A program made the translations under genes and the position numbers. Shown one piece after another: positions 1 through 64,000 of a DNA stretch of 64,000 bases. The DNA comes from Neobacillus mesonae. GTDB lineage: Bacteria > Bacillota > Bacilli > Bacillales > Cytobacillaceae. The notes beneath the pieces were generated by a model. It worked only from the letters and a program-made list of their open reading frames with translations. It made no database searches and was not told where the DNA came from. Each line of letters opens with the position of its first letter. Within the stretch, counting starts at the first letter, position 1. The stretch spans positions 584,203 to 648,202 of the forward strand of contig NZ_KV440949.1 of NCBI RefSeq assembly GCF_001636315.1, in the 5' to 3' direction.

Positions 1-9
1 TAACAATGA

Positions 10-516
10 TTACGCCTCCTTCCGTGGTTTAGCTTTTCCTAAATAAAGATAACCGTCTTTTTCTTTGTATGGGTACACATCAAGCGGTGCTAACGGCGGT
101 GTACCAGGTACGTTTGTTCCATCCTTTGTATAACGGCCATAGTGGCATGGACAGAAGAATTGTTCTGGATGTTCCTTATCAGAATTCCAGTTAACGGTAC
201 AGCCTAAGTGCTTACATACTGGTGACAGGGCAACGATTTTACCTGCATCATCCTTGTAAACCCAAGCAGATTCTGTTACGTCTGATTCATACCATGCATC
301 TTTCTGCTTATAGGTAAAGTCAACACGCACCGGTTCATTTGTTAAATCAGCTACTTTTTGTTTTGTTGCAACAAATTCACCTGCCGCCTCTGCCTTTAAC
401 ACAGGATCAACAGCAAAACGCACCATTGGCATTAAAATCCCTGCCGCCATGAATCCGCCTACACCTGTTAGTGTGTAACTCAAGAATTGCCGTCTTGAAA
501 CGCGATCTTTACTCAT
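10..516 (-). CDS. qcrA: Menaquinol-cytochrome c reductase, Rieske iron-sulfur subunit
   Basis: This is the Rieske subunit of the cytochrome bc complex, which passes electrons from menaquinol to cytochrome c at the membrane. The N-terminus has a twin-arginine motif (SRRQFL, about residues 7-12) followed by one hydrophobic segment. The C-terminal half has both Rieske cluster-binding boxes, CKHLGC (about 101-106) and CPCHYG (about 121-126), so the 2Fe-2S ligands are intact. I chose the ATG at 516 because a strong GGAGGGGGA site lies just upstream; an in-frame ATG at 537 has no such site. The ypiF gene lies upstream, as in B. subtilis, and qcrB should follow just beyond the left edge. Confidence 0.96.
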   Translation of the reverse strand: MSKDRVSRRQFLSYTLTGVGGFMAAGILMPMVRFAVDPVLKAEAAGEFVATKQKVADLTNEPVRVDFTYKQKDAWYESDVTESAWVYKDDAGKIVALSPVCKHLGCTVNWNSDKEHPEQFFCPCHYGRYTKDGTNVPGTPPLAPLDVYPYKEKDGYLYLGKAKPRKEA

Positions 517-655
517 GCTTATCCCCCCTCCATTCATGAAGTTAAGTCCACGGGACTAATTTAAACACATATAAAACTAGGACATAACAATGATATATCA
601 ATCTTCAAGTAAGGTCAATATCATACTATTTTAAAAACAGTTAATATACGTGGTT

Positions 656-1120
656 TTATTCATTTTCGTGCCACTTTTGTGTAAAAAGTGTTAAAAGCTG
701 CTTCACCTGGCTGTCAATAACCGGTAACTTTTGAGAATCGTTCATATGTTCCAGCGGGATAGCTGGAATCCAAATCAGGGATCCTTTTAATTCTCCTTCT
801 TTCCGTCGCCATTCCAGATTAGAAGTGATGTAGAAAACATGCTTAAAGCCGGCTGCATAAATATTTTCCTCCCAGCTTTGCAAATCCGTTAATTCTTTTC
901 CTTCCTGCTCTTGCTCAAGGTACGTAAAGGGTGGAAATAACAAGATTCTCCCGGTAAACTGTCTTTCTAGATGATTCGTTAATAAAGTAATAAATTCAGC
1001 TGCTGCGGCTGATTGCTTGATCCCTCCCCCAACTAATACGGAGTATAGTGGCACAACAGCAGTATCAACGTATTCCTTTGCATTTGAGTACGTCTCAACA
1101 TCTTGAGGTATCCATTTCAT
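656..1120 (-). CDS. ypiF: YpiF family protein (DUF2487)
   Basis: This 154-residue soluble protein has no signal peptide or membrane segment and no catalytic motif that I recognise. Its opening MKWIPQDVETY and its place directly upstream of qcrA match YpiF (DUF2487) of B. subtilis, whose function is unknown. It probably shares the qcrABC transcript, because the nearest upstream terminator (about 1310-1330) separates it from ypiB-ypiA. The roughly 190 bases upstream should hold the promoter of this unit. A role in bc-complex biogenesis is suggested only by the neighbourhood. Confidence 0.85.
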   Translation of the reverse strand: MKWIPQDVETYSNAKEYVDTAVVPLYSVLVGGGIKQSAAAAEFITLLTNHLERQFTGRILLFPPFTYLEQEQEGKELTDLQSWEENIYAAGFKHVFYITSNLEWRRKEGELKGSLIWIPAIPLEHMNDSQKLPVIDSQVKQLLTLFTQKWHENE

Positions 1121-1309
1121 TTTTTTTGCACCAACCTTTTCATTTCAATACCCCAATAGTACCATTATTCCCTAAACAATTAAACATATTGAAAGTTTAT
1201 ACAAATTTTCTAGCAAAAATAAAGGCATGCTTGTTGTTTTACGCTCAAGTATTTGGCACCAATTAACATGGTTATTAATCAAAAATGAATGAACCTAATC
1301 ACAAAAAAA

Positions 1310-1330
1310 GAGTTTGCTTAGCGCAAACTC
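1310..1330 (-). terminator. Terminator after ypiA-ypiB
   Basis: GAGTTTGCG and CGCAAACTC-type arms form a 9-bp stem with a short loop. A run of seven T follows on the minus strand, and another lies on the plus strand. It overlaps the last codons of ypiB and separates ypiAB from ypiF-qcrABC. Confidence 0.8.
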
Positions 1331-1884
1331 TCTTTTTTTGTCGAATGTGTCAATTTATTTAATTTTTCCGTTAAGGCATGAAAGGCTTCCCGATCCTGCC
1401 TGTCAAGAGCTTCATCAATTAGCTGCAGCAGCTTATCACGCTGAAAGCGTTCAATACTTTCTTTAAGCATTTGTTCAGCAATCATGCCATCTTTTTCATT
1501 TACCTGCAAATGTTTAGGTACGAATGGATTTTCCTCAAGTACCGCAGCATATTGATGTGCCTGATTAGAGGCATGGAAGTTAAGTTGAATATAAATATCC
1601 TCGTCCCGATTAAGCCGAATATCATGAAAGGATTTTTCGGCATCTGTTGTCATCACATTTTCCTTATAAAAGCGAAACGGTACTTTATCGACACAATGTG
1701 TTGACATAATTAAGCCCCGCGGACAATATTGTGCTTGCTCAACAAAATGGACCCTTTCCATCAGCTGATCATGACTCATTAAATAATTTAAAATCCAAAC
1801 ACATTCTCTTCTCTTTAATTGGTAATGATTTAAAAACCAGCGAATAAAATCCTTCTTCTCGTTGACAGATACAGGGGTTGCCAT
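1318..1884 (-). CDS. ypiB: YpiB family protein (UPF0302)
   Basis: This 188-residue soluble protein has the family segment [16 protein letters not shown] near its start, typical of YpiB/UPF0302 proteins of Firmicutes. Their molecular function is not established. ATG codons in the same frame occur at 1905, 1890 and 1884. I prefer 1884 because AGGAGG then lies at normal spacing, whereas at 1890 it is too close. It follows ypiA by about 23 bases and the two are probably cotranscribed. In B. subtilis the same pair sits next to aroA. Confidence 0.88.
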
Positions 1885-1907
1885 ATTCATTTCCCTCCTC
1901 TGCATAT

Positions 1908-3179
1908 TCAGTTTAGATCTCCTGATTCGGTAAGTCGCTCAAGTAAATCGAGAACTTCTGTATTGGTTGGGTCTTTCAATAATATCTGTTTAAAAATTTC
2001 GGCAGCCAGGTCGGTTTTTCCTTCTTCAATTAGAAAATATCCGTAATCTGTTAAAAACGTTTCATTATTCTTAAAATAAGTATATGCACTTTCATATTTG
2101 TCTAATGCGTCAGAAAATTCTTCTAATCCTTCATACGCCAAGGCGGAATCCCATAAAAGCTGCGGCTCATCCTCTGCCGCTAAATCGAGTTCGGAAATTA
2201 ATTCAATAACATCCTTGTAGCGTTCCTGCTGAAGAAAAAGTTTATTCAAGGTAATGGCCGCTTCTAAATATCCGGGGTCTAAAACAAGTGATTCTCGTAG
2301 GTACTTCTCAGCTTCCTCTTCCATACCAAGTTTTAAGGCAATTTTTCCACCTTTATAAAATAATTCTTTATTAAATTCATCCTGCTTAATTCCCTCTTGA
2401 ACAATTCGCAGGCTGTTTTCAAGCTCCTCTTCCCGTTCATAAGCGGATGCCAAGTGCAAATAAAGGGAGTGATATTCGGGGTCAAGCTCTTTTAGCTCCG
2501 TGAACTTTTCAATTGCAGTACGGTTATATCCTGCCTGTAGTGCGGTAAACGCATATCCAAATAACGTATTGATTTCGAGTTTTTCCTCAAGTGCTTTATC
2601 ATAATAGATTAAAGCATCCTCAAAAGCCCCGGAAGCGCTTAACAAATCAGCCATCCGGCTGTGAATATTAACCCCGGCAATTTCGTTTGTTTCTTTAAGG
2701 ACGTCTTCATAGGCCTTCATAGCCTTTAGAATTTCCCCTTGTTCACCGTATAGCTCTCCAAGGGCAAAATCAATAATAATTTCATTTGGCAATAATTCTT
2801 TTGCTTTCAATATCTTATTTTCGGAAACCTCGTAAAGTCCTTCCATTTGGTAAAGGTCGGCCAGCAGCAATAGTGATTGTCCGTAATTGGCATCCTGTGT
2901 TGAAATCTTCTCCAAAACAAGAATCGCCTGTTCTTCTTCCCCAGCTTCTACTAAAATTTCCGCTAACAGAATAAGGAGTTCGCCCTCCTCTGGAAATACT
3001 GTTAACAGCTTTTCAATTAATGCATTGGCTTCTTCGAGGAAGCCGTAATGGAATAATTCTTCACCAAGCATAAATTTTTCTTCGTGGCTGCCTTTGTTTA
3101 ATACAACATTATATTCATCTAAGGCTTCTTTATGTTGGCCGTTTTCTAACAAATGAATAATTTTATTGACTCGATCCAT
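1908..3179 (-). CDS. ypiA: TPR-repeat protein YpiA
   Basis: This 423-residue cytosolic protein is made almost wholly of tandem tetratricopeptide repeats, visible as recurring acidic helical pairs of about 34 residues. Examples are the stretches around [19 protein letters not shown] and [16 protein letters not shown] solenoids normally bind partner proteins; the partner of YpiA is not known from the sequence. It is strongly acidic and has no signal peptide or membrane segment. It stands between an unknown protein and ypiB and is likely the first gene of a ypiA-ypiB unit. Confidence 0.9.
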
Positions 3180-3204
3180 AGAATTTTTACCTCTTTAGCT
3201 AGAT

Positions 3205-4104
3205 TTACAAAGAAAAAAAGGACGGGGTTCGCACCGTAACATATTCCCCAAAACCCGGTTTAAATAACACTTCATTTAAAACACGGACAATTTTTCCTTT
3301 GTGGACTGTAATGACAAGTCTATCACCATGATAATGAAATAAATCAGCTTCATCAACATTCTTGATTTCCCGCTCCTTAAAATATAAGTTATAACTCAAT
3401 TCAGTTCCATTCATGAGACTTGATTTTTGCGGGTAGAGGCCGATTTTATTTAAAACTTTTTTAGAAATCGGGGTGTTTTCGGATATTTCTTCATCTATTG
3501 CCGGGATTTTTTCTTGCAATATTATCTGTTTCCAATTCGACAATAGGGCCTTCGCCTCCTTCTTTTTTGAAGAAGAAATAATTGGAATTAACGGACAATT
3601 GTAAGGGAACATCGCTTCTCGTATCCAACCCCAGGGAATTCCCTTAAAGTCATCGTGTTCACCTATTTCAACAAAAATGGCCGGAATTTTTTCCTTTTTA
3701 CATTTTCGGATCAATGATGGTGTAAGATGCCGTAAAGGAATTTTAATTCCAATGATATAATCAATTGGACTGCTAATTAGTGCCGTTTTCATTCCTTTTA
3801 CTTTATATTCCAGTTCACTTTCGTAAGATACGGGAACATGTGTAAAAAGTGTCGTAGAGCCCTTCATTAGGAACTGTTCTTTAAATAGCTGCTTCAATTC
3901 ATGGTGGGTGATCTTTGGTGAAATATTTGAGTTTAGAAGGACGAAGGAAGGGGTCATGATATATGGTTCAAGATTCATTTTTATGAATTGGTATTGCTTG
4001 GAATGGGTTAGATTTGCTGATACTTTGTCTTCCTGTATTAATAGTGAATTGATAGTTAGTTCTTTGTCTTTTAGGATATGGGCATTTTCAATGATATAAG
4101 TCAT
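3205..4104 (-). CDS. Unknown protein with amidohydrolase-like ends
   Basis: I do not recognise this 299-residue protein as a named family. The N-terminus (MTYIIENAHILKDKELTINS) looks like the first beta strands of the amidohydrolase composite domain. The C-terminus (a GDRLVITVHKGKIVRVL-type strand pair followed by GFGEYV) looks like its closing strands. The usual metal-binding HxH box after the first strands is missing: at about residues 44-60 the sequence reads LEPYIMTPSFVLLNSN. If related, it is therefore probably not a metal-dependent hydrolase. It lies between aroA and ypiA, 25 bases upstream of ypiA, and may be cotranscribed with it. It has no signal peptide or membrane segment. Confidence 0.65.
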   Translation of the reverse strand: MTYIIENAHILKDKELTINSLLIQEDKVSANLTHSKQYQFIKMNLEPYIMTPSFVLLNSNISPKITHHELKQLFKEQFLMKGSTTLFTHVPVSYESELEYKVKGMKTALISSPIDYIIGIKIPLRHLTPSLIRKCKKEKIPAIFVEIGEHDDFKGIPWGWIREAMFPYNCPLIPIISSSKKKEAKALLSNWKQIILQEKIPAIDEEISENTPISKKVLNKIGLYPQKSSLMNGTELSYNLYFKEREIKNVDEADLFHYHGDRLVITVHKGKIVRVLNEVLFKPGFGEYVTVRTPSFFSL

Positions 4105-4177
4105 CCTCCCACCCTTTCTCTCTTTTTAAGACAAGCTATGCTGAATTTAAAAAAACTATGTCTGAAATAAAAAAAAC

Positions 4178-4200
4178 AAAAGCCGCGGGGAGCGGCTTTT
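4178..4200. terminator. Terminator after the aro/tyr block
   Basis: AAAAGCCGC and GCGGCTTTT pair around a GGGGA loop, followed on the minus strand by a long T-rich run. It begins at the aroA stop codon and ends the leftward aromatic unit. Confidence 0.85.
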
Positions 4201-5491
4201 ATTGGATTAATTGATTTAAATGTGTAAAGAAGTTTGGGTAGGAGACGGAGATAGATTCTGGATTTTCCAGAATAACTTCCCCATCGCTGATTAGGGCTGC
4301 GATTGCCAGCATCATGCCGATACGGTGGTCACCGTGGCTGGAGACCGTTCCGCCGGTTAATTTAGATTTTCCGTTGATGATCATGCCGTCCGCTGTCGCT
4401 TCTATTGAAGCCCCAAGTTTACGTAACTCTTCGACCACAGTGTCAATTCTGTTAGTTTCCTTTACTTTCAATTCTTCAGCATCTTTAATAATCGTTGTCC
4501 CTTCGGCCTGTGTCGCCATAAGGGCAATGATTGGAATTTCATCAATGAGCGTCGGAATGATATCGCCGGCGATTACAGTTCCTTTCAGATTGGATGCCTT
4601 GATGATTAGGTCTCCTGATGGCTCAAAGGAGTTTTCTTTATTTGATATGATTTCGAGCTCCGCCCCCATATTTTTCAACACTTCAATCATGCCGGTTCTT
4701 GTCGGATTCAATCCAACATTTTTCAAAACGATTTCACTGTTCGGAACAATCGCTCCAGCAGCAAGGAAAAACGCGGCGGATGAGATATCCCCGGGAACAT
4801 GTACATCTTGAGCCGTCAGTCTTTGTCCGCCTTGGACCGTGATTGTTTGATTGTCTTTAGCAATTTCCCCGCCAAATTGACGAATCATTCTTTCCGTATG
4901 ATCTCTTGTCGAGGCTGGCTCGAGAATTGTTGTAATACCATCTGCGTGGAGCCCTGCAAGAATTAATGCTGATTTAACCTGTGCACTGGCAACAGGCAGC
5001 TCATAATTGATTGGCGACAAATTGCCGCCGCGTATCGCGATTGGAGTATAAGCGCCATTTTCCCTGGCATCTATCTTTACACCCATTTGCTTTAGCGGTA
5101 CGGTCACTCTCGTCATGGGTCTTTTGCCAATCGACTCATCCCCTACGAGTGTTGAGAAAAATGGTCTTCCAGCTAAAATTCCCATCAGCAAGCGGATCGT
5201 TGTCCCGGAATTGCCAACATCCAATACTTCTTTAGGTTCCGATAAGCCTTCAAAGCCGGCCCCATAAATTCGTATCTTTCCGTTTTCCTCTTCCTCAATT
5301 CTTACCCCGAGCTTACGAAAGCAGGAAATTGTACTCAAACAATCCTCACCGGGAAGAAAGTTCGTAATCGTCGTTTCGCCATGTGCGATTGCTCCAAACA
5401 TGACCGAACGATGTGAAATCGATTTATCTCCCGGGATTACTACCTCACCGTTCAACCTATTAACATTCGTCTTAAGTTTTATTGACGCCAT
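4199..5491 (-). CDS. aroA: 3-phosphoshikimate 1-carboxyvinyltransferase (EPSP synthase)
   Basis: This enzyme joins shikimate-3-phosphate and phosphoenolpyruvate to give EPSP, the sixth step of the shikimate pathway, in the cytoplasm. The 430-residue length is normal. The N-terminal substrate-binding motif GDKSISHR (about residues 21-28), the [12 protein letters not shown] box (about 91-102) and the C-terminal DHRIGMMLA motif (about 391-399) are all present. It is the last gene of the aroC-aroB-aroH-hisC-tyrA-aroA block and is named aroE in the older B. subtilis nomenclature. The spacing of 21 bases to tyrA fits cotranscription. Confidence 0.97.
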
Positions 5492-5512
5492 TTTATCACC
5501 TTTTCATTCATT

Positions 5513-6619
5513 TTAAGACCCATTCGAGGTGCCAAAGCTCGTATAGGAAAGGATACATTTTTCCGCCCGCTGGCGATCCTCTTCTGTTTGAAAACTTATC
5601 ACCAGCACTCCGTTAATATCCTCCCTCGTTTCAAGGATACGAATATTGGTAATACTAATTTTCTCCTGTGCCAAATATCCAGTGATTTCTGAAACAACCC
5701 CAGGATAGTCAGGAACATCCACATATAAATCATAAAAAGATGGGATTGCTCCTTTTTCCTTTTGCGGCAAACCATCACGAAATTGTTTCGCTTGAGAAAA
5801 ATAATCAAAAATCTCTTCACCGTTTCCCGACTCTAAGAGTTCTTTTACCCCGTTCATTTCCTTCTGCCACTGGTTTAGAAGGTCAATTAACACCTCTCGA
5901 TTATGAAGCAGGATATCTTTCCACATTTTTGGACTGCTTGAGGCAATTCTCGTAATATCCCTAAACCCGCCGGCTGCAAGTCGGGGAATCAATTGCTCTG
6001 TTGCCGATAATTTTTCCGTTTGGCGGACAATAGAGGCAGCGATAATATGCGGAAAATGACTGACAATTCCGGTTAAATAATCATGATTCTGAGGTGCGAT
6101 TGTTAAAAATTTGGCATTAGTGCCACTTAACCATCCTTTTAACTCCTCCACCTTTGAAGGTGCTGCCCCCTCATCTGGGGTTAACAGATAAAAAGCATTC
6201 TCAAACAAAATTTCTTTTGCAGCGGAAACACCGCTTTTATGAGAACCAGCCATTGGATGCCCGCCAATAAAGGTTATTCCCTCTTTCTTTAGGCTGTCAG
6301 CTGTTTCCACAATGGTTACTTTCGTGCTTCCTGTATCAGTAACAATTACCCCAGGTTTTAATGTTAACTTTGAGAGGGCTTGAATGATTGATTTCGTGTC
6401 ATTTACAGGTGCCGAAATAATAATTAAATCAGCATCTTTCGCTCCTTCTGGAATATTTTCCGCCGCCTCATCAATAACTCCCAGCATTTTTGCGAGCCTT
6501 GCCTGTTCTCTATTTATATCAAATCCAATGATGGCTGCCTCTTTATGCGCTTTTTTTATACAAAGAGCAAGCGAACCGCCTATTAATCCTAAGCCAATGA
6601 CAAATACCCGGCCATTCAA
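5513..6619 (-). CDS. tyrA: Prephenate dehydrogenase with ACT domain
   Basis: This enzyme oxidatively decarboxylates prephenate to 4-hydroxyphenylpyruvate for tyrosine synthesis. The N-terminal NAD-binding fingerprint GLGLIGGS is at residues 9-16, the central helical dehydrogenase domain follows, and a C-terminal ACT domain (from about residue 295, VDVPDYPGVVSEITGYL) probably gives feedback control by tyrosine. The start is a TTG with an AGGGGGA site upstream; a nearby ATG is out of frame. It lies between hisC and aroA, with a hairpin in the hisC-tyrA gap. Confidence 0.96.
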   Translation of the reverse strand: MNGRVFVIGLGLIGGSLALCIKKAHKEAAIIGFDINREQARLAKMLGVIDEAAENIPEGAKDADLIIISAPVNDTKSIIQALSKLTLKPGVIVTDTGSTKVTIVETADSLKKEGITFIGGHPMAGSHKSGVSAAKEILFENAFYLLTPDEGAAPSKVEELKGWLSGTNAKFLTIAPQNHDYLTGIVSHFPHIIAASIVRQTEKLSATEQLIPRLAAGGFRDITRIASSSPKMWKDILLHNREVLIDLLNQWQKEMNGVKELLESGNGEEIFDYFSQAKQFRDGLPQKEKGAIPSFYDLYVDVPDYPGVVSEITGYLAQEKISITNIRILETREDINGVLVISFQTEEDRQRAEKCILSYTSFGTSNGS

Positions 6620-6641
6620 GTTTAATTCCCCCTAAATAGAA

Positions 6642-6660
6642 AAGCGGATCTCATCCGCTT
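6642..6660 (-). terminator. Attenuator-like hairpin between hisC and tyrA
   Basis: AAGCGGAT and ATCCGCTT form a perfect 8-bp stem with a 3-base loop. The minus-strand tract after it (TTTCTATTTA) is only moderately T-rich. It may give partial termination or act as a 3' end stabiliser inside the operon. Confidence 0.5.
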
Positions 6661-6687
6661 ATGAAAGCAAGAAGACCGCTAATTGTT

Positions 6688-7782
6688 TTACTTGTTTATA
6701 TCCTTAAGGAATTCTCCCAGTACTTTTAATAATCCTTCATTTTGTTCAAACGAACCGACCGTGATTCTCACAGAAGTTGGGAATCCGAGCGGTTTACCGG
6801 AGCGGACAATAAATCCTCTTTCCAATAAAAATTGAAACACTTGATCAGCTTCAACATTAAAATCAATTAAAATAAAATTGGTTTGGGATGGATAATACTT
6901 CAAGCTGTTATCATGACAAAAATCATAGAATTGTGCCAGACCCTGGCGGTTTTTCTCTTTGCAAATTTCTACAAATTCCTGGTCAGCAATTGCTGCTGCA
7001 GCTGCCAGCTGGCCTAACGAATTATTGTTAAACGGCTCACGTGCCGGCTCAAGCGCTTTAATTATTTCCGGATTGGCAACACCATACCCAACCCTTAGAG
7101 CAGCTAACCCATATATTTTGGAGAATGTTCTTAATACAATTAAATTTTGATATTTTCGAATCAAGCTGATGGAATCATAATAATCCTCGGCAACAACGTA
7201 CTCATAATAGGCTTCATCAAGCACAACAAGGGTATGTTCCGGAACCCGGTCCAAAAATGATACTAATTTTTGTTCAGGGATATATGTACCAGTCGGGTTA
7301 TTTGGACTGCAAACCCAGATCACATTTGTCTTTTCATCAATCGCTGCAAGCATTCCCTCCAGGTCGTGCTCACCATCAATTGTAGGAACTTCTTTGATGA
7401 TGGCTCCTTCAATCACAGCATTGTGTTTATATTGTGAAAAGGTGTGATCCGCCATGATTGTATTCGCATTTGGATGTAATAATGCTCTTGAAATCATTTG
7501 GATTAGGTTATCTGAACCGTTCCCAAAAATCAATTCATTCTCAGCAACATTTAAAAAGGCAGCAAGCTTTTCTCTTAGCAATGTGGCATATCCATCTGGA
7601 TAAAGAGCTAAACTTATTTGATTCTCCCTAAGCGCAGCCATCGCCTGCTGCGAGCAGCCAAAGGGATTTTCGTTGGATGCCAGCTTAACAATATGCTTAA
7701 GATTGTATTCCCGTTTTACCGATTCAATTGATTTACCAGGCTGATAAGGTGTTAACGTTAATAATTGCTCTTTAAATCTCAT
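6688..7782 (-). CDS. hisC: Histidinol-phosphate / aromatic aminotransferase
   Basis: This PLP-dependent class II aminotransferase acts on histidinol-phosphate. In bacilli the enzyme at this locus also transaminates phenylpyruvate and hydroxyphenylpyruvate, which explains its position beside tyrA. Visible motifs are the N-terminal KLASNENPFG, the cofactor-holding SPNNPTG, the DEAYYEY aspartate-tyrosine box and the lysine motif TFSKIYGLAALRVGYG. The length of 364 residues is typical. In B. subtilis the trp operon lies directly upstream; here only a 39-base gap separates it from aroH. Confidence 0.95.
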   Translation of the reverse strand: MRFKEQLLTLTPYQPGKSIESVKREYNLKHIVKLASNENPFGCSQQAMAALRENQISLALYPDGYATLLREKLAAFLNVAENELIFGNGSDNLIQMISRALLHPNANTIMADHTFSQYKHNAVIEGAIIKEVPTIDGEHDLEGMLAAIDEKTNVIWVCSPNNPTGTYIPEQKLVSFLDRVPEHTLVVLDEAYYEYVVAEDYYDSISLIRKYQNLIVLRTFSKIYGLAALRVGYGVANPEIIKALEPAREPFNNNSLGQLAAAAAIADQEFVEICKEKNRQGLAQFYDFCHDNSLKYYPSQTNFILIDFNVEADQVFQFLLERGFIVRSGKPLGFPTSVRITVGSFEQNEGLLKVLGEFLKDINK

Positions 7783-7821
7783 GTTTGTTCACTCCATTTC
7801 ATTGCTTTATTTTTCCCAGGA

Positions 7822-8193
7822 TTAAATAAGACTTCCGTCCAAATCTGGCCGTAAAACTTTTGCTCCATTTAAATATACATGATTAATTTCTTTCTGTGCT
7901 ATGTCTGTGTTAACATGAAGCATGACCCGGATGCAATTCGTTAATGAATTAGGAACCGGAATCTCACGCATGCACATAACTGGGACATAGGTCCAGCCCG
8001 GAAAATTCCGTAATACTCTAGCAGGAAATACTGCTGTAATATCTTCTGTTGTCGAAATAAAGACCGAGGCAACGGAGTCTGGGTCAATCTTGTTTAACTC
8101 AATAATCTTTGCCACCAGTTCTTCTGTGGCAGTAAGAATTTCTTCTGCGGAATTTCTGCTAACCGTAGTCGCCCCTCTTATCCCTCTGATCAT
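7822..8193 (-). CDS. aroH: Chorismate mutase, AroH class
   Basis: This small monofunctional enzyme rearranges chorismate to prephenate, supplying tyrosine and phenylalanine synthesis. The AroH-type opening MIRGIRGATTV and the central SVFISTTEDITAVFPA and MCMREIPVP stretches identify the trimeric family, distinct from AroQ. I chose the ATG at 8193, with a GGGGGGA site at good spacing, over the ATG at 8199. It lies 20 bases after aroB and is followed directly by hisC, without the trp genes found there in B. subtilis. Confidence 0.95.
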   Translation of the reverse strand: MIRGIRGATTVSRNSAEEILTATEELVAKIIELNKIDPDSVASVFISTTEDITAVFPARVLRNFPGWTYVPVMCMREIPVPNSLTNCIRVMLHVNTDIAQKEINHVYLNGAKVLRPDLDGSLI

Positions 8194-8213
8194 GACCATT
8201 CCCCCCTTGAAGT

Positions 8214-9284
8214 CTAAAATTTTTGGAGTCTATCTATTATAAGCGAATCATCAATTTCTCTTAGATTCGGCCGTCCAATTTCCTCAAGTAAGACAAAGCG
8301 AACCGTTTCGTCTACAGACTTTTTATCCTGTTTCATTTTCTGCAGCAGCTGATCATTTGATATATGCATAGGAATCCTAGTCTGGTATCCAAGCTTTTGT
8401 ACCCAAGAAATAAATCTTTCAATATTAAACGATAGACCAGTTAACTCTTCGCTTAGTTTCAAGGCAAAAATCATACCTATCATCACAGCTTCACCATGCG
8501 TAAAATTACCATAACCCATTTCTGCTTCAATCGCATGACCGAGTGTATGCCCAAAATTCAAATATGCCCGAATGCCAGTTTCTTTTTCATCTTGGCTGAC
8601 GAAATGATTTTTAACTTGAATTCCCTTTATCAATGAATAGGACAGCTGCTTCATTGTTAATCCATTTAAATCATCAATATTAGATAGCAGCCAATCGTAA
8701 AATGCCGGATCATGAATTAACGCGTGCTTAATCACTTCGGCAAACCCGGACCGGATTTCCGCCTCAGGAAGTGTTTGAAGCAGGCCTAAATCATAAAACA
8801 CGGCTTCCGGTTGATAGAAGGCCCCTATCATATTCTTGCCAAGCGGGTGATTAATCGCCACTTTCCCGCCTACAGCACTATCATGCGCTAAAATAGTCGT
8901 TGGGATTTGAATAAAGGGGATTCCCCTCATGAAAGAGGCAGCTACGAAACCCGCTAAATCACCAACAGCCCCTCCCCCAATGGCCAATATCAGGGATTTG
9001 CGGTCAAGACGGTTTTCAAGCGCTGAAGACAATGCTTGATAATATACGTCAAATGTCTTTGCTTTTTCACCGCCTGGGGCTGTAAAAACAATCGGTTTTC
9101 TGTGTTGGAGCTGTCCTAAAAGTTGATCAAGATGGAGCTTGGCGACATTTTCATCGGTAATAATTAACACTTTTGTCAACTTAGGAAAATGTGCTGCCAA
9201 AAACGAGTCAATTTCACTGCTTACACCATCACCGACGAAAACATTATATTTTTTAGACTCCGTCTGGATATGAATCGTTTCCAT
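8214..9284 (-). CDS. aroB: 3-dehydroquinate synthase
   Basis: This NAD- and metal-dependent enzyme makes 3-dehydroquinate from DAHP, the second step of the shikimate pathway. The glycine-rich motifs GGEKAKT and GGGAVGDLAGF, the PTTILAHDSAVGGKVAIN stretch with the catalytic lysine, and the metal-binding FGHTLGHAIE and HGEAV boxes are all present. The length of 356 residues is normal. Its ATG shares one base with the stop codon of aroC (TAATG), indicating translational coupling. Confidence 0.97.
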   Translation of the reverse strand: METIHIQTESKKYNVFVGDGVSSEIDSFLAAHFPKLTKVLIITDENVAKLHLDQLLGQLQHRKPIVFTAPGGEKAKTFDVYYQALSSALENRLDRKSLILAIGGGAVGDLAGFVAASFMRGIPFIQIPTTILAHDSAVGGKVAINHPLGKNMIGAFYQPEAVFYDLGLLQTLPEAEIRSGFAEVIKHALIHDPAFYDWLLSNIDDLNGLTMKQLSYSLIKGIQVKNHFVSQDEKETGIRAYLNFGHTLGHAIEAEMGYGNFTHGEAVMIGMIFALKLSEELTGLSFNIERFISWVQKLGYQTRIPMHISNDQLLQKMKQDKKSVDETVRFVLLEEIGRPNLREIDDSLIIDRLQKF

Positions 9285-10462
9285 TAAAACTCCCTCGCAT
9301 AGGCACGCTCTTTATTAATCTCGTCAAGGAAGGTATCAAAGCGATCGCTAAAAAAACGCTCGACAAGGGCGCATGCAAGTTCCCATGCAACCGCATGTTC
9401 TGCCACTACAGCAGCAGCCGGCACAGCACAGCTATCAGAGCGTTCAACACTTGCCGCAAACGGCTCCTTTGATTCAATATCGACGCTCATAAGCGGTTTA
9501 TAAAGTGTTGGAATTGGCTTCATGACACCGCGAACGATAACAGGCATTCCTGTCGTCATCCCTCCCTCAAAGCCTCCAAGCCGATTTGTTTTGCGATAAT
9601 AACCTTCTTTAGGGTCCCAAGCAATCTCATCATGGACTTCGCTGCCGGGCTTTCTAGCTGCCTCGAAACCAATCCCAATTTCAACACCTTTGAAAGCATT
9701 GATACTAACAATCGCTGCAGCTAACTTTGCATCCAATTTACGATCATAATGAACATAGCTTCCTACCCCCGCAGGCATGCCAGATGCAATGACTTCTACA
9801 ACACCGCCGATGGAATCGCCGTTTTTCTTAGCTTCATCAATAGCGTTCATCATTTCTTGCTCAACGCGCGGGTCTGCCACTCTGACAGGAGAATTTTCTG
9901 TTCTTCCCTTTAATTCCGCAATTGTTAGAGAACTGTCGACTTCTGCCTTTATTCCAGCGATTTCGACAACATGCCCAACGATTTCAACCCCGACTAATGA
10001 GAGCAGTTTCTTGGCGGCTGCCCCCGCTGCGACTCTTACTGTAGTTTCCCTTGCAGAAGAGCGCTCAAGAACGTTTCTCATATCACGGTGGCCATATTTA
10101 AGCGCCCCGTTTAAATCTGCATGCCCTGGGCGGGCGCGGGTCACCTTCCGTTTCATTTCATCCTCCTGTCCCTCTTCAAGAGGTTCGGAGCCCATAATTT
10201 TTGTCCAATGCTTCCAATCATTATTTTTCACTACTAATGCAACTGGTGATCCAAGTGTTTTTCCATGTCTTATTCCCGACATGATTTCGACAGTGTCCTT
10301 TTCAATTTGCATTCTTCTGCCGCGTCCATAGCCCTTTTGCCTTCTAGCTAATTCTTTATTGATATCCTCAGCAAGAAGCGGCATCCCAGCAGGCAGCCCT
10401 TCAATAATGGTGGTTAATTGCGGTCCATGGGATTCCCCCGCTGTTAAATATCTTAAACCCAT
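9284..10462 (-). CDS. aroC: Chorismate synthase
   Basis: This enzyme makes chorismate from EPSP with reduced FMN. The N-terminal TAGESHGP signature, the GRGRRMQIE stretch and the [14 protein letters not shown] box fit the family, and 392 residues is usual length. It is called aroF in older B. subtilis nomenclature. It is the first gene of the leftward aromatic block. In B. subtilis cheR lies between ndk and this gene; here the space of about 160 bases holds only the ndk terminator and presumably the aro promoter. Confidence 0.97.
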
Positions 10463-10577
10463 TGTCTTTCCCCCTTCAACTCATTAAAGAATTATGTATC
10501 AATATATCATATAAGAAGCAATTACTCTAGTAGAATAATTCAGAAAATAGGGAGTTTTTTTTTATCCGCTTACAAAA

Positions 10578-10609
10578 AAGCACCTGTATAAGGAACATAC
10601 AGGTGCTTT
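10578..10609 (-). terminator. Terminator after ndk
   Basis: AAAGCACCTGTA and TACAGGTGCTTT form a 12-bp stem, followed on the minus strand by TTTTTTGT. Confidence 0.88.
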
Positions 10610-10620
10610 AGATTATTGGA

Positions 10621-11067
10621 TTAATAAATCCAATCGTTCATTAATTTAGAGTAATCAACTAATTCCGCTTCTTTAAAGAATAAGCCGATTTCACGTTCAG
10701 CACTCGCTGGTGAATCTGAACCGTGAATTACGTTTTTACCAACAGTTAAACCGAAATCACCGCGAATTGTACCTTGTGCGGCATCTTTAGGATTCGTTGA
10801 GCCCATCATTTGACGTGCTGTAGCAATTACATTCTCTCCTTGCCAAACCATTGCAAATACAGGACCAGATGTAATAAAGTCAACTAATTCACCGAAGAAA
10901 GGACGTTCTTTATGCTCACCGTAATGTTCTTCAGCAAGTTCAGTTGGAATGCTCATTAATTTAGCGCCAACAAGCTGGAAGCCCTTTTTTTCAAAGCGGG
11001 CTACGATTTCGCCAATCAAATTGCGTTGAACCCCGTCAGGTTTTACCATTAAAAATGTTTTTTCCAT
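10621..11067 (-). CDS. ndk: Nucleoside diphosphate kinase
   Basis: This enzyme transfers the gamma phosphate from ATP to nucleoside diphosphates through a phosphohistidine. The family start [15 protein letters not shown] and the active-site motif [16 protein letters not shown] with the catalytic histidine are intact, and 148 residues is the standard length. I chose the ATG at 11067 over the GTG at 11076 because the GTG lies within the AGGAGTGG ribosome-binding site. A good extended -10 promoter lies about 60 bases upstream and a terminator follows, so it is a single-gene unit. Confidence 0.97.
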
Positions 11068-11127
11068 TAATTCCACTCCTAAAAATCAAATATGTATATG
11101 ATTGTTTTCCAACAACAATCCACGAAA

Positions 11128-11156
11128 ATAGTAACATTGTTTCAAACTTTTTGCAA
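11128..11156 (-). promoter_or_regulatory. Sigma-A promoter of ndk
   Basis: On the minus strand TTGCAA and TACTAT are separated by exactly 17 bases, and TGT just before the -10 box gives an extended -10. The start codon lies about 60 bases downstream. Confidence 0.65.
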
Positions 11157-11224
11157 TAAAGTGAAACTTCAATCAGTGTGCGTTTTTCCACTGATTGTCG
11201 TTAAAGCGGGTTAAAGCGATAAAC

Positions 11225-12187
11225 TTAAAATTTCCGTCTTCCGATAAATCTTGCAATGTCACGCAAAGCTTTTTTAGCTTTATTAGCTGGTATTTCCTCT
11301 AATATTGCTAAAGCCTTATCCAAATACTGATCACTTAGAGCAACCGATTTTTCAATGGCTCCCGATTGCTTAATTAGAGTAATAATATTTGAAATTTCTA
11401 AAGTTGTCATATGTTCATGAACCTTTTCGATTTCCTTACGAATTTCTTCATTTTCCATCGCAAAAAGCACAGGTGCGGTAATATTGCCTTGCAGCAGATC
11501 ACTTCCGGCAGGCTTTCCTAGTTCCTTTTCGGTTGCCGTAAAATCTAGAATATCATCAGTTATTTGAAAGGACATGCCTACGAAATAACCAAAAAAGTAA
11601 AGCTTTTTGTGGACAGCTTCTTCCACGCCCGCGGCAATTGCCCCCAATTGACAGCTGGCTGCAATTAGTAAAGCTGTTTTGCGCTTAATTCTCCGGAGAT
11701 AATCACGCAAGTTTTGATTAAAACGATATTTGTCTTTAATTTGCTGAATTTCCCCAACTGTCACTTCTACCATGGTATTAGCCAAAATCTTATGGGCCGC
11801 TGGTTTTTCAATATTCGCCATTAGCTTAAGAGCCAGTGCGAACACAAAATCCCCTGTATACATTGCAGTTTGGCTGTCCCACTTTGCTTTCACCGTTGGC
11901 TCCCCGCGGCGTAAATCGGCATTATCTATTACATCATCATGCACTAGTGAACCCATATGGATTAATTCAAGAGCAACGGCTACATCTTTCATTACATTAA
12001 TATCATAATGGCCAAATTTGCCAGCAAGCAAAACAAAAACAGGACGAATTCTTTTTCCCCCAGCTTTTAGTGTATGCATTGAAGCTTGTCTCAAAAGAAG
12101 AGACTCTGTTTCAAACGTCTCTTCCAGTGCTTTTTCAATAATATTGATATCCGAATTCAAAAATGAATACATCATTTTTAATTTCAT
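11225..12187 (-). CDS. hepT: Heptaprenyl diphosphate synthase, catalytic component II
   Basis: This is the catalytic subunit that builds the C35 side chain of menaquinone-7 from isopentenyl and farnesyl diphosphate, working with HepS. Both aspartate-rich magnesium sites of trans-prenyltransferases are present: HDDVIDNADLRRG (about residues 80-92) and QITDDILDFT (about 207-216), with the GKRIRP box near residue 45. The length of 320 residues is typical. It is the last gene of hepS-menG-hepT, 41 bases after menG. Confidence 0.96.
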   Translation of the reverse strand: MKLKMMYSFLNSDINIIEKALEETFETESLLLRQASMHTLKAGGKRIRPVFVLLAGKFGHYDINVMKDVAVALELIHMGSLVHDDVIDNADLRRGEPTVKAKWDSQTAMYTGDFVFALALKLMANIEKPAAHKILANTMVEVTVGEIQQIKDKYRFNQNLRDYLRRIKRKTALLIAASCQLGAIAAGVEEAVHKKLYFFGYFVGMSFQITDDILDFTATEKELGKPAGSDLLQGNITAPVLFAMENEEIRKEIEKVHEHMTTLEISNIITLIKQSGAIEKSVALSDQYLDKALAILEEIPANKAKKALRDIARFIGRRKF

Positions 12188-12228
12188 TTGTATTCACCCA
12201 GCTTTTCATCCTGTCTTCGTTAAAATCG

Positions 12229-12933
12229 TTATTTTTTAATCCCGATATGAACGGCAGCAGCCCCGCCGCTATATGGTTTATATTTTACATTTTTTAAGCC
12301 TGCCTGCTCAAAAAGCCTTGCCAATTCCTTCATTCCTGGAAAATCACGCGCTGATTCCTGAAGCCACGAGTACTCTTCATAGCTTTTTGCAAAGAGCTTC
12401 CCAAACAGCGGCATAATAAAGCGAAAGTAAAAGAAAAAAAGCTGTCGATAACCGAATAGAGTTGGCTGGGAAGTTTCAAGGCAGACGACTTTACCTCCTG
12501 GCTTGACAACCCTGTGCATTTCTTTTAATACCTGTAAATAGTCCGGTACATTTCTTAAACCAAATCCGATGGTTACATAATCGAAACTATTATCAGGAAA
12601 AGGGAGTTCCATTGCATTGCCATGAATTAATGTTACATGTTGTAACCCTAACTGTTTAACTTTTTCAATGCCAACATTCAGCATATTTTGGCTAAAGTCA
12701 AGTCCCGTAACTTCTCCAGATGGACCGACAGCATCCGCTAAGGCAATCGTCCAATCAGCAGTACCGCAGCAAACATCAAGCGCTTTAGACCCAGGCTGGA
12801 CATCCATCCTGGCCATCGTATCTTTCCGCCACTTAATATGCTGTTGAAAGCTGATGACAGAGTTCATTTTATCATAGTCTTCTGATATTTTTTCAAATAC
12901 ATCATGAACCCGTTCTTCCTTCGATTGCTGCAT
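12229..12933 (-). CDS. menG: Demethylmenaquinone methyltransferase
   Basis: This SAM-dependent enzyme makes the last methylation of menaquinone synthesis. The opening [19 protein letters not shown] and the SAM-binding [13 protein letters not shown], with GLRNVPD further on, are typical of MenG/UbiE. I chose the ATG at 12933, four bases after the hepS stop and preceded by AAGGG. In-frame TTG and ATG codons further upstream (12996, 12966) would add an uncharacteristic leader inside hepS. Its place between hepS and hepT couples side-chain synthesis to the final methylation step. Confidence 0.96.
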
Positions 12934-12937
12934 TGTT

Positions 12938-13759
12938 TTACCCTTCTTCCATAAATGTTTTCGCATATGGCTGATGTTGTTGTAATAAAGAACCAATTCT
13001 GGTTTCTAGAAGTTCATTTAAATATGGAATATGTTTCAAACCGTTCTCAATTATTTGTTTAGAACGGTCGAGATACTTATCACAGACGACCATCAGCTGG
13101 ATTTGCTGTTCTTCTGAGAGTTCGGCGGTCTTACCTTGATCATTGAAATTAGTTAAATTCGTGATTCCATCAAATAAAATGGAGCATTCCCTTGCGACAT
13201 ACCTTTTCTTTTCTAGTAGCAAACGTTTAAATAGCAGTAGATTTGCTGCTTGTTCATTCCATAAATCGTCCTGAAAATAATTTGCAAATCTTTCAAGCAA
13301 AGCACTTTCAAGCAGCTTCAAACTATTTATAAATTTTTCCATACCATCTGATTCTCTATGATAAACGGCAATTTTATGTTCGTTTACTTCTTTAACACCG
13401 TTAGAAAGTGTTTTTATCATCAATATCTCTTCAGAATCAGCGAGGAGCTTATAATATAAACCGCTAAAATAATCTCCTGCAAGTACCGTTAACTGCCGGC
13501 TTTTTTCATTTTCTGAGGTACGGGAAATATGTTCGTGGGTATCAAGGGCGGTTTGAATCAGCATCGTAGACAATGCAAAATTCTCTATTTTGCTAATTGG
13601 CAATTTAAGATAATCCATTATTGATACCAGAATGAGAAGCTTATCCTCATCAATAACAGGAGTATCTATATGTTTTAGTAAATACTGATCAAAAACATAT
13701 AGTTCGACTTTCTCCTTAATATGTGTAAATTTTTGTCGAATATCGTGCACGCTTATCAC
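12938..13759 (-). CDS. hepS: Heptaprenyl diphosphate synthase, component I
   Basis: This is the non-catalytic partner of HepT needed for chain-length control in menaquinone-7 synthesis. The 273-residue all-helical protein lacks the aspartate-rich catalytic motifs, as expected. It has the conserved [20 protein letters not shown] stretch, which resembles a degenerate prenyltransferase motif, and [13 protein letters not shown]. It is the first gene of hepS-menG-hepT. The roughly 200 bases upstream, to mtrB, hold no clear regulatory structure. Confidence 0.93.
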
Positions 13760-13967
13760 CCTTGCTTCCCCGAAGTAATCTTCTTTATGTATTGTTTTAA
13801 CCGAATATGACAGAAAAATTCAAGCCCATCAACCTTTAAGAAATTTTCCTGTCATTAAACACAAGGCATTCATCATTATATCATAAAAGATTTTCTTATG
13901 GGCTGAAATTCACAAAATAAATAATTGCAGCTGCACGAAATAGTTCTTCTCCGTAATAGGGCAATTA

Positions 13968-14204
13968 CTATTTCTTTGATTCGCTGTTTACCTCACCAAA
14001 TTGAGTCAACACTTTTGCATTTCCCCTTATTTTTATCGCTGAGGTATGTTCAGTGAATTGGGCAATCAGCACTTCTCCCTTATCAAGCTTTTCAGAATGA
14101 TGGAATCTAGTATCAGACCCTCTTGTTAAACCAATTACATTGACACCATCTTCATTTGCTTTAATGACAATATAGTCATTAATTGGCTGTTGACGCTTTT
14201 CCAC
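13968..14204 (-). CDS. mtrB: trp RNA-binding attenuation protein (TRAP)
   Basis: This protein forms an 11-subunit ring that, when loaded with tryptophan, wraps trp leader RNA carrying GAG/UAG repeats and stops trp expression. The core [20 protein letters not shown] and the [12 protein letters not shown] and [14 protein letters not shown] stretches are nearly identical to the B. subtilis protein. I chose the GTG at 14204 because the GTG at 14213 lies inside the GAGGTGA ribosome-binding site. It follows folE by 22 bases in the usual folE-mtrB unit. Its trp operon target is not in this window. Confidence 0.96.
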
Positions 14205-14226
14205 AATCGTCACCTCAATATTTTGG

Positions 14227-14793
14227 TTAGTTTTTAATTAATGATAAGATCTCTGAACGTGCCGTTGCATCATCCTTAAGAGTGCCTCTTACAGCTGTAG
14301 TCACTGTTTTTGAACCAGGTTTCTTTACCCCTCTCATGGTCATGCACATATGCTCAGCTTCGACAACAATCATTACTCCATGCGGCTCTAATTTCTCCAT
14401 GATGCTGTCGGCGATTGTTGCGGTAATCCGTTCTTGAAGCTGCGGTCTTTTAGCAACTGCCTCTACCGCTCTTGCCAGCTTACTTAAACCGGTTACACGC
14501 CCATTTTGCGGGATATATGCAACATGCGCTTTTCCAAAAAACGGGACAAGATGATGTTCACACATAGAATAAAACGGGATATCCTTCACCAATACAAGCT
14601 CTTCGTGGTCCTCGCTGAAAATCGTCTCAAAATGTTTTTTCGGATCTTCATTTAATCCGCTAAACACTTCTTCATACATTTTCGCTACACGTTTTGGTGT
14701 ATCTAGTAAACCTTCACGGTTTGGATCTTCGCCAAATGCTTCTAATATTAAACGTACCGCCTCTTCTATTTGGGCACGATTCACTTCTGACAT
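14227..14793 (-). CDS. folE: GTP cyclohydrolase I
   Basis: This zinc enzyme converts GTP to dihydroneopterin triphosphate, the entry step of folate synthesis. The zinc and active-site motif [11 protein letters not shown] (about residues 73-83), the [11 protein letters not shown] helix and the [13 protein letters not shown] box are present. The length of 188 residues is typical. It is cotranscribed with mtrB (older names mtrA and mtrB). A promoter with an extended -10 lies about 50 bases upstream. Confidence 0.97.
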
Positions 14794-14841
14794 TCCGATT
14801 CCTCCTACACTACCTGCATTTAGTTGACAAATACATAATAC

Positions 14842-14871
14842 ATATTAGCACAATCCTTTCTATGCAAGCAA
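14842..14871 (-). promoter_or_regulatory. Sigma-A promoter of folE-mtrB
   Basis: Minus-strand TTGCTT and TAATAT are separated by 18 bases, with TGC immediately before the -10 box. It lies about 50 bases before the folE ATG. Confidence 0.55.
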
Positions 14872-14930
14872 AAAAATAAGAGAAAAAGGCTGTTGTTTAC
14901 ATGCCTATCTGGATAAAAGTATGTAAATTG

Positions 14931-14965
14931 AAAAAAGGCCATGGAAAGAAGCCATGGCCTTTTTT
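14931..14965 (-). terminator. Terminator after hbs
   Basis: AAAAAAGGCCATGG and CCATGGCCTTTTTT form a long perfect stem around a 7-base loop, T-rich on both strands. It lies 35 bases after the hbs stop. Confidence 0.88.
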
Positions 14966-14999
14966 GCCTAAGCGTTCGCTTAAAGCAATATTTATGTAA

Positions 15000-15272
15000 T
15001 TATTTTACAGCATCTTTAAGCGCTTTTCCTGGTTTGAAAGCAGGAACCTTGCTGGCACCGATTTCGATTTCCTCACCTGTTTGAGGGTTACGACCTTTAC
15101 GTGCTGCACGTTCGCGTACTTCAAAGTTACCAAAACCGATAAGTTGAACCTTATCACCATTTTTCAAAGCATCTAAAATAGTATCAAAAACAGCATCAAC
15201 TGCTTTTGTAGCGTCCTTTTTAGAAAGTTCGCTAGTTTCAGCTACTGCATTAATTAGTTCTGTCTTGTTCAT
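15000..15272 (-). CDS. hbs: DNA-binding protein HU
   Basis: This is the abundant histone-like nucleoid protein that bends DNA as a dimer. The 90 residues include the family start [12 protein letters not shown], the [20 protein letters not shown] beta-arm region that inserts in the minor groove, and the basic end [12 protein letters not shown] chose the ATG at 15272 because GGAGGTG lies six bases upstream; the GTG at 15281 is part of that site. A leader of about 200 bases with a hairpin precedes it. Confidence 0.97.
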
Positions 15273-15572
15273 GCCTTTCACCTCCTCCCAAAGAAAAATC
15301 CAGATAAATGAGATTACTTATCTACATTTCTAAACAATTTTTCAAATTTCTATACGTCAATGTGCCATTTTAATGTAAAAGCAGAAAAATAATGCCTGCC
15401 TTTCATTCTTTAACCTAGTTTATCGGTTAAAACCTTATCCTATAAGGTTTTTGGAGCACTTAACGTAATCTGTTAAAAGATTATCACAATCAATTCAGCA
15501 TATCAAGAAGAAAACATGATTTTATGGTAATCTTTTCTTATGTTTCACAAAGTTTTCGACATAAACAAAAAA
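15273..15572 (-). promoter_or_regulatory. Long hbs leader and promoter region
   Basis: This stretch has no gene. It holds a likely sigma-A promoter (15478-15506), an inverted repeat (15429-15452: AAACCTTAT and ATAAGGTTT arms) inside the predicted leader, and the strong hbs ribosome-binding site. The hbs mRNA of B. subtilis also has a long leader. Confidence 0.5.
15478..15506 (-). promoter_or_regulatory. Sigma-A promoter of hbs
   Basis: Minus-strand TTGATA and TAATCT are separated by 17 bases, with TGA just before the -10 box. It lies about 205 bases before the hbs ATG, giving a long untranslated leader. Confidence 0.55.
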
Positions 15573-15573
15573 A

Positions 15574-15592
15574 GGACCCCCAAAAGGAGTCC
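15574..15592 (-). terminator. Terminator after spoIVA
   Basis: GGACTCC and its partner GGGGTCC (one G-T pair) form a short stem, followed on the minus strand by TTTTTTTG. It lies just after the spoIVA stop. Confidence 0.75.
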
Positions 15593-15596
15593 AAAA

Positions 15597-17075
15597 TTAG
15601 AGGATAATGGCAATTAACCCGCCAGATCCTTCATTGATGATTCTTTCAAGAGTCTCTTTTAATTTGTATCTGGCATTCTCAGGCATTAAGGAAATCTTTG
15701 CCTGAATCCCCTCTCGAACAATTGAGCTTAAAGAACGTCCGAAAATATCAGAATTCCAGATAGACAGCGGATCATCCTCAAAATCCTGCATTAAGTAACG
15801 GACAAGCTCCTCGCTTTGTTTCTCCGTACCGATGATTGGTGCAAATTCTGATTCGACATCAACCTTAATCATATGAATGGATGGAGCTACAGCCTTTAAT
15901 CTTACACCAAATCGGGAGCCTTGACGGATAATCTCCGGCTCTTCTAAACTCATGTCTGCAAGTGAAGGCGATGCAATCCCATATCCAGTTTGTTTCACCA
16001 TTTTTAAGGCATCAGAAATGTGATCATATTCTGCTTTGGCATGGGCGAAATCCTGCATAAGCTCCAAAAGATGGTCTTTTCCTCTAATTTCAACACCAAC
16101 GATTTCTTTTAAGATATCATCGTAAAGTTCATCCGGTGCGAATAAGTCGATTTCTGCAATCCCTGTGCCCATTTCAACCCCGGCAAGACCCGCCCGGTCG
16201 ATAAATTCATATTCACTGAAATGCTGGACCACCTGATCAACATCTCTTAATCTCTTGATATCTTTAACCGTTTCTTTTACTGCCTCTTGATAGCTTTCCC
16301 GCAGCCAATGATTCTCTTTTAACACCATTACCCAGCTCGGAAGATTAACATTTACTTCAAGAACAGGGAATTCATAAAGTGCTTCACGAAGAACATTTAA
16401 TACATCACTTTCTCGCATGCTCTCGACACTCATGGCAAGTACTGGTATATCATATTTTTCAGATAAATTTGTTCTTAATGTTTCAGTGCTTGGATGATAT
16501 GGCTGCGCACTGTTCACTACCATAATAAACGGTTTGCCAACTTCCTTTAATTCTTCAATCACTCGTTCCTCTGCTTCAATATAGTTGCTTCGTGGAATTT
16601 CACCGATTGTCCCATCAGTTGTCACGACAACTCCAATCGTTGAATGCTCTTGAATTACTTTCCTCGTGCCAATTTCGGCTGCCTCGTGAAATGGAATCGG
16701 CTCTTCATACCAAGGAGTATTAATCATTCTTGGTCCGTTCTCATCCTCATAGCCCTTTGCACCAGGAACAGTATACCCAACGCAATCTACAAGTCTAATG
16801 TTTACATCTAACCCCTCATCAACATGGATAGAAGCCGCCTGATTAGGGACAAATTTCGGTTCAGTGGTCATGATCGTTTTGCCGGCTGCACTTTGCGGCA
16901 GCTCGTCTTGGGCTCTTGATCTATCAGCCTCACTGTGTATATTCGGTAAGACGACCAGCTCCATAAATTTTTTAATAAATGTTGATTTCCCAGTTCGTAC
17001 TGCACCTACTACTCCTAAATAAATATCGCCGCCGGTTCTTTCGGCAATATCTTTAAAAATATCGACCTTTTCCAA
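15597..17075 (-). CDS. spoIVA: Stage IV sporulation protein A, coat-basement ATPase
   Basis: SpoIVA polymerises on the forespore surface with ATP and anchors the spore coat and cortex assembly in the mother cell. The 492 residues include a Walker A box GAVRTGKSTF (about 24-33), a VDCVGYTVPGAKGYED segment and the conserved C-terminal end EGSGGLIAIIL. It starts with a TTG preceded by AGGAGGGGA. The 330 bases upstream are gene-free and should hold a mother-cell sigma-E promoter. One CATATACT -10-like box is visible there, but no convincing -35 partner. Confidence 0.97.
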   Translation of the reverse strand: MEKVDIFKDIAERTGGDIYLGVVGAVRTGKSTFIKKFMELVVLPNIHSEADRSRAQDELPQSAAGKTIMTTEPKFVPNQAASIHVDEGLDVNIRLVDCVGYTVPGAKGYEDENGPRMINTPWYEEPIPFHEAAEIGTRKVIQEHSTIGVVVTTDGTIGEIPRSNYIEAEERVIEELKEVGKPFIMVVNSAQPYHPSTETLRTNLSEKYDIPVLAMSVESMRESDVLNVLREALYEFPVLEVNVNLPSWVMVLKENHWLRESYQEAVKETVKDIKRLRDVDQVVQHFSEYEFIDRAGLAGVEMGTGIAEIDLFAPDELYDDILKEIVGVEIRGKDHLLELMQDFAHAKAEYDHISDALKMVKQTGYGIASPSLADMSLEEPEIIRQGSRFGVRLKAVAPSIHMIKVDVESEFAPIIGTEKQSEELVRYLMQDFEDDPLSIWNSDIFGRSLSSIVREGIQAKISLMPENARYKLKETLERIINEGSGGLIAIIL

Positions 17076-17405
17076 GTGATCCCCTCCTGATCATAGACTA
17101 AAGTGGGATAATTTCATCCATTTAGGTATTTTAGGACAGTATATGTTTATGACGTTGTCCTATCGTGTTATGACTGTTTTCGAAAATTTTTTAACCCCCT
17201 TCTTATGAATTCACAAGATATCATATCTATAGTGTTTGAGATTAAAATAAGTGGAGGGTTTCTATCTAAAGTTCATGTATATGAGCTTTGGTTGGTTAAA
17301 TAGCTTTTACAGCAAAAAAACCCTTCTCCTACAATATATTTCGTAGAAAAAGGGTTATGACTAAAATTAGCGGTGCTAACATTATGAAAAGCTAAAAGCA
17401 CCTAT
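17076..17405 (-). other. Gene-free stretch upstream of spoIVA
   Basis: About 330 bases without a gene. The right part holds the yphF terminator (17319-17356); the left part should contain the spoIVA promoter. I see no open frame with a ribosome-binding site and no other structured element. Confidence 0.6.
17319..17356 (-). terminator. Terminator after yphF
   Basis: AACCCTTtttCTACGAA and its partner TTGTAGgagAAGGGTT form a long, slightly interrupted stem, followed on the minus strand by seven T. Confidence 0.8.
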
Positions 17406-18116
17406 TTATTTCTCCAAAAAGATTGGCTCTTTTGTTTTCGCATCCATAGTATAAGGAAGGGAAAATGCCGGAACAAACATGGAATGGTCCACTAAAATTT
17501 TGCGGATATCCTCACCTGGCTTGACCTCATTAGAAGAATTTTTCAACGCCTCATATAGGTCTGGTCGGTAATCGACATATACTTTAGCATCTGTTGAAAC
17601 AACAAATGTCAGATTTTTATTGGTAAATGGGCTGACAACATACGGAGGCTGATCATACCCTAATTTTTTAAAATCAATTGAATAAACATTTTTGGCAATT
17701 TCCTTTTTAAACGGCGGGAAGCCTTTTGTTTTAATTCGTAAGTTGATATCACGAATTGCCTCAGCAGCCCTTAAATCAAGTAATTTAACGGTTGGATTGG
17801 TTTCTTCATCTACTAACACGTATTGAAAAATCCCGCCGCTCTCAAACGCGTTTCCCGGCGCTTCCAATATATATTTAGGCGCAATTTTTTTAAAATCAAT
17901 CGGATATTTTTGATATATTGGTGTATCAGCTTCCTTTGTTTTAATAGGCAGAATACCGCCGTTATCCTTTCTAAAATCATCTACTGCCTGCTGTACGGTC
18001 TGAATTTGATCTTTATAAGGAACTTGGTTCTGTGCCAGTTCTTCTTTCGGATACATGCATCCCGTCAAAAGAAGCGTGGTAAAAACAAAAAGAAAACCAA
18101 TTATTTTCCACTTCAT
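17406..18116 (-). CDS. yphF: Lipoprotein YphF
   Basis: This is a predicted membrane-anchored lipoprotein of unknown function. Residues 1-20 form a lipoprotein signal peptide ending in the lipobox LLTGC. The mature 216 residues are soluble and polar, with a possible repeated fold around YPIDFKKIAPKYI and YSIDFKKLGYDQPPYV. In B. subtilis yphF also sits between spoIVA and yphE. It follows yphE by 31 bases and ends at its own terminator. Confidence 0.87.
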   Translation of the reverse strand: MKWKIIGFLFVFTTLLLTGCMYPKEELAQNQVPYKDQIQTVQQAVDDFRKDNGGILPIKTKEADTPIYQKYPIDFKKIAPKYILEAPGNAFESGGIFQYVLVDEETNPTVKLLDLRAAEAIRDINLRIKTKGFPPFKKEIAKNVYSIDFKKLGYDQPPYVVSPFTNKNLTFVVSTDAKVYVDYRPDLYEALKNSSNEVKPGEDIRKILVDHSMFVPAFSLPYTMDAKTKEPIFLEK

Positions 18117-18147
18117 ATAATCACCTTTGTTATGTAATTTCGCTAAA

Positions 18148-18333
18148 TCATGTTAAGAAGACAACGAGCAATGTTAAACCGGCGCAAATCATAAATACAT
18201 ATGCTATGATCGCGGTGATCAAGCGAAATATCCCTTTAAGTTTATACCTGCTGAAATAAATCGTTATGATCGCAAGAAACATCAATCCCATTCCTGCAAT
18301 GGAAATCCACATTTTTATCATACCTGGTGACAA
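18148..18333 (-). CDS. yphE: Small membrane protein YphE (DUF2768)
   Basis: This 61-residue protein has two membrane segments (about residues 5-25 and 38-60) joined by a short basic loop YFSRYKLKG. It matches YphE of bacilli by size and position between gpsA and yphF; the function is unknown. The start is a TTG with a GGGGGGA site. In B. subtilis its neighbours are sporulation genes, which hints at a sporulation role but does not prove it. Confidence 0.8.
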   Translation of the reverse strand: MSPGMIKMWISIAGMGLMFLAIITIYFSRYKLKGIFRLITAIIAYVFMICAGLTLLVVFLT

Positions 18334-18395
18334 CTTTATTCCCCCCTTAATTCGATTGTTATTATAGCATAGGAATCGAATTCTGCATAAAAAAA

Positions 18396-18429
18396 GCTGA
18401 AGTAAAGGGGGCGTCTTCTTTACTTCAGC
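18396..18429 (-). terminator. Terminator after gpsA
   Basis: GCTGAAGTAAAG and CTTTACTTCAGC form a perfect 12-bp stem, followed on the minus strand by seven T. It lies 126 bases after the gpsA stop; the space between holds no gene that I can support. Confidence 0.85.
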
Positions 18430-18554
18430 CAGATTGAGACTAAATAACCCATTCGCCAGGCGTCATACTACCAATTTTGCTTCGTTGCATTGTATGCATT
18501 TAGAATACAAAACGTATCGACGAATGCCCACTTTTGAGGAAAAAAGCACATTTT

Positions 18555-19610
18555 TTATCCTTCTTCGTTTCTTTCCTCCAAAATATTGACTAAATCCTCC
18601 ATCTCATGTGTTTTTCCACGTGACATCAGCACATCTGCAGCTTCCTTAGCATCCTTGCCATTAAATAACACATCGTAAAGGGCCGCTGCAATTGGCATTT
18701 TAACCTCATATTTTTTCGCAAGCTGATAGGCTGCTTTCGTCGTTCGAACACCTTCAACAACCATTCCCATGCTTTCTAGAACCTCATCAAGCGATTTTCC
18801 TTTTCCAAGCATATTACCCGCTCTCCAGTTTCTGGAGTGAACGCTTGTACAAGTAACAATTAAATCACCAATCCCAGCTAATCCGGCAAATGTTAAGGGA
18901 TTTGCTCCCATTTTCGTACCAAGACGTGCGATTTCAGCCAACCCTCTTGTAATCAATGCAGCCTTGGCATTATCACCATATCCGAGGCCGTCCGTGATCC
19001 CGGCGGCGAGTGCGATGATATTTTTTAAAGCACCGCCAATTTCCACTCCAATTACATCGGAATTAGTGTACACACGAAAATTATGGTTGATAAATAAATC
19101 TTGAATTTTCTCGGCTGCCTCCATATTTTCCGAGGTAACCGTAACCGTAGTCGGATGTCTCAAGCTCACTTCTTCCGCATGGCTTGGACCGGAAAGAACG
19201 ACAATAGCCTTTAAAAGGTGCTCAGGCATTTCTTCCTTAATCATTTCTGAAATTCTTAATAATGTATCTGGTTCAATCCCTTTGCTTACATGTGCAATAG
19301 TAATTGGCGCCTTCAAAACTTCCCGCATTTTTCCGATTACTTCGCGAATTGCCTTTGTTGGCACTGCCAGTATAACCGTTTCAACCCCGTCCAAAGTATC
19401 AGGAAGGGAAGCATAGCCTGTAATTAAGTCTGGTAGAGTGATTTCCGGCAAATACTTTTTATTCGTATGAAATTCATTAATCTCTTTCACCTGCTGTTCG
19501 TTATGACTCCATAAACGAACTTCATGATTATTATCGGCCAGAACAATCGCCAAAGCCGTTCCCCAGCTTCCTGCACCAACAACTGCAATAGTTTCATGTT
19601 TTTTTTGCAT
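18555..19610 (-). CDS. gpsA: Glycerol-3-phosphate dehydrogenase [NAD(P)+]
   Basis: This enzyme reduces dihydroxyacetone phosphate to glycerol-3-phosphate, the backbone for phospholipids. The NAD(P)-binding [16 protein letters not shown] (about residues 12-27), the [10 protein letters not shown] catalytic-lysine motif and the [14 protein letters not shown] box are present, in about 351 residues. I chose the ATG at 19610 with AGGTG upstream; upstream in-frame codons would overlap der. It lies 19 bases after der, as in most bacilli, and ends at a strong terminator. Confidence 0.96.
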
Positions 19611-19629
19611 GATTACACCTACTTCTAAC

Positions 19630-20946
19630 TTATTTTCTTTCTCTAGCAAATATTTTAATCGGCGTACCTTCGAAGCCAAAGGCATCTCTAATCCGATTTT
19701 CAAGGAAACGCTCATACGAGAAATGCAATAATTCAGGTTCGTTCACAAAAATCACAAATGTCGGCGGTTTAACAGAGACTTGTGTTGCATAATAAATTTT
19801 TAACCGTTTCCCTTTGTCTGTAGGGGTTGGATTCATTGCTACAGCATCCATAATAATATCGTTCAATACACTGGTTTCTACCCGCATTGAATGATTTTCG
19901 CTAGCTAAATTAATCATTGGCAGCAGAGTGTGGACTCGTTTTTTCGTTTTTGCCGATAAAAAGACAATTGGTGCATAATCAAGGAATAAGAAATGATCCC
20001 TAATTTTCTGTTCAAATTCTTTCATTGTCTTTTCATCCTTCTCAACTGCATCCCATTTATTAACGACAATGACGACTGCCCTTCCCGCTTCATGCGCATA
20101 TCCGGCAATTTTTTTATCTTGTTCAATGATGCCTTCTTCCGCATTAATAACGACAAGAACAACATCTGAGCGTTCAATCGCTCTTAACGCACGAAGGACA
20201 CTATACTTTTCGGTGGTTTCATACACTTTTCCTTTTTTACGAATGCCTGCCGTATCAATGATTACATATCTCTGCTCATCGTAGGTATAAGGAGAATCGA
20301 TCGCATCTCTCGTAGTACCAGCAATATTGCTGACGATTACACGCTCTTCACCAAGAATGGCGTTTACTAACGAGGACTTTCCGACATTCGGACGTCCAAT
20401 TAATGAAAATTTAATAACATCCTCATCATACTCTGTTTGATCGAGCTTTGGAAAATGTTTTGCCGCTTCATCTAATAAATCACCAATTCCTAACCCATGA
20501 GAACCTGAAATAGGAATTGGTTCACCAAAACCAAGGGCATAAAAATCATAAATCTGATCACGCATTTCCGGATTATCGATTTTATTAACGCCTAATACAA
20601 CCGGTTTCTTGGTTCTGTATAAAATTTTAGCTACCTCTTCATCAGCAGCTGTAACGCCTTCCTTGCCATTTGTTAAAAAAATGATAACATCGGCTTCATC
20701 CATGGCCACTTCAGCCTGCTGCCGGATTTGCTCCAAGAACGGCTCCTCGCCAATATCAATCCCGCCGGTATCAATAATATTAAAATCATGCGTCAGCCAC
20801 TCTCCGGAGCTGTAAATTCGGTCACGGGTTACTCCGGGTATGTCTTCAACGATAGAAATCCTTTCTCCTACAATTCTGTTAAAAATAGTAGATTTTCCCA
20901 CATTAGGCCTTCCGACAATGGCAATAACAGGTTTAACCAAATACAA
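19630..20946 (-). CDS. der: Ribosome-assembly GTPase Der (EngA)
   Basis: This essential double GTPase acts in maturation of the large ribosomal subunit. Two G domains are visible with P-loops GRPNVGKST (about 12-20) and GRPNVGKSS (about 186-194), each followed by a DTGGI or DTAGI G3 box and an NKID or NKWD G4 box. A C-terminal KH-like domain begins near residue 355. The start is a TTG at 20946, with a second TTG at 20940 that would give the usual MVKP opening; both have AAAGGA upstream. Confidence 0.97.
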
Positions 20947-21015
20947 TCGCCATCCTTTCTATTTCAATAATTAACCATCAACCAATTTACGAAGTAAGTG
21001 TTAATGAAAAATAAA

Positions 21016-21037
21016 CCCTTCTAAGGCAGTAGAAGGG
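21016..21037 (-). terminator. Terminator after yphA
   Basis: CCCTTCTA and TAGAAGGG form an 8-bp stem with a 6-base loop; the minus-strand tail is TTTATTTTT. Confidence 0.7.
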
Positions 21038-21104
21038 CCAACCTTTATAGTGTAGCAAATGTTAAACCTTTCCCGCAATGGAAAGTGTTATTACCATATA
21101 GAAA

Positions 21105-21713
21105 TCATGATGATTTTTGCTTTTCTTTTTCCAGAAAGGGGAAATAATTCTGCAGGAATGAACCGGCATTTTCAAGAATACTCCAACTTATAAGTAAAAC
21201 GGCAATTAACGAACAAACATCTAAATAGCCAAAAGACCCAACAGCATAGGGGATTTGAAGTTTATTTAAAATATAGGCCGTTAAAAATTCACCCTGCATT
21301 GTACCGCTGACGGCAACAATTAATCTGTTTTTTAGATTTTTTTGCAAAAGAATCGCTAAATACCACATGCATATGCTAATCATCCATTCTTTTTTAAAGA
21401 TAATCCAAATAGGATCAAAAATTTCAAATAAATGAAAGGAAGCATACGCAATAGATATTATCAAAGAACAAATTGAATGATAAATAATAATTTGATGTTT
21501 TTCATTTGCTAAAAAATAATAAGAAAAAAGTAATAAGATTAGACCACTCCAAGCTATTTCAATTCTTCCAAATATAAATTGATGGTTTGAAAAAATAATC
21601 ACAGTGAGTACGATAAAAGCCAATTTTAAGCGATATGGGTTCTTTTTTTCTAATAAAAACGTGGCATAAACCCAAACAGCCCAAAAAAACCAAAAAAATA
21701 CAGCTCCTTCCAC
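21105..21713 (-). CDS. yphA: Integral membrane protein YphA
   Basis: This 202-residue protein of unknown function has about six hydrophobic segments and a charged C-terminal tail. Size and position between der and fni agree with YphA of B. subtilis. I chose the GTG at 21713, eight bases after AGGAGG; a GTG at 21722 lies inside that site. It appears to be a single-gene unit, divergent from ypzI. Confidence 0.8.
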   Translation of the reverse strand: MEGAVFFWFFWAVWVYATFLLEKKNPYRLKLAFIVLTVIIFSNHQFIFGRIEIAWSGLILLLFSYYFLANEKHQIIIYHSICSLIISIAYASFHLFEIFDPIWIIFKKEWMISICMWYLAILLQKNLKNRLIVAVSGTMQGEFLTAYILNKLQIPYAVGSFGYLDVCSLIAVLLISWSILENAGSFLQNYFPFLEKEKQKSS

Positions 21714-21821
21714 AACATTCACCTCCTATCATTTCCATTATTGGTTCGCAATATGTATTTTCATACACTATTGAATAATATTTTCCCTCGTGAATCATTA
21801 TAAATAGAGGAGGTGTGGAGG

Positions 21822-21962
21822 ATGGGAAGAGATCGTCAAGAAAAAAAGTTAAAAGCCTCAAGAAGGGTAGAATCGGATCGAGATCAAGCATTGCATTATC
21901 CTGGTGCCACGAAACTATCAGGCCCTGAGGAAGCTAGAGGGCTAAACGATGGAAAAAGATAA
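21822..21962 (+). CDS. ypzI: Small protein YpzI
   Basis: This 46-residue, very hydrophilic and basic protein opens MGRDRQEKKLKASRRVESD and ends EEARGLNDGKR. It closely matches YpzI of bacilli, whose function is unknown. A GGAGGTG-type site lies upstream of the ATG. It is divergent from yphA and converges on fni, sharing a bidirectional terminator with it. It is too short for most automatic ORF cut-offs. Confidence 0.85.
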   Translation: MGRDRQEKKLKASRRVESDRDQALHYPGATKLSGPEEARGLNDGKR

Positions 21963-21975
21963 CCAGCACCATGCA

Positions 21976-22002
21976 AAAAGCTCCCGCACCGCGGGAGCTT
22001 TT
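21976..22002. terminator. Bidirectional terminator between ypzI and fni
   Basis: AAAAGCTCCCGC and GCGGGAGCTTTT form a 12-bp stem with a 3-base loop, T-rich on both strands. Confidence 0.9.
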
Positions 22003-22009
22003 TTATTTG

Positions 22010-23062
22010 TTAACGTCTGCTATATAATGTTGTATCAATTCCTCTTTGATGTAACCAGTGATACGTTTCCCCTTTAATCATCAGCGGAGTTTTTTTCAAA
22101 TCTGCCACATTAGCAGCTCCTAATGCCGTCATAATAATTGACATTTCATGCTGGAGCGTTTCAATCTCTTCTTTCAAAGCATCAATTCCTCTTTCAATGA
22201 GGGTCTGTAAAAAATACCCTGCCATTCCAACGGCTTCGGCACCAATCGCGATTCCTTTAACAATATCCATAGCTCCCTTAAAACCGCCGGAACCTAGGAT
22301 TGCTGTACGGCCGTTCGCAGCCGAATCAGCCTCAATAATGGAGATTGGAGTAGGTATGCCCCAATCGGCAAAAAAAGACAGGGCACGCTCCCTGCGGTTA
22401 TTCTCTATTTCCGCAAAATTGGTTCCACCAAAGCCGCCAATATCGATCATCGACACTCCCGCCGCAATCAGCGTCTTGACTGTTTCACGCGACATACCGA
22501 AGCCTACCTCTTTCACAATGACCGGAACATCAACGGAACGGACGATTGCTTCGATTCTATTTAAAGCCCCTGTAAAATCCCGGTCCCCTTCAGGCATTGT
22601 CAGCTCTTGAATAACGTTTAAATGAATCTGCAAAGCATTCGCCTCTATCATGTTAACCGCCTCTTTAGCCTGATCAGGCGTTGCTTCACTTCCAAGATTT
22701 GCAATCAATATTCCAGAAGGGTTTTCTTTTCTCACTACTTCAAATGTGTATTTTTGGGATTTGTCTTTAATCGCTGCCATTTGCGAGCCTACAGCCATTG
22801 CTAATCCAGTGGCACCGGCGACCTGCGCAAGCTCCTTATTTATGCGATACGTTTTGTCGCCGCCCCCGCCCGTCATTGCATTGATAAAAATTGGCGAACT
22901 TAAAGAAAGTTCGCCAATTGAGTGGTCTAATCGAACATCGAGCATACTGATATTAGGCAGACTTTGATGAATAAACTTTATATCATCAAAAGCGGAGAAT
23001 GGCTTCTCCTGGTTTGCAAGGGCAAAGCGAATATGATCCCATTTTCGTTCAGATCTCGACAC
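22010..23062 (-). CDS. fni: Isopentenyl-diphosphate delta-isomerase, type 2
   Basis: This FMN- and NADPH-dependent enzyme interconverts isopentenyl and dimethylallyl diphosphate, feeding HepS/HepT chain synthesis. Type 2 features are the [10 protein letters not shown] box (about residues 59-68), the GSQMAA stretch and the FMN-binding [19 protein letters not shown] segment. The length of 350 residues is typical. The start is a GTG and the gene follows ypfD by 12 bases, so it may be cotranscribed with it. Confidence 0.95.
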
Positions 23063-23074
23063 GGATTATCACCA

Positions 23075-24214
23075 TTATTTTCTTAAATTCTTTAATTTGT
23101 CACCAATAACTTCCCCAAGCTGGAAGCCTTTTGTCTCTTCAGGAAGTTCATAATCAATTTTTTCTTCAGCTTCTTTTTCAAGCAGGTCTTTAATGCTTAA
23201 TGATAAACGTTGTTCAGCTTCATTCGCATCCAATACCTTAACAGAGACTTCCTGTCCCTCTTTTAGGACCTCATGAGGCGTACCAATATGCTTATGGGCG
23301 ATTTGGGAAATATGAACAAGTCCTTCTACTCCCGGGAATACTTCTACAAAAGCACCGTAGGATACTAATCTTTTAACTGTACCGGTTAAGACACTGCCTT
23401 TTGGAGCCTTTTCAGCAATATTGGACCAAGGTCCAGGTAAAGTTTCTTTGATGGATAATGAAATTCTTTCATTGTCACGGTCAACACTCAAAATCTTTAC
23501 TTGAACTTTTTGACCCTCTTGTACAACATCTGACGGCTTATCAACATGTTCATGTGATAGCTGAGAAATATGGACTAGACCGTCAATCCCGCCGATATCA
23601 ACGAACGCACCAAAGTCGGTAATTCTTTGAACCGTTCCATCAATCACCTGGCCAGGCTCAAGTGCTCCAAGACGGCTTTGTTTTTGTTTTCCCTTCTCTT
23701 CTTCAACAACCGCGCGGTGTGAAAGAATCAGGCGATTTTTATCTTTATCAAGTTCTACAATTTTAAATGTTAGATTACGTCCTTTGTAATCACTGAAATC
23801 TTCAACAAAATATGTTTCAACCAATGATGCAGGAACAAACCCGCGTACACCTAAATCAACCACGAGTCCGCCTTTTACAACATCTTTAACTTCTGTTTCA
23901 ACCACTTCACCGGATTGGAACTTTTGCTCTAAACTTTCCCAAGCTTTCTCAGCATCCACTTTTCTCTTTGAAAGAATTAATGCCTCTTCTTCTACTTTTA
24001 ATACTTCTAATTCCAGTTCGTCGCCTTCCTGAACAGCATCTGATGCTTTTTCAATATGCAGGCTTGAAAGTTCGCTGATTGGAATAATTCCATCTAGTTT
24101 ACTTCCTTGAATATCTACGAGCACCTGCTTTTCTTCTACCTTCGTAACTTGTCCGGTAACCTTTTCGCCAACTTCAAAGCTTTTCACTTCTACTTGATTT
24201 AATTCTTCAGACAT
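23075..24214 (-). CDS. ypfD: S1-domain protein (30S ribosomal protein S1 homolog)
   Basis: This 379-residue RNA-binding protein has four S1 (OB-fold) domains, at about residues 16-85, 103-172, 188-257 and 274-344. The last two are the best conserved, with DFGAFVDIGGIDGLVHISQL and SYGAFVEVFPGVEGLVHISQ. Gram-positive homologs are shorter than the E. coli protein, and their tie to the ribosome is weaker. A strong AAGGAGG site precedes the ATG. In B. subtilis it likewise follows cmk, with plsC here in between. Confidence 0.93.
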   Translation of the reverse strand: MSEELNQVEVKSFEVGEKVTGQVTKVEEKQVLVDIQGSKLDGIIPISELSSLHIEKASDAVQEGDELELEVLKVEEEALILSKRKVDAEKAWESLEQKFQSGEVVETEVKDVVKGGLVVDLGVRGFVPASLVETYFVEDFSDYKGRNLTFKIVELDKDKNRLILSHRAVVEEEKGKQKQSRLGALEPGQVIDGTVQRITDFGAFVDIGGIDGLVHISQLSHEHVDKPSDVVQEGQKVQVKILSVDRDNERISLSIKETLPGPWSNIAEKAPKGSVLTGTVKRLVSYGAFVEVFPGVEGLVHISQIAHKHIGTPHEVLKEGQEVSVKVLDANEAEQRLSLSIKDLLEKEAEEKIDYELPEETKGFQLGEVIGDKLKNLRK

Positions 24215-24379
24215 ATGTAATCCTCCTTAATCCATTTGGCTGCAAACCTATAAATCCTTTATTTACTTAAGAGCATTCCAGAGCAAGCTTGAAAAAATTG
24301 CCCTAGGTTAACTAAGAATATTCGAAAAAGAATCTCAATTAATAACTTCTTATAAATAAACTATTTTGTCAAGCAGAAC

Positions 24380-24964
24380 CTATCGATGCTCTTTAATAAG
24401 TTTATGAATTTCAGACATAATTAATTCAGTCACATGTTCGGCAGAGGCTTTCTCCTGCCGCAGTGATTCCATCTCAATTGGTTTTCCAAATACTACTTTT
24501 AGTCTTTTAAAGCTTTTATATGGGCCTATTACTGCACATGGAACAACCATGGCGTCTGTCTTTAATGCGAAAAAACCTGCGCCAGCCAGCCCTTTTCCAA
24601 GTTCCCCGGTCTTACTTCTAGTTCCCTCAGGGAAAAGGCCTAAAACATGTCCCTCTTTTAAAACATTTAATCCTTTTCTAAGTGCCTCGCGATCGCTCAT
24701 TCCCCGTTTTACTGGGAAGGCATTGCATTTCCTGACAATCCCGCCGAGTACAGGAACCTGAAAGAGTTCTTCCTTAGCCATAAAATGAACCGGTCTTGGG
24801 GTAGAAATCCCTACGATAATCGGATCAAAATTATTAATATGATTAGAGCATAGAAGAATCCCGCCTTCATTTGACGGAAAATTTTCAAGTCCAATAACCT
24901 GAACACGGTACCACGGTTTAAAGATTGCATTAACAACAGATCTAGCAAATGTGTAGAAGGTCAC
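24380..24964 (-). CDS. plsC: 1-acyl-sn-glycerol-3-phosphate acyltransferase
   Basis: This membrane-associated enzyme acylates lysophosphatidic acid to phosphatidic acid. The catalytic HX4D motif is in CSNHINNFDPI (about residues 40-50), and the substrate motif FPEGTRSKTGEL follows at about 113-124. The N-terminus carries a short amphipathic stretch. It starts with a GTG two bases after the cmk stop, so the pair is translationally coupled. Confidence 0.92.
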   Translation of the reverse strand: MTFYTFARSVVNAIFKPWYRVQVIGLENFPSNEGGILLCSNHINNFDPIIVGISTPRPVHFMAKEELFQVPVLGGIVRKCNAFPVKRGMSDREALRKGLNVLKEGHVLGLFPEGTRSKTGELGKGLAGAGFFALKTDAMVVPCAVIGPYKSFKRLKVVFGKPIEMESLRQEKASAEHVTELIMSEIHKLIKEHR

Positions 24965-24966
24965 AC

Positions 24967-25641
24967 CTAACCAATCCTTTCGTCCACTAAAGCCATAATT
25001 TGATCGACTACTTCGGGAATGGTCAAAGAGGTGGTGTCGATTTCAACAGCATCCTCGGCTTTTTTTAATGGAGCTGCTTCTCTTTCAGAATCAATCTTAT
25101 CTCGAAGGGATATTTCTTGCTTTAATCTTTCCAGGTCAGATGGGAAACCTTTTTGCATGTTTTCAGTATGGCGGCGCAATGCCCTCTCCTCTACACTTGC
25201 AAGTAAAAACACCTTTACTTCTGCATTTGGCAGTACATGGGTTCCAATATCCCGGCCGTCCATTACGACTCCGCCGCTTTTCGCAAACGATTGCTGCCTC
25301 CTCACCATTTCTTCACGCAACTTAGCGTGTTTTGAAACGATGGAAACAGAATTGGTTACTTCAGATGTACGGATTTCTTTTGTCACATCTTTATGGTCGA
25401 GATAAACTAATTGTCCATTTTCAGAAGGAAGCAGTTCAATTTCTGTCGCTAAAAGGGTATCTAATAAAGCTTCTTCATCTTCAAGATTTAGATTTTCAAT
25501 AATCGCTTTATATGTAATAGCCCTGTACATTGCCCCTGTGTCGATATATACATAGGATAATCTTTCAGCGACAATTTTTGCGACGGTGCTTTTCCCGGCG
25601 GCTGCCGGTCCATCAATGGCGATTGATAATTTCTTCTTCAT
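24967..25641 (-). CDS. cmk: Cytidylate kinase
   Basis: This enzyme phosphorylates CMP and dCMP. The P-loop GPAAAGKST (about residues 10-18), the DTGAMYRA substrate box, the DGRDIGT motif and the LID segment [18 protein letters not shown] are present in 224 residues. It is followed by plsC and then ypfD. Upstream lie ypfB and the germination genes, separated by a terminator. Confidence 0.96.
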
Positions 25642-25730
25642 AAATCCTCCTAAATTTCGCTTCTTTGCTGTCTCTCTCTATTTTACCATAAGAAAAAGAA
25701 ATGCTTCTTAATTTTGCATGTAATTTCATA

Positions 25731-25760
25731 AAAATAAAGCAGGCAGCCCTGCTTTATTTT
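25731..25760. terminator. Terminator after ypfB
   Basis: AAAATAAAGCAGG and CCTGCTTTATTTT form a 13-bp stem with a 4-base loop. It overlaps the ypfB stop codon and isolates ypfB from cmk. Confidence 0.8.
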
Positions 25761-25933
25761 TCTTTTATCGTTTGAAGAATGTCAGTAAATGTATTTTCAT
25801 TGACTCCTTCATATTTTGCTAATTCTTTTACTTCCGGCAGCAGGTCAAGTTGATGAAAAAAGAACTGAGTCACCACTAGAAATATAAATTGGACTATAAT
25901 AAGCTTAATTAACAGCCTCTCAATTTTTTTCAA
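25754..25933 (-). CDS. ypfB: Small membrane protein YpfB (DUF5359)
   Basis: This 59-residue protein has one membrane segment (about residues 8-26) and a soluble C-terminal part with LPEVKELAKYEGVNENTF. It starts with TTG and has GGAG nine bases upstream. Size, topology and position before cmk agree with YpfB of B. subtilis, of unknown function. In that species ypfA, a PilZ-domain c-di-GMP receptor, precedes it; here only about 100 bases separate it from ypeB. Confidence 0.75.
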   Translation of the reverse strand: MKKIERLLIKLIIVQFIFLVVTQFFFHQLDLLPEVKELAKYEGVNENTFTDILQTIKEK

Positions 25934-26019
25934 GCAAAATCACTCCATTAATCACGATATTCCTATTATTGGAGCAACAGCAATATTTTATGCTGTCTGT
26001 AAAGACTATATGAAAGAAA

Positions 26020-26039
26020 GGAAAAGCAGGTGCTTTTCC
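26020..26039 (-). terminator. Terminator after ypeB
   Basis: GGAAAAGCA and TGCTTTTCC form a 9-bp stem with a 2-base centre, followed on the minus strand by TTTCTTTC. It begins right at the ypeB stop. Confidence 0.65.
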
Positions 26040-27389
26040 CTATAATACATCTTCGTATATACCTTCAGAGTCCTTTAATTTTTCGACTTCTTCTTCTCTT
26101 CCATTATCAGCGTTAATAAAAATGCGGTACGTATCATTTTTAATCGTGCCAAGGAATTCGTAACACAGCACTTCTTTATTTAAATCATTGACAATGACCG
26201 CTTTTCGATCCTCCATCACCTTAAGGTTTGGATTTACTTTACTCCGCGCCTCTTCCATTGTGATCGCCGCTTTGCCAATTTTCCTTGATTGCAGTGATTT
26301 TAAGTACTCTTCAGCAGACACACCAATGATATCTCCATTATCAAGTGCTACCTTCATCTTGATTGCTTCAGGATATATTCTAATGCCATTTTTATTTGTT
26401 ACAAAATTAAAGACACCGGTATTGTCATATTGAGTACTTTCAAAAAGCTCTAATTCAGTAAATCCCGTATCCTTTAAAAATTTCTGGGCTTTTGTCATCG
26501 CCTCATGTAAGCTGATTTTTTGTTTTTTTACATCGCGATGATTAATAAACCAAATCGGATGTCCGCCTTTTTTAGTAATATCCATACTGCCTTCTTGACC
26601 TGTTTTCTCATTTTTTATCGACACACTGTAAAAGCCATAATCAGATCCTTTTCCATTCTCTGTTATTTTCACCTTTGTATTTCCATCAATGTTCATATAT
26701 TTTTTGGCAATCTTAATTGCTTGATTACGTGTGATTGGATTTCCCTTAACGTTTTTAAAGTTCTCATCCTTTTTTTGCATATTCTCAAATGTCGGTCCAA
26801 AATCTGTTTCATCAAAACCGGTTACCGTTTTTTCCACAGTTTTAAATCCGTCGATGATTGTATTGTCTGTTGTTTCCTTCCCAGAGGCAAGAGCCAACTC
26901 CACATCCATCCAGCGTAGGTTATTTTTCAAAACCATATGCTGAACTCTGCGAAGCTCGTTTTGAATATCGCCTGATTGTTTATACAATACATTTAATGTG
27001 TTGTACTCTTTTTCTGTCAATGGCTCCTTATCTAAGTCTCTGATCGCCGTCCGATAGCTAAAATTACCGATGTTCGCCAAGAATTCCTCTGTCTTATTAA
27101 ATGGTAACAATGTCAGCGGGAGCTGCCCTACATCATTATGCGCTTCTGAGGTAATTCTCCAAACCTCAGCCAATGATGGCGACAATGAATGTCTTGAGTT
27201 CATTGCCAGCGTTGCCCCAATTTTGTCGTGTAATAAATCCATTTGATAAGTAAGGCCGTGGAAGGCGCGTTGGTAGTTATTCTCCGAATTTAAAAGGATT
27301 GCATTTTTTTCTTGATGCTCTTGGTAGCCCCAATACCCGGTGCCAATTACTCCGAGTGCTAACACTCCTATTAATATACCTCTAATCAC
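26040..27389 (-). CDS. ypeB: Germination protein YpeB
   Basis: YpeB is needed for SleB to be present and stable in the dormant spore, and inhibits it until germination. The 449 residues have an N-terminal membrane segment (about 3-20) followed by an extracytoplasmic helical region and three PepSY-type repeats. I chose the GTG at 27389 with AGAGGTG upstream; a longer reading from 27530 would run far into sleB. It starts 13 bases after sleB in the conserved sleB-ypeB operon. Confidence 0.95.
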   Translation of the reverse strand: MIRGILIGVLALGVIGTGYWGYQEHQEKNAILLNSENNYQRAFHGLTYQMDLLHDKIGATLAMNSRHSLSPSLAEVWRITSEAHNDVGQLPLTLLPFNKTEEFLANIGNFSYRTAIRDLDKEPLTEKEYNTLNVLYKQSGDIQNELRRVQHMVLKNNLRWMDVELALASGKETTDNTIIDGFKTVEKTVTGFDETDFGPTFENMQKKDENFKNVKGNPITRNQAIKIAKKYMNIDGNTKVKITENGKGSDYGFYSVSIKNEKTGQEGSMDITKKGGHPIWFINHRDVKKQKISLHEAMTKAQKFLKDTGFTELELFESTQYDNTGVFNFVTNKNGIRIYPEAIKMKVALDNGDIIGVSAEEYLKSLQSRKIGKAAITMEEARSKVNPNLKVMEDRKAVIVNDLNKEVLCYEFLGTIKNDTYRIFINADNGREEEVEKLKDSEGIYEDVL

Positions 27390-27402
27390 TTTTTGTTCAC
27401 CT

Positions 27403-28152
27403 CTACTTACAAAAAATATGTTTCCCAATTCTTTTGATTTGCGGTCTTGACCAAATCCATGCGCTTGTTGCTGTAGCAGGATTAAAATAATAGAGGGCTT
27501 CACCTGTTGGATCCCAGCCATTAATGGCATCGATCACAGCTTTCTTAGATGTTTCATTTGGTGTAAGCCAAATTTGGCCGTCTGCAACTGCCGTGAATGC
27601 GCCAGGTTCGAAGATAACACCAGAAACGGTATTTGGAAAAGAAGCGCTATTAACGCGATTTAAAATCACTGACGCTACCGCCACTTGGCCGATATACGGT
27701 TCTCCTCTTGACTCACCATGGACAGCATTGGCCATTAATTGAATATCATTTTGTGAGAAACCTTTCGGAATATTGACAGCGGTTGCCTTTTTAGAAGTAT
27801 TATTGGCATTCCCATTGTTTGATGAAGCATTATTACTCTTCGTATATTTCGTTGACTTCAGGAGCTTTTCCTTTGTGGTGGACCCTGCCAGTCCATCAAT
27901 TGGCAAGCCAAATTCATACTGAAAATTCCGCAATGCCCAGTAAGTTCTCCAACCAAAAACCCCATCAATTTTACCGGTATAGAAACCAATATATTTTAGT
28001 CTTGATTGAAGTTCGATCACATCTTCGCCAACTGCACCACGCTGGATTACCTGATTGGAAAATGCTTGTGCCTTATCGGCATGGATTAACGGCTGAGAAG
28101 CGCATAATAATGTAACAGCAAGCATCATTCTTAATAAACTTTTTTTATTCAT
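27403..28152 (-). CDS. sleB: Spore cortex-lytic enzyme SleB
   Basis: This lytic transglycosylase degrades cortex peptidoglycan containing muramic-delta-lactam during germination. Residues 1-30 form a signal peptide. A peptidoglycan-binding domain follows at about 36-95 (GAVGEDVIELQSRLKYIGFY), then a low-complexity N/S/K linker, then a C-terminal hydrolase domain (about 130-249) with HGESRGEPYIGQVAVASVI. It is shorter than the 305-residue B. subtilis protein, mainly in the linker and N-terminus. Its upstream region has been altered by an insertion (see 28236-29162). Confidence 0.95.
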   Translation of the reverse strand: MNKKSLLRMMLAVTLLCASQPLIHADKAQAFSNQVIQRGAVGEDVIELQSRLKYIGFYTGKIDGVFGWRTYWALRNFQYEFGLPIDGLAGSTTKEKLLKSTKYTKSNNASSNNGNANNTSKKATAVNIPKGFSQNDIQLMANAVHGESRGEPYIGQVAVASVILNRVNSASFPNTVSGVIFEPGAFTAVADGQIWLTPNETSKKAVIDAINGWDPTGEALYYFNPATATSAWIWSRPQIKRIGKHIFCK

Positions 28153-28231
28153 GGAATACGAACCCCCATTGTAAATCTTTTAACAGTAACCCTATTTTCT
28201 GTTATATTGGTGTTTTTATTCCATTAAATAC

Positions 28232-28295
28232 AAAACCCTTCATTATGAATGAAGGGCAGATTGTCGAGAAAGGGTATTTTTCTCGGCAATTTTTC
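28232..28295 (+). repeat. Terminator-like double hairpin, left inverted copy
   Basis: A 21-base near-palindrome (CCCTTCATTATGAATGAAGGG at 28236-28256) is followed by CAG and a second stem, TTGTCGAGAAA with TTTCTCGGCAA, ending in TTTTT. The same arrangement occurs in inverted orientation at 29118-29166. No plus-strand gene lies upstream, so as a terminator it is out of place. Confidence 0.65.
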
Positions 28296-28351
28296 AGTTT
28301 GTCAGACCTAAAATACGGATTATATAATAAGATTGACCATGCTAACGGGGC

Positions 28352-28483
28352 CTGTTGATTTCCGCTCCGGGCACTCGCTTTCCGCGGGGAGGTCCTGGAG
28401 CCTCCTCGTCGCTTTGCGCCTGTGGGGTCTCCAGTGACCTCTCGATCCCGCAGGAGTCGAGTGCCCTCCGCTCCAATCAACAG
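28352..28483. repeat. GC-rich interspersed palindromic repeat, full length
   Basis: This 132-base element is bounded by CTGTTGATT and AATCAACAG inverted ends, then CCGCTCC boxes. Its arms GGGCACTCG and CGAGTGCCC, then TCCGCGGGG and the CCCGCAGGA region, can fold into one long structure. It is far richer in G+C than its surroundings. I recall very similar elements as common in Bacillaceae genomes, but that was not checked here. Confidence 0.75.
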
Positions 28484-28491
28484 GGAACAAA

Positions 28492-28923
28492 TCAACCTAA
28501 AGAATTGCAACACACCTTTTCTAACCTAGTTAAATGTGTTGCAATCTTTTTTATATTTTGGCAGGCTGCAGTAAGGAGAGCCTGTTCACTCGCTTTCTTC
28601 AATCCCTGTAACTGGCAGTAGCGAAGCCCATGCAGCTCTTCCCGAGTCTGCAAAGCTTCGCTCAATTTTTTCCTTTCTAAATTTATAAAGCAGTTTTCCC
28701 GATTTAGATAAGCGATTTAACCTTACCTTTTCTTTGTACTCCTCCCATACATGTCGTGTCACAACTTTACTTTATTTTTTGAGCGTGACATTGGAATAGT
28801 AATCGGTGTTGACCAGCTAATCGTGGAGTAATGTGGTACTGAATCCTTGAATTTTAAACCTAAAAACCAGCGGTAGGCTATGTTTGTTCTTATTTCCCTT
28901 TCTAATCTCTTTTGGCTTAAACA
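28492..28923 (-). pseudogene. IS1182-type transposase remnant
   Basis: On the minus strand, 28923 to about 28800 encodes CLSQKRLEREIRTNIAYRWF and then LGLKFKDSVPHYSTISW, the conserved N-terminal block of IS1182-type DDE transposases. After a large internal deletion and stop codons, another frame reads [20 protein letters not shown] and then [12 protein letters not shown] further frameshift continues as [20 protein letters not shown] and [16 protein letters not shown], the usual C-terminus, ending at TGA (28492-28494). The catalytic middle is gone, so it cannot be active. It is bracketed by two copies of the palindromic repeat. The family name rests on recalled conserved motifs. Confidence 0.8.
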
Positions 28924-28986
28924 TTGATTTCTCCACTTATTTAAATTATTTATTTGTTGAACGGAAGGTCTTTATTGAAACACACA

Positions 28987-29034
28987 CTGTTGATTGGAGC
29001 GGCAAGCGAAGCCGCCTGGAGCGGAAATCAACAG
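28987..29034. repeat. Internally deleted copy of the palindromic repeat
   Basis: This 48-base element keeps both ends of the 28352-28483 repeat (CTGTTGATTGGAGCGG and GGAGCGGAAATCAACAG) but lacks about 84 internal bases, and is inverted relative to it. The centre CAAGCGAAGCC still gives a compact hairpin. Confidence 0.75.
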
Positions 29035-29117
29035 ACCTATTGAAAAGCTTATATATTAATAACATTATAACAAATTAACGCGGTGAATTGTTGAAGAGTA
29101 AATATAAAATAAAAGGC

Positions 29118-29166
29118 CATCGAAAGTTTTTCGACAGCCTGCCCTTCATTATGAATGAAGGGTTTT
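29118..29166 (-). terminator. Terminator after prsW, right inverted copy
   Basis: On the minus strand a near-palindrome of 21 bases is followed by CAG and the stem GGCTGTCGAAA with TTTCGATGGCC, ending in TTTTATTTT. It resembles 28232-28295 in inverted orientation. The palindrome encodes the last residues of PrsW. Confidence 0.75.
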
Positions 29167-29838
29167 TTGAACTGAATATTGTTTTTTAAAATGATTGGCA
29201 CTTAATATTTTTGCTTTTTTGACCTTCGTTAAGCCAAACCACCAGAGAAAAATCATAAATGGAAAAATAATATATACCCAATGTTCTAATGACAAAAGAA
29301 TAAAATCATAAAAACTATGAAGAATATACGGAATAAACAGCGATAGAATCAGCCATTTCGCTTTTGTTCCCTCAGTAAATTTTGCTTTTCCCAGGTAAAA
29401 ACCCATGATCACTCCGAAAAGCGCATGGCTGGATACAGGCAAAAGAGCCCGGGACATAGCATGCCCGACACCGTTTGCAATTAAATAAAAAATATTTTCA
29501 ATTGTTGCAAATCCTAATGATACGGCAACTCCATAGACAATTCCATCAAACGGTTCATCAAATTCTACATGCTGATAAACCGCATAGAAAAGGACGAACC
29601 ATTTAAAAAACTCCTCTAAAAGACCTGTGCTAAAGAAGGCATCAAAAAGGTCTGATTTAACCAAATGCTCGGTTTCGAGAACATGCTGAATAAACATGAT
29701 CGGGAACACAAGAAGCGCCCCATAAAGGAATGTCCGCAGCACAAACGAAATCGGCTCTGGTTCATATTCATCTTTTAAATAAAAATAACTGAGCAATGCC
29801 AATCCGGGGGCAATCCCGGCAGATAAGATTCCCAGCAT
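29149..29838 (-). CDS. prsW: Intramembrane protease PrsW
   Basis: PrsW makes the first cut in anti-sigma factors such as RsiW in response to envelope stress. The 229-residue protein has multiple membrane segments and the family motifs [13 protein letters not shown] (about residues 70-82), [10 protein letters not shown] (about 104-113) and [13 protein letters not shown] (about 134-146). Its last residues VQKTLHS are encoded by the terminator palindrome, so the C-terminus may have been altered when that sequence arose. B. subtilis has prsW next to sleB; here the insertion scar separates them. Confidence 0.92.
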
Positions 29839-29967
29839 GATGAACCTCTTTTCAAAAATTCCATTTTCTTAATCGTATCATGAAACTTACTATCTATAAA
29901 ATGAAAGATTCATCTTTTTGACTGTTTTCTCTAGAAAATCTGGATATATTTAACAACACTTTAAAGT

Positions 29968-30924
29968 CTAAAATTCAATTCGCTCTAAACCGCTGGCAAG
30001 GGCAACAGCCAATTTGATTCTTGCCTTTTTCGAGTCATTATCACTGCCAAGAATAACACCTTTTTTATAGAGGTCGTAGGCACTGCCCAAATAATCATAG
30101 GTAGTGTAAACCGCCCCCTCCTCGGCGCTGGTGGTAATAACCAATTTAATCCCAGCTTTAATAGCAGCCTCGATCTCTTCCATCATGTTCGGAGCCACTT
30201 GTCCTCGCCCAACTCCTTCAAGAACAATCCCCTTCACCCCGGATTCTCGTGCAGCCTTAATAAATTTCCCGTCGGCGCCAATATAACACTTTATAATATC
30301 CACTTGCGGTATTGGCGATTGAACAGCAAAACATTCTCTCTTTAACGGTTTTTGATAGAGATGTACTTGGTCATTATCAATAATCCCAAGGTAGCCAAAC
30401 CCAAAAACGTTAAACCCTTGAATATTGGAAGCATGCTCTTTTTTAACATATCTTGCAGCAAAAATACGTTCATTAAAAACAACCACTGTACCTGCATCAT
30501 GTAAATCACTAGAACAGGCGGTATAAATCGCATGCCGTAAATTAATATAGACATCACTTCCTAAGTCTTCAGGAGAACGCTGTGAACCGGTAACCACAAC
30601 GGGCCGCGGGTCCTTTATCGTTAAATCGAGAAAATAGGCAGTTTCCTCCATTGTATCGGTACCATGGGTAACTACAACACCAGAAATCGTTTCATCTTTA
30701 AAATATTGTTCTATTTTCGCTTTTAGGACTAATAAATCATCAAAGGTAATATGGATACTTGCTTTTTGGAATACGGATTCAACTATTACCTCGATATCAT
30801 CGGGGAGCTGACACATCGCAGCCAGTTCCTCCCCAGTTAAGGCGCCAGATGCTAATTTACCGGATTCCTTATTCGGTTTACTGGCGATTGTTCCACCTGT
30901 TGTTAACAAGACCACTTTTTTCAA
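29968..30924 (-). CDS. ansA: L-asparaginase
   Basis: This enzyme hydrolyses asparagine to aspartate and ammonia. The first catalytic threonine is in TTGGTIASK (residues 8-16), the second catalytic box in VVTHGTDTMEETAYFLDLT (about 84-102), and KCYIGADG lies in the C-terminal half. The 318 residues carry no signal peptide, so it is cytoplasmic. It follows ypdA by 15 bases and is probably cotranscribed with it. B. subtilis does not have an asparaginase at this position. Confidence 0.93.
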   Translation of the reverse strand: MKKVVLLTTGGTIASKPNKESGKLASGALTGEELAAMCQLPDDIEVIVESVFQKASIHITFDDLLVLKAKIEQYFKDETISGVVVTHGTDTMEETAYFLDLTIKDPRPVVVTGSQRSPEDLGSDVYINLRHAIYTACSSDLHDAGTVVVFNERIFAARYVKKEHASNIQGFNVFGFGYLGIIDNDQVHLYQKPLKRECFAVQSPIPQVDIIKCYIGADGKFIKAARESGVKGIVLEGVGRGQVAPNMMEEIEAAIKAGIKLVITTSAEEGAVYTTYDYLGSAYDLYKKGVILGSDNDSKKARIKLAVALASGLERIEF

Positions 30925-30939
30925 TTCTTAATCACCCTT

Positions 30940-31902
30940 CTATTCATTTTTTAAAATGCAGCTCGCAATTAAGCCGCCATGGAACCGGCCATTTTCAATA
31001 AATATTTCATTTGCATTATTACCCGCAGCAATGACACCCGCGATAAAAATTCCCGGAATATTTGTCTCCATTGTTTCCGGGTCAAACATAGGTCTTCCGG
31101 ATTCTTCATCAATTTTCACACCCATAGATTTTATCAATTTATGATTTGGGTGATAGCCGGTCATTGCAAAAACAAAATCATTACTGATTGATTTCTCAGT
31201 TCCGTCTTTCATATAAATGAGACTATCTTCGGTTATTTCCTTTACATGCGAATTAAAATGCATCTCAATTACCCCGTTACGGACTAATGATTCAAACTCA
31301 GGTAAAATCCATGGTTTAATGCTAGGAGAATACTCATTTCCTCGATATATAACAGTAACTCTTGCTCCCGCCTTTACAAGCTCTAGTGCAGCATCAACAC
31401 TAGAATTTTTCCCGCCAATTACACAGACATCTTTATCAAAGTATGGATGGGCCTCTTTGAAATAATGAAATACTTTTGGTAAAGATTCACCGGGAACATT
31501 CATATAATTTGGATGATCATAATAGCCGGTGGCAATCACGATATAACGAGCGTGATAGGTGTCTTTAGAAGTATGAATAAAAAAGGCATCTTCTCCTTTT
31601 TCCACTTTTATTACTTCTTCATATGCATTAATGCGTAAATCCTTCCGTTTCGCCACTTCCCGATAATAGACAAGAGCCTGATTTCTTTTTGGCTTATAGC
31701 TGTCAGTTACAAAAGGAAAGCCGCCAATTTCCAATTTTTCACTTGTACTAAAGAACGTTTGGTGTGTCGGATAATGATAAATTGAATTAACCACATTGCC
31801 CTTTTCAATGATAAGCGGATTTTTCCCTATTTCCTGTAATGCAATTGCTGCTGCGAGCCCGCATGGACCAGCACCAACGATGATAATATCTTCATTGTGC
31901 AC
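30940..31902 (-). CDS. ypdA: Bacillithiol disulfide reductase YpdA (Bdr)
   Basis: This NADPH-dependent flavoprotein reduces oxidised bacillithiol. The N-terminal FAD fingerprint GAGPCGLAAAIAL (about residues 9-21) contains the conserved cysteine reported as active in YpdA. A second nucleotide-binding motif, GGKNSSVDAALEL, is at about 160-172, followed by FVFAMTGYHPN and the C-terminal FAD contact PGIFIAGVI. The length of 320 residues is typical. It lies between gudB and ansA, and next to gudB as in B. subtilis. Confidence 0.93.
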   Translation of the reverse strand: MHNEDIIIVGAGPCGLAAAIALQEIGKNPLIIEKGNVVNSIYHYPTHQTFFSTSEKLEIGGFPFVTDSYKPKRNQALVYYREVAKRKDLRINAYEEVIKVEKGEDAFFIHTSKDTYHARYIVIATGYYDHPNYMNVPGESLPKVFHYFKEAHPYFDKDVCVIGGKNSSVDAALELVKAGARVTVIYRGNEYSPSIKPWILPEFESLVRNGVIEMHFNSHVKEITEDSLIYMKDGTEKSISNDFVFAMTGYHPNHKLIKSMGVKIDEESGRPMFDPETMETNIPGIFIAGVIAAGNNANEIFIENGRFHGGLIASCILKNE

Positions 31903-31937
31903 GGTGAATACACTCCTTATAGAAAACTTGCCATAAA

Positions 31938-31968
31938 AAAACTCCTACCTGATAATGATAGGAGTTTT
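31938..31968 (-). terminator. Terminator after gudB
   Basis: AAAACTCCTA and TAGGAGTTTT form a 10-bp stem, followed on the minus strand by TTTTTTTATGG. Confidence 0.85.
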
Positions 31969-31985
31969 TCTTGTATATTTCAATC

Positions 31986-33263
31986 TTAAATCCAGCCTCT
32001 GAAGCGGCTTGCTTCTGCCATTTTTCTTACACCGACCATATAAGCAGCAAGGCGCATATCAACACGGCGTGTTTGCGCCGTATCATATATATTATTAAAT
32101 GATTTCACTAGAATCTTTTCAAGCTTCTCTTCTACCTCTTCCTCAGCCCAATAATAACCCTGGTTATTTTGAACCCATTCGAAGTAAGACACAGTTACAC
32201 CGCCAGCAGATGCAAGCACATCAGGCACTAACAGAATTCCACGCTCAGTAAGAATTTGGGTTGCTTCCAATGTTGTTGGCCCATTAGCTGCCTCTACAAC
32301 AATGCTTGCCCGGATATTATGAGCATTTTCTTCTGTAATTTGATTTTCAATCGCTGCCGGAACAAGAATATCACAATCCAGTTCAAGAAGCTCTTTATTT
32401 GTAATTGTATTATCAAACAATTTAGTAACTGTACCAAAGCTGTCTCTTCGATCTAACAAATAATCAATATCGAGGCCGTTTGGATCATAAAGGGCACCAT
32501 AGGCATCGGAAATACCTACGACTTTCGCACCTGCATCATGCATAAATTTTGATAAATAGCTTCCGGCATTACCAAAGCCTTGGACAACTACTCTTGCACC
32601 TTCAATATCGATTCCGCGTTTTTTGGCAGCTTCACGAATACAAATGGTTACCCCTTTTGCAGTAGCTGATTCACGTCCATGGGAACCGCCAAGAACGAGC
32701 GGTTTACCTGTAATAAATCCAGGAGAATTAAATTCATCAATTCGGCTGTATTCATCCATCATCCAAGCCATGATCTGAGAGTTTGTAAATACGTCAGGTG
32801 CTGGAATATCTTTTGTAGGTCCAACAATCTGACTGATTGCCCGGACATACCCACGGCTTAACCTTTCAAGTTCTCTAAATGACATATCACGCGGATCACA
32901 AATAATTCCGCCTTTACCGCCTCCATATGGAAGGTCAACAATACCACATTTTAAACTCATCCATATTGATAAGGCTTTCACTTCTGTTTCAGTTACATTC
33001 GGATGGAAACGGATTCCACCTTTAGTAGGTCCAACAGCATCGTTATGTTGTGCCCTGTAACCAGTAAATATTTTAACTGAACCATCGTCCATTCTAACTG
33101 GAATCTTAACTGTCATCATACGTAATGGCTCTTTCAAGAGCTCGTATACCTCTTCAGGATAACCTAACTTTTCAAGAGCTTTGTGAATGACTGTCTGTGT
33201 TGATTTTAACACGTCATGCTGTTCCTCTTGATTAGTCTTTTCTGTACCTTTTTCGGCTACCAT
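31986..33263 (-). CDS. gudB: NAD-specific glutamate dehydrogenase
   Basis: This enzyme oxidatively deaminates glutamate to 2-oxoglutarate. The catalytic region with [17 protein letters not shown] (about residues 79-95) and [10 protein letters not shown] (about 111-120), and the NAD-binding [15 protein letters not shown], are intact in 425 residues. Residues 95-99 read VKALS with a single VKA. The tandem duplication here that makes GudB of B. subtilis 168 inactive is therefore absent. A promoter lies about 55-80 bases upstream. It is a single-gene unit next to ypdA. Confidence 0.96.
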
Positions 33264-33316
33264 TTGTAAACCTCCTAAGAAATCACTTTTACGAATGTTG
33301 TCCGCTTTCAGTCACA

Positions 33317-33344
33317 AGTATACACCTTTAATTGATTAATGCAA
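33317..33344 (-). promoter_or_regulatory. Sigma-A promoter of gudB
   Basis: Minus-strand TTGCAT and TATACT are separated by 16 bases, about 55 bases before the gudB ATG. Confidence 0.5.
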
Positions 33345-33474
33345 GAACAAAAATTAGCTTTCTGTGTTTTATTTTACGAATATGTAATCGTTGCCATTCT
33401 TATTTTTTAGATAATAATAAATTTCAAACATCTAATGCAAAAAAAAGAACCAAAATCCTTGACGGAAGGCATTA

Positions 33475-33505
33475 GGAAAAGGCTCCACTTCCGGAAACCT
33501 TTTCC
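33475..33505 (-). terminator. Candidate terminator after mecB
   Basis: GGAAAAGG and CCTTTTCC pair around an inner CCGGAA stretch. There is no T run directly after it; a second short stem (CCTT, AAGG) and a run of eight T follow about 25-35 bases further on the minus strand. Confidence 0.4.
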
Positions 33506-33538
33506 CCTTCTCCCGCAAAAAAATTATCCTAGGATATA

Positions 33539-34120
33539 TTATTTAAAATGCTGGATGATTGTTTCAACCGCATTTTGTTTTATTATGACCCTTCCATATT
33601 CACTGAGAATATGTGGACTTAGAATTGAGGTATTCCCAAACTCCGATAAAATACATGCCGCCATTTTGTTTTTTTCCGTCTCTGATTGATCCATTAATAA
33701 ATAGTAGCGATTATTCATCGAATACACACTGCCCCCAAAAAGGGAGATGGATGAAAGCCTCTTTGCTGCGTTAATAATATCCTCGAAATCTACAAACTCA
33801 AATAATAGCTTTTCCAAGCCGCAGGCCCTAACCTGCATTTCAATAAATCCGTCATGTAATACTTCATCAGAGTCTTTAAATTCCTCAACGGTAATGATCA
33901 TAATCATTCCCTGTGCTTGAAGGGAAAACACTTCAACCGCTACGGATCCTTGGATTTCCACATTAAATTCTATACTCGCCTCTTCGAGCATATCATGAAA
34001 AAGCTGATTCCATTTCCCTGCATCCTTCCAAATATCTTCCTTTGAAAGACCCCGATCCATCAGATCATCAGAGGTTAAAAAAATTTTTATCTTATTTGCT
34101 GTTAAGCGTTCTAAGCGCAT
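33539..34120 (-). CDS. mecB: Adapter protein MecB (YpbH), MecA paralog
   Basis: This is an adapter that delivers substrates to the ClpC protease. The N-terminal domain MRLERLTANKIKIFLTSDDL resembles the substrate-binding domain of MecA; the C-terminal half (about 95-193) is the ClpC-binding domain. At 193 residues it is shorter than MecA, and its place beside gudB and ypbG matches ypbH of B. subtilis. MecA itself would be elsewhere. Confidence 0.88.
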   Translation of the reverse strand: MRLERLTANKIKIFLTSDDLMDRGLSKEDIWKDAGKWNQLFHDMLEEASIEFNVEIQGSVAVEVFSLQAQGMIMIITVEEFKDSDEVLHDGFIEMQVRACGLEKLLFEFVDFEDIINAAKRLSSISLFGGSVYSMNNRYYLLMDQSETEKNKMAACILSEFGNTSILSPHILSEYGRVIIKQNAVETIIQHFK

Positions 34121-34203
34121 GTTTTAGCCCCCTGCTTATGACTACTGTTGATTTTAGTGTATGCCTCGGGGGTGTGTTTGTGATTGTCTTTATTAAACCT
34201 TGA

Positions 34204-34989
34204 TTAACCTCGAGATAGTGATACCAAATGACACTCTGCCGGTGCACCTAATCTTAATGGAATGGCGGTTGTACCGTACCCATTACTAATTAGCAAGGTT
34301 GTATTTGCCAATTGTTTTACTCCGCCTCTTTTTTGCAGACTATATCCTAAGATATGAATTTGACCGCCATGTGTATGGCCGCTTAATACCAAGCTTATTT
34401 TATGTTCGGGAAGAACTTTTTCTGTAATGGCTGGATAGTGGCTGATTAGGATTTTAAACCCATCATAATCGGTTTCCTTAAGAGCCCAATCCAGCCGGTC
34501 CCGCTCTTGGCCAAGATCATCAACTCCAAGAAGAAATAACTTCTCTCCTTTTTTAGATTTTAATGTAACTGCCGAATTACTTAATATCTTAATTTTTAAC
34601 TCAGCCATCATTTTTACTAATTTATGATAATTTATTTCATAATCATTATTGCCCCAGACAAAGTAGACTGGGCCTATTTGCTGCAATTTACGTAAATTGG
34701 TTTTGACTCTTTTGAAAGGTACTCCCTTTTCCATTAAATCTCCGCCGATTACAACGAGGTCTGCTCTCCCTTTTACCATATTAATAATTTTATCTGATAT
34801 CGTGCGCCGATGGATATCGGAGATAAAGAAGATTGTCAGTTTTCCAAATGATTCCGGAAAATCAGGAAAACAAAAATCATGCTCTACCACATGATTTAGA
34901 AAAGCTTCATGCAGCATATATAACAACAGACATATACCTGCCCCAAACAAAAGTAAAATAATAATAATCATCCTATTGCCCCGTTTCAA
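34204..34989 (-). CDS. ypbG: Membrane-anchored metallophosphoesterase YpbG
   Basis: This is a calcineurin-type phosphoesterase of unknown substrate. One N-terminal membrane segment (about residues 7-24) is followed by the metal-binding series SDIHR, GGDLME, WGNNDYE, SHYP and SGHTHGGQIH, so all five motifs are intact. It would face outward unless the segment is a cytoplasmic anchor. The start is a TTG with AAGGA upstream; an in-frame ATG at 34971 is the alternative. It lies beside mecB, as in B. subtilis. Confidence 0.88.
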   Translation of the reverse strand: MKRGNRMIIIILLLFGAGICLLLYMLHEAFLNHVVEHDFCFPDFPESFGKLTIFFISDIHRRTISDKIINMVKGRADLVVIGGDLMEKGVPFKRVKTNLRKLQQIGPVYFVWGNNDYEINYHKLVKMMAELKIKILSNSAVTLKSKKGEKLFLLGVDDLGQERDRLDWALKETDYDGFKILISHYPAITEKVLPEHKISLVLSGHTHGGQIHILGYSLQKRGGVKQLANTTLLISNGYGTTAIPLRLGAPAECHLVSLSRG

Positions 34990-35112
34990 AGATCAATTCC
35001 TTCTAAAAAAATCATAACATAACGAAAACTTTGACCAAAAATTTAAAGGAAAACAATTGAAAGTTTATGTAACTAATTGAACCGAGTCACCCACTCCATT
35101 AAAGGCAAAAAA

Positions 35113-35138
35113 CCCCTCCATAACAATGTATGAGAGGG
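35113..35138 (-). terminator. Terminator after the CBS-domain gene
   Basis: CCCTCTCATA pairs with TATGGAGGG (one bulged base) and is followed on the minus strand by GTTTTTTGCC. Confidence 0.65.
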
Positions 35139-35165
35139 ATGAAAAATCTTTCTCCTTTAAAATAT

Positions 35166-35798
35166 CTAAACTTCCTGAATACTTAATATACGGAAGCCAT
35201 GTTCTTCGAGTTTCTTAACGAATTTATCGATATTATCTTTCTTTTCAATCTTCATGACAATTCTTCGGACCAATTTATCGGTTTCATCGAAAGTAACTAG
35301 TGAGATGATATGCTCATGAAAATGATGAGCAATTTCAGAAAGACGGGCAATTCTTCCTTCCGTTTCCACAGATGTAAAGGCAATTCTAACTCCTGGACGA
35401 TTTACTCCAAATGCACTTTCAAAGGAACCCAATACATCCGAACGGGTAACCACGCCTTGAAAGACATGATTTTCATCGACAACCGCAAGCAGAGGAAAAT
35501 CCTTTAAATCAAGCATGGTTCTCTCGAACAGTTCCGTACCAATTAAGTATTGGTCATGGTGAGTCGCAATGTCTTTCATAAAGGTTGTCGTGAGGTAATC
35601 TTCCTTTTGTTTGTTAGAATTAAAAAAATTTTGGAATATACCATATCGTGTGACTACACCTAGATAGCGTTCACCCTGCAAAACCGGGAGTCCGTCAATT
35701 TGATGCTGCTCCAGCTTATCCAAGGCAGCTTTTAACGTGTCATTTTCTTGGGCAGTAATACATTCATACTTTGGTATCATTATATGTTTTACAAACAT
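35166..35798 (-). CDS. CBS-CBS-ACT protein, AcuB-like
   Basis: This 210-residue soluble protein has two CBS repeats (about residues 7-60 and 75-130, the second ending in GVVTRSDVLGSF) followed by an ACT-like domain (about 137-208, GVRIAFTSVETEGRIARLSEI). The same order occurs in AcuB, so it is probably a small-molecule sensor; the ligand cannot be told. It stands alone, divergent from cotJABC and ended by its own terminator. It is not the usual neighbour of ypbG in B. subtilis. Confidence 0.75.
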   Translation of the reverse strand: MFVKHIMIPKYECITAQENDTLKAALDKLEQHQIDGLPVLQGERYLGVVTRYGIFQNFFNSNKQKEDYLTTTFMKDIATHHDQYLIGTELFERTMLDLKDFPLLAVVDENHVFQGVVTRSDVLGSFESAFGVNRPGVRIAFTSVETEGRIARLSEIAHHFHEHIISLVTFDETDKLVRRIVMKIEKKDNIDKFVKKLEEHGFRILSIQEV

Positions 35799-35885
35799 AT
35801 CCCATCACCTCTAGAGTATAGTACTTTCACCTTATTATACTTCGACATGACTGTTAAATACCCTCTTATTTCGTAATGATTTATG

Positions 35886-35914
35886 TCATTTTATAATAAA
35901 TGAAATCATATGTT
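35886..35914 (+). promoter_or_regulatory. Candidate sigma-E promoter of cotJABC
   Basis: TCATTTT and CATATGTT are separated by 14 bases, close to the mother-cell sigma-E pattern. cotJ of B. subtilis is sigma-E dependent. It lies about 35 bases before the cotJA ATG. Confidence 0.5.
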
Positions 35915-35947
35915 TAAATGATGCTGAATATTAAGGGAGGGTAACGA

Positions 35948-36178
35948 ATGAATACTCACCTCAAAACCTATCATCCTTACGTAAGTCCATATGATCCCTG
36001 TCAACCATTACTCGAAAAAACCTATTCTACTCCGCCGCATTTATATATGGGGTTTCAACCGCCAAATTTGCCGCAATTTTCTCCAATGGAAGCACTAAGA
36101 GCCGGTACGCTTTGGAAAGCCTTTTATGATCCTTGGTATGGTCCTTATGAGCAAGGAAAGAGGAGGCAGTCGCCATGA
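35948..36178 (+). CDS. cotJA: Spore coat protein CotJA
   Basis: This small spore-coat protein has 76 residues rich in Pro and Tyr ([20 protein letters not shown], then [18 protein letters not shown]). It has the CotJA core and the end [14 protein letters not shown]. It has no signal peptide; assembly occurs in the mother cell. A GGGAGGG site precedes the ATG. Its stop overlaps the cotJB start (ATGA), which shows translational coupling within cotJABC. Confidence 0.92.
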
Positions 36179-36435
36179 AACAAGTACCAGCTGAATATTA
36201 TCAATTAATGGAGCAGCTGCAAGCTGTTGATTTTGTATTAGTCGAGCTTACCCTTTATTTGGATACCCATAATGATGACCTTGATGCGGTCAATCAATTT
36301 AATCACTATGTACAGGAACGAAAACGAATTAAAAAGCAGTTCGAAAGTCAATTTGGACCGTTACAGCAATTTGGCAACAGTTATTCCGGACACCCCTGGA
36401 ATTGGGATAACTCCCCATGGCCGTGGCAGGTTTAA
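36175..36435 (+). CDS. cotJB: Spore coat protein CotJB
   Basis: This 86-residue coat protein, the second gene of cotJABC, has the family core [20 protein letters not shown] followed by [16 protein letters not shown], and a Trp-rich end ([14 protein letters not shown]). It works with CotJA and CotJC in an inner coat layer. It overlaps cotJA by four bases, and a 60-base gap follows before cotJC. Confidence 0.92.
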
Positions 36436-36495
36436 AAGCGGAAGCACCCGGTTAGCGATACCTTTATTTTGGCAGATTGGGAGGGATAAGAATCT

Positions 36496-37065
36496 ATGTG
36501 GATATATGAAAAAAAGCTGCAATATCCGGTTCGCGTTAGTACATGTAACCCGATGCTAGCAAAATTTTTAATTGAGCAATACGGCGGCGCGGATGGTGAA
36601 CTGGCTGCTGCGTTAAGATACTTAAACCAGCGCTATACAATCCCCGATAAAGTTATTGGTTTGTTAACGGATATTGGAACAGAAGAGTTTGCCCATCTCG
36701 AAATGATTGCGACAATGGTCTACAAATTAACAAAGGATGCAACACCTGAACAGATGAAGGCTGCCGGTTTAGGCGCACATTATGCTAACCATGAAAAAGC
36801 ACTATATTACGAAAATGCCGGCGGTGTCCCATGGACCGCCACATACATTCAAGCAAAAGGGGACCCGATTGCCGATCTATATGAGGATATTGCCGCCGAA
36901 GAAAAGGCTAGAGCCACGTATCAATGGATTATCAATATGAGTGATGATCCAGATATAAATGACAGCTTACGTTTTTTACGGGAACGGGAAATCATTCATG
37001 CCCAGCGATTCCGAGAAGCTGTTGAAATATTAAAGGATGAACAAGGAAAGAAGAAAATCTTTTAA
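36496..37065 (+). CDS. cotJC: Spore coat protein CotJC, manganese-catalase-like
   Basis: This 189-residue coat protein belongs to the di-manganese catalase superfamily. The dimetal ligands are visible as EFAHLEM (about residues 71-77), EEKARATYQ (about 136-144) and the ERE-IIHAQRF pair (about 160-168). It may remove peroxide at the spore surface, though this is inferred. GGGAGG precedes the ATG. It ends at a bidirectional terminator shared with ypbF. Confidence 0.93.
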   Translation: MWIYEKKLQYPVRVSTCNPMLAKFLIEQYGGADGELAAALRYLNQRYTIPDKVIGLLTDIGTEEFAHLEMIATMVYKLTKDATPEQMKAAGLGAHYANHEKALYYENAGGVPWTATYIQAKGDPIADLYEDIAAEEKARATYQWIINMSDDPDINDSLRFLREREIIHAQRFREAVEILKDEQGKKKIF

Positions 37066-37088
37066 GAGGCAGTTTAATTCTGCCTCTT
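37064..37088. terminator. Terminator between cotJC and ypbF
   Basis: AAGAGGCAG and CTGCCTCTT form a 9-bp stem with a 7-base loop; the plus side is followed by ATTTTTTTT. It is weaker on the minus side. It contains part of the cotJC stop. Confidence 0.85.
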
Positions 37089-37542
37089 ATTTTTTTTCGT
37101 GATAAAGATTGATATCATAGTGTTTTTTCATCACTTCAAAGATTAGATGACGATTCTTCCATTCCTCTTCCCGTTTCCATAAGTCCTTGCTGCGGTCGAC
37201 GATTTCGCACCTTAACTCTTGGTATTCCTTTTCTTTTTTATCTTTCTGCTGCCGGAGGACATTCATCGTCCCATAGCTAATCAACGTCATCGCTAATAAA
37301 AACATATTTACCGTATTGTTTAACGAAGCTGAAAACATAGCAAAAAAAGAATAGGAATAGTGCTGCGCAATGTTAAAATAAAAATAACAAAAGAACAAGA
37401 ATGCCATACCTAGTGTTCCATAGATTGCAAAAAAATGACGTTTTTCAGCAATGTCAAATTTCTCTTTTCTTTTTCTTAGGTTTTCTAACATCTGCTTTGT
37501 TGCAGGGTCCGTGTTTTCTAACAACTGAATTGGAGCATCCAT
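37087..37542 (-). CDS. ypbF: Membrane protein YpbF (DUF2663)
   Basis: This 151-residue protein has two membrane segments (about residues 40-60 and 70-95) between polar ends. The C-terminal part is a charged, possibly coiled-coil region (RQQKDKKEKEYQELRCEIVD). Position and topology match YpbF of bacilli, of unknown function. I chose the ATG at 37542 with GGAGGGGGA upstream; an upstream reading to 37572 begins inside that region. Confidence 0.82.
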   Translation of the reverse strand: MDAPIQLLENTDPATKQMLENLRKRKEKFDIAEKRHFFAIYGTLGMAFLFFCYFYFNIAQHYSYSFFAMFSASLNNTVNMFLLAMTLISYGTMNVLRQQKDKKEKEYQELRCEIVDRSKDLWKREEEWKNRHLIFEVMKKHYDINLYHEKK

Positions 37543-37610
37543 TGTTCCCCCTCCATTCTCCCTATTAAACATATGAACTTGTCCCTCAAATTATGTTTTT
37601 CCAACAAAAA

Positions 37611-37634
37611 AACCGGCCAAAAAAATGGTCGGTT
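37611..37634 (-). terminator. Terminator after ypbE
   Basis: AACCGACCA and TGGCCGGTT (one G-T pair) form a 9-bp stem with a 6-base loop, followed on the minus strand by TTTTTTTG. It overlaps the ypbE stop. Confidence 0.8.
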
Positions 37635-38349
37635 AATTATTTACGGGAATTTTCAATACCTGTCCGGCATTTACCTGGTCACTGCTCATATGATTAGCTT
37701 CCTTGATTGTTGCCATTCCTTTTGGAGAATGGTAGTATGTCATCGCAATACGATAAAGCGTTTCTTTCGGCTGTACCTTATGATAAATGATTCTTGTTTC
37801 CTTTTTTGGAACGGCTTGCTGCTTTGTTGTGTCTGACTCTGCCCGTTTGGTTATATTCTTTTCTGGTTCATTGACTATGGAAGCTGGCTTTTGACTGGCA
37901 GGACTGACTTCATTCATTCTGGTAGTCCCCTCTACTTTTTGCTGCTCTTGTTTAACCGCCTTATCATCAGACTTCTCGAGATCATCTTTTTCTTGAACGT
38001 CCGGTTCATCAGGTTGTTCTTCTTGATTTATTTCATCCTCGTCACCCGAGTGGTCGAGATTGATTGTTTCATAACCAACAGGACTGACATTTGTCTTTTC
38101 TACATGATTCATTTTTTTACCATCAAGATAAGAAATCGCACTAAAAATAATCACAGGAAGTAAGACAAAAAATAGCACCAACAGCCGAATAACCGGATAT
38201 TTAAGTTTCCATTTCATTTTCTTTTTCTTGCGGCGGTGGAGCTGCTCCCGAGGCGGCAGATGGTCATCAACTTTGGTAGTATCATTAATTTTTTGAATCC
38301 GCTGCTTTAATCGTTCGGCTTGTTCTCTATATGGTTCTTCACTATTCAT
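37633..38349 (-). CDS. ypbE: LysM-domain membrane protein YpbE
   Basis: This 238-residue protein has a cytoplasmic basic segment, one membrane span (about residues 45-65, PVIRLLVLFFVLLPVIIFSA) and a long acidic, disordered linker. A C-terminal LysM domain (about 190-237, YHKVQPKETLYRIAMTYY) follows and would bind peptidoglycan outside the membrane. I chose the ATG at 38349, where the MNSEEPYREQAERL helix begins. It follows ypbD by 25 bases. Confidence 0.86.
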   Translation of the reverse strand: MNSEEPYREQAERLKQRIQKINDTTKVDDHLPPREQLHRRKKKKMKWKLKYPVIRLLVLFFVLLPVIIFSAISYLDGKKMNHVEKTNVSPVGYETINLDHSGDEDEINQEEQPDEPDVQEKDDLEKSDDKAVKQEQQKVEGTTRMNEVSPASQKPASIVNEPEKNITKRAESDTTKQQAVPKKETRIIYHKVQPKETLYRIAMTYYHSPKGMATIKEANHMSSDQVNAGQVLKIPVNN

Positions 38350-38374
38350 AATGACAGCCCCCTCCTCGTTTATC

Positions 38375-38965
38375 CTATTCATCTTCCATTTTCGGTGAAC
38401 GTGTATATTTTATATATATACCTAAACAAAAATCTATGACAAAATGCATCATAATGGTCACTGCAAAATTTCCAGTCCATTCGTAAATCAAACCGATCAA
38501 AAAACTGAGTAACACAATATTTACAAATAAATACAAATTAAAAAGATAACGATAATGAATAATAGCAAAAATGATACTTGCCAGCATTAACCCTGCCGAT
38601 GTTTGTATGATCCCGCGAAATAATAATTCCTCGCTAAAAGCGACAACTGCAGCAATGAAAATAATATGAAAAGAATTCCGTTTTTTAAAAATCCTTTCAT
38701 TTAAACCGCCATCATTATAAAAATGCCGCGGAAGCCATTTCATCATGACAATATCAAAAATGACCACAGCAATTCCTGCCGTAAAACCTACCTTTAGAAT
38801 ATTAGGGTCATTTAAGCGAAAATGATCTAAAAAAGAAAACTCATCAAATAAGATCCATCCAAGAAACAACGAAATAGCAAGGATGATTGCTTGGGTTAAA
38901 TATAAATGATAAAGCAATTCTTTATCTGATAAACTGGAAATGATTTCGTTATATTTATTTTTCAT
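38375..38965 (-). CDS. ypbD: CPBP-family intramembrane protease YpbD
   Basis: This 196-residue integral membrane protein has about five or six spans. The Abi/CPBP catalytic motifs are visible: EELLFRG (about residues 106-112), then FAIIHYRYLFN and MMHFVIDF. The substrate is not known. Its ATG overlaps the recS stop by four bases (ATGA), so both are made from one transcript together with ypbB, ypbE and perhaps ypbF. Confidence 0.87.
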   Translation of the reverse strand: MKNKYNEIISSLSDKELLYHLYLTQAIILAISLFLGWILFDEFSFLDHFRLNDPNILKVGFTAGIAVVIFDIVMMKWLPRHFYNDGGLNERIFKKRNSFHIIFIAAVVAFSEELLFRGIIQTSAGLMLASIIFAIIHYRYLFNLYLFVNIVLLSFLIGLIYEWTGNFAVTIMMHFVIDFCLGIYIKYTRSPKMEDE

Positions 38966-40467
38966 TTACTCATCTCGCTATTGAATAATAGTTTCCGCAG
39001 ATATTCGATCCATGTACCGTCACCTGCATCAAGCAGCTGGTGAGCATTAGCCGAGTGAAAATGAGTTAAATCCAAGCCGCATCGATCACAGCATAGGTTA
39101 ACATCTGTTGCTAAACGGTCATCAAAATATTCCATAATATATTTACGTCTGCAGTTTTTTACTTCAACCCACTGCTTCATTTGAAAAATATGATTTCTTT
39201 TTGCTTGTAATCTTTTTTTCGTAAAACCTTTAACGAATTCTTTTAACTGCAAACTGCTTATCTCTTGGTTAGAACGATTAACCAATTCCTCGATAATCCT
39301 ACCTTGTACCTCATTGAAACCACCAAGCTCTTTTAATGTTTCAGACAGCACAAATGCTCCGTCAGATGTCATCTGGTTGAAATCAGGCCTGGAAAACAAC
39401 CAATCAATTTGCTGCTCTGAAGGCAATTCCGCTTCGGCCAATTGGATAGGCAGCTGTTCGTCTCCCGGTGAATATAATAAGATTGCAATGCTTGGGGCGC
39501 CATCACGCCCCGCTCTGCCAATCTCCTGTAAATAGGATTCCATTTGCATCGGCATGTGATAGTGGATAACAAATCGGATATTGCCTTTATTAACTCCCAT
39601 ACCAAATGCACTCGTTGCACAAATGATATCGAGCTGATTATGAATAAATTGCTGTTGAATCAATATTCTTGTATCTTGTTCTAAACCACCGTGATAAACA
39701 CTTGAGCGAAAGTTCAGCTCATTTGCAAGAAGATCTGCCATGTGCTCTGCAGCCTTCTTACTTGAAAAATAAATGATACCTGGCTTTTGCAGTTCGTTAA
39801 CAAGGGCAAGGATCCGTTTTTCTTTATCACGATAATCTGCAATCTCTTCTACGTAAAACGCGATATTGGGTCGGTCTATCGTTGATTCTACTTTTGTCAC
39901 CTTTGTCAGTCCAAGCGATTGAATAATATCTTGACGCACCTTAACGGTTGCTGTTGCCGTCAAGGCAAGTGTCAAAGGGCTCCCGAGCAGCTTTCGAATC
40001 TCCCCCAATTTGGAATAGTCCGGGCGAAAGTCATAACCCCATTGGGAAATACAATGGGCTTCATCAACGACAAATAAAGAAAGGGATAAGCCTTGAAGTC
40101 TTTTTATAATATAAGGAACACGCAGCATTTCTGGTGAAATAAAAATAAATTTATATTTATTTAATACCCTTAGCACCTCTTCTTTTTCTTGATGGCTAAG
40201 AAATGAATTCAGGGCAACGACCCGCTTTTCTCCCAGCCGTTTCATTTGCTCCACTTGATCCTGCATAAGCGAAAGAAGCGGTGAGATAATTAATATTTGC
40301 CCCTCAAAGATATATCCTGGCAGCTGGTAGCATAATGATTTCCCCGTTCCCGTGGGCAGCATGGCTAATGTATGCTCTCCATTTATAATTGCCGAAATGA
40401 CTTCCTTTTGTCCTGTCTTAAAAGTCGAATATCCGAAATATTTTTTTAATAATTTCTCTAATTCCAT
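38962..40467 (-). CDS. recS: RecQ-family DNA helicase RecS
   Basis: This is an ATP-dependent 3'-5' DNA helicase of the short RecQ class. Motif I MLPTGTGKSLCYQLPG (about residues 35-50), motif II VVDEAHCISQWGYDFR (about 134-149) and motif VI QEIGRAGRDGAPS are present, and a C-terminal zinc-binding cysteine group (NCRRKY, VNLCCDRCGLD) is visible. At 501 residues it lacks an HRDC domain, unlike RecQ proper. It follows ypbB by three bases. Confidence 0.93.
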   Translation of the reverse strand: MELEKLLKKYFGYSTFKTGQKEVISAIINGEHTLAMLPTGTGKSLCYQLPGYIFEGQILIISPLLSLMQDQVEQMKRLGEKRVVALNSFLSHQEKEEVLRVLNKYKFIFISPEMLRVPYIIKRLQGLSLSLFVVDEAHCISQWGYDFRPDYSKLGEIRKLLGSPLTLALTATATVKVRQDIIQSLGLTKVTKVESTIDRPNIAFYVEEIADYRDKEKRILALVNELQKPGIIYFSSKKAAEHMADLLANELNFRSSVYHGGLEQDTRILIQQQFIHNQLDIICATSAFGMGVNKGNIRFVIHYHMPMQMESYLQEIGRAGRDGAPSIAILLYSPGDEQLPIQLAEAELPSEQQIDWLFSRPDFNQMTSDGAFVLSETLKELGGFNEVQGRIIEELVNRSNQEISSLQLKEFVKGFTKKRLQAKRNHIFQMKQWVEVKNCRRKYIMEYFDDRLATDVNLCCDRCGLDLTHFHSANAHQLLDAGDGTWIEYLRKLLFNSEMSK

Positions 40468-40470
40468 TGT

Positions 40471-41505
40471 TTAACCACCATACTTTGCCAGAACAAGCCT
40501 GATTTGAAAATAACTTGCCTGCCTCACATGCTCTTTTATCAGCTTCAATTGTTTAGATGCTATACGTTTGGAAATCGTTATAATTTCTTCTTGTAATGTT
40601 TGGTCAACATAAGAATCAATTGGAAATTCGTTAAAATGTAAGGCAATCTCAACAAGATGGTCTTCAATCGTACTTAATTTTAACCGGCGTATATGGGCAA
40701 TTGTTTCAATGGAATGACCTTGAGATAATAGCTGCCACGTTTTTTTAGAGGACTGAGTTAGCTCATTCTGCTGTATCAATCCATTATAAAGATGCACAAG
40801 TAATGCAAATCGTTTAGGTTCCTGACCTACCTTACGAATCATGTAATGAATAATATTGATGAATTGCAGGTGATAATCATAAAAATCCATTGAGAATTTT
40901 TGCGCTGCCTGCATTGGGGTTAATCCAATTTGTTGATATCCTGATAAGCGGAATATCAATATAGAAGGGTCAATTTCTTGATTTTGCCTGAAACATTCAA
41001 TTAGCTCCGCATAAATCTTAGCGCCGATTTCCTTTTTCGAGACCTTTATTTGTATAAGAACGGATTTCAACCATATATGGATATCTTTATTTTTTTGGAT
41101 CGGTATGTAGTTTGTTTCTTGATATTCAAGGTTTGATACTACCTGAATTAACAAAGAAAGTCTTCTCCAAAACTTTTCCGATACCTGATGATATTCCCAG
41201 CCGTTTAATTCCCGTGGGATTGGAATATTATTTAAATGTGCCTCTCCCATAGAAGTCAGCAGAAACTGCTGCTCACCGCAATTGTATATAAGCTTTTGAG
41301 CTTGAAGTGTTTCAATCATTTGGTCAAAAGCATCCCGTGTCAAAAAATCAAAAATTCCGAAAAACTTTTTCAAACTAAATAAATGGGCATCCTGTATTGT
41401 CTGAGAAGATTTTTTCCCTTTTAGCAGGTGATAAATAGAATAAATAGTTCTTTCGCTTTTCAACTGCTTTAAGCAATAAAGAATTATGGCATTACCTTGC
41501 GCCAT
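40471..41505 (-). CDS. ypbB: YpbB, helix-turn-helix protein coupled to RecS
   Basis: This 344-residue soluble, mostly helical protein has a helix-turn-helix at its C-terminal end (about residues 255-290, around HSIETIAHIRRLKLSTIEDHL), like the domain found at RecQ C-termini. The N-terminal part has no recognised catalytic motif. The tight link to recS, three bases away, suggests that it supplies the DNA-binding module that RecS lacks. That is inference. Confidence 0.85.
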   Translation of the reverse strand: MAQGNAIILYCLKQLKSERTIYSIYHLLKGKKSSQTIQDAHLFSLKKFFGIFDFLTRDAFDQMIETLQAQKLIYNCGEQQFLLTSMGEAHLNNIPIPRELNGWEYHQVSEKFWRRLSLLIQVVSNLEYQETNYIPIQKNKDIHIWLKSVLIQIKVSKKEIGAKIYAELIECFRQNQEIDPSILIFRLSGYQQIGLTPMQAAQKFSMDFYDYHLQFINIIHYMIRKVGQEPKRFALLVHLYNGLIQQNELTQSSKKTWQLLSQGHSIETIAHIRRLKLSTIEDHLVEIALHFNEFPIDSYVDQTLQEEIITISKRIASKQLKLIKEHVRQASYFQIRLVLAKYGG

Positions 41506-41648
41506 TTCAAATCACCACATTTTTAATCGTTTCGACATTTTCCGTCTAAAACCTTTATATATTTTAACATGAAATGAGGAATCTTGTTGCTCAAAAATAA
41601 GGAAGTTACGAAAAAATACAAACCCAAGCGTTAATAATTATTTTTCTA

Positions 41649-41677
41649 TTGAAAAGTTATCGATACAGTTTTACAAT
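41649..41677 (+). promoter_or_regulatory. Sigma-A promoter of fer
   Basis: TTGAAA and TACAAT are separated by exactly 17 bases, about 85 bases before the fer ATG. Confidence 0.6.
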
Positions 41678-41728
41678 AGAGGGGAGAAAAGCGTTTACGA
41701 GCTTTTTAAGCAGGTAAACAGATTATAA

Positions 41729-42010
<282 letters not shown>

Positions 42011-42040
42011 TATTTAGCTTGTAGATATTTTAAGCTGCTG

Positions 42041-42062
42041 CCCTCGCCCTTTAAAGCGAGGG
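42041..42062 (+). terminator. Terminator after fer
   Basis: CCCTCGC and GCGAGGG form a 7-bp stem with an 8-base loop, followed by TTTTTATAT. Confidence 0.85.
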
Positions 42063-42094
42063 TTTTTATATGTCCTTTTTTCACTACAATTAAA

Positions 42095-42120
42095 AAGCAG
42101 CCACTTTGCAATGGCTGCTT
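42095..42120 (-). terminator. Terminator after ribU
   Basis: AAGCAGCCA and TGGCTGCTT form a 9-bp stem, followed on the minus strand by TTTAATTG. Confidence 0.75.
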
Positions 42121-42129
42121 TTATTATTA

Positions 42130-42705
42130 TTAAACATGTTTGACAACAGATAATTTATTAATCCAATTCTGCATCCGGATGAATAACAACATAAAGAGGA
42201 TTGAAATCATAATTCCCTTAATAATATTAAAAGGCAGTATTCCAGCTACAACATAAGAGCGTAAATCTGGAAAACCCATTAAAGCCGTATAGGCCGGTAA
42301 AATGAAATAGTAGTTTAAAATACTCATTAATATGGACATTGTAGCCGTTCCAGTGATTAAACCTATTGTCATCCCTTTTTTCGTATTAAGCTTGTTATAA
42401 ACATAATAAGTAGGCAATATAAACAAAACTCCTGCAAGGAAATTAGCAATATGTCCTACTGGAACTCCTGTTGGACTGCCAGTCATGACAAAATCAAGAA
42501 AATTTTTGAAAAACTCAACTAATATCCCAGCAATTGGCCCAAATATTAAAGCAGCAATCAGTGCCGGTACATCACTAAAATCCACTAATAAGAAACTTTG
42601 AAATGGCGGCATCGGGAAATTTAAAAGCATTAATAAATAGGCGATACTGCTGAGCATTCCGATTGATACCATTACCCTGATCTTTGTGTTCCCCATCTTT
42701 TTCAT
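42130..42705 (-). CDS. ribU: Riboflavin transporter, ECF S component
   Basis: This is the substrate-binding membrane subunit that takes up riboflavin with the shared ECF energising module. The 191 residues form about six spans, with the conserved opening RVMVSIGMLSSIAYLLMLLN followed by FPMPPF. It is directly preceded by an FMN riboswitch, which confirms the assignment. In B. subtilis the gene was first called ypaA, and fmnP is another name. It also lies next to fer there. Confidence 0.95.
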   Translation of the reverse strand: MKKMGNTKIRVMVSIGMLSSIAYLLMLLNFPMPPFQSFLLVDFSDVPALIAALIFGPIAGILVEFFKNFLDFVMTGSPTGVPVGHIANFLAGVLFILPTYYVYNKLNTKKGMTIGLITGTATMSILMSILNYYFILPAYTALMGFPDLRSYVVAGILPFNIIKGIMISILFMLLFIRMQNWINKLSVVKHV

Positions 42706-42777
42706 CTTCCTCTCTCCTTTTTTGATCCATCATGTTAGGAAGAGAGGTTCAGCATTCAGACGCACAAAATAAAATAT

Positions 42778-42800
42778 CCCTCAAGATGCATACTTGAGGG
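42778..42800 (-). terminator. Riboswitch-controlled terminator of ribU
   Basis: CCCTCAAG and CTTGAGGG form a perfect 8-bp stem, followed on the minus strand by ATATTTTATTTT. It lies between the FMN aptamer and ribU and is the likely expression platform. Confidence 0.8.
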
Positions 42801-42862
42801 AGAAATTTAAGGCACGCTTAATAAACGTCCAATCAATAAAATTTTTTGAACGTCCGCAGAAC

Positions 42863-42992
42863 CTCCATCTTCTCCCATCCAGACTATACTGTCGGCTTTG
42901 GAATCTCACCAAATCCTGCCTTTAAAAAGGCTCGCGGGCTTAAGAGTACCTCTAATACCGCCGATCGGGAATTTCACCCTGCCCCGAAGATA
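42863..42992 (-). ncRNA. FMN riboswitch (RFN element)
   Basis: The minus strand carries the conserved RFN boxes in order: CTTCGGGGCAGGGTGAAATT, CCGATCGGCGGTA, GCCCGCGAGCC, GATTTGGTGAGATTCC, then GCCGACAGTATAGTCTGGAT and GGGAGAAGATGGAGG. Together with the terminator at 42778-42800, it should switch ribU off when FMN is plentiful. The aptamer is nearly textbook and complete. Confidence 0.95.
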
Positions 42993-43095
42993 GATCGATA
43001 TGAAATTACAACCTTATTATACTGAAAAAACCCACTTTTGTTAAGCAAAAGTCATCAATACGTTTCAGTTTCTTTCTAATTATAGGGACAAAGAA

Positions 43096-43125
43096 AAATC
43101 CGCAGACTATTAGGTCTGCGGATTT
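43096..43125 (-). terminator. Terminator after the M23 peptidase gene
   Basis: AAATCCGCAGAC and GTCTGCGGATTT form a perfect 12-bp stem, followed on the minus strand by TTCTTTGT. Confidence 0.82.
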
Positions 43126-43131
43126 GAACTC

Positions 43132-43878
43132 CTACTTCATAATTAACACTTGATTTGGCTTGATTAAGTCCGAAGTTAAACCATTTATCTCTTTAATTCT
43201 GGCAACAGTCGAATTCTTCTTTATCGCAATTGAATATAATGTATCGCCTGATTGGACAATATATTTACTGGCTTTTACCTGTTTTACTGCATTATTTTCT
43301 GCCCTTTCACGTACCGGTGAGCTTACCATAATAACTCCATTACTGGCTACCCCGCCGCGGACAAATTCTCCAACTTCGGTATTGCCTAATAATTTTTCAG
43401 GATCTATGGCGTACTTCTTATCATATCTCCACTCCATTTGGTGTGACTCAAAATGCAGATGTGTACCGGTAGCTTGTCCAGTTTGACCCATCTTGCCAAT
43501 CACTTGGCCTTGGTTAATCTTTTGCCCTTCTTTTACGAAGCGTTTGTTTAAATGGGCATATACTGTTACGTAATTTTTTGGATGCTTAATAAATATTACA
43601 TGTCCATATGTATCGGAGAAATAGGATTTCTCCACAATCCCATCCTCCACAGAAAGAATAGGGGTATCCATGTTACCAGCAATATCAATTCCTTTATGTT
43701 TTCCCATTCTTGTTCCAAATGTATCCGAAACAACACCATCAGCGGGCCATATCCAATGAGTATGACCCGTTGAATCAGGTAAATCGGCTGCTTGCGAGTG
43801 TTTCCCGCCTAAAAATAACAGACTTACACAAAGCGCCATAATAATGGCAATTAGAAATCTCCTTATGTAATCACGCAT
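43132..43878 (-). CDS. M23 endopeptidase with C-terminal LysM
   Basis: This is a secreted or membrane-anchored peptidoglycan endopeptidase. Residues 1-30 form a signal peptide or anchor. The M23 domain (about 45-160) has both zinc sites, HKGIDIAG and THLHFE, so it is likely active. A LysM domain closes the protein (about 203-248, YIVQSGDTLYSIAIKK). Domain order M23-LysM is the reverse of many family members. It stands alone between the FMN riboswitch and a repeat element, where B. subtilis has other genes; the substrate bond is unknown. Confidence 0.88.
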   Translation of the reverse strand: MRDYIRRFLIAIIMALCVSLLFLGGKHSQAADLPDSTGHTHWIWPADGVVSDTFGTRMGKHKGIDIAGNMDTPILSVEDGIVEKSYFSDTYGHVIFIKHPKNYVTVYAHLNKRFVKEGQKINQGQVIGKMGQTGQATGTHLHFESHQMEWRYDKKYAIDPEKLLGNTEVGEFVRGGVASNGVIMVSSPVRERAENNAVKQVKASKYIVQSGDTLYSIAIKKNSTVARIKEINGLTSDLIKPNQVLIMK

Positions 43879-44020
43879 TTTCTTTCCAATTTCCTCCTTA
43901 AAATCATTACTCTCCTCCTCACGATATGTTCAATAATTCTTATTTAGAACATTACACAGAGGCGGACAGAACATATTTGTTATAATTTGGAGACAACAGC
44001 TATTTTATACAAAAAAAAAC

Positions 44021-44145
44021 AAGAAAAGCGTAAGCGCCTGGGTCAGCCCCGACAAGTACAATAGAGGCCGGTCGAAAGGTTCTTTTTAACCTTTTGGACG
44101 GATTGACTGTGATCGCGAGGGGCTAGGCGCTGAATCTAGTCAGCC
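44021..44145. repeat. Interspersed structured repeat, second type
   Basis: This element of about 125 bases has complementary boxes near its ends (GCGCC with GGCGC; CAGCCCC with GGGGCT) and an inner hairpin AAAGGTTCTTTTTAACCTTT. It is unrelated to the 28352 repeat. I recall very similar elements, with the GCGCC-CAGCCCCGACA opening, in many Bacillaceae genomes; copy number here is one in 64 kb. Confidence 0.65.
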
Positions 44146-44152
44146 AAAAAGA

Positions 44153-44175
44153 AAATCAACCAAAATGGTTGATTT
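44153..44175 (-). terminator. Terminator after sigX-rsiX
   Basis: AAATCAACC and GGTTGATTT form a 9-bp stem with a 5-base loop, followed on the minus strand by TCTTTTTGG. Confidence 0.8.
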
Positions 44176-44182
44176 AAAAACT

Positions 44183-45346
44183 TTATTCTACATTACGCAG
44201 GTTCGGTGCAATTGGTACCTTGTTTTCTTTAGAAAGATCAAATGGCCCAATATTTTTTATAGGAGCATTGTTAACCATCACTTTTTCTATACCGAATTCT
44301 TTAGCGGTTAATAATAATGCCTCATAGGAAAACAATGTAAGCTGGTCATTCTTTAATTGGGCATTTTCTTCCACAGATACATGTAACGTATTTTTTTGAA
44401 TTGTCATATCCTTATCACGCAGTTCAAGATGCATGGATTTTTTGAGCCCATAAGTTTGATCATCTTTTTTCATGGCTGCGATTGCATCCTTAATCGTTTT
44501 AAACGAATCATTCGTTGGTACAAGATATGGCACTTCATGTTGATCAGGGTAATAAAATAAATAACCATGGTTTTTTTCTGGTTGAATATTCAGCTCATAT
44601 TTAATTCCGGTATTACCAAATTCAATTCCCGGTTTCCCATTTGTGAACAATTTAACCTTTTTCACATTGCTATTGGATGCTATATCTTTTTTAATAATAT
44701 CAAGAAATTGCTCATTACTAGCCCCTTGACCGTACTGATGGTCTTCCGAAACATTTACTTCAAGAATTTGCTTCTGTTCATCATATTTGAATTCCCCGTT
44801 AATGGGATAGTACTCACTTAAGCCCCATGCGTCTTCCTTCAACTGTGACATGTGCTCATTAAATAAATCCAGCCATGATTTATTTTGCGGTTCTTTAACG
44901 ATTGTTGATACAGGAATTAAGTTCTGGATTTGCGAGTCTGGAATCCAGTAGGTAATTACTTTGCCGTTTCCGATTTCATCTTCATAAACGGCGGTTTTCA
45001 GCGGACCTTCACTCATTCGATCAAAATTCTCTGTTCGCGATAATGATTTATCCTTTGCTGAAGAATCCTCTTTTTTCATGGTAATATGCTGTTCAGCCGT
45101 TTTTTTCTCACTGGACTGATCTAAAGAGTAATTTGGCGTTGGTCCGTCCAGTAATTTGGTCCCAAGTATAATAATAAGAAATAATGCCGCAGCCGCCGCG
45201 ATACTTGGCACTACCCACGGAAACGATTTCCGCTTTTTAAAGGAAAGATTTTGGTAAATGTCACGAGGATCGCGATGATCTTGTATCTTTGGCATTTGCC
45301 TTAATAATTCCTCAATTTCTCTATCGCTCCACTCTGACTTTTTCAC
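44183..45346 (-). CDS. rsiX: Anti-sigma factor RsiX
   Basis: This is the membrane anti-sigma factor that holds SigX inactive. The cytoplasmic N-terminus (about 1-45, WSDREIEELLRQMPKIQDHR) is followed by one membrane segment (about 46-65, WVVPSIAAAAALFLIIIL) and a long extracytoplasmic domain with two GerMN-like halves. At 387 residues it is of usual length. It starts with a GTG preceded by AAGGAGGG and overlaps the end of sigX by 26 bases, so the two are translationally coupled. Confidence 0.93.
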   Translation of the reverse strand: MKKSEWSDREIEELLRQMPKIQDHRDPRDIYQNLSFKKRKSFPWVVPSIAAAAALFLIIILGTKLLDGPTPNYSLDQSSEKKTAEQHITMKKEDSSAKDKSLSRTENFDRMSEGPLKTAVYEDEIGNGKVITYWIPDSQIQNLIPVSTIVKEPQNKSWLDLFNEHMSQLKEDAWGLSEYYPINGEFKYDEQKQILEVNVSEDHQYGQGASNEQFLDIIKKDIASNSNVKKVKLFTNGKPGIEFGNTGIKYELNIQPEKNHGYLFYYPDQHEVPYLVPTNDSFKTIKDAIAAMKKDDQTYGLKKSMHLELRDKDMTIQKNTLHVSVEENAQLKNDQLTLFSYEALLLTAKEFGIEKVMVNNAPIKNIGPFDLSKENKVPIAPNLRNVE

Positions 45347-45875
45347 TGGTTACTCCCTCCTTTGCATACAAGGTTTCCATATGTTTCTTAATCTGCTTTA
45401 ACGAGCGATGCTGCGTTGTTTTCACCTTACTTTCCGTCCACCCCAACGCCTGCGCAGTTTCGGTGATGGATAAATCTTGTAAAAAACGCAAAATAATAAC
45501 CGCCCTTTGATCGACCGTACAATACTCTAAACATTTATATACCCATTGAATTTCTTCCCTTTGAACAGTAATTTCCTCCGGTATAGGGTCATTATCTCTT
45601 ACCTGGCTTGTTGACCAATCGAATTTTTCCATCAGTTTGTCTTTCCAGCCTTTTTGTTTGCGGAAATAATCAATGGCGACATTCCGAGCGATTGAAAAAA
45701 GCCATGTTTTCTCACTGCTCTTTCCTTCAAACCGATTGTAGGACTTAAAAACTCTTATATAAACCTCTTGAACTAAATCCTCTGCCTGTTCCCTGTTTCT
45801 AACCATATAAAATAAAAATTGAAAAACATCTTGGTGGTATTTTTTATAAAGCTCTTCGAAAACGGAGTCCATCAT
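45321..45875 (-). CDS. sigX: ECF RNA polymerase sigma factor SigX
   Basis: This extracytoplasmic-function sigma factor controls cell-envelope modification genes in bacilli. Region 2 is visible in QAEDLVQEVYIRVFKSYNRF followed by SSEKTWLFSIARNVAIDYFR (about residues 31-75). Region 4 is a helix-turn-helix around LQDLSITETAQALGWTESKV (about 132-152). ATG codons at 45875 and 45872 are both possible. A promoter with the TGAAAC and CGAC boxes expected for ECF sigma factors lies just upstream, so it probably controls itself. Confidence 0.93.
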   Translation of the reverse strand: MMDSVFEELYKKYHQDVFQFLFYMVRNREQAEDLVQEVYIRVFKSYNRFEGKSSEKTWLFSIARNVAIDYFRKQKGWKDKLMEKFDWSTSQVRDNDPIPEEITVQREEIQWVYKCLEYCTVDQRAVIILRFLQDLSITETAQALGWTESKVKTTQHRSLKQIKKHMETLYAKEGVTSEKVRVER

Positions 45876-45899
45876 TTCCCCTCCCCGTTCATTATATTA

Positions 45900-45926
45900 G
45901 TCGTTATATATGTATTAAAGGTTTCA
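45900..45926 (-). promoter_or_regulatory. Autoregulatory ECF promoter of sigX-rsiX
   Basis: On the minus strand TGAAAC and CGAC are separated by 17 bases, the spacing and bases typical of ECF promoters. CGAC lies about 25 bases before the sigX ATG. This fits positive self-control. Confidence 0.7.
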
Positions 45927-45989
45927 TCTATTAAATATAGACTGTAATTCAAAAAAAAGGAAGGTGCTTTTTAGAAAAACAAAAAGAAA

Positions 45990-46037
45990 AAACATTTAAA
46001 AGAATCATCTTAAGATTAGATGATCTTTTAAATGTTT
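45990..46037 (-). terminator. Terminator after resDE
   Basis: AAACATTTAAAAGA with TCTTTTAAATGTTT and GATCATC with GATGATT arms form a stem of about 20 pairs with one bulge, followed on the minus strand by TTTCTTTTTG. Confidence 0.8.
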
Positions 46038-46079
46038 CCCGTGAATCAAGAACAATCGCCAAAAACCTTTTATATCTTC

Positions 46080-47858
46080 CTATTTTCGAGGCAAAAAGAA
46101 GGAAAATGTCGTTCCTTGACCAAGCTTGCTATGAACTGAAATTGCGCCTTTATGGGCGTCGATAATGTTTTTAGCGATGGCAAGTCCTAGACCTGTTCCT
46201 GACTTCCCTCTCGTTCTAGCTTTATCAGCCTTATAAAAGCGTTCAAAGACAAATGGCAGATCTTCTTCCGGAATCCCGGATCCTGAATCCTGCACATTCA
46301 ATCGAATCCCCTTATCCTCTAGTCCAAGCGTTAATTTAACGGACCCGCCTTTTGGGGTATGCCTTATTGCGTTATCTATTAAATTTGTGAGAACCTGTTC
46401 AATTCGGTCAGGATCAAGGTAGAAGGTTTCAATTCCACTTTCAATTTCGGCAGCTAAATAAATATCATTATCTTTAGCTAATCCTTGGAACTTATGAATA
46501 ATCCGTTTAACAAAGGTTGAAAGATTAATTTCTTCCATTGTTAATTGAATATGACCTGCTTCCATTCGCGCCAGATCAAGCAGTTCATTTACCAGGCGGC
46601 CCATTCGGAGCGATTCGTCGTAAATGACTTTTGCCATTTCTTTCTTCTCTTCCTGGGATTCAGCAATATCATCTACAATCGCTTCACTATAGCCCTGCAG
46701 CATTGAAATAGGAGTTCTAAGTTCATGTGAAACATTTGCAATGAAATCTTTTCGCATTTTATCCAGGAGTCGTTCCTCGGTCATATCCCTAAGGACTGCA
46801 ACTGCACCGCGGATAAATCGATTACTGTACAGCGGCGTTACAAGGATCACCCAATGACGCCCTTGAACCGATATTTCTCCCATTTGCTCTGTTTCCGTTT
46901 CTACTGCCTTTTGGAACAGCTCCATCACTTGAGTCGGAATAGCTTCGGAACCGGTACTGCCGCCTTTTTCATAATACCAATATTGAAGAAACCGATCCCC
47001 AGGAGGATTGGTAATCAGGATCGTCCCATCCCGATTAAAGGTGATAACCCCATCGGCCATACTGCTTAAAATGCTTGATAGCTGCTCTTTCTCTTGATTA
47101 AGGGCATTCATATTAAATTTCAATTGTCTGCCCATTTGATTAAAGGCTGTCGCCAGTTCACCGATTTCATCATGTGTGAGAATCGGAACCTTTGTATCGA
47201 ACTTACCTCTAGCAACCTCGAAGGCAGCTTCCCGCATTTTTCGAAGCGGCGCAGTAATTCTTGTTGATAAGAAGAAGGCGAAAATAGTAGTCAAAACAAT
47301 TGCAACACCAGCTACGAGTAAAATAAACTTTGTTGTAGACCTTGACGTATCCTTCATTACTTCCAATGATTGATAAATAAAAACAGCACCATGATCTCCT
47401 GACAGATGCAGCGGAACACCAATGATGGAATAATTGGCATTTTCATCATTAGGAGAGCTATTTGTTGATAAATTTGAAACCTTTTCCACCGTAATGTTTT
47501 GATGAAATACTTTTGATAAATCCGAATCATGCTTAATATCATCTATGGTTAATTTTTGATGATTTTCCGTGTTTGGGGAGTAATAAACTTCATGATCATT
47601 TTTGATAATCACTACCTTGGTCACTTTGTCTATTACTTCCCAGGATATCTCCAGTCCAATCGATTGCTTTTCATCAGGGTGTTCTTCTAAAATCCGGGCA
47701 ATTTTTTCTGCTGTATTGGTTAAATCTTCCTTTGTTTGTTCAATCGTATAGTTTTGAAAAAACTCAAGCAGCATAACCGTTAAAATAAACAGAACAAATG
47801 AAACCAATAATAGAATGGTAAACCATAGCTTACCAACAACACTTCGTAAAAAGGTCAT
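46080..47858 (-). CDS. resE: Sensor histidine kinase ResE
   Basis: ResE phosphorylates ResD in response to low oxygen or nitric oxide. The 592 residues have membrane segments at about 10-30 and 170-192 around an extracytoplasmic loop. They are followed by a HAMP domain (about 193-245), a PAS domain (about 250-350), the H box [16 protein letters not shown] (about 367-382) and the N, G1 and G2 ATP boxes ([24 protein letters not shown]). It overlaps the resD stop by four bases and is ended by a strong terminator. Confidence 0.96.
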
Positions 47859-48571
47859 CCATTAGTTACCTCGAATTTGTAGCCGACACCCCAAACGGTT
47901 ACAATCATTCTTGCGGCTTGTTCAGACACTTTGTTTAGCTTCTCCCGAAGACGTTTGACATGTGTGTCAACTGTGCGCAGGTCGCCAAAAAATTCATAAT
48001 GCCAGACTTCTTTTAATAATTGCTCTCGATCAAATACTTTATCAGGTGCCTTTGCTAAGAAATAAAGCAATTCATATTCCTTTGGTGTTAAACTGACTTC
48101 TTTACCCTCAGCCATTACTCTGTGGGCATCGTTATCGATTGTTAAATGAGGAAATACAATGACATCCTTTGTAGTTGGTTCTGTCTGCAAGAAGCTTGTT
48201 TGAGACGCTCTTCTTAATAGGGCCTTTACTCTTAAAACAACCTCTCTTGGACTGAAAGGCTTCACAATATAGTCATCTGTTCCTACTTCAAAGCCCTGCA
48301 CCCGATTTACTTCTTCACCTTTTGCCGTCAGCATGATGACGGGTGTAGCCTTCTTTTCACGCAGTTCGCGGCATACCTCAATGCCATCTTTACCTGGCAT
48401 CATTAAATCAAGGAGAATGACATCATATTCGTTAGAGGTTGCTTTGGATAAAGCTTCAATTCCGTCTTCGGCTTCATCTATAATATAATCTTCCCGCTCT
48501 AAGTACATTTTTAATAAGCGGCGAATTCTTTCTTCATCATCAACAACTAAAATCTTAACGTCTTTTTCCAT
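47855..48571 (-). CDS. resD: Response regulator ResD
   Basis: This is an OmpR-type activator of respiration genes, including resABC, ctaA, qcr and nitrate and fermentation genes in bacilli. The receiver domain (about residues 5-120) has the acidic pair near [10 protein letters not shown], the phosphorylated Asp in [12 protein letters not shown] and the Lys in VKPFSPRE. A winged-helix DNA-binding domain (about 140-237) follows. I chose the ATG at 48571 with a GGGGGGA site. It is separated from resC by a terminator, so resDE has its own promoter. Confidence 0.96.
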
Positions 48572-48740
48572 TAATAATCCCCCCATGGTGTTTATTTTAC
48601 AAAATGGTTTCCAATTTTGCTATATGTTCTGTGTTAATAAACGCTTGAAAAAGTGTCAATTATATGACAAATTATAAAAAAGATGATTTCTGCTCCAATC
48701 AGTAATAATATAAGGTCAATTATTATTATTGCCATTTTAT

Positions 48741-48779
48741 AAAAAGCCTCCACTTTTTAAAAATAAGTGAAGGCTTTTT
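48741..48779 (-). terminator. Terminator after resABC
   Basis: AAAAAGCCT and AGGCTTTTT, with CACTT and AAGTG inside, form a long stem followed on the minus strand by TTTTTATAAAA. Confidence 0.82.
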
Positions 48780-48784
48780 TATTA

Positions 48785-49972
48785 TTATGAACCGGCGTAG
48801 GAGTGCAGGCCGGCGATGATGAGGTTTACGGCAACTAAGTTAAACATAATGATAGCGAAGCCGATTACGGCAAGCCATGCGGACTTTTCCCCATGCCAGC
48901 CCTTTGACAGCCTTAAATGCATAAAGGCAGCATAGAATAGCCAAGTAATTAAAGCCCATACCTCTTTTGGATCCCAGCCCCAGAAACGGGACCAAGCCAC
49001 CTGTGCCCAAATCATTGCAAAAATTAATGCCCCTAAAGTGAAAACAGGGAAACCAATTAAGACGGATCGGTAGCTGATTTCATCCACAAAATCTAGTTTA
49101 ATATTTTTTACAAGCGGTTTGAGTGACGCTCCAATCCGCTTTCTAAGAATTAATCGAATTAATCCATAAAGGATAATTCCTGCAGCAAATGACCAGATTA
49201 CAGTGTTTAACTTTTTAGCATTTATAAATGCCGGCATTTCAACCAATGGTTTAAAGCCGTCTTTTGTCAATAATTCCCCTTTATGCGGCCCTGTTAAAGC
49301 AGGCATCAAATATTCAACCTCTGCCTGGTTACCGTGTTTATCAATCCAATTAAACTTTTCTTGATATCCCGTACCGGCAAAAATCGAGGACACAATGACA
49401 AACCCAATCACAGTCACTAATCCAAACATAATGACTTCAAGCCAAAATGTTTTCTTGCTTGATTTGGTTTGATCAATAGCCTTTACAAGATAAATTAACC
49501 CCGCCGCAAAACTAATTGCAAGAATTGCTTCCCCAATTGCTGCTGTCGTTACATGAATATGAAGCCAGTAACTTTGCAGTGCTGGAATGAGCGGTGAAAT
49601 ATCTCTTGGAAACATGCTGGCATAAGCAATGACTAAAATTGCCACTGGCATGGTGAATAAACCAAGAAGTGTTGTTCGATAAATAAAATAAATAACAATG
49701 AATGCCCCTACTAATGCCATACCAAAAAACGTTGTAAATTCGAACATATTACTAACCGGGGCATGTCCGGCAGCAATCCACCTGGTAATGAAATATCCCA
49801 GCTGTGCGATAAAACCAATGATAGTTAAAAATACGGCAATTTTCCCCCATTTATTGGTTGCCTTTTTTTCATTTAAACTCTTCTTTTCCTTAATTGCACC
49901 TCCAAAAAACAGGGTAGCAATTAAATAAAGAATAAAAGAAATAAATAATAAATTACTACTTATTGATGCCAA
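48785..49972 (-). CDS. resC: Cytochrome c assembly protein ResC (CcsA type)
   Basis: This protein, with ResB, carries haem across the membrane and attaches it to apocytochrome c outside. The 395 residues have about eight spans. The haem-handling WWD-type motif [20 protein letters not shown] lies at about 331-350, and external histidines are seen in [14 protein letters not shown] and near the C-terminus ([10 protein letters not shown]). Its start follows the resB stop without a gap, and it ends the resA-resB-resC operon. Confidence 0.95.
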
Positions 49973-51595
49973 CTAAGCTCCCTCCTTGTCAGTCTCTTCA
50001 CGTTGAAGTTGATCCTCCGGTTGACCCAGCTTCGTATTCTCAAGCACTTTTTCAATTTCGCGTTTTAATCCATACCAATTCTTATTTGTGTGGGCTGCAA
50101 TCCAAACTTCCCCGTTCTTATGCTGTATCCAAATACGGCGATGATTCCAATAAGCACCTTGAATAACACCAATCATAAAGAGGATTCCTCCAATAATGAT
50201 TACCCATAAGGATGAATCCTTACGAACCGTAAACCCGGAAACATTTTTTGTTCCTATTCCTTTAAACGACATTTTATAAGTATTATCGCCAAATGGCTCA
50301 ATTGTCTGCCTGATAGCAACAAAGCTAGTTTCCCCTTTTGGCTTGTCCGGGGAATACATTCGGAAGATAAATGCCGGATTATTTGGCACCCGCGACTTCG
50401 TGCTAGGTTCTCCGTTTTTGGCAAATTCAAAATCAGGAAAATAATTGAGAATTTTAACGGAATACCCATTCCCCAAATCGTAAGTTTCCTTTGGATCTTG
50501 GAGATTGACGGTAAGCTCCCCAAAAGATTGCTGTGTCTGCTTATTCGTTAGCGCAAATGTCATGGAGCTCATTTCACTTCGAAAAGATGATTGATAAATG
50601 GAATAGCCTTCAAATGTTAATGGATGGTTAACACGAACCTTATAATCCTTAACCTTCTCAAGCTTTGGCTTTTCCCCAGGGATTTTCTCACCAGAGCGTC
50701 GATATAAGACGACATTGGATTGATAGTTTTTCACAACGTCACCGGCTCGCTCCAGCGCTTTCTCAAATGTTTTATTTTTTTCCTTATCATAATGCTGCAA
50801 GATAAATTTATTATTTTGTAAATAAAATTGTTCACCTGTTTCTGGAACTAAAGCGGTTTCTCCTTCACGAACCCATAGGTTTTCATTCACATACACCCCT
50901 GGAATAAAACGAAGCATTCCTCCAAAAAGGAAAATGATTAATCCCACATGGTTGACATATGGACCCCAGCGTGAGAATCGTCCTTTTTCTGCCAATAAAT
51001 CCCCATTTTCCTCTCGAACATGATAACGCTTTTGTGCTAATTGCTTCTTAACGAGGGCAATATCGTTTTCATCAGGATTTTTATTTATTCCAAAAACACG
51101 CTGTCTCTTTAAAAAGCCCTCATGTCTTGATACCCGCTGAGCCTTTAATGCCTTGTATAGAGGGACTACTCGGTCCAGACTGCAAATGACAAGCGAAATG
51201 CCGATCATCGCAATCAGCAATAAATACCACCATGAACCATATAAGTCGTCAAAGCCCAGCTGATAATATAGTTTTCCAAACCAGCCATATTCCTGCTCAT
51301 AATAAACTTCAGGCGGAAGGTCTATGTACATTTTCTGCGGCAAAATCGTTCCTAAAATAGAAGCTATTAAGGTAATGACAATCAGCCAAACCCCAACCTT
51401 AACAGACGAAAAAAAGTTCCATATTTTATCGACAAACGTTTTCGAATAGGTTTGTGAGCGACGGGCACTGCCCTCGTAACGCATGTCAAGCAGCTGTTTC
51501 TTATTTTCCTCCTCATCAAGAATTTTCCCACACGCTTCACATAGCACTGTACCATGAGGATTGACATGCCCGCATTCACATTTTACATCTTTCAT
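49973..51595 (-). CDS. resB: Cytochrome c assembly protein ResB (Ccs1 type)
   Basis: This is the membrane partner of ResC. An N-terminal zinc-ribbon-like segment (KCECGHVNPHGTVLCEACGK, about residues 4-23) precedes three spans (about 75-95, 125-145 and 215-235). A large extracytoplasmic domain and a fourth span (about 455-475) follow. This layout, including the cysteine-rich N-terminus, is the same in B. subtilis. It follows resA by 22 bases. Confidence 0.95.
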   Translation of the reverse strand: MKDVKCECGHVNPHGTVLCEACGKILDEEENKKQLLDMRYEGSARRSQTYSKTFVDKIWNFFSSVKVGVWLIVITLIASILGTILPQKMYIDLPPEVYYEQEYGWFGKLYYQLGFDDLYGSWWYLLLIAMIGISLVICSLDRVVPLYKALKAQRVSRHEGFLKRQRVFGINKNPDENDIALVKKQLAQKRYHVREENGDLLAEKGRFSRWGPYVNHVGLIIFLFGGMLRFIPGVYVNENLWVREGETALVPETGEQFYLQNNKFILQHYDKEKNKTFEKALERAGDVVKNYQSNVVLYRRSGEKIPGEKPKLEKVKDYKVRVNHPLTFEGYSIYQSSFRSEMSSMTFALTNKQTQQSFGELTVNLQDPKETYDLGNGYSVKILNYFPDFEFAKNGEPSTKSRVPNNPAFIFRMYSPDKPKGETSFVAIRQTIEPFGDNTYKMSFKGIGTKNVSGFTVRKDSSLWVIIIGGILFMIGVIQGAYWNHRRIWIQHKNGEVWIAAHTNKNWYGLKREIEKVLENTKLGQPEDQLQREETDKEGA

Positions 51596-51617
51596 GATAA
51601 CAAACTCCCTGTAACCA

Positions 51618-52142
51618 TTATGGTTTTATTTTCTCCATAAAATCCCTAACCATATCCTCAGACATCTCACCGGTAGTGGACTTTACAACCTTCCCATCTT
51701 TATCAATCAAGAATGTCGCTGGAAGATTGTCAATACCATAAGTGGTCATAACTTCCTTATCGGTATCTATCACAATTGGAAAATCAAGCCTATAACGGTC
51801 GGCGAATTGATTAACCGCAAGTTCCGATTCTTGAATATTGACAGATAAAACTTGAACACCCTTGTCTTTAAATTGGTGATACTGGTTATTAATATAAGGC
51901 ATTTCCTTTTTACAAGGAGGACACCAAGTTCCCCAAAAGTTCAAAAAGACACCCTGACCTTTATAATCTGAAAGTTTATGCTTATTTCCTTGCATATCAG
52001 TTAATACAAAGTCAGGTGCGAGGCTGCCTACTGCTACCTTCTCGGCATGGTCCTTCATAAAGTTTGCATAAAGCGTATAAGCAACGGCTGCTACCAAAAC
52101 AGCGAGGATAATGGATCGCATGATTAACCGCCGTTTTTTCAT
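51618..52142 (-). CDS. resA: Extracytoplasmic thiol-disulfide oxidoreductase ResA
   Basis: ResA keeps the cysteines of apocytochrome c reduced outside the membrane so that haem can be attached. An N-terminal anchor (about residues 8-25) is followed by a thioredoxin-like domain with the active site WGTWCPPCKKEMPY. The dithiol is CPPC, whereas B. subtilis ResA has CEPC; the Glu three residues after the second Cys is kept. I chose the ATG at 52142 with GGAGGGG upstream. First gene of resABC. Confidence 0.95.
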   Translation of the reverse strand: MKKRRLIMRSIILAVLVAAVAYTLYANFMKDHAEKVAVGSLAPDFVLTDMQGNKHKLSDYKGQGVFLNFWGTWCPPCKKEMPYINNQYHQFKDKGVQVLSVNIQESELAVNQFADRYRLDFPIVIDTDKEVMTTYGIDNLPATFLIDKDGKVVKSTTGEMSEDMVRDFMEKIKP

Positions 52143-52293
52143 ATTCACCCCTCCATTACATACATAACACAGTTAAGCTAAATTATAACATTTTTCATTA
52201 TTGGCATAGTGTTTACCGACGATCATAATTGTGACGTTTCTATGAACTTTTTCAGCGAGATGTTCCATTAACACTAAAAAAGGCAGATTTCCA

Positions 52294-53031
52294 TTATTTT
52301 TGCTTATTGCCGGCATCCATCGCAGCAGCCCGCAATTGTTTCACTTCATGTGGAGTCAGTTCTCTTGCCTCTCCTGCTTTTAATCCGCTTAATGTTAAGA
52401 AGCCATAGCGCTCACGTTTAAGCTTTAATACTTCATGACCAATTGCCTCAAACATCCTTCTCACCTGGCGATTCCGGCCTTCATGGATGGCAATTTCAAC
52501 AATAGCCGTTTGTTTTTTCTTATCAAAAGAGAGCATCTTGACTTTGGCAGGTGCTGTTTTACCGTCCTCAAGCCGAATCCCTTTTTCTAATTTTCTAAGA
52601 TTCTCCCTTAGGGGAACACCCTTGACTTTAGCAACGTACACTTTCTCCACTTCGCTTCTAGGGTGCATCAATAAATTCGCGAATTCCCCATCATTCGTCA
52701 ACAGCAGCAATCCAGATGTATCGTAATCGAGACGGCCGATTGGAAAAATCCTTTCTTTCAAACCGGCAAAGAAATCGGTTACGACCTTTCTGCCCTTATC
52801 ATCGCTTACACTGGAAATAACTCCTCTTGGCTTATATAGCAGAAAATAAACCGACTCCTCACGCTCAATCGGTATTTCATTAACCTCAACACGGTCGGAA
52901 GCAGCAACCTTTACCCCCAGCTCCGTGACGATCTTTCCATTAACCTTAACCCTGCCTTCTTTAATCAACTCTTCCGCTTTTCTTCTTGATGCAATTCCGG
53001 CACGGGCTATAACCTTTTGCAATCGTTCCAT
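52294..53031 (-). CDS. rluB: 23S rRNA pseudouridine synthase RluB
   Basis: This enzyme makes the pseudouridine at position 2605 or 2633 region of 23S rRNA by analogy to RluB. An N-terminal S4 RNA-binding domain (RLQKVIARAGIASRRKAEEL) is followed by the catalytic domain with GRLDYDTSGLLLLTNDGEF, which contains the catalytic Asp, and EGRNRQVRRMFEAIGH. I chose the ATG at 53031 with GAGGTG upstream over an earlier in-frame start. It lies between resA and spmB, as in B. subtilis. Confidence 0.94.
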   Translation of the reverse strand: MERLQKVIARAGIASRRKAEELIKEGRVKVNGKIVTELGVKVAASDRVEVNEIPIEREESVYFLLYKPRGVISSVSDDKGRKVVTDFFAGLKERIFPIGRLDYDTSGLLLLTNDGEFANLLMHPRSEVEKVYVAKVKGVPLRENLRKLEKGIRLEDGKTAPAKVKMLSFDKKKQTAIVEIAIHEGRNRQVRRMFEAIGHEVLKLKRERYGFLTLSGLKAGEARELTPHEVKQLRAAAMDAGNKQK

Positions 53032-53183
53032 TCTATTCACCTCAAAATAATCAACCAAGTATGTGCTTATACACAGCCGTTGTAAAAATTCATTCATGGG
53101 TCTAACTAATCATACACCATACTGAATTATGACATAAATTCTTTACATTTCAAAGTACAGACTATTATTGAAGAAAAATAAAT

Positions 53184-53210
53184 AGCAGGTCCGAAATAAT
53201 CAGACCTGCT
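53184..53210 (-). terminator. Terminator after dacB-spmA-spmB
   Basis: AGCAGGTC and GACCTGCT form an 8-bp stem with an 11-base loop, followed on the minus strand by ATTTATTTTTC. Confidence 0.72.
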
Positions 53211-53227
53211 GCAAACAAAGTATTATT

Positions 53228-53764
53228 CTAAATTGTTCCAAAAACTAACGTTACAACCACAATGGAAATGATAATACCTAGTACATCTGCTAATAGCCCA
53301 ACCTTTAAGGCATCTCCCATTTTTTTAATTCCCACGGCACCGAAATATACCGTTAAAACATAAAAGGTTGTATCGGTACTCCCCTGCAGAATGGAAGCAA
53401 GCCGGCCGATAAAAGAGTCCGGTCCGTAGGTTGCTATTAAATCGCTTGTCATGCCAAGGGCCGCGGTTCCGGAGATCGGACGAATAAATATTAGCGGTAC
53501 GATTTCCGCCGGAACCCCTATTGTTTTCATCAGTGGGCGCAGCAGATTCATTAACGCGTCCAATGCCCCAGATGCTCGAAAAATAGCGATGGCAACCAGC
53601 ATTCCTACTAAAAAAGGAATGATTTGTACAGCGATTTTAATACCTTCTTTTCCGCCTTCCACAAAGCTTTCATAGGTTGGTACTTGTTTAAACGTACCGT
53701 ATAGCAGAATAAAACCAATTAAAAGCGGTATAAATGTGATTGAAATTGTCGTAAGCACTGCCAT
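53228..53764 (-). CDS. spmB: Spore maturation protein SpmB
   Basis: This membrane protein of the Gate/nucleoside-recognition family is needed, with SpmA, for proper dehydration of the spore core. The 178 residues have about five hydrophobic segments, with the family stretch FRASGALDALMNLLRPLMKT followed by PAEIVPLIFIRPISG. It starts 6 bases after spmA. The unit dacB-spmA-spmB is sigma-E dependent in B. subtilis. Confidence 0.93.
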   Translation of the reverse strand: MAVLTTISITFIPLLIGFILLYGTFKQVPTYESFVEGGKEGIKIAVQIIPFLVGMLVAIAIFRASGALDALMNLLRPLMKTIGVPAEIVPLIFIRPISGTAALGMTSDLIATYGPDSFIGRLASILQGSTDTTFYVLTVYFGAVGIKKMGDALKVGLLADVLGIIISIVVVTLVFGTI

Positions 53765-53770
53765 ACCTCA

Positions 53771-54358
53771 TCATCCTTTACGGCTTTTACGATAATAGAA
53801 ATAGCGATCGATTAGAACTGCACCGATTGCAGATAGTAAAGTTGTCATAATGGTTGGTACCACAATTTCTGTAGGTGATACGGAATGATAATTCATTCGA
53901 ATGGCAATAACCGTTGTCGGGATAATCGTGATACTAGCGGTATTAATTGCCAAAAAAGTAACCATCGAACGGCTAGCTGAATTTTTGCCGCCATTTAATT
54001 TCTTCAGTTCTTCCATTGCTTTGATTCCAAGTGGTGTAGCAGCATTTCCCAAGCCGAACATATTAGAAATCATATTGGACAAAATATAACCCATCGCGGG
54101 ATGATTTACCGGCACCTCCGGGAAGATCATTTTGACCAGCGGGCGAAATAATTTTGACAATTTCTCCAAAAGCCCCGATTCTTGAGCGATCCTCATCATT
54201 CCAAGCCAAAAGACAAGGACACTAATCAATCCTATACAAATCGTTACCGCCTCTTTGGCTCCATCGAAAACTGCTTTGTTCACATCTTCAATTGTTCCGT
54301 TGATCAAAGCAAATACTATACCGATAATTGTCATACCTACCCAAATATAATTAACCAT
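53771..54358 (-). CDS. spmA: Spore maturation protein SpmA
   Basis: This is the partner of SpmB in spore core dehydration, also a Gate-family membrane protein. The 195 residues include several spans and the conserved MRIAQESGLLEKLSKLFRPL region, followed by SNMFGLGNAATPLGIKAMEE. It overlaps the end of dacB by eight bases, so the two are translationally coupled. Confidence 0.93.
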   Translation of the reverse strand: MVNYIWVGMTIIGIVFALINGTIEDVNKAVFDGAKEAVTICIGLISVLVFWLGMMRIAQESGLLEKLSKLFRPLVKMIFPEVPVNHPAMGYILSNMISNMFGLGNAATPLGIKAMEELKKLNGGKNSASRSMVTFLAINTASITIIPTTVIAIRMNYHSVSPTEIVVPTIMTTLLSAIGAVLIDRYFYYRKSRKG

Positions 54359-55499
54359 TTAATTTCACACCCATAATGGAAAGAAATATATCCTTCATAA
54401 AATTAAAGAAGCCTTTCTTTTTTTCTGGATTATTCTGATAGAAAATAGGTGTGTCCTGTACTGCTCTTCCGTCTAAATAGACAATCGCTTTTCCAGCGAC
54501 TCGTTCGCTTTTTCTCGTTACCTTCCAATTCTTCTCAGGCTTGTACAATTTATATTTGACGGTGAATAACCCCATTTCCTTACTTGTTGCCGGGTAGAGA
54601 ATTGATTTTTTAATATATAATGGATTTTTCTTATAATATTTATTTTTTTCAAGATCCAGCTTCCCGGTTGAAAGAACTTCGGCCATGTCATATTGCTGAA
54701 AACCATATTCATACATCGAAATATGATCATTCCAATCATCTGGGGCATTTAATGTGACGGCGATGAGGTCCATATCGCCCTTTGTTGCAGTTGTTACCAG
54801 CGTTCTTTTAGCCCGTTTTGTAAACCCTGTCTTTCCGCCAGTACAATACTTATACAAATTCAAAAGACGGTTTTTGTTGTTCCATTTATAATCCCAGGCC
54901 TCATTCGGATTTGGAGCCCGATGCACCTTGGTACCGGATATCTTTTGATAGGTTTTGTTTTCCATGGCATAACGGGTTAACAGTGCCATATCATAGGCGG
55001 TTGAATAATGATTTTCATGATCATCCAGCCCATGCGGATTGGCAAAATGGGTATTCACCATTCCAATCTCCTTTGCCTTTTGATTCATTAAATAAGCAAA
55101 GCCTTCCACACTGCCTCCAACATACTCAGCAATGGCAACAGCTGTATCATTTCCAGATCTAAGCATTAAGCCGTACACCAAGTCCTCTAGTTTTATTTTT
55201 TGCCCTGGTTTTAAATAAACAGAGGAGCCTTCCGCCCTTACAGCTCTATCACTTACTGTTACCGTTCGATCTAATTTTCCTGATTCAATTGCTAGAATTG
55301 CTGTCATAATCTTTGTAATACTGGCAATTCTCCTCTTCGTATGCGCTTCTTTCTCAAAAAGGATACGTCCGGATTCCTGTTCTATCAGCACGGCACTGGC
55401 GGCGCTTACCCCTATGGAAGCATCCACTTTTTGAGGAATATTTACAAAGACTAAAGTAATCAATAGAAGAAAAACTATTTGCTTCCGTATCATTCTCAT
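54351..55499 (-). CDS. dacB: Sporulation D-alanyl-D-alanine carboxypeptidase DacB (PBP5*)
   Basis: This enzyme trims stem peptides in the spore cortex and so controls cross-linking. A signal peptide (about residues 1-27) is followed by the penicillin-binding motifs SITK (the catalytic Ser in RIASITKIMTA, about 61-71), SGN (LRSGNDTAVA) and KTG (TGGKTGFTKRA). The C-terminal part has the extra domain typical of PBP5. It is the first gene of the dacB-spmA-spmB operon. Confidence 0.95.
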   Translation of the reverse strand: MRMIRKQIVFLLLITLVFVNIPQKVDASIGVSAASAVLIEQESGRILFEKEAHTKRRIASITKIMTAILAIESGKLDRTVTVSDRAVRAEGSSVYLKPGQKIKLEDLVYGLMLRSGNDTAVAIAEYVGGSVEGFAYLMNQKAKEIGMVNTHFANPHGLDDHENHYSTAYDMALLTRYAMENKTYQKISGTKVHRAPNPNEAWDYKWNNKNRLLNLYKYCTGGKTGFTKRAKRTLVTTATKGDMDLIAVTLNAPDDWNDHISMYEYGFQQYDMAEVLSTGKLDLEKNKYYKKNPLYIKKSILYPATSKEMGLFTVKYKLYKPEKNWKVTRKSERVAGKAIVYLDGRAVQDTPIFYQNNPEKKKGFFNFMKDIFLSIMGVKLNG

Positions 55500-55599
55500 T
55501 GGTATACCTCGTCCCTCTCTTTAGTTATTAAATTTTATGCAGGACAAGGTATGATATGACAATAACGGAAAGAAAACGGCATCAGGTTTACCAGCCGTC

Positions 55600-56505
55600 T
55601 TAAAATCCCTGTATCTCAGGCCACTTTATATCAGCCGCTTTTTCCAATCTCATTTCAACTTCATGCCAATTAACGATATTCCACCAATTATCCACATATT
55701 CAGACCGCTTGTTTTTATATTGAAGGTAGTAAGCATGCTCCCAAACATCCAGAACAAGCAGCGGAATCGTATCCCACTGGGTTAAAAGCATATGCCGCTC
55801 CGTCTGTAACACCTCCAGATGTCTCGCTTTGGGCGACCAAACCAACAATGCCCAGCCGCCCCCTTCCACCTGTTTAGCACATTCCGAAAAATGTTTTTTA
55901 AAAGCATCGAAGCTGCCAAAATAGTTTTCGATTTCGATGTTTAAGATACCTTGTGGTTTCCCACCGCCATTTGGACTCATATTCCGCCAAAAAATAGAAT
56001 GAAGATAATGACCGGAACCATGAAAACTTAGCTCGCGGGACCAATGCTTGACAAATGAGAAGTCATTCGACTCCCTTGCCTTTTTCAGTTCAAGCTCAGC
56101 CTTATTTAACCCATTCACATAGGCGCGATGGTGTTTGTCGTGATGAAGTCTCATAATCTCCTCGGAAATATAAGGTTCGAGAGCGTTATAGTCGTACGGA
56201 AGATCAGGGAGAGAATGTCCTCCGGGAGGAATTTGCTTTTCCACAACCATAATGGTGCCAATCACATTTCCTTGTTTCCTATTAAAATAGGCCTCCAGTT
56301 CCTCATGAATACGTTCTGCTTTCACTTGCAGGTCTAGCAGCTCTTCAGTCGTTAATTCCTGGTCAGTCCTTTCGATTAACTCAGTAAACATGTCCAGCTT
56401 CTCCCATAACTCTGAATCCCGTTCAATCTGCTCCGATTGAAGAAATTCTTTCAATTGCCCATTCCATTTAAATAATTCATTGACGTAACGGTTGAAACGG
56501 CTCAT
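55600..56505 (-). CDS. sodF: Fe/Mn superoxide dismutase with N-terminal extension
   Basis: This enzyme turns superoxide into hydrogen peroxide and oxygen. The catalytic domain begins near residue 100 (PDLPYDYNALEPYISEEIMR). It keeps the four metal ligands: His in LHHDKHHRAYV, His in HGSGHYLHSIFW, and Asp and His in LDVWEHAYYLQ. About 95 extra helical, charged residues precede it, an arrangement also seen in SodF of B. subtilis. It stands between dacB and an unknown gene; B. subtilis has ypuI in this area instead. Confidence 0.9.
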   Translation of the reverse strand: MSRFNRYVNELFKWNGQLKEFLQSEQIERDSELWEKLDMFTELIERTDQELTTEELLDLQVKAERIHEELEAYFNRKQGNVIGTIMVVEKQIPPGGHSLPDLPYDYNALEPYISEEIMRLHHDKHHRAYVNGLNKAELELKKARESNDFSFVKHWSRELSFHGSGHYLHSIFWRNMSPNGGGKPQGILNIEIENYFGSFDAFKKHFSECAKQVEGGGWALLVWSPKARHLEVLQTERHMLLTQWDTIPLLVLDVWEHAYYLQYKNKRSEYVDNWWNIVNWHEVEMRLEKAADIKWPEIQGF

Positions 56506-56572
56506 CCATTACCACTTCCTTACATCCAATTTGTTATTAAAGGTATGTGGCGGCGGAACGATAAAGAACAAA

Positions 56573-56604
56573 AAAGGCTGCCCACATTTTGTGGACCAGC
56601 CTTT
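56573..56604 (-). terminator. Terminator after the unknown gene 56619
   Basis: AAAGGCTG and CAGCCTTT, with CCACA and TGTGG inside, form a stem followed on the minus strand by TTTGTTC. Confidence 0.75.
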
Positions 56605-56618
56605 GTTTACAGATTTTT

Positions 56619-57038
56619 TTATTGCGGCTGCAAAATGAATTCCAGCGGCGAGCGCAGCTCATATTCATTCTTTTGATGCAGTGCCGCGAAAATTTCAGGT
56701 AATTTAACGAAGTTAACATCTTGAAAATAAGCAGCAAATTCATGTTTTGAATTAATATAAATTCGTTTCCGGCCTCGTAACCCTGGATTTTTCAGGAGAC
56801 ATACAAGGGCTACAATATCCTTGAAATTCACCTCATAGCCATCCTGTGCAAAAACTGGGTCCTGATTAAAAGGCGTAAATTCCGGAAAAATCTCTTCGAA
56901 ATATCTTACATACAATACATGAAGTGTTTTTTCAACCCCATCTTCCACAAAGGTTAGTTCACTCCTGTTAAAGAAATCTTCCGAAGTATTGGATTTTGCT
57001 TTTTCCAATTCATATCCTTTACATTCTTTAATTAGCAA
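56619..57038 (-). CDS. Unknown 139-residue protein
   Basis: I do not recognise this protein. It is soluble, acidic and of mixed alpha/beta character, with no signal peptide, membrane segment or catalytic motif. Stretches such as TLHVLYVRYFEEIFPEFTPF and NFKDIVALVCLLKNPGLRGR look well structured. It starts with TTG and has AAGGAG ten bases upstream, and it ends at a terminator, so it looks like a real single-gene unit. It stands where ypuI lies in B. subtilis but shows no likeness to YpuI. Confidence 0.65.
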   Translation of the reverse strand: MLIKECKGYELEKAKSNTSEDFFNRSELTFVEDGVEKTLHVLYVRYFEEIFPEFTPFNQDPVFAQDGYEVNFKDIVALVCLLKNPGLRGRKRIYINSKHEFAAYFQDVNFVKLPEIFAALHQKNEYELRSPLEFILQPQ

Positions 57039-57118
57039 CTTAATCCCGCTCCTTATTAAATCCTATAGATACATATCATAACTATTATTTTAGCATAAAA
57101 GAGCTTGGGTTTGATATG

Positions 57119-57706
57119 TTAAGAATTTAAGGTTTCTTGAAATTTCTCAAAAAACAGGTCGGCTTCCTCCTGGACATAGTCTTCCTCAACTTTTTCCGGA
57201 AGCTTCGGAAGCTCTTCTAAGCTTTTCAGCCCAAAATAATCAAGAAATTCTTTCGTTGTTCCATATAAATAAGCGCGGCCGGCGCCCTCTGCTCGCCCTA
57301 CCTCTTTAATTAAGGCTTTTGCCATCAGTGTATGCAGCGGTCTTTCCGTCTTTACACCGCGGATTCCTTCAATTTCAGCACGTGTAATCGGCTGTTTATA
57401 AGCAACGATTGCTAATGTTTCGAGGGCTGCCTGCGATAATGTTGATGTGTTTGGAGAATCCACAAGCTTTTTTAAGTAATCAGCGTTTTCTTTCTTGGTT
57501 GCAAGCTGAAATGTCCCTGCCAATTGAACAATCATAATCCCTCTGTTTTCATTGTCGGCATACTCCCGCTTTAGGTCCTCTATAATTTCATTTGCCTCGA
57601 ATTCATCTACATCCAAAACCTCGGCAATTTGCTTCAATGTAAGTCCTTCATCCCCGGCCGCAAATAACAGGCTTTCAAGGATGCTTGTCCAATTAATAAT
57701 TTCCAA
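57119..57706 (-). CDS. scpB: Segregation and condensation protein B
   Basis: ScpB is a winged-helix subunit of the SMC-ScpAB condensin that organises the chromosome. The 195 residues include two winged helices, with [20 protein letters not shown] at the start and [20 protein letters not shown] followed by [20 protein letters not shown] chose the TTG at 57706, preceded by GGGAG at good spacing and giving the usual length. It overlaps the end of scpA by 14 bases. Confidence 0.95.
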
Positions 57707-58463
57707 CCACTTCTCTCCCTTCCTTTGCAGCTTCCACATAAATTTCTCCAAAATTCCCATCCTGCTCAACATCAATCTTTTTCCGCTTCATAAGCTCTAA
57801 CAATGCTAAAAAAGTCACAACAATATGTCCTTTTGTCGGCTCAGGAAATAAATCATTAAAATTTTTCCGTCCTTTTAGCTGTTTTAAATCATCCATAATT
57901 TCAGACATTCTAGTTTCAATCGATATTTCCTGACGGGCAATTTTTGTTGCCAATGGCCTTTGCAGTTTCTTTCTGCGCATTAATTTTTGAAGGGCTGCCA
58001 ACATATCGTACAACGATACATTGATTTCTGATTTGCTTGGCTGTATCTCCTTAGCAAATACCGACAGATCACTTGGAGGCTTTGTAAACATCAGCCCCCG
58101 ATCCTCCTCCATTGATTTCAAATCTTGAGCGGCCTCTTTAAATTTGCGGTATTCAACCAGACGCTCTACAAGCTCGTCCCGCGGATCTTCCTCAAACGAA
58201 ATTTCTTCATCATTTTCATTAAAATCCTCTTCATGTTTAGGAAGAAGCATTTTACTTTTAATAGCTAGCAAGGTTGCGGCCATTACTAGATACTCACTTG
58301 CGATATCAAGCCTCAGTTCCTTCATAGTATGGATATATAGAAGATACTGCTCAGTTATTTGAGCCACCGGAATATCATAAATATCTATTTCAAGACGATT
58401 AATTAAATGAAGCAATAAATCCAACGGGCCTTCAAAGGCATCTATTTTCACCTGATACGGCAT
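57693..58463 (-). CDS. scpA: Segregation and condensation protein A
   Basis: ScpA is the kleisin subunit that bridges the SMC heads in condensin. The N-terminal domain opens with [20 protein letters not shown] and continues [16 protein letters not shown] central acidic linker (about residues 78-100) and a C-terminal winged helix (about 175-256) follow. The length of 256 residues is typical. It is the first gene of scpA-scpB. Confidence 0.96.
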
Positions 58464-58732
58464 AACTTTTCACCAAAATTCTCGAAATTAATTCATTGAC
58501 TATTATAGAGGATTCGTTTAGGTTATCCAATAAAAAAATAATTACGACAGTGGTCATTGCGTGAATTCATGATATTCGCCCATAACACTGGACAAATCCC
58601 CTACATATGATGTTAAGGAAAACTCGCCTTATGGCGAACCTCTTTAGGTAAAGAAAAAAATCATTTTGTATAAAAATGATACCATTCAATCCTATTGAGG
58701 AGTATAAAAAATTTTTATAGGAGGTATTCGTT
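58464..58732. other. Spacer between scpA and the YjcZ-type gene
   Basis: About 270 bases between divergent units. A short inverted repeat (ATCATTTTGTATAAAAATGAT, about 58659-58679) lies close to the small plus-strand gene. No sigma factor can be named with confidence for either side. Confidence 0.4.
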
Positions 58733-58834
58733 ATGGCTGATGGTTTTGTAGCAGGTGGATTCGGAGCCGGATTTGCGTTAATTGTCGTACTGTTTATTTT
58801 ATTAATTATCGTTGGTGCGGCTTGGGTTTGGTAA
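58733..58834 (+). CDS. YjcZ-type tiny membrane protein
   Basis: This 33-residue protein opens MADGFVAGGFGAGFALIVVL and ends with GAAWVW. It has a Gly/Phe-rich head and one hydrophobic span, the form of the YjcZ/YuzJ-type sporulation microproteins of bacilli. A TAGGAGGT site lies eight bases upstream and a terminator follows, so it is a complete single-gene unit. Its role is unknown. Confidence 0.85.
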   Translation: MADGFVAGGFGAGFALIVVLFILLIIVGAAWVW

Positions 58835-58893
58835 TTTAACGAGGTATGCCGAATATAAAAAGGAAAAATTCCTTTAATGGATAGCAAACGAAG

Positions 58894-58915
58894 TGCCCGT
58901 CATCTTTGACGGGCA
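58894..58915 (+). terminator. Terminator after the YjcZ-type gene
   Basis: TGCCCGTCA and TGACGGGCA form a 9-bp stem with a 4-base loop, followed by TTTTAATTT. Confidence 0.85.
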
Positions 58916-58990
58916 TTTTAATTTCATGTAATACAATTTAGAAAGTCTTAATGTGATAAACTGGAGTAAAAAGAAATAGGGGGAAATCTG

Positions 58991-59512
58991 TTGTATCCAA
59001 AAGAATATATCGATTTTTTAATCCATTTTCATGGGGATCGGGATTACTTTGAATGTCATGAAATTCTTGAGGACTATTGGAAAGAAATCGATCCAGGAAA
59101 TAAAGACTCCCAATGGGTCGGGCTTATTTTATTTGCGGTATCAACCTATCATCACCGCAGAGGGAATTTCAAAGGGGCAAAAAGAACTTTGGAAAAAGCG
59201 CTGAGAATATTCCGTACACACCCTGATTCTTTATCTATGTTAGGAATAGATGGTACTGTGTTATTTGAATTAATAAACGAGCGATTACGAATGATTGAAA
59301 CAGAAAAGGAATATACGAGCTTTTCGTTCCCGCTAAATGATCCTCACCTTTTGGAGACATGTCTGAAAAGCTGCCGTGAGCATGGCTTTGAATGGGGAAA
59401 AGATAGTGATTTAACAAACGACAGCCTGATTCACCGTCATTCATTACGGGATCGTACTAATGTTATTGAGGAACGGAATAGAATGCTGACAGCAAAAAGA
59501 GGCGGCAAATAA
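58991..59512 (+). CDS. ypuF: DUF309 protein YpuF
   Basis: This 173-residue soluble protein has the DUF309 signature, with FHGDRDYFECHEILEDYWKE (about residues 13-32) and LILFAVSTYHHRRGNFKGAK. The conserved His, Glu and Cys residues suggest a metal or catalytic site, but the family has no known function. It starts with a TTG preceded by AGGGGGAA. It lies between scpA and ribT, as in B. subtilis, but ypuD is missing. Confidence 0.88.
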   Translation: MYPKEYIDFLIHFHGDRDYFECHEILEDYWKEIDPGNKDSQWVGLILFAVSTYHHRRGNFKGAKRTLEKALRIFRTHPDSLSMLGIDGTVLFELINERLRMIETEKEYTSFSFPLNDPHLLETCLKSCREHGFEWGKDSDLTNDSLIHRHSLRDRTNVIEERNRMLTAKRGGK

Positions 59513-59530
59513 GTATTTGCCGCCTCTTTT
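59495..59530. terminator. Bidirectional terminator between ypuF and ribT
   Basis: AAAAGAGGCGGCAAATA and TATTTGCCGCCTCTTTT form a 17-bp perfect stem with a 2-base loop and include the ypuF stop codon. Confidence 0.9.
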
Positions 59531-59534
59531 CTGT

Positions 59535-59894
<360 letters not shown>

Positions 59895-59907
59895 TCATTA
59901 AATTAAA

Positions 59908-59932
59908 TAAACCGAACGATGCAATCGGTTTA
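59908..59932. repeat. Inverted repeat just upstream of ribT
   Basis: TAAACCGA and TCGGTTTA form an 8-bp stem with a 9-base loop, 23 bases before the ribT ATG. It has no T run. It may be an operator or a leader hairpin. Confidence 0.4.
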
Positions 59933-60057
59933 ACAATAGTATATTTTTTCCAAAAAAATCAAATAATAAACCATTTATTTATTATATGTAGGTTAAAAAG
60001 ATAATGTTCTTTCAGCTCGCATACCCAAACCGCTTTAGTAAAATGAAAAATGCCCGA

Positions 60058-60150
60058 TTATTTTGGAACGATAAACATCCAGTAAATGGCTCCCCAAATT
60101 AAGGAAATAGCTACTAGAATACCAAATAATATCCAATTATTTCTTCTCAT
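60058..60150 (-). CDS. Tiny single-span membrane protein (30 residues)
   Basis: The frame encodes MRRNNWILFGILVAISLIWG followed by AIYWMFIVPK. It has a basic N-terminus, one hydrophobic span and a short tail, and the ATG is preceded by a GGGGGAAGG site at about eight bases. I do not recognise the family. It is between ribT and ypuA, on the minus strand. The strong ribosome-binding site and clean topology support a real gene; the product could be a membrane microprotein. Confidence 0.6.
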   Translation of the reverse strand: MRRNNWILFGILVAISLIWGAIYWMFIVPK

Positions 60151-60383
60151 AAAAAACCTTCCCCCAAAATAATTATACAGTTTCCGGCTGCCAGATACTA
60201 TTCCCAAACAAATTACTCATTGGCTACATTCTACAACAAATCATAAAAATAATCCATTTTCCGCAAAAAATTATAGTTTTAAGGTCAACTATGAAACTTC
60301 TAATTTGTTTTTTTCGTTAAATATTATGGAATCGGTTATATTATTACTAGAGCAAGTGCAAGCCAACAACAAGGAGGAATTTC

Positions 60384-61247
60384 ATGAGAAAACTACTAAT
60401 ACTGCTGTTTAGTATCTGTATGTTTATTTATCCTATTCAAAGTTTTGCCGACATGGCTGAGGGTGACATGATTGTCACACTTGGTGAAAATTTAACGGAA
60501 GTGCAAAAAAACGGCCTCTTATCAGAAATGGGTGCGCCAAAGGATGTGCAGATTGTCACAGTATCCAACCAAGAAGAACATCAATACCTAGGCAAATATA
60601 TCGCAAAATCTCTGATTGGCACTAAGGCCATTTCTTCGTCTGCCATCACGATTGCCCCAAAAGGCTCTGGAATAACGGTGAAAACGAAAAATATTAATTG
60701 GGTTACCGATGAAATGTATGTCAATGCCCTAATTACCGCGGGCGTAAAAGATGCAAATATTTACATTACTGCTCCGATTTCCGTATCTGGAACCGCCGCT
60801 TTGACAGGGATTATTAAAGCATACGAAATCTCTGCAGACAAAACCATTCCGGAAGAAGTGAAACAAGCAGCCAATCAGGAAATGGTCGAAACCGCTAAGC
60901 TGGGAGACTCTATTGGAGAAGAGAATGCCGCAGCATTAATTGCAAAAGTAAAAGAAGAAATTGCAAAAAACAAACCGAAAAACGATGAGGAACTGCGAAA
61001 AATTATTGAACAAGCGGCCAAAGACCTGAATGTCAGCTTAAGTGAAAAAGAAATGCAGCGACTTATTGACTTATTTAATAAACTAAAGAACCTGGATATT
61101 GACTGGAATCAGGTTAGCGATCAATTGAACAAGGCAAAGGATCGTATCTCAAAATTTCTTCACTCCGAAGAGGGGCAAGGTTTTCTTGAAAAAATTAAGC
61201 AATTCTTTATTTGGTTAATTGATTGGATCAAATCCATCTTTTCATAA
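60384..61247 (+). CDS. ypuA: Secreted protein YpuA (DUF1002)
   Basis: This 287-residue protein has a signal peptide (about residues 1-22, ending QSFAD) and a DUF1002 domain (about 28-270, MIVTLGENLTEVQKNGLLSE, then YITAPISVSGTAALTGIIKA). A hydrophobic C-terminal end (FFIWLIDWIKSIFS) could be a membrane contact. The function is unknown; YpuA of B. subtilis is linked to envelope stress sigma factors. An AAGGAGG site precedes the ATG and a terminator follows. Confidence 0.92.
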   Translation: MRKLLILLFSICMFIYPIQSFADMAEGDMIVTLGENLTEVQKNGLLSEMGAPKDVQIVTVSNQEEHQYLGKYIAKSLIGTKAISSSAITIAPKGSGITVKTKNINWVTDEMYVNALITAGVKDANIYITAPISVSGTAALTGIIKAYEISADKTIPEEVKQAANQEMVETAKLGDSIGEENAAALIAKVKEEIAKNKPKNDEELRKIIEQAAKDLNVSLSEKEMQRLIDLFNKLKNLDIDWNQVSDQLNKAKDRISKFLHSEEGQGFLEKIKQFFIWLIDWIKSIFS

Positions 61248-61254
61248 CCAAAAA

Positions 61255-61278
61255 GGGCTGCCGAATTCTCGGCAGCTC
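61255..61278. terminator. Bidirectional terminator between ypuA and lysA
   Basis: GCTGCCGA and TCGGCAGC, extended by GG/CT pairs, form the stem. TTTTATTT follows on the plus side and TTTTTGG on the minus side. Confidence 0.85.
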
Positions 61279-61282
61279 TGTT

Positions 61283-62587
61283 TTATTTCAATGGTAAATC
61301 TAATTTGATCAAATCTTCATATGATTCTCTTTTTACAACGAGAGTTGCGTTTCCATTTTCTACAAACACAACCGCAGGCCTTGGGATCCGGTTATAATTA
61401 TTTGCCATGGAATAGCCATATGCACCGGTACAAAAAACTGCGAGAAGATCATCCTTTCCAGCTTCCGGCAAAGGTAAATCCCATATCAGCATGTCCCCTG
61501 ATTCACAGCATTTTCCGGCGATGGAAACCGTATCACTTGTTTGGGCTAACGGTTTATTGGCGAGAACCGCTTCATACTTTGCTTGGTATAAAGCTGGTCT
61601 GATATTGTCACTCATTCCGCCGTCAACCGCTAAATATTTTCTAACCTCCGGAACATCCTTAGAAGACCCAATTTTATAAAGTGTTATTCCTGCATCACCA
61701 ACTAGAGAGCGTCCTGGTTCAATCCAGATTTCCGGCATTTGCAGCGAATTTTGGTCAATTAGCAGCTTAACCTCTTTGATAATCGCACTTACATATTGCG
61801 CCGGAGGAATTGGTTCATCCTCGTTTGTATAACGGATTCCAAAACCGCCGCCTAAATTTAAAACCTCCGCTTCAAAAGCAAGTTTTTGCTTCCATTCCGT
61901 CATTTTCTCGACAATTTTTCGAGCGGCAAGCAAGAAACCGGTTGTTTCAAAAATTTGCGAACCAATATGACAATGAAGTCCGAGGACATTAAAATAGTCA
62001 TACGGCAGCACTTCTGCAAGTGCCTCTTCAGCTTGGCCATTTTGCAGGTCAAAGCCAAACTTGGAATCCTCCTGCCCAGTTAAAATATAATCATGCGTAT
62101 GGGCTTCTATACCTGGCGTCACTCTTAATAGAATATTAACCTTCGTTGATTTTTCTGAACAAATATCTTTTAAAAGCTCTATTTCATGAAAATTATCAAT
62201 CACAATGCAGCCGATCTGGTGTTCTAATGCCATTTCCAATTCTTCTCTGCTTTTATTGTTGCCATGAAAATGAATCCTTTCAGCAGGGAATCCCGCGGTT
62301 ATTGCTGTATACAATTCACCGCCGGAAACAACATCCAGTGATAACCCTTCTTCCTCAGCAAGCTGTACCATTGCCACTGTCGAGAATGCTTTACTCGCAT
62401 ACGCCACCTGAGCCCTTACCTGTTGTTCTTCAAAGGCTTGTTTAAATCCGCGGGCTCTTTCTCGAATTAAGGCAACATCATAAACGTATAGGGGAGTGCC
62501 AAAGTTTTTTGCTAATTCTAAGGAATCCACTCCTCCAATTTCCAAATGTCCGTTATTATTGACTCCTGTTGTTCCGTAAAAATACAT
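61283..62587 (-). CDS. lysA: Diaminopimelate decarboxylase
   Basis: This PLP enzyme decarboxylates meso-diaminopimelate to lysine. The PLP lysine is in AYASKAF (about residues 61-67), GGGFGI lies at the phosphate-binding site (about 250-255), EPGRSLVGDAG is near 300 and the dimer-site CESGD and YGYSMANNYN motifs follow, in 434 residues. I chose the ATG at 62587 with GAGAGG upstream. It follows spoVAF as in B. subtilis, but a terminator at 62652-62686 separates them. No lysine riboswitch is seen. Confidence 0.96.
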   Translation of the reverse strand: MYFYGTTGVNNNGHLEIGGVDSLELAKNFGTPLYVYDVALIRERARGFKQAFEEQQVRAQVAYASKAFSTVAMVQLAEEEGLSLDVVSGGELYTAITAGFPAERIHFHGNNKSREELEMALEHQIGCIVIDNFHEIELLKDICSEKSTKVNILLRVTPGIEAHTHDYILTGQEDSKFGFDLQNGQAEEALAEVLPYDYFNVLGLHCHIGSQIFETTGFLLAARKIVEKMTEWKQKLAFEAEVLNLGGGFGIRYTNEDEPIPPAQYVSAIIKEVKLLIDQNSLQMPEIWIEPGRSLVGDAGITLYKIGSSKDVPEVRKYLAVDGGMSDNIRPALYQAKYEAVLANKPLAQTSDTVSIAGKCCESGDMLIWDLPLPEAGKDDLLAVFCTGAYGYSMANNYNRIPRPAVVFVENGNATLVVKRESYEDLIKLDLPLK

Positions 62588-62651
62588 TCCCTTCCCTCTC
62601 TCCATAACGACTCACTACAGTTTATGTAGACAATCTTAAAAGATAATAAAC

Positions 62652-62686
62652 AAATAGACAGAATCCGCAAAAGATACTGCCTATTT
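62652..62686 (-). terminator. Terminator after spoVAF
   Basis: AAATAGGCAG and CTGTCTATTT (one G-T pair) form a 10-bp stem with a 15-base loop, followed on the minus strand by GTTTATTATCTTTT. Confidence 0.6.
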
Positions 62687-62763
62687 TTCTTATTCATCCT
62701 TAATTTAATTAAAATTACTGTAGCATAACTCTTCCCATTCTGCAATTTTTTCTTTCAATATTT

Positions 62764-64000
62764 TCAACTTTCAGGCGGCTGTCTGTAGCGATTTCTTGGG
62801 TGCACAATACTTGGTCTTAGTATTGAACCAGGTATTGCCCTGCGGAAGATAATTTGCAGGAATCCTTTCGGTTCAAACGGCAAGAAAGGCCATAAATACG
62901 GTGTGTTTAGTGCACGCATTTGTGCCAGGTAAATAAGCCATAATGTTGCACCTATCATGAATCCCGGAAGATGGAAGAAGGCCGTTAGCAGCATTAACAG
63001 CATTCTGGCAATTTTATTGGCAACACTTAATTCATAACTTGGTGTTGTAAACGTTCCGATTCCAGCTACCGCCACATAGAGGATGACCTCCGGTACGAAA
63101 AGACCGACATCAATGGCGATCTGGCCGATCAATACGGCAGCAATTAAGCCCATGGCCGTTGATAACGGTGTCGGTGTATGAATCGCAGCAATCCGTAAAA
63201 ATTCTATACCAAAGTCTGCCATAAACAATTGAATCAATATCGGAATATTCGTTTGCTTATTTGGCCCGATAAATGACAGTTTTTCCGGCAAAAATGACGG
63301 TTCTAACACAAGTAAGAGCCATAATGGCAATAGGAAGATAGAAGTGAACACACCTAAAAAACGCGTCCAGCGGACAAACGTCCCCATCGCCGGCGATTCA
63401 CGAAATTCTTCCGCATGCTGAACATGGTGAAAAAATGTTGTTGGTGTAATAATGACACTTGGTGATGTATCACAAAATATGACAACATGCCCCTCTAATA
63501 TATGGGCAGCTGCTACATCGGCTCTTTCCGTATATCTAACAATAGGATATGGATTCCACCCTTGCCTGACAATAAATTCCTCGAGCGTTTTATCTGCCAT
63601 TGGAATTCCATCGATATCAATTGCCTGCAGTTCTTTTCTAAGGATATTTAATAAGTCCGGATCGGCAACATCCTGGAGATAAGAAAGGGCAACATCTGTC
63701 TTGGAACGCTTTCCAACTTTAAGCATTTCAAAGCGAAGCCGTTCATCACGGATCCTTCTTCTTGTTAAAGCTGTATTCATCACAATATTTTCAACAAATC
63801 CGTCACGGGCCCCCCTAACCACCTTTTCTGTATCAGGTTCCATTGGCGAGCGGCCAGGATAGCTGCGGACATCGATAATAAATGCTGTATTTTCACCCTC
63901 AACGACGACACCAATTAAACCGGATAGCACCTGAGTGACAAGTTTATCCAGTTCCTGTGTATATTCCACTGATTGATTAACCAGTCTATTATCAATCAGC
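62764..64000 (-). CDS. spoVAF: SpoVAF, GerA-family spore membrane protein (5' end outside window)
   Basis: This is the last gene of the spoVA operon, whose products carry dipicolinic acid in and out of the spore. SpoVAF itself resembles GerA germinant-receptor A subunits. The visible part, over 401 residues, has a soluble domain with SYPGRSPMEPDTEKVVRGAR and FCDTSPSVIITPTTFFHHVQ, then about five membrane spans and the Pro-rich end typical of the family. The frame stays open to the right edge, so the true start lies outside. A terminator follows at 62652-62686. Confidence 0.94.
   Translation of the reverse strand, partial: LIDNRLVNQSVEYTQELDKLVTQVLSGLIGVVVEGENTAFIIDVRSYPGRSPMEPDTEKVVRGARDGFVENIVMNTALTRRRIRDERLRFEMLKVGKRSKTDVALSYLQDVADPDLLNILRKELQAIDIDGIPMADKTLEEFIVRQGWNPYPIVRYTERADVAAAHILEGHVVIFCDTSPSVIITPTTFFHHVQHAEEFRESPAMGTFVRWTRFLGVFTSIFLLPLWLLLVLEPSFLPEKLSFIGPNKQTNIPILIQLFMADFGIEFLRIAAIHTPTPLSTAMGLIAAVLIGQIAIDVGLFVPEVILYVAVAGIGTFTTPSYELSVANKIARMLLMLLTAFFHLPGFMIGATLWLIYLAQMRALNTPYLWPFLPFEPKGFLQIIFRRAIPGSILRPSIVHPRNRYRQPPES

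Follow-up and report, generated by a model that had tools for sequence, protein, structure and literature searches.

The window, a stretch of 64,000 nucleotides of Neobacillus mesonae DNA (window coordinate = contig coordinate - 584202), carries prsW and sleB on its minus strand, and the spacer between these genes measures 996 bp (Table 1). Of the 60 relatives searched, G029 has the most similar sleB (85%), and its PrsW is 92% identical. The corresponding spacer in G029 is 98 bp from the prsW stop codon (101 bp with the next ATG) and contains no insert. The original prediction had attributed the distance between the two genes to the remains of an IS1182-type transposase, and the sizes agree with this explanation, as an element of 885 bp and a duplication of 21 bp together account for 906 bp of the spacer.

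Table 1. Positions of genes, transposase remnants, repeats and hairpins in and around the prsW-sleB spacer (window coordinates).
Feature	Position	Strand	Basis
sleB	27403..28152	-	ORF; PF07486 E 1.5e-36, PF01471
Target duplication, left copy, sleB side, palindromic hairpin CCCTTCATTATGAATGAAGGG	28236..28256		Repeat search, 100% over 21 nt
Whole IS1182-derived element, 885 bp, ends CAGATTGTCGAGAAA / TTTTTCGACAGCCTG	28257..29141	transposase on -	Repeats; alignment with full-length relatives
Element-end hairpin and T run, inward-reading, terminator-like	28258..28292	+	RNA fold -16.6 kcal/mol, z -5.6
GC-rich subterminal palindrome (GTTGATT...AATCAAC), 38-nt arms	28351..28484		Repeat search
Transposase remnant, NF033551 454-487	28537..28638	-	Profile search of own genome, E 1.4e-5
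Transposase remnant, NF033551 407-454, one TAA inside	28637..28780	-	Profile search of own genome, E 1.3e-7
Transposase remnant, NF033551 71-105	28816..28920	-	Profile search of own genome, E 3.2e-8
Junction of a frame-breaking internal deletion (~212 nt lost), shared exactly with C1:4393835	28906..28907		Alignment
Start codon remnant of transposase (MFKPKE...)	28922..28924	-	Read in frame; aligned with full-length relatives
Second GC-rich subterminal palindrome, shortened; full-length form in other copies	28987..29034		Repeat search, alignment
Opposite element-end hairpin and T run; predicted to terminate prsW transcripts	29114..29140	-	RNA fold -15.2 kcal/mol, z -6.0
Target duplication, right copy; prsW terminator hairpin holding the prsW stop codon	29142..29162		Repeat search
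prsW	29149..29838	-	ORF; PF13367 E 1e-35

All peptides quoted in the original prediction were found in minus-strand frames, and comparison of the translated region with NF033551, the NCBIfam profile of IS1182 transposases (488 positions; cut-off 270 bits), yielded matches over both the N-terminal and the C-terminal block with a gap between them. Because each of the three pieces is a fragment, none reaches the whole-protein cut-off. Full-length relatives exceed it (479 and 464 bits). Pfam matches to DUF772 (PF05598, E 4.6e-6) in the N-terminal piece and to DDE_Tnp_1_6 (PF13751) in the C-terminal ORFs (E 1.7e-6 and E 2e-4, the second under Pfam's own cut-off) likewise support the IS1182-type identity that had been proposed. 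Profile positions ~106-406, which comprise the catalytic middle, had no match in the window element, as expected if the catalytic centre was deleted. The window copy therefore lacks a complete DDE catalytic domain, and we filed it as a defective derivative.

The interval 28492-28923 that had initially been assigned to the remnant covers its coding part, but the whole element is about twice as long, and neither its ends nor the duplication of the terminator hairpin nor the target rule described below had been recognised. Terminal inverted repeats are present, with CAGATTGTCGAGAAA at one end and CAGGCTGTCGAAAAA on the other strand at the opposite end. The element is bordered on each side by the same hairpin, whereas G029 carries a single such hairpin and T run after prsW and thus represents the empty site. 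In both genomes prsW has its stop codon within the loop of its own terminator hairpin, which explains why duplication of the whole hairpin left prsW intact in the window. Taken together, we conclude, with a probability of roughly 0.85, that 28257-29141 is an internally deleted, transposase-dead IS1182 copy that inserted at the foot of the predicted intrinsic terminator of prsW and duplicated the entire hairpin, with prsW keeping its stop codon and hairpin and the U tract now located on the sleB side.

The GC-rich palindrome and the end hairpins are strongly structured, which could suggest that the remnant was kept for a host function, for instance as a structured RNA or in regulating the interval between prsW and sleB. 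Within the genome that contains the window, however, 11 of 12 matches to the palindrome fall inside copies of the window-type element, no conserved reading frame was found in the window copy when the three minus frames were read, and an Rfam scan of 27000-30500 returned nothing above threshold. We rejected a host-function RNA on the basis of the palindrome distribution, the Rfam result and the broken frames, and we consider retention for host use highly improbable. The best Rfam match, to engA RNA, scored 23.3 bits against the 46 needed and was treated as chance; this sub-threshold match (28236-28321) spans the target hairpin and the element-end hairpin.

Among 20 sleB loci, the side facing prsW was visible in eight, and seven of these carry no insertion sequence there. 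At the eighth, in G034, CAGATTGTAGACAAAAGG follows the hairpin at which prsW ends, and on another contig GTCGACAGTCTG and an identical hairpin precede sleB; this sleB-side end is identical to the end of repeated IS1182-like elements in G034. We read this arrangement, which spans two unbridged contigs and a transposase read by eye, as a separate event in a different species, in which another IS1182 member inserted into the same prsW-sleB terminator. The two loci of this apparent insertion are L187 and L189. In a further relative, G001 (L023), the prsW terminator is followed in the prsW-sleB spacer by another kind of insert, which is repeat-like and roughly 130 bp long.

Hairpin duplication at related insertions

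Searching the same genome with the element revealed copies at seven further main places in addition to small fragments. All six copies that retain both ends, including the window copy, carry an exact duplication of 15-21 nt that contains a hairpin, and the sequence of the duplicated hairpin differs at each of the six sites. A copy at 361794 is missing its left end, and the loops of its two hairpins are not the same; no hairpin was visible at the relic at 304523. These comparisons bear on whether the hairpins flanking the window element could instead be terminators unrelated to each other, or termini of the element itself, with no target duplication having occurred. Terminators are common between genes, and palindromes make direct and inverted repeats indistinguishable, both of which would permit such a coincidence. 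However, the exact 21-nt identity and the single hairpin in G029 led us to reject two independent terminators, and the flanking hairpin differs between insertions yet matches across each one, which leaves a coincidental pairing very doubtful.

To place the duplication in the context of the genus, at least 58 of 61 genomes showed some match to the element, in some cases solely to the GC-rich palindrome. From the matches listed, 79 regions were picked by hand that have a match starting at or near the left end, together with two G016 copies among them; the selection was made on the element match, independent of the flanks, and several left-end matches were not included. With the six copies from the window's own genome the set comprised 85 loci, and 84 after L165 was dropped for having no left end at the expected place. 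A hairpin (stem score of at least 6, ending within 4 nt) adjoins the left junction in 66 of these 84 loci, a set drawn from the matches listed, as compared with 89 of 3000 positions drawn at random from genus sequence and 29 of 1680 flanks after shuffling. Eighteen of the 84 junctions fall below a stem score of 6, and 11 fall below 5.

Right ends were located with a strict motif, which left 20 of the 84 loci without a right end and 64 copies with both ends resolved. Duplication was called when the flank match exceeded the 99th percentile of mismatched pairs, and 59 of the 64 copies had duplicated flanks with the other five not above the null, counts for which right ends were picked partly by flank similarity, which favours duplication, with the null built from the same chosen flanks. 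A T run follows the right hairpin copy in 54 of 64 cases, versus 638 of 3000 random positions. Three near-identical copies in G014 (1052-1059 bp, 98-99% identical) show a clean duplication in two cases, and the third (L130) is without a clear one. A separate observation concerns L075 (G000:C1:1137500-1140200), where two short palindrome-like matches lie ~1.9 kb apart and possibly mark another such element.

Near-identical copies remove doubt about the age of the duplications. In G010, G062 and G031, six of six, five of five and two of two testable copies, respectively, occupy different hairpins, each duplicated whole (13/13 in total), and the copies are 99.7-100% identical to one another. In G016, whole-hairpin duplication was found at 10 of 10 copies; seven copies of equal length show 10-25 differences to the first one over 1679 bases. 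All 15 testable copies from eight additional genomes of the order likewise have the whole hairpin duplicated. The hairpins in these three sets were called by eye from the flanks; G055 and the G244/G164 pair were left out of the eight-genome set, and the masked L244 and contig-end G034 copies were left out of the three-genome set. Judging from their sequence similarity, the near-identical copies in G016, G010 and G062 were apparently active recently. A pattern scan of named genomes gave at least 43 loci, some of which are the same Neobacillus places as the genus regions, that range from Neobacillus to Evansella, Thalassobacillus, Oceanobacillus and Paenibacillus cookii. Among the matches listed, 25 of 31 copies with both ends duplicate the hairpin, and six of 31 are not above the null.

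A second lineage shares the type of target site and differs in what is duplicated. The one full-length IS1182 copy in the window's own genome, C1:2728689-2730245 (L009), encodes a transposase that scores 377.6 bits and is 36% identical to that of the window lineage. Its lineage, which has GGGRCTGTTGACAA-like ends, resembles the window lineage in its IS1182 transposase, terminator-hairpin site and long end hairpin, but the loop alone is duplicated rather than the whole hairpin. The flanks of C1:2728689-2730245 read AAAAAGCGCC CATTTG before the element and CATTTG AGGCGCTTTTTTTT after it, which corresponds to a terminator with its 6-bp loop duplicated. Loop-only duplication was also found in G002 (CACTCC), G057 (TAAA) and Paenibacillus cremeus (TAAAT), such that all four copies of this lineage with both ends, each with GGGRCTGT ends, have duplicated only a loop of 4-6 bp. 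The terminator occupied by C1:2728689-2730245 lies shortly upstream of a 16S rRNA gene.

Defective copies and their probable mobility

The original prediction had described the transposase as decayed, and it is indeed broken; this is probably half the story, as a frame-breaking deletion is common to a copy at another terminator. Relative to a full-length relative, the window copy has lost ~212 nt after the start codon, which breaks the reading frame, and C1:4393835, which occupies a different terminator, has the identical junction. A frame-breaking junction shared at two terminators indicates that the deletion is probably older than at least one of the two insertions, and the aligned sequences suggest that at least one of these copies probably arrived in an already defective state. 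Alternatively, gene conversion could have spread the shared deletion. The exact junction had no match in the scan of named genomes, a set that possibly does not include the window's own genome.

Loss of the transposase can be explained in another way, by the insertion of an intact IS1182 copy into the prsW-sleB spacer that subsequently decayed in place through deletions and frameshifts. Several separate lesions do lie within a short coding stretch, and a second, larger internal deletion is not the same in the window copy and in C1:4393835, so some loss came later. However, the first, frame-breaking deletion is identical to the base in both copies, and the two 21-bp hairpin copies have remained identical while the transposase is badly broken. 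Moreover, near-identical defective copies sit at different terminators, and the family set of 63 contains 55 copies below 1500 bp and only four with an ORF of at least 420 codons. Decay in place is therefore an unlikely account of the window copy as a whole.

Two 1271-bp copies in the same genome, 97.6% identical over 1270 bases and located at different terminators, lack profile positions 92-345. The occurrence of copies without the catalytic centre at different terminators makes the window element look like one of a non-autonomous population, as judged from these alignments, rather than only a copy decaying in place. The window copy may have been moved in trans by a full-length relative. Because the one full-length IS1182 transposase in its own genome belongs to the other lineage, the profile search of that genome found no obvious helper for the window family there.

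Bacterial MITEs and other non-autonomous derivatives of insertion sequences, as described in PMC10969869, resemble the window element in having inverted-repeat ends, a duplicated target, no functional transposase and several copies. Unlike the usual MITE presented there, the window element is longer (885 bp; 233-1948 bp in the genus set) and retains recognisable transposase pieces, and its family has heterogeneous deletions.

Element ends, join points and known systems

On one side, insertion leaves the host hairpin cut off from its T run, and the element end places a new hairpin and T run beside it. For the window element, none of 200 shuffled sequences folded as stably as either end hairpin. 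The family set was defined as 63 copies, with one of the 64 both-ended copies dropped when its bounds disagreed between two scripts, and terminator-like ends were found on the left in 63 of 63 and on the right in 59 of 63; shuffled ends were terminator-like in 115 of 1260 cases on the left and 50 of 1260 on the right. Most ends of four other CAG-ended types and of the loop-type copy in the window's own genome also fold strongly despite their differing sequences; the left end in G062 showed no strong fold (z 0.1). These folds and T runs predict termination at the element ends as well as at the targeted hairpins. The element-end hairpins could take over the stop signal from the host terminator and so make up for the termination that displacement of the U tract would abolish.

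Among insertion sequences, it is unusual for the target to be selected by shape rather than by sequence. Because the duplicated hairpins vary in sequence from site to site, we propose that the transposase recognises its target as a structure, in the form of either a cruciform or a single-strand hairpin. The two 3' ends of the element would be joined at the 5' feet of this hairpin, one per strand, and gap repair would then copy the hairpin onto both sides.

Elements of the same family with related behavior are known from staphylococci. According to PMC5678879 and PMC4923244, IS1272 and TnSha1 insert into inverted repeats and terminator hairpins without a sequence consensus, remove all or part of the hairpin and have no reported target duplication. 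They resemble the window element in their IS1182-family transposase and palindromic or terminator target; the hairpin is lost there, whereas the whole hairpin is duplicated here. An IS1272-type insertion at the window site, in which the element replaces the inverted repeat and leaves no duplication, would draw on this shared transposase family and target kind, terminators included, but it is contradicted by the intact hairpin on both sides of the window element, as in most relatives, and we regard it as vanishingly improbable. A model figure in PMC5678879 presents joining at the 5' feet, with the whole stem-loop duplicated (pathway b), or at the loop (pathway c) as alternatives, and the two lineages analysed here look like followers of pathways b (whole hairpin) and c (loop), respectively.

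Other reports on the family point to variable outcomes. ISCaa15 of Amoebophilus, as listed in PMC3196728, is an IS1182 member with 18-bp inverted repeats and, unlike the window element, 4-bp direct repeats, which indicates that the length of the duplication varies within the family. PMC12056078 states that little information is available on IS1182-type elements, whose action may or may not duplicate the target and may or may not involve a deletion. A demonstration of whole-hairpin or loop duplication for the IS1182 family was not found in the open-access literature searched. ISfinder lists variable repeat lengths for the family, so its curators may know single cases.

A joint reading of these observations, to which we give even odds, is that IS1182 transposases choose their target by the hairpin structure of DNA, or of a nascent transcript, and that the join point is set by the lineage, for which the end sequence is the marker. 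Joining would occur at the 5' feet in the CAG-ended lineage of Bacillales, with duplication of the whole hairpin, at the loop edge in the GGGRCTGTTGACAA-ended lineage, with duplication of the loop, and at the 3' feet in IS1272, with loss of the hairpin. Within this joint reading, terminators at both ends would allow the elements to insert downstream of genes and reinstate the stop signal, and they would thus be nearly harmless passengers, whose defective copies spread in trans.

As an object, the window element is ordinary, a dead copy of an insertion sequence; its value lies in the insertion rule that it exposes. For annotation, hairpin-bounded spacers downstream of genes can be dead IS1182 copies. 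Targeting of terminators agrees with the over-representation of IS1182 between convergent genes that a published survey reports (PMC9208149). The rule offers a simple explanation for the inconsistency among IS1182 insertions, namely two lineages with two join positions on one kind of hairpin, both present in one genome. The comparisons of junctions and ends suggest structure-guided insertion into terminators, with lineage-specific join points and with elements that bring their own replacement terminators.
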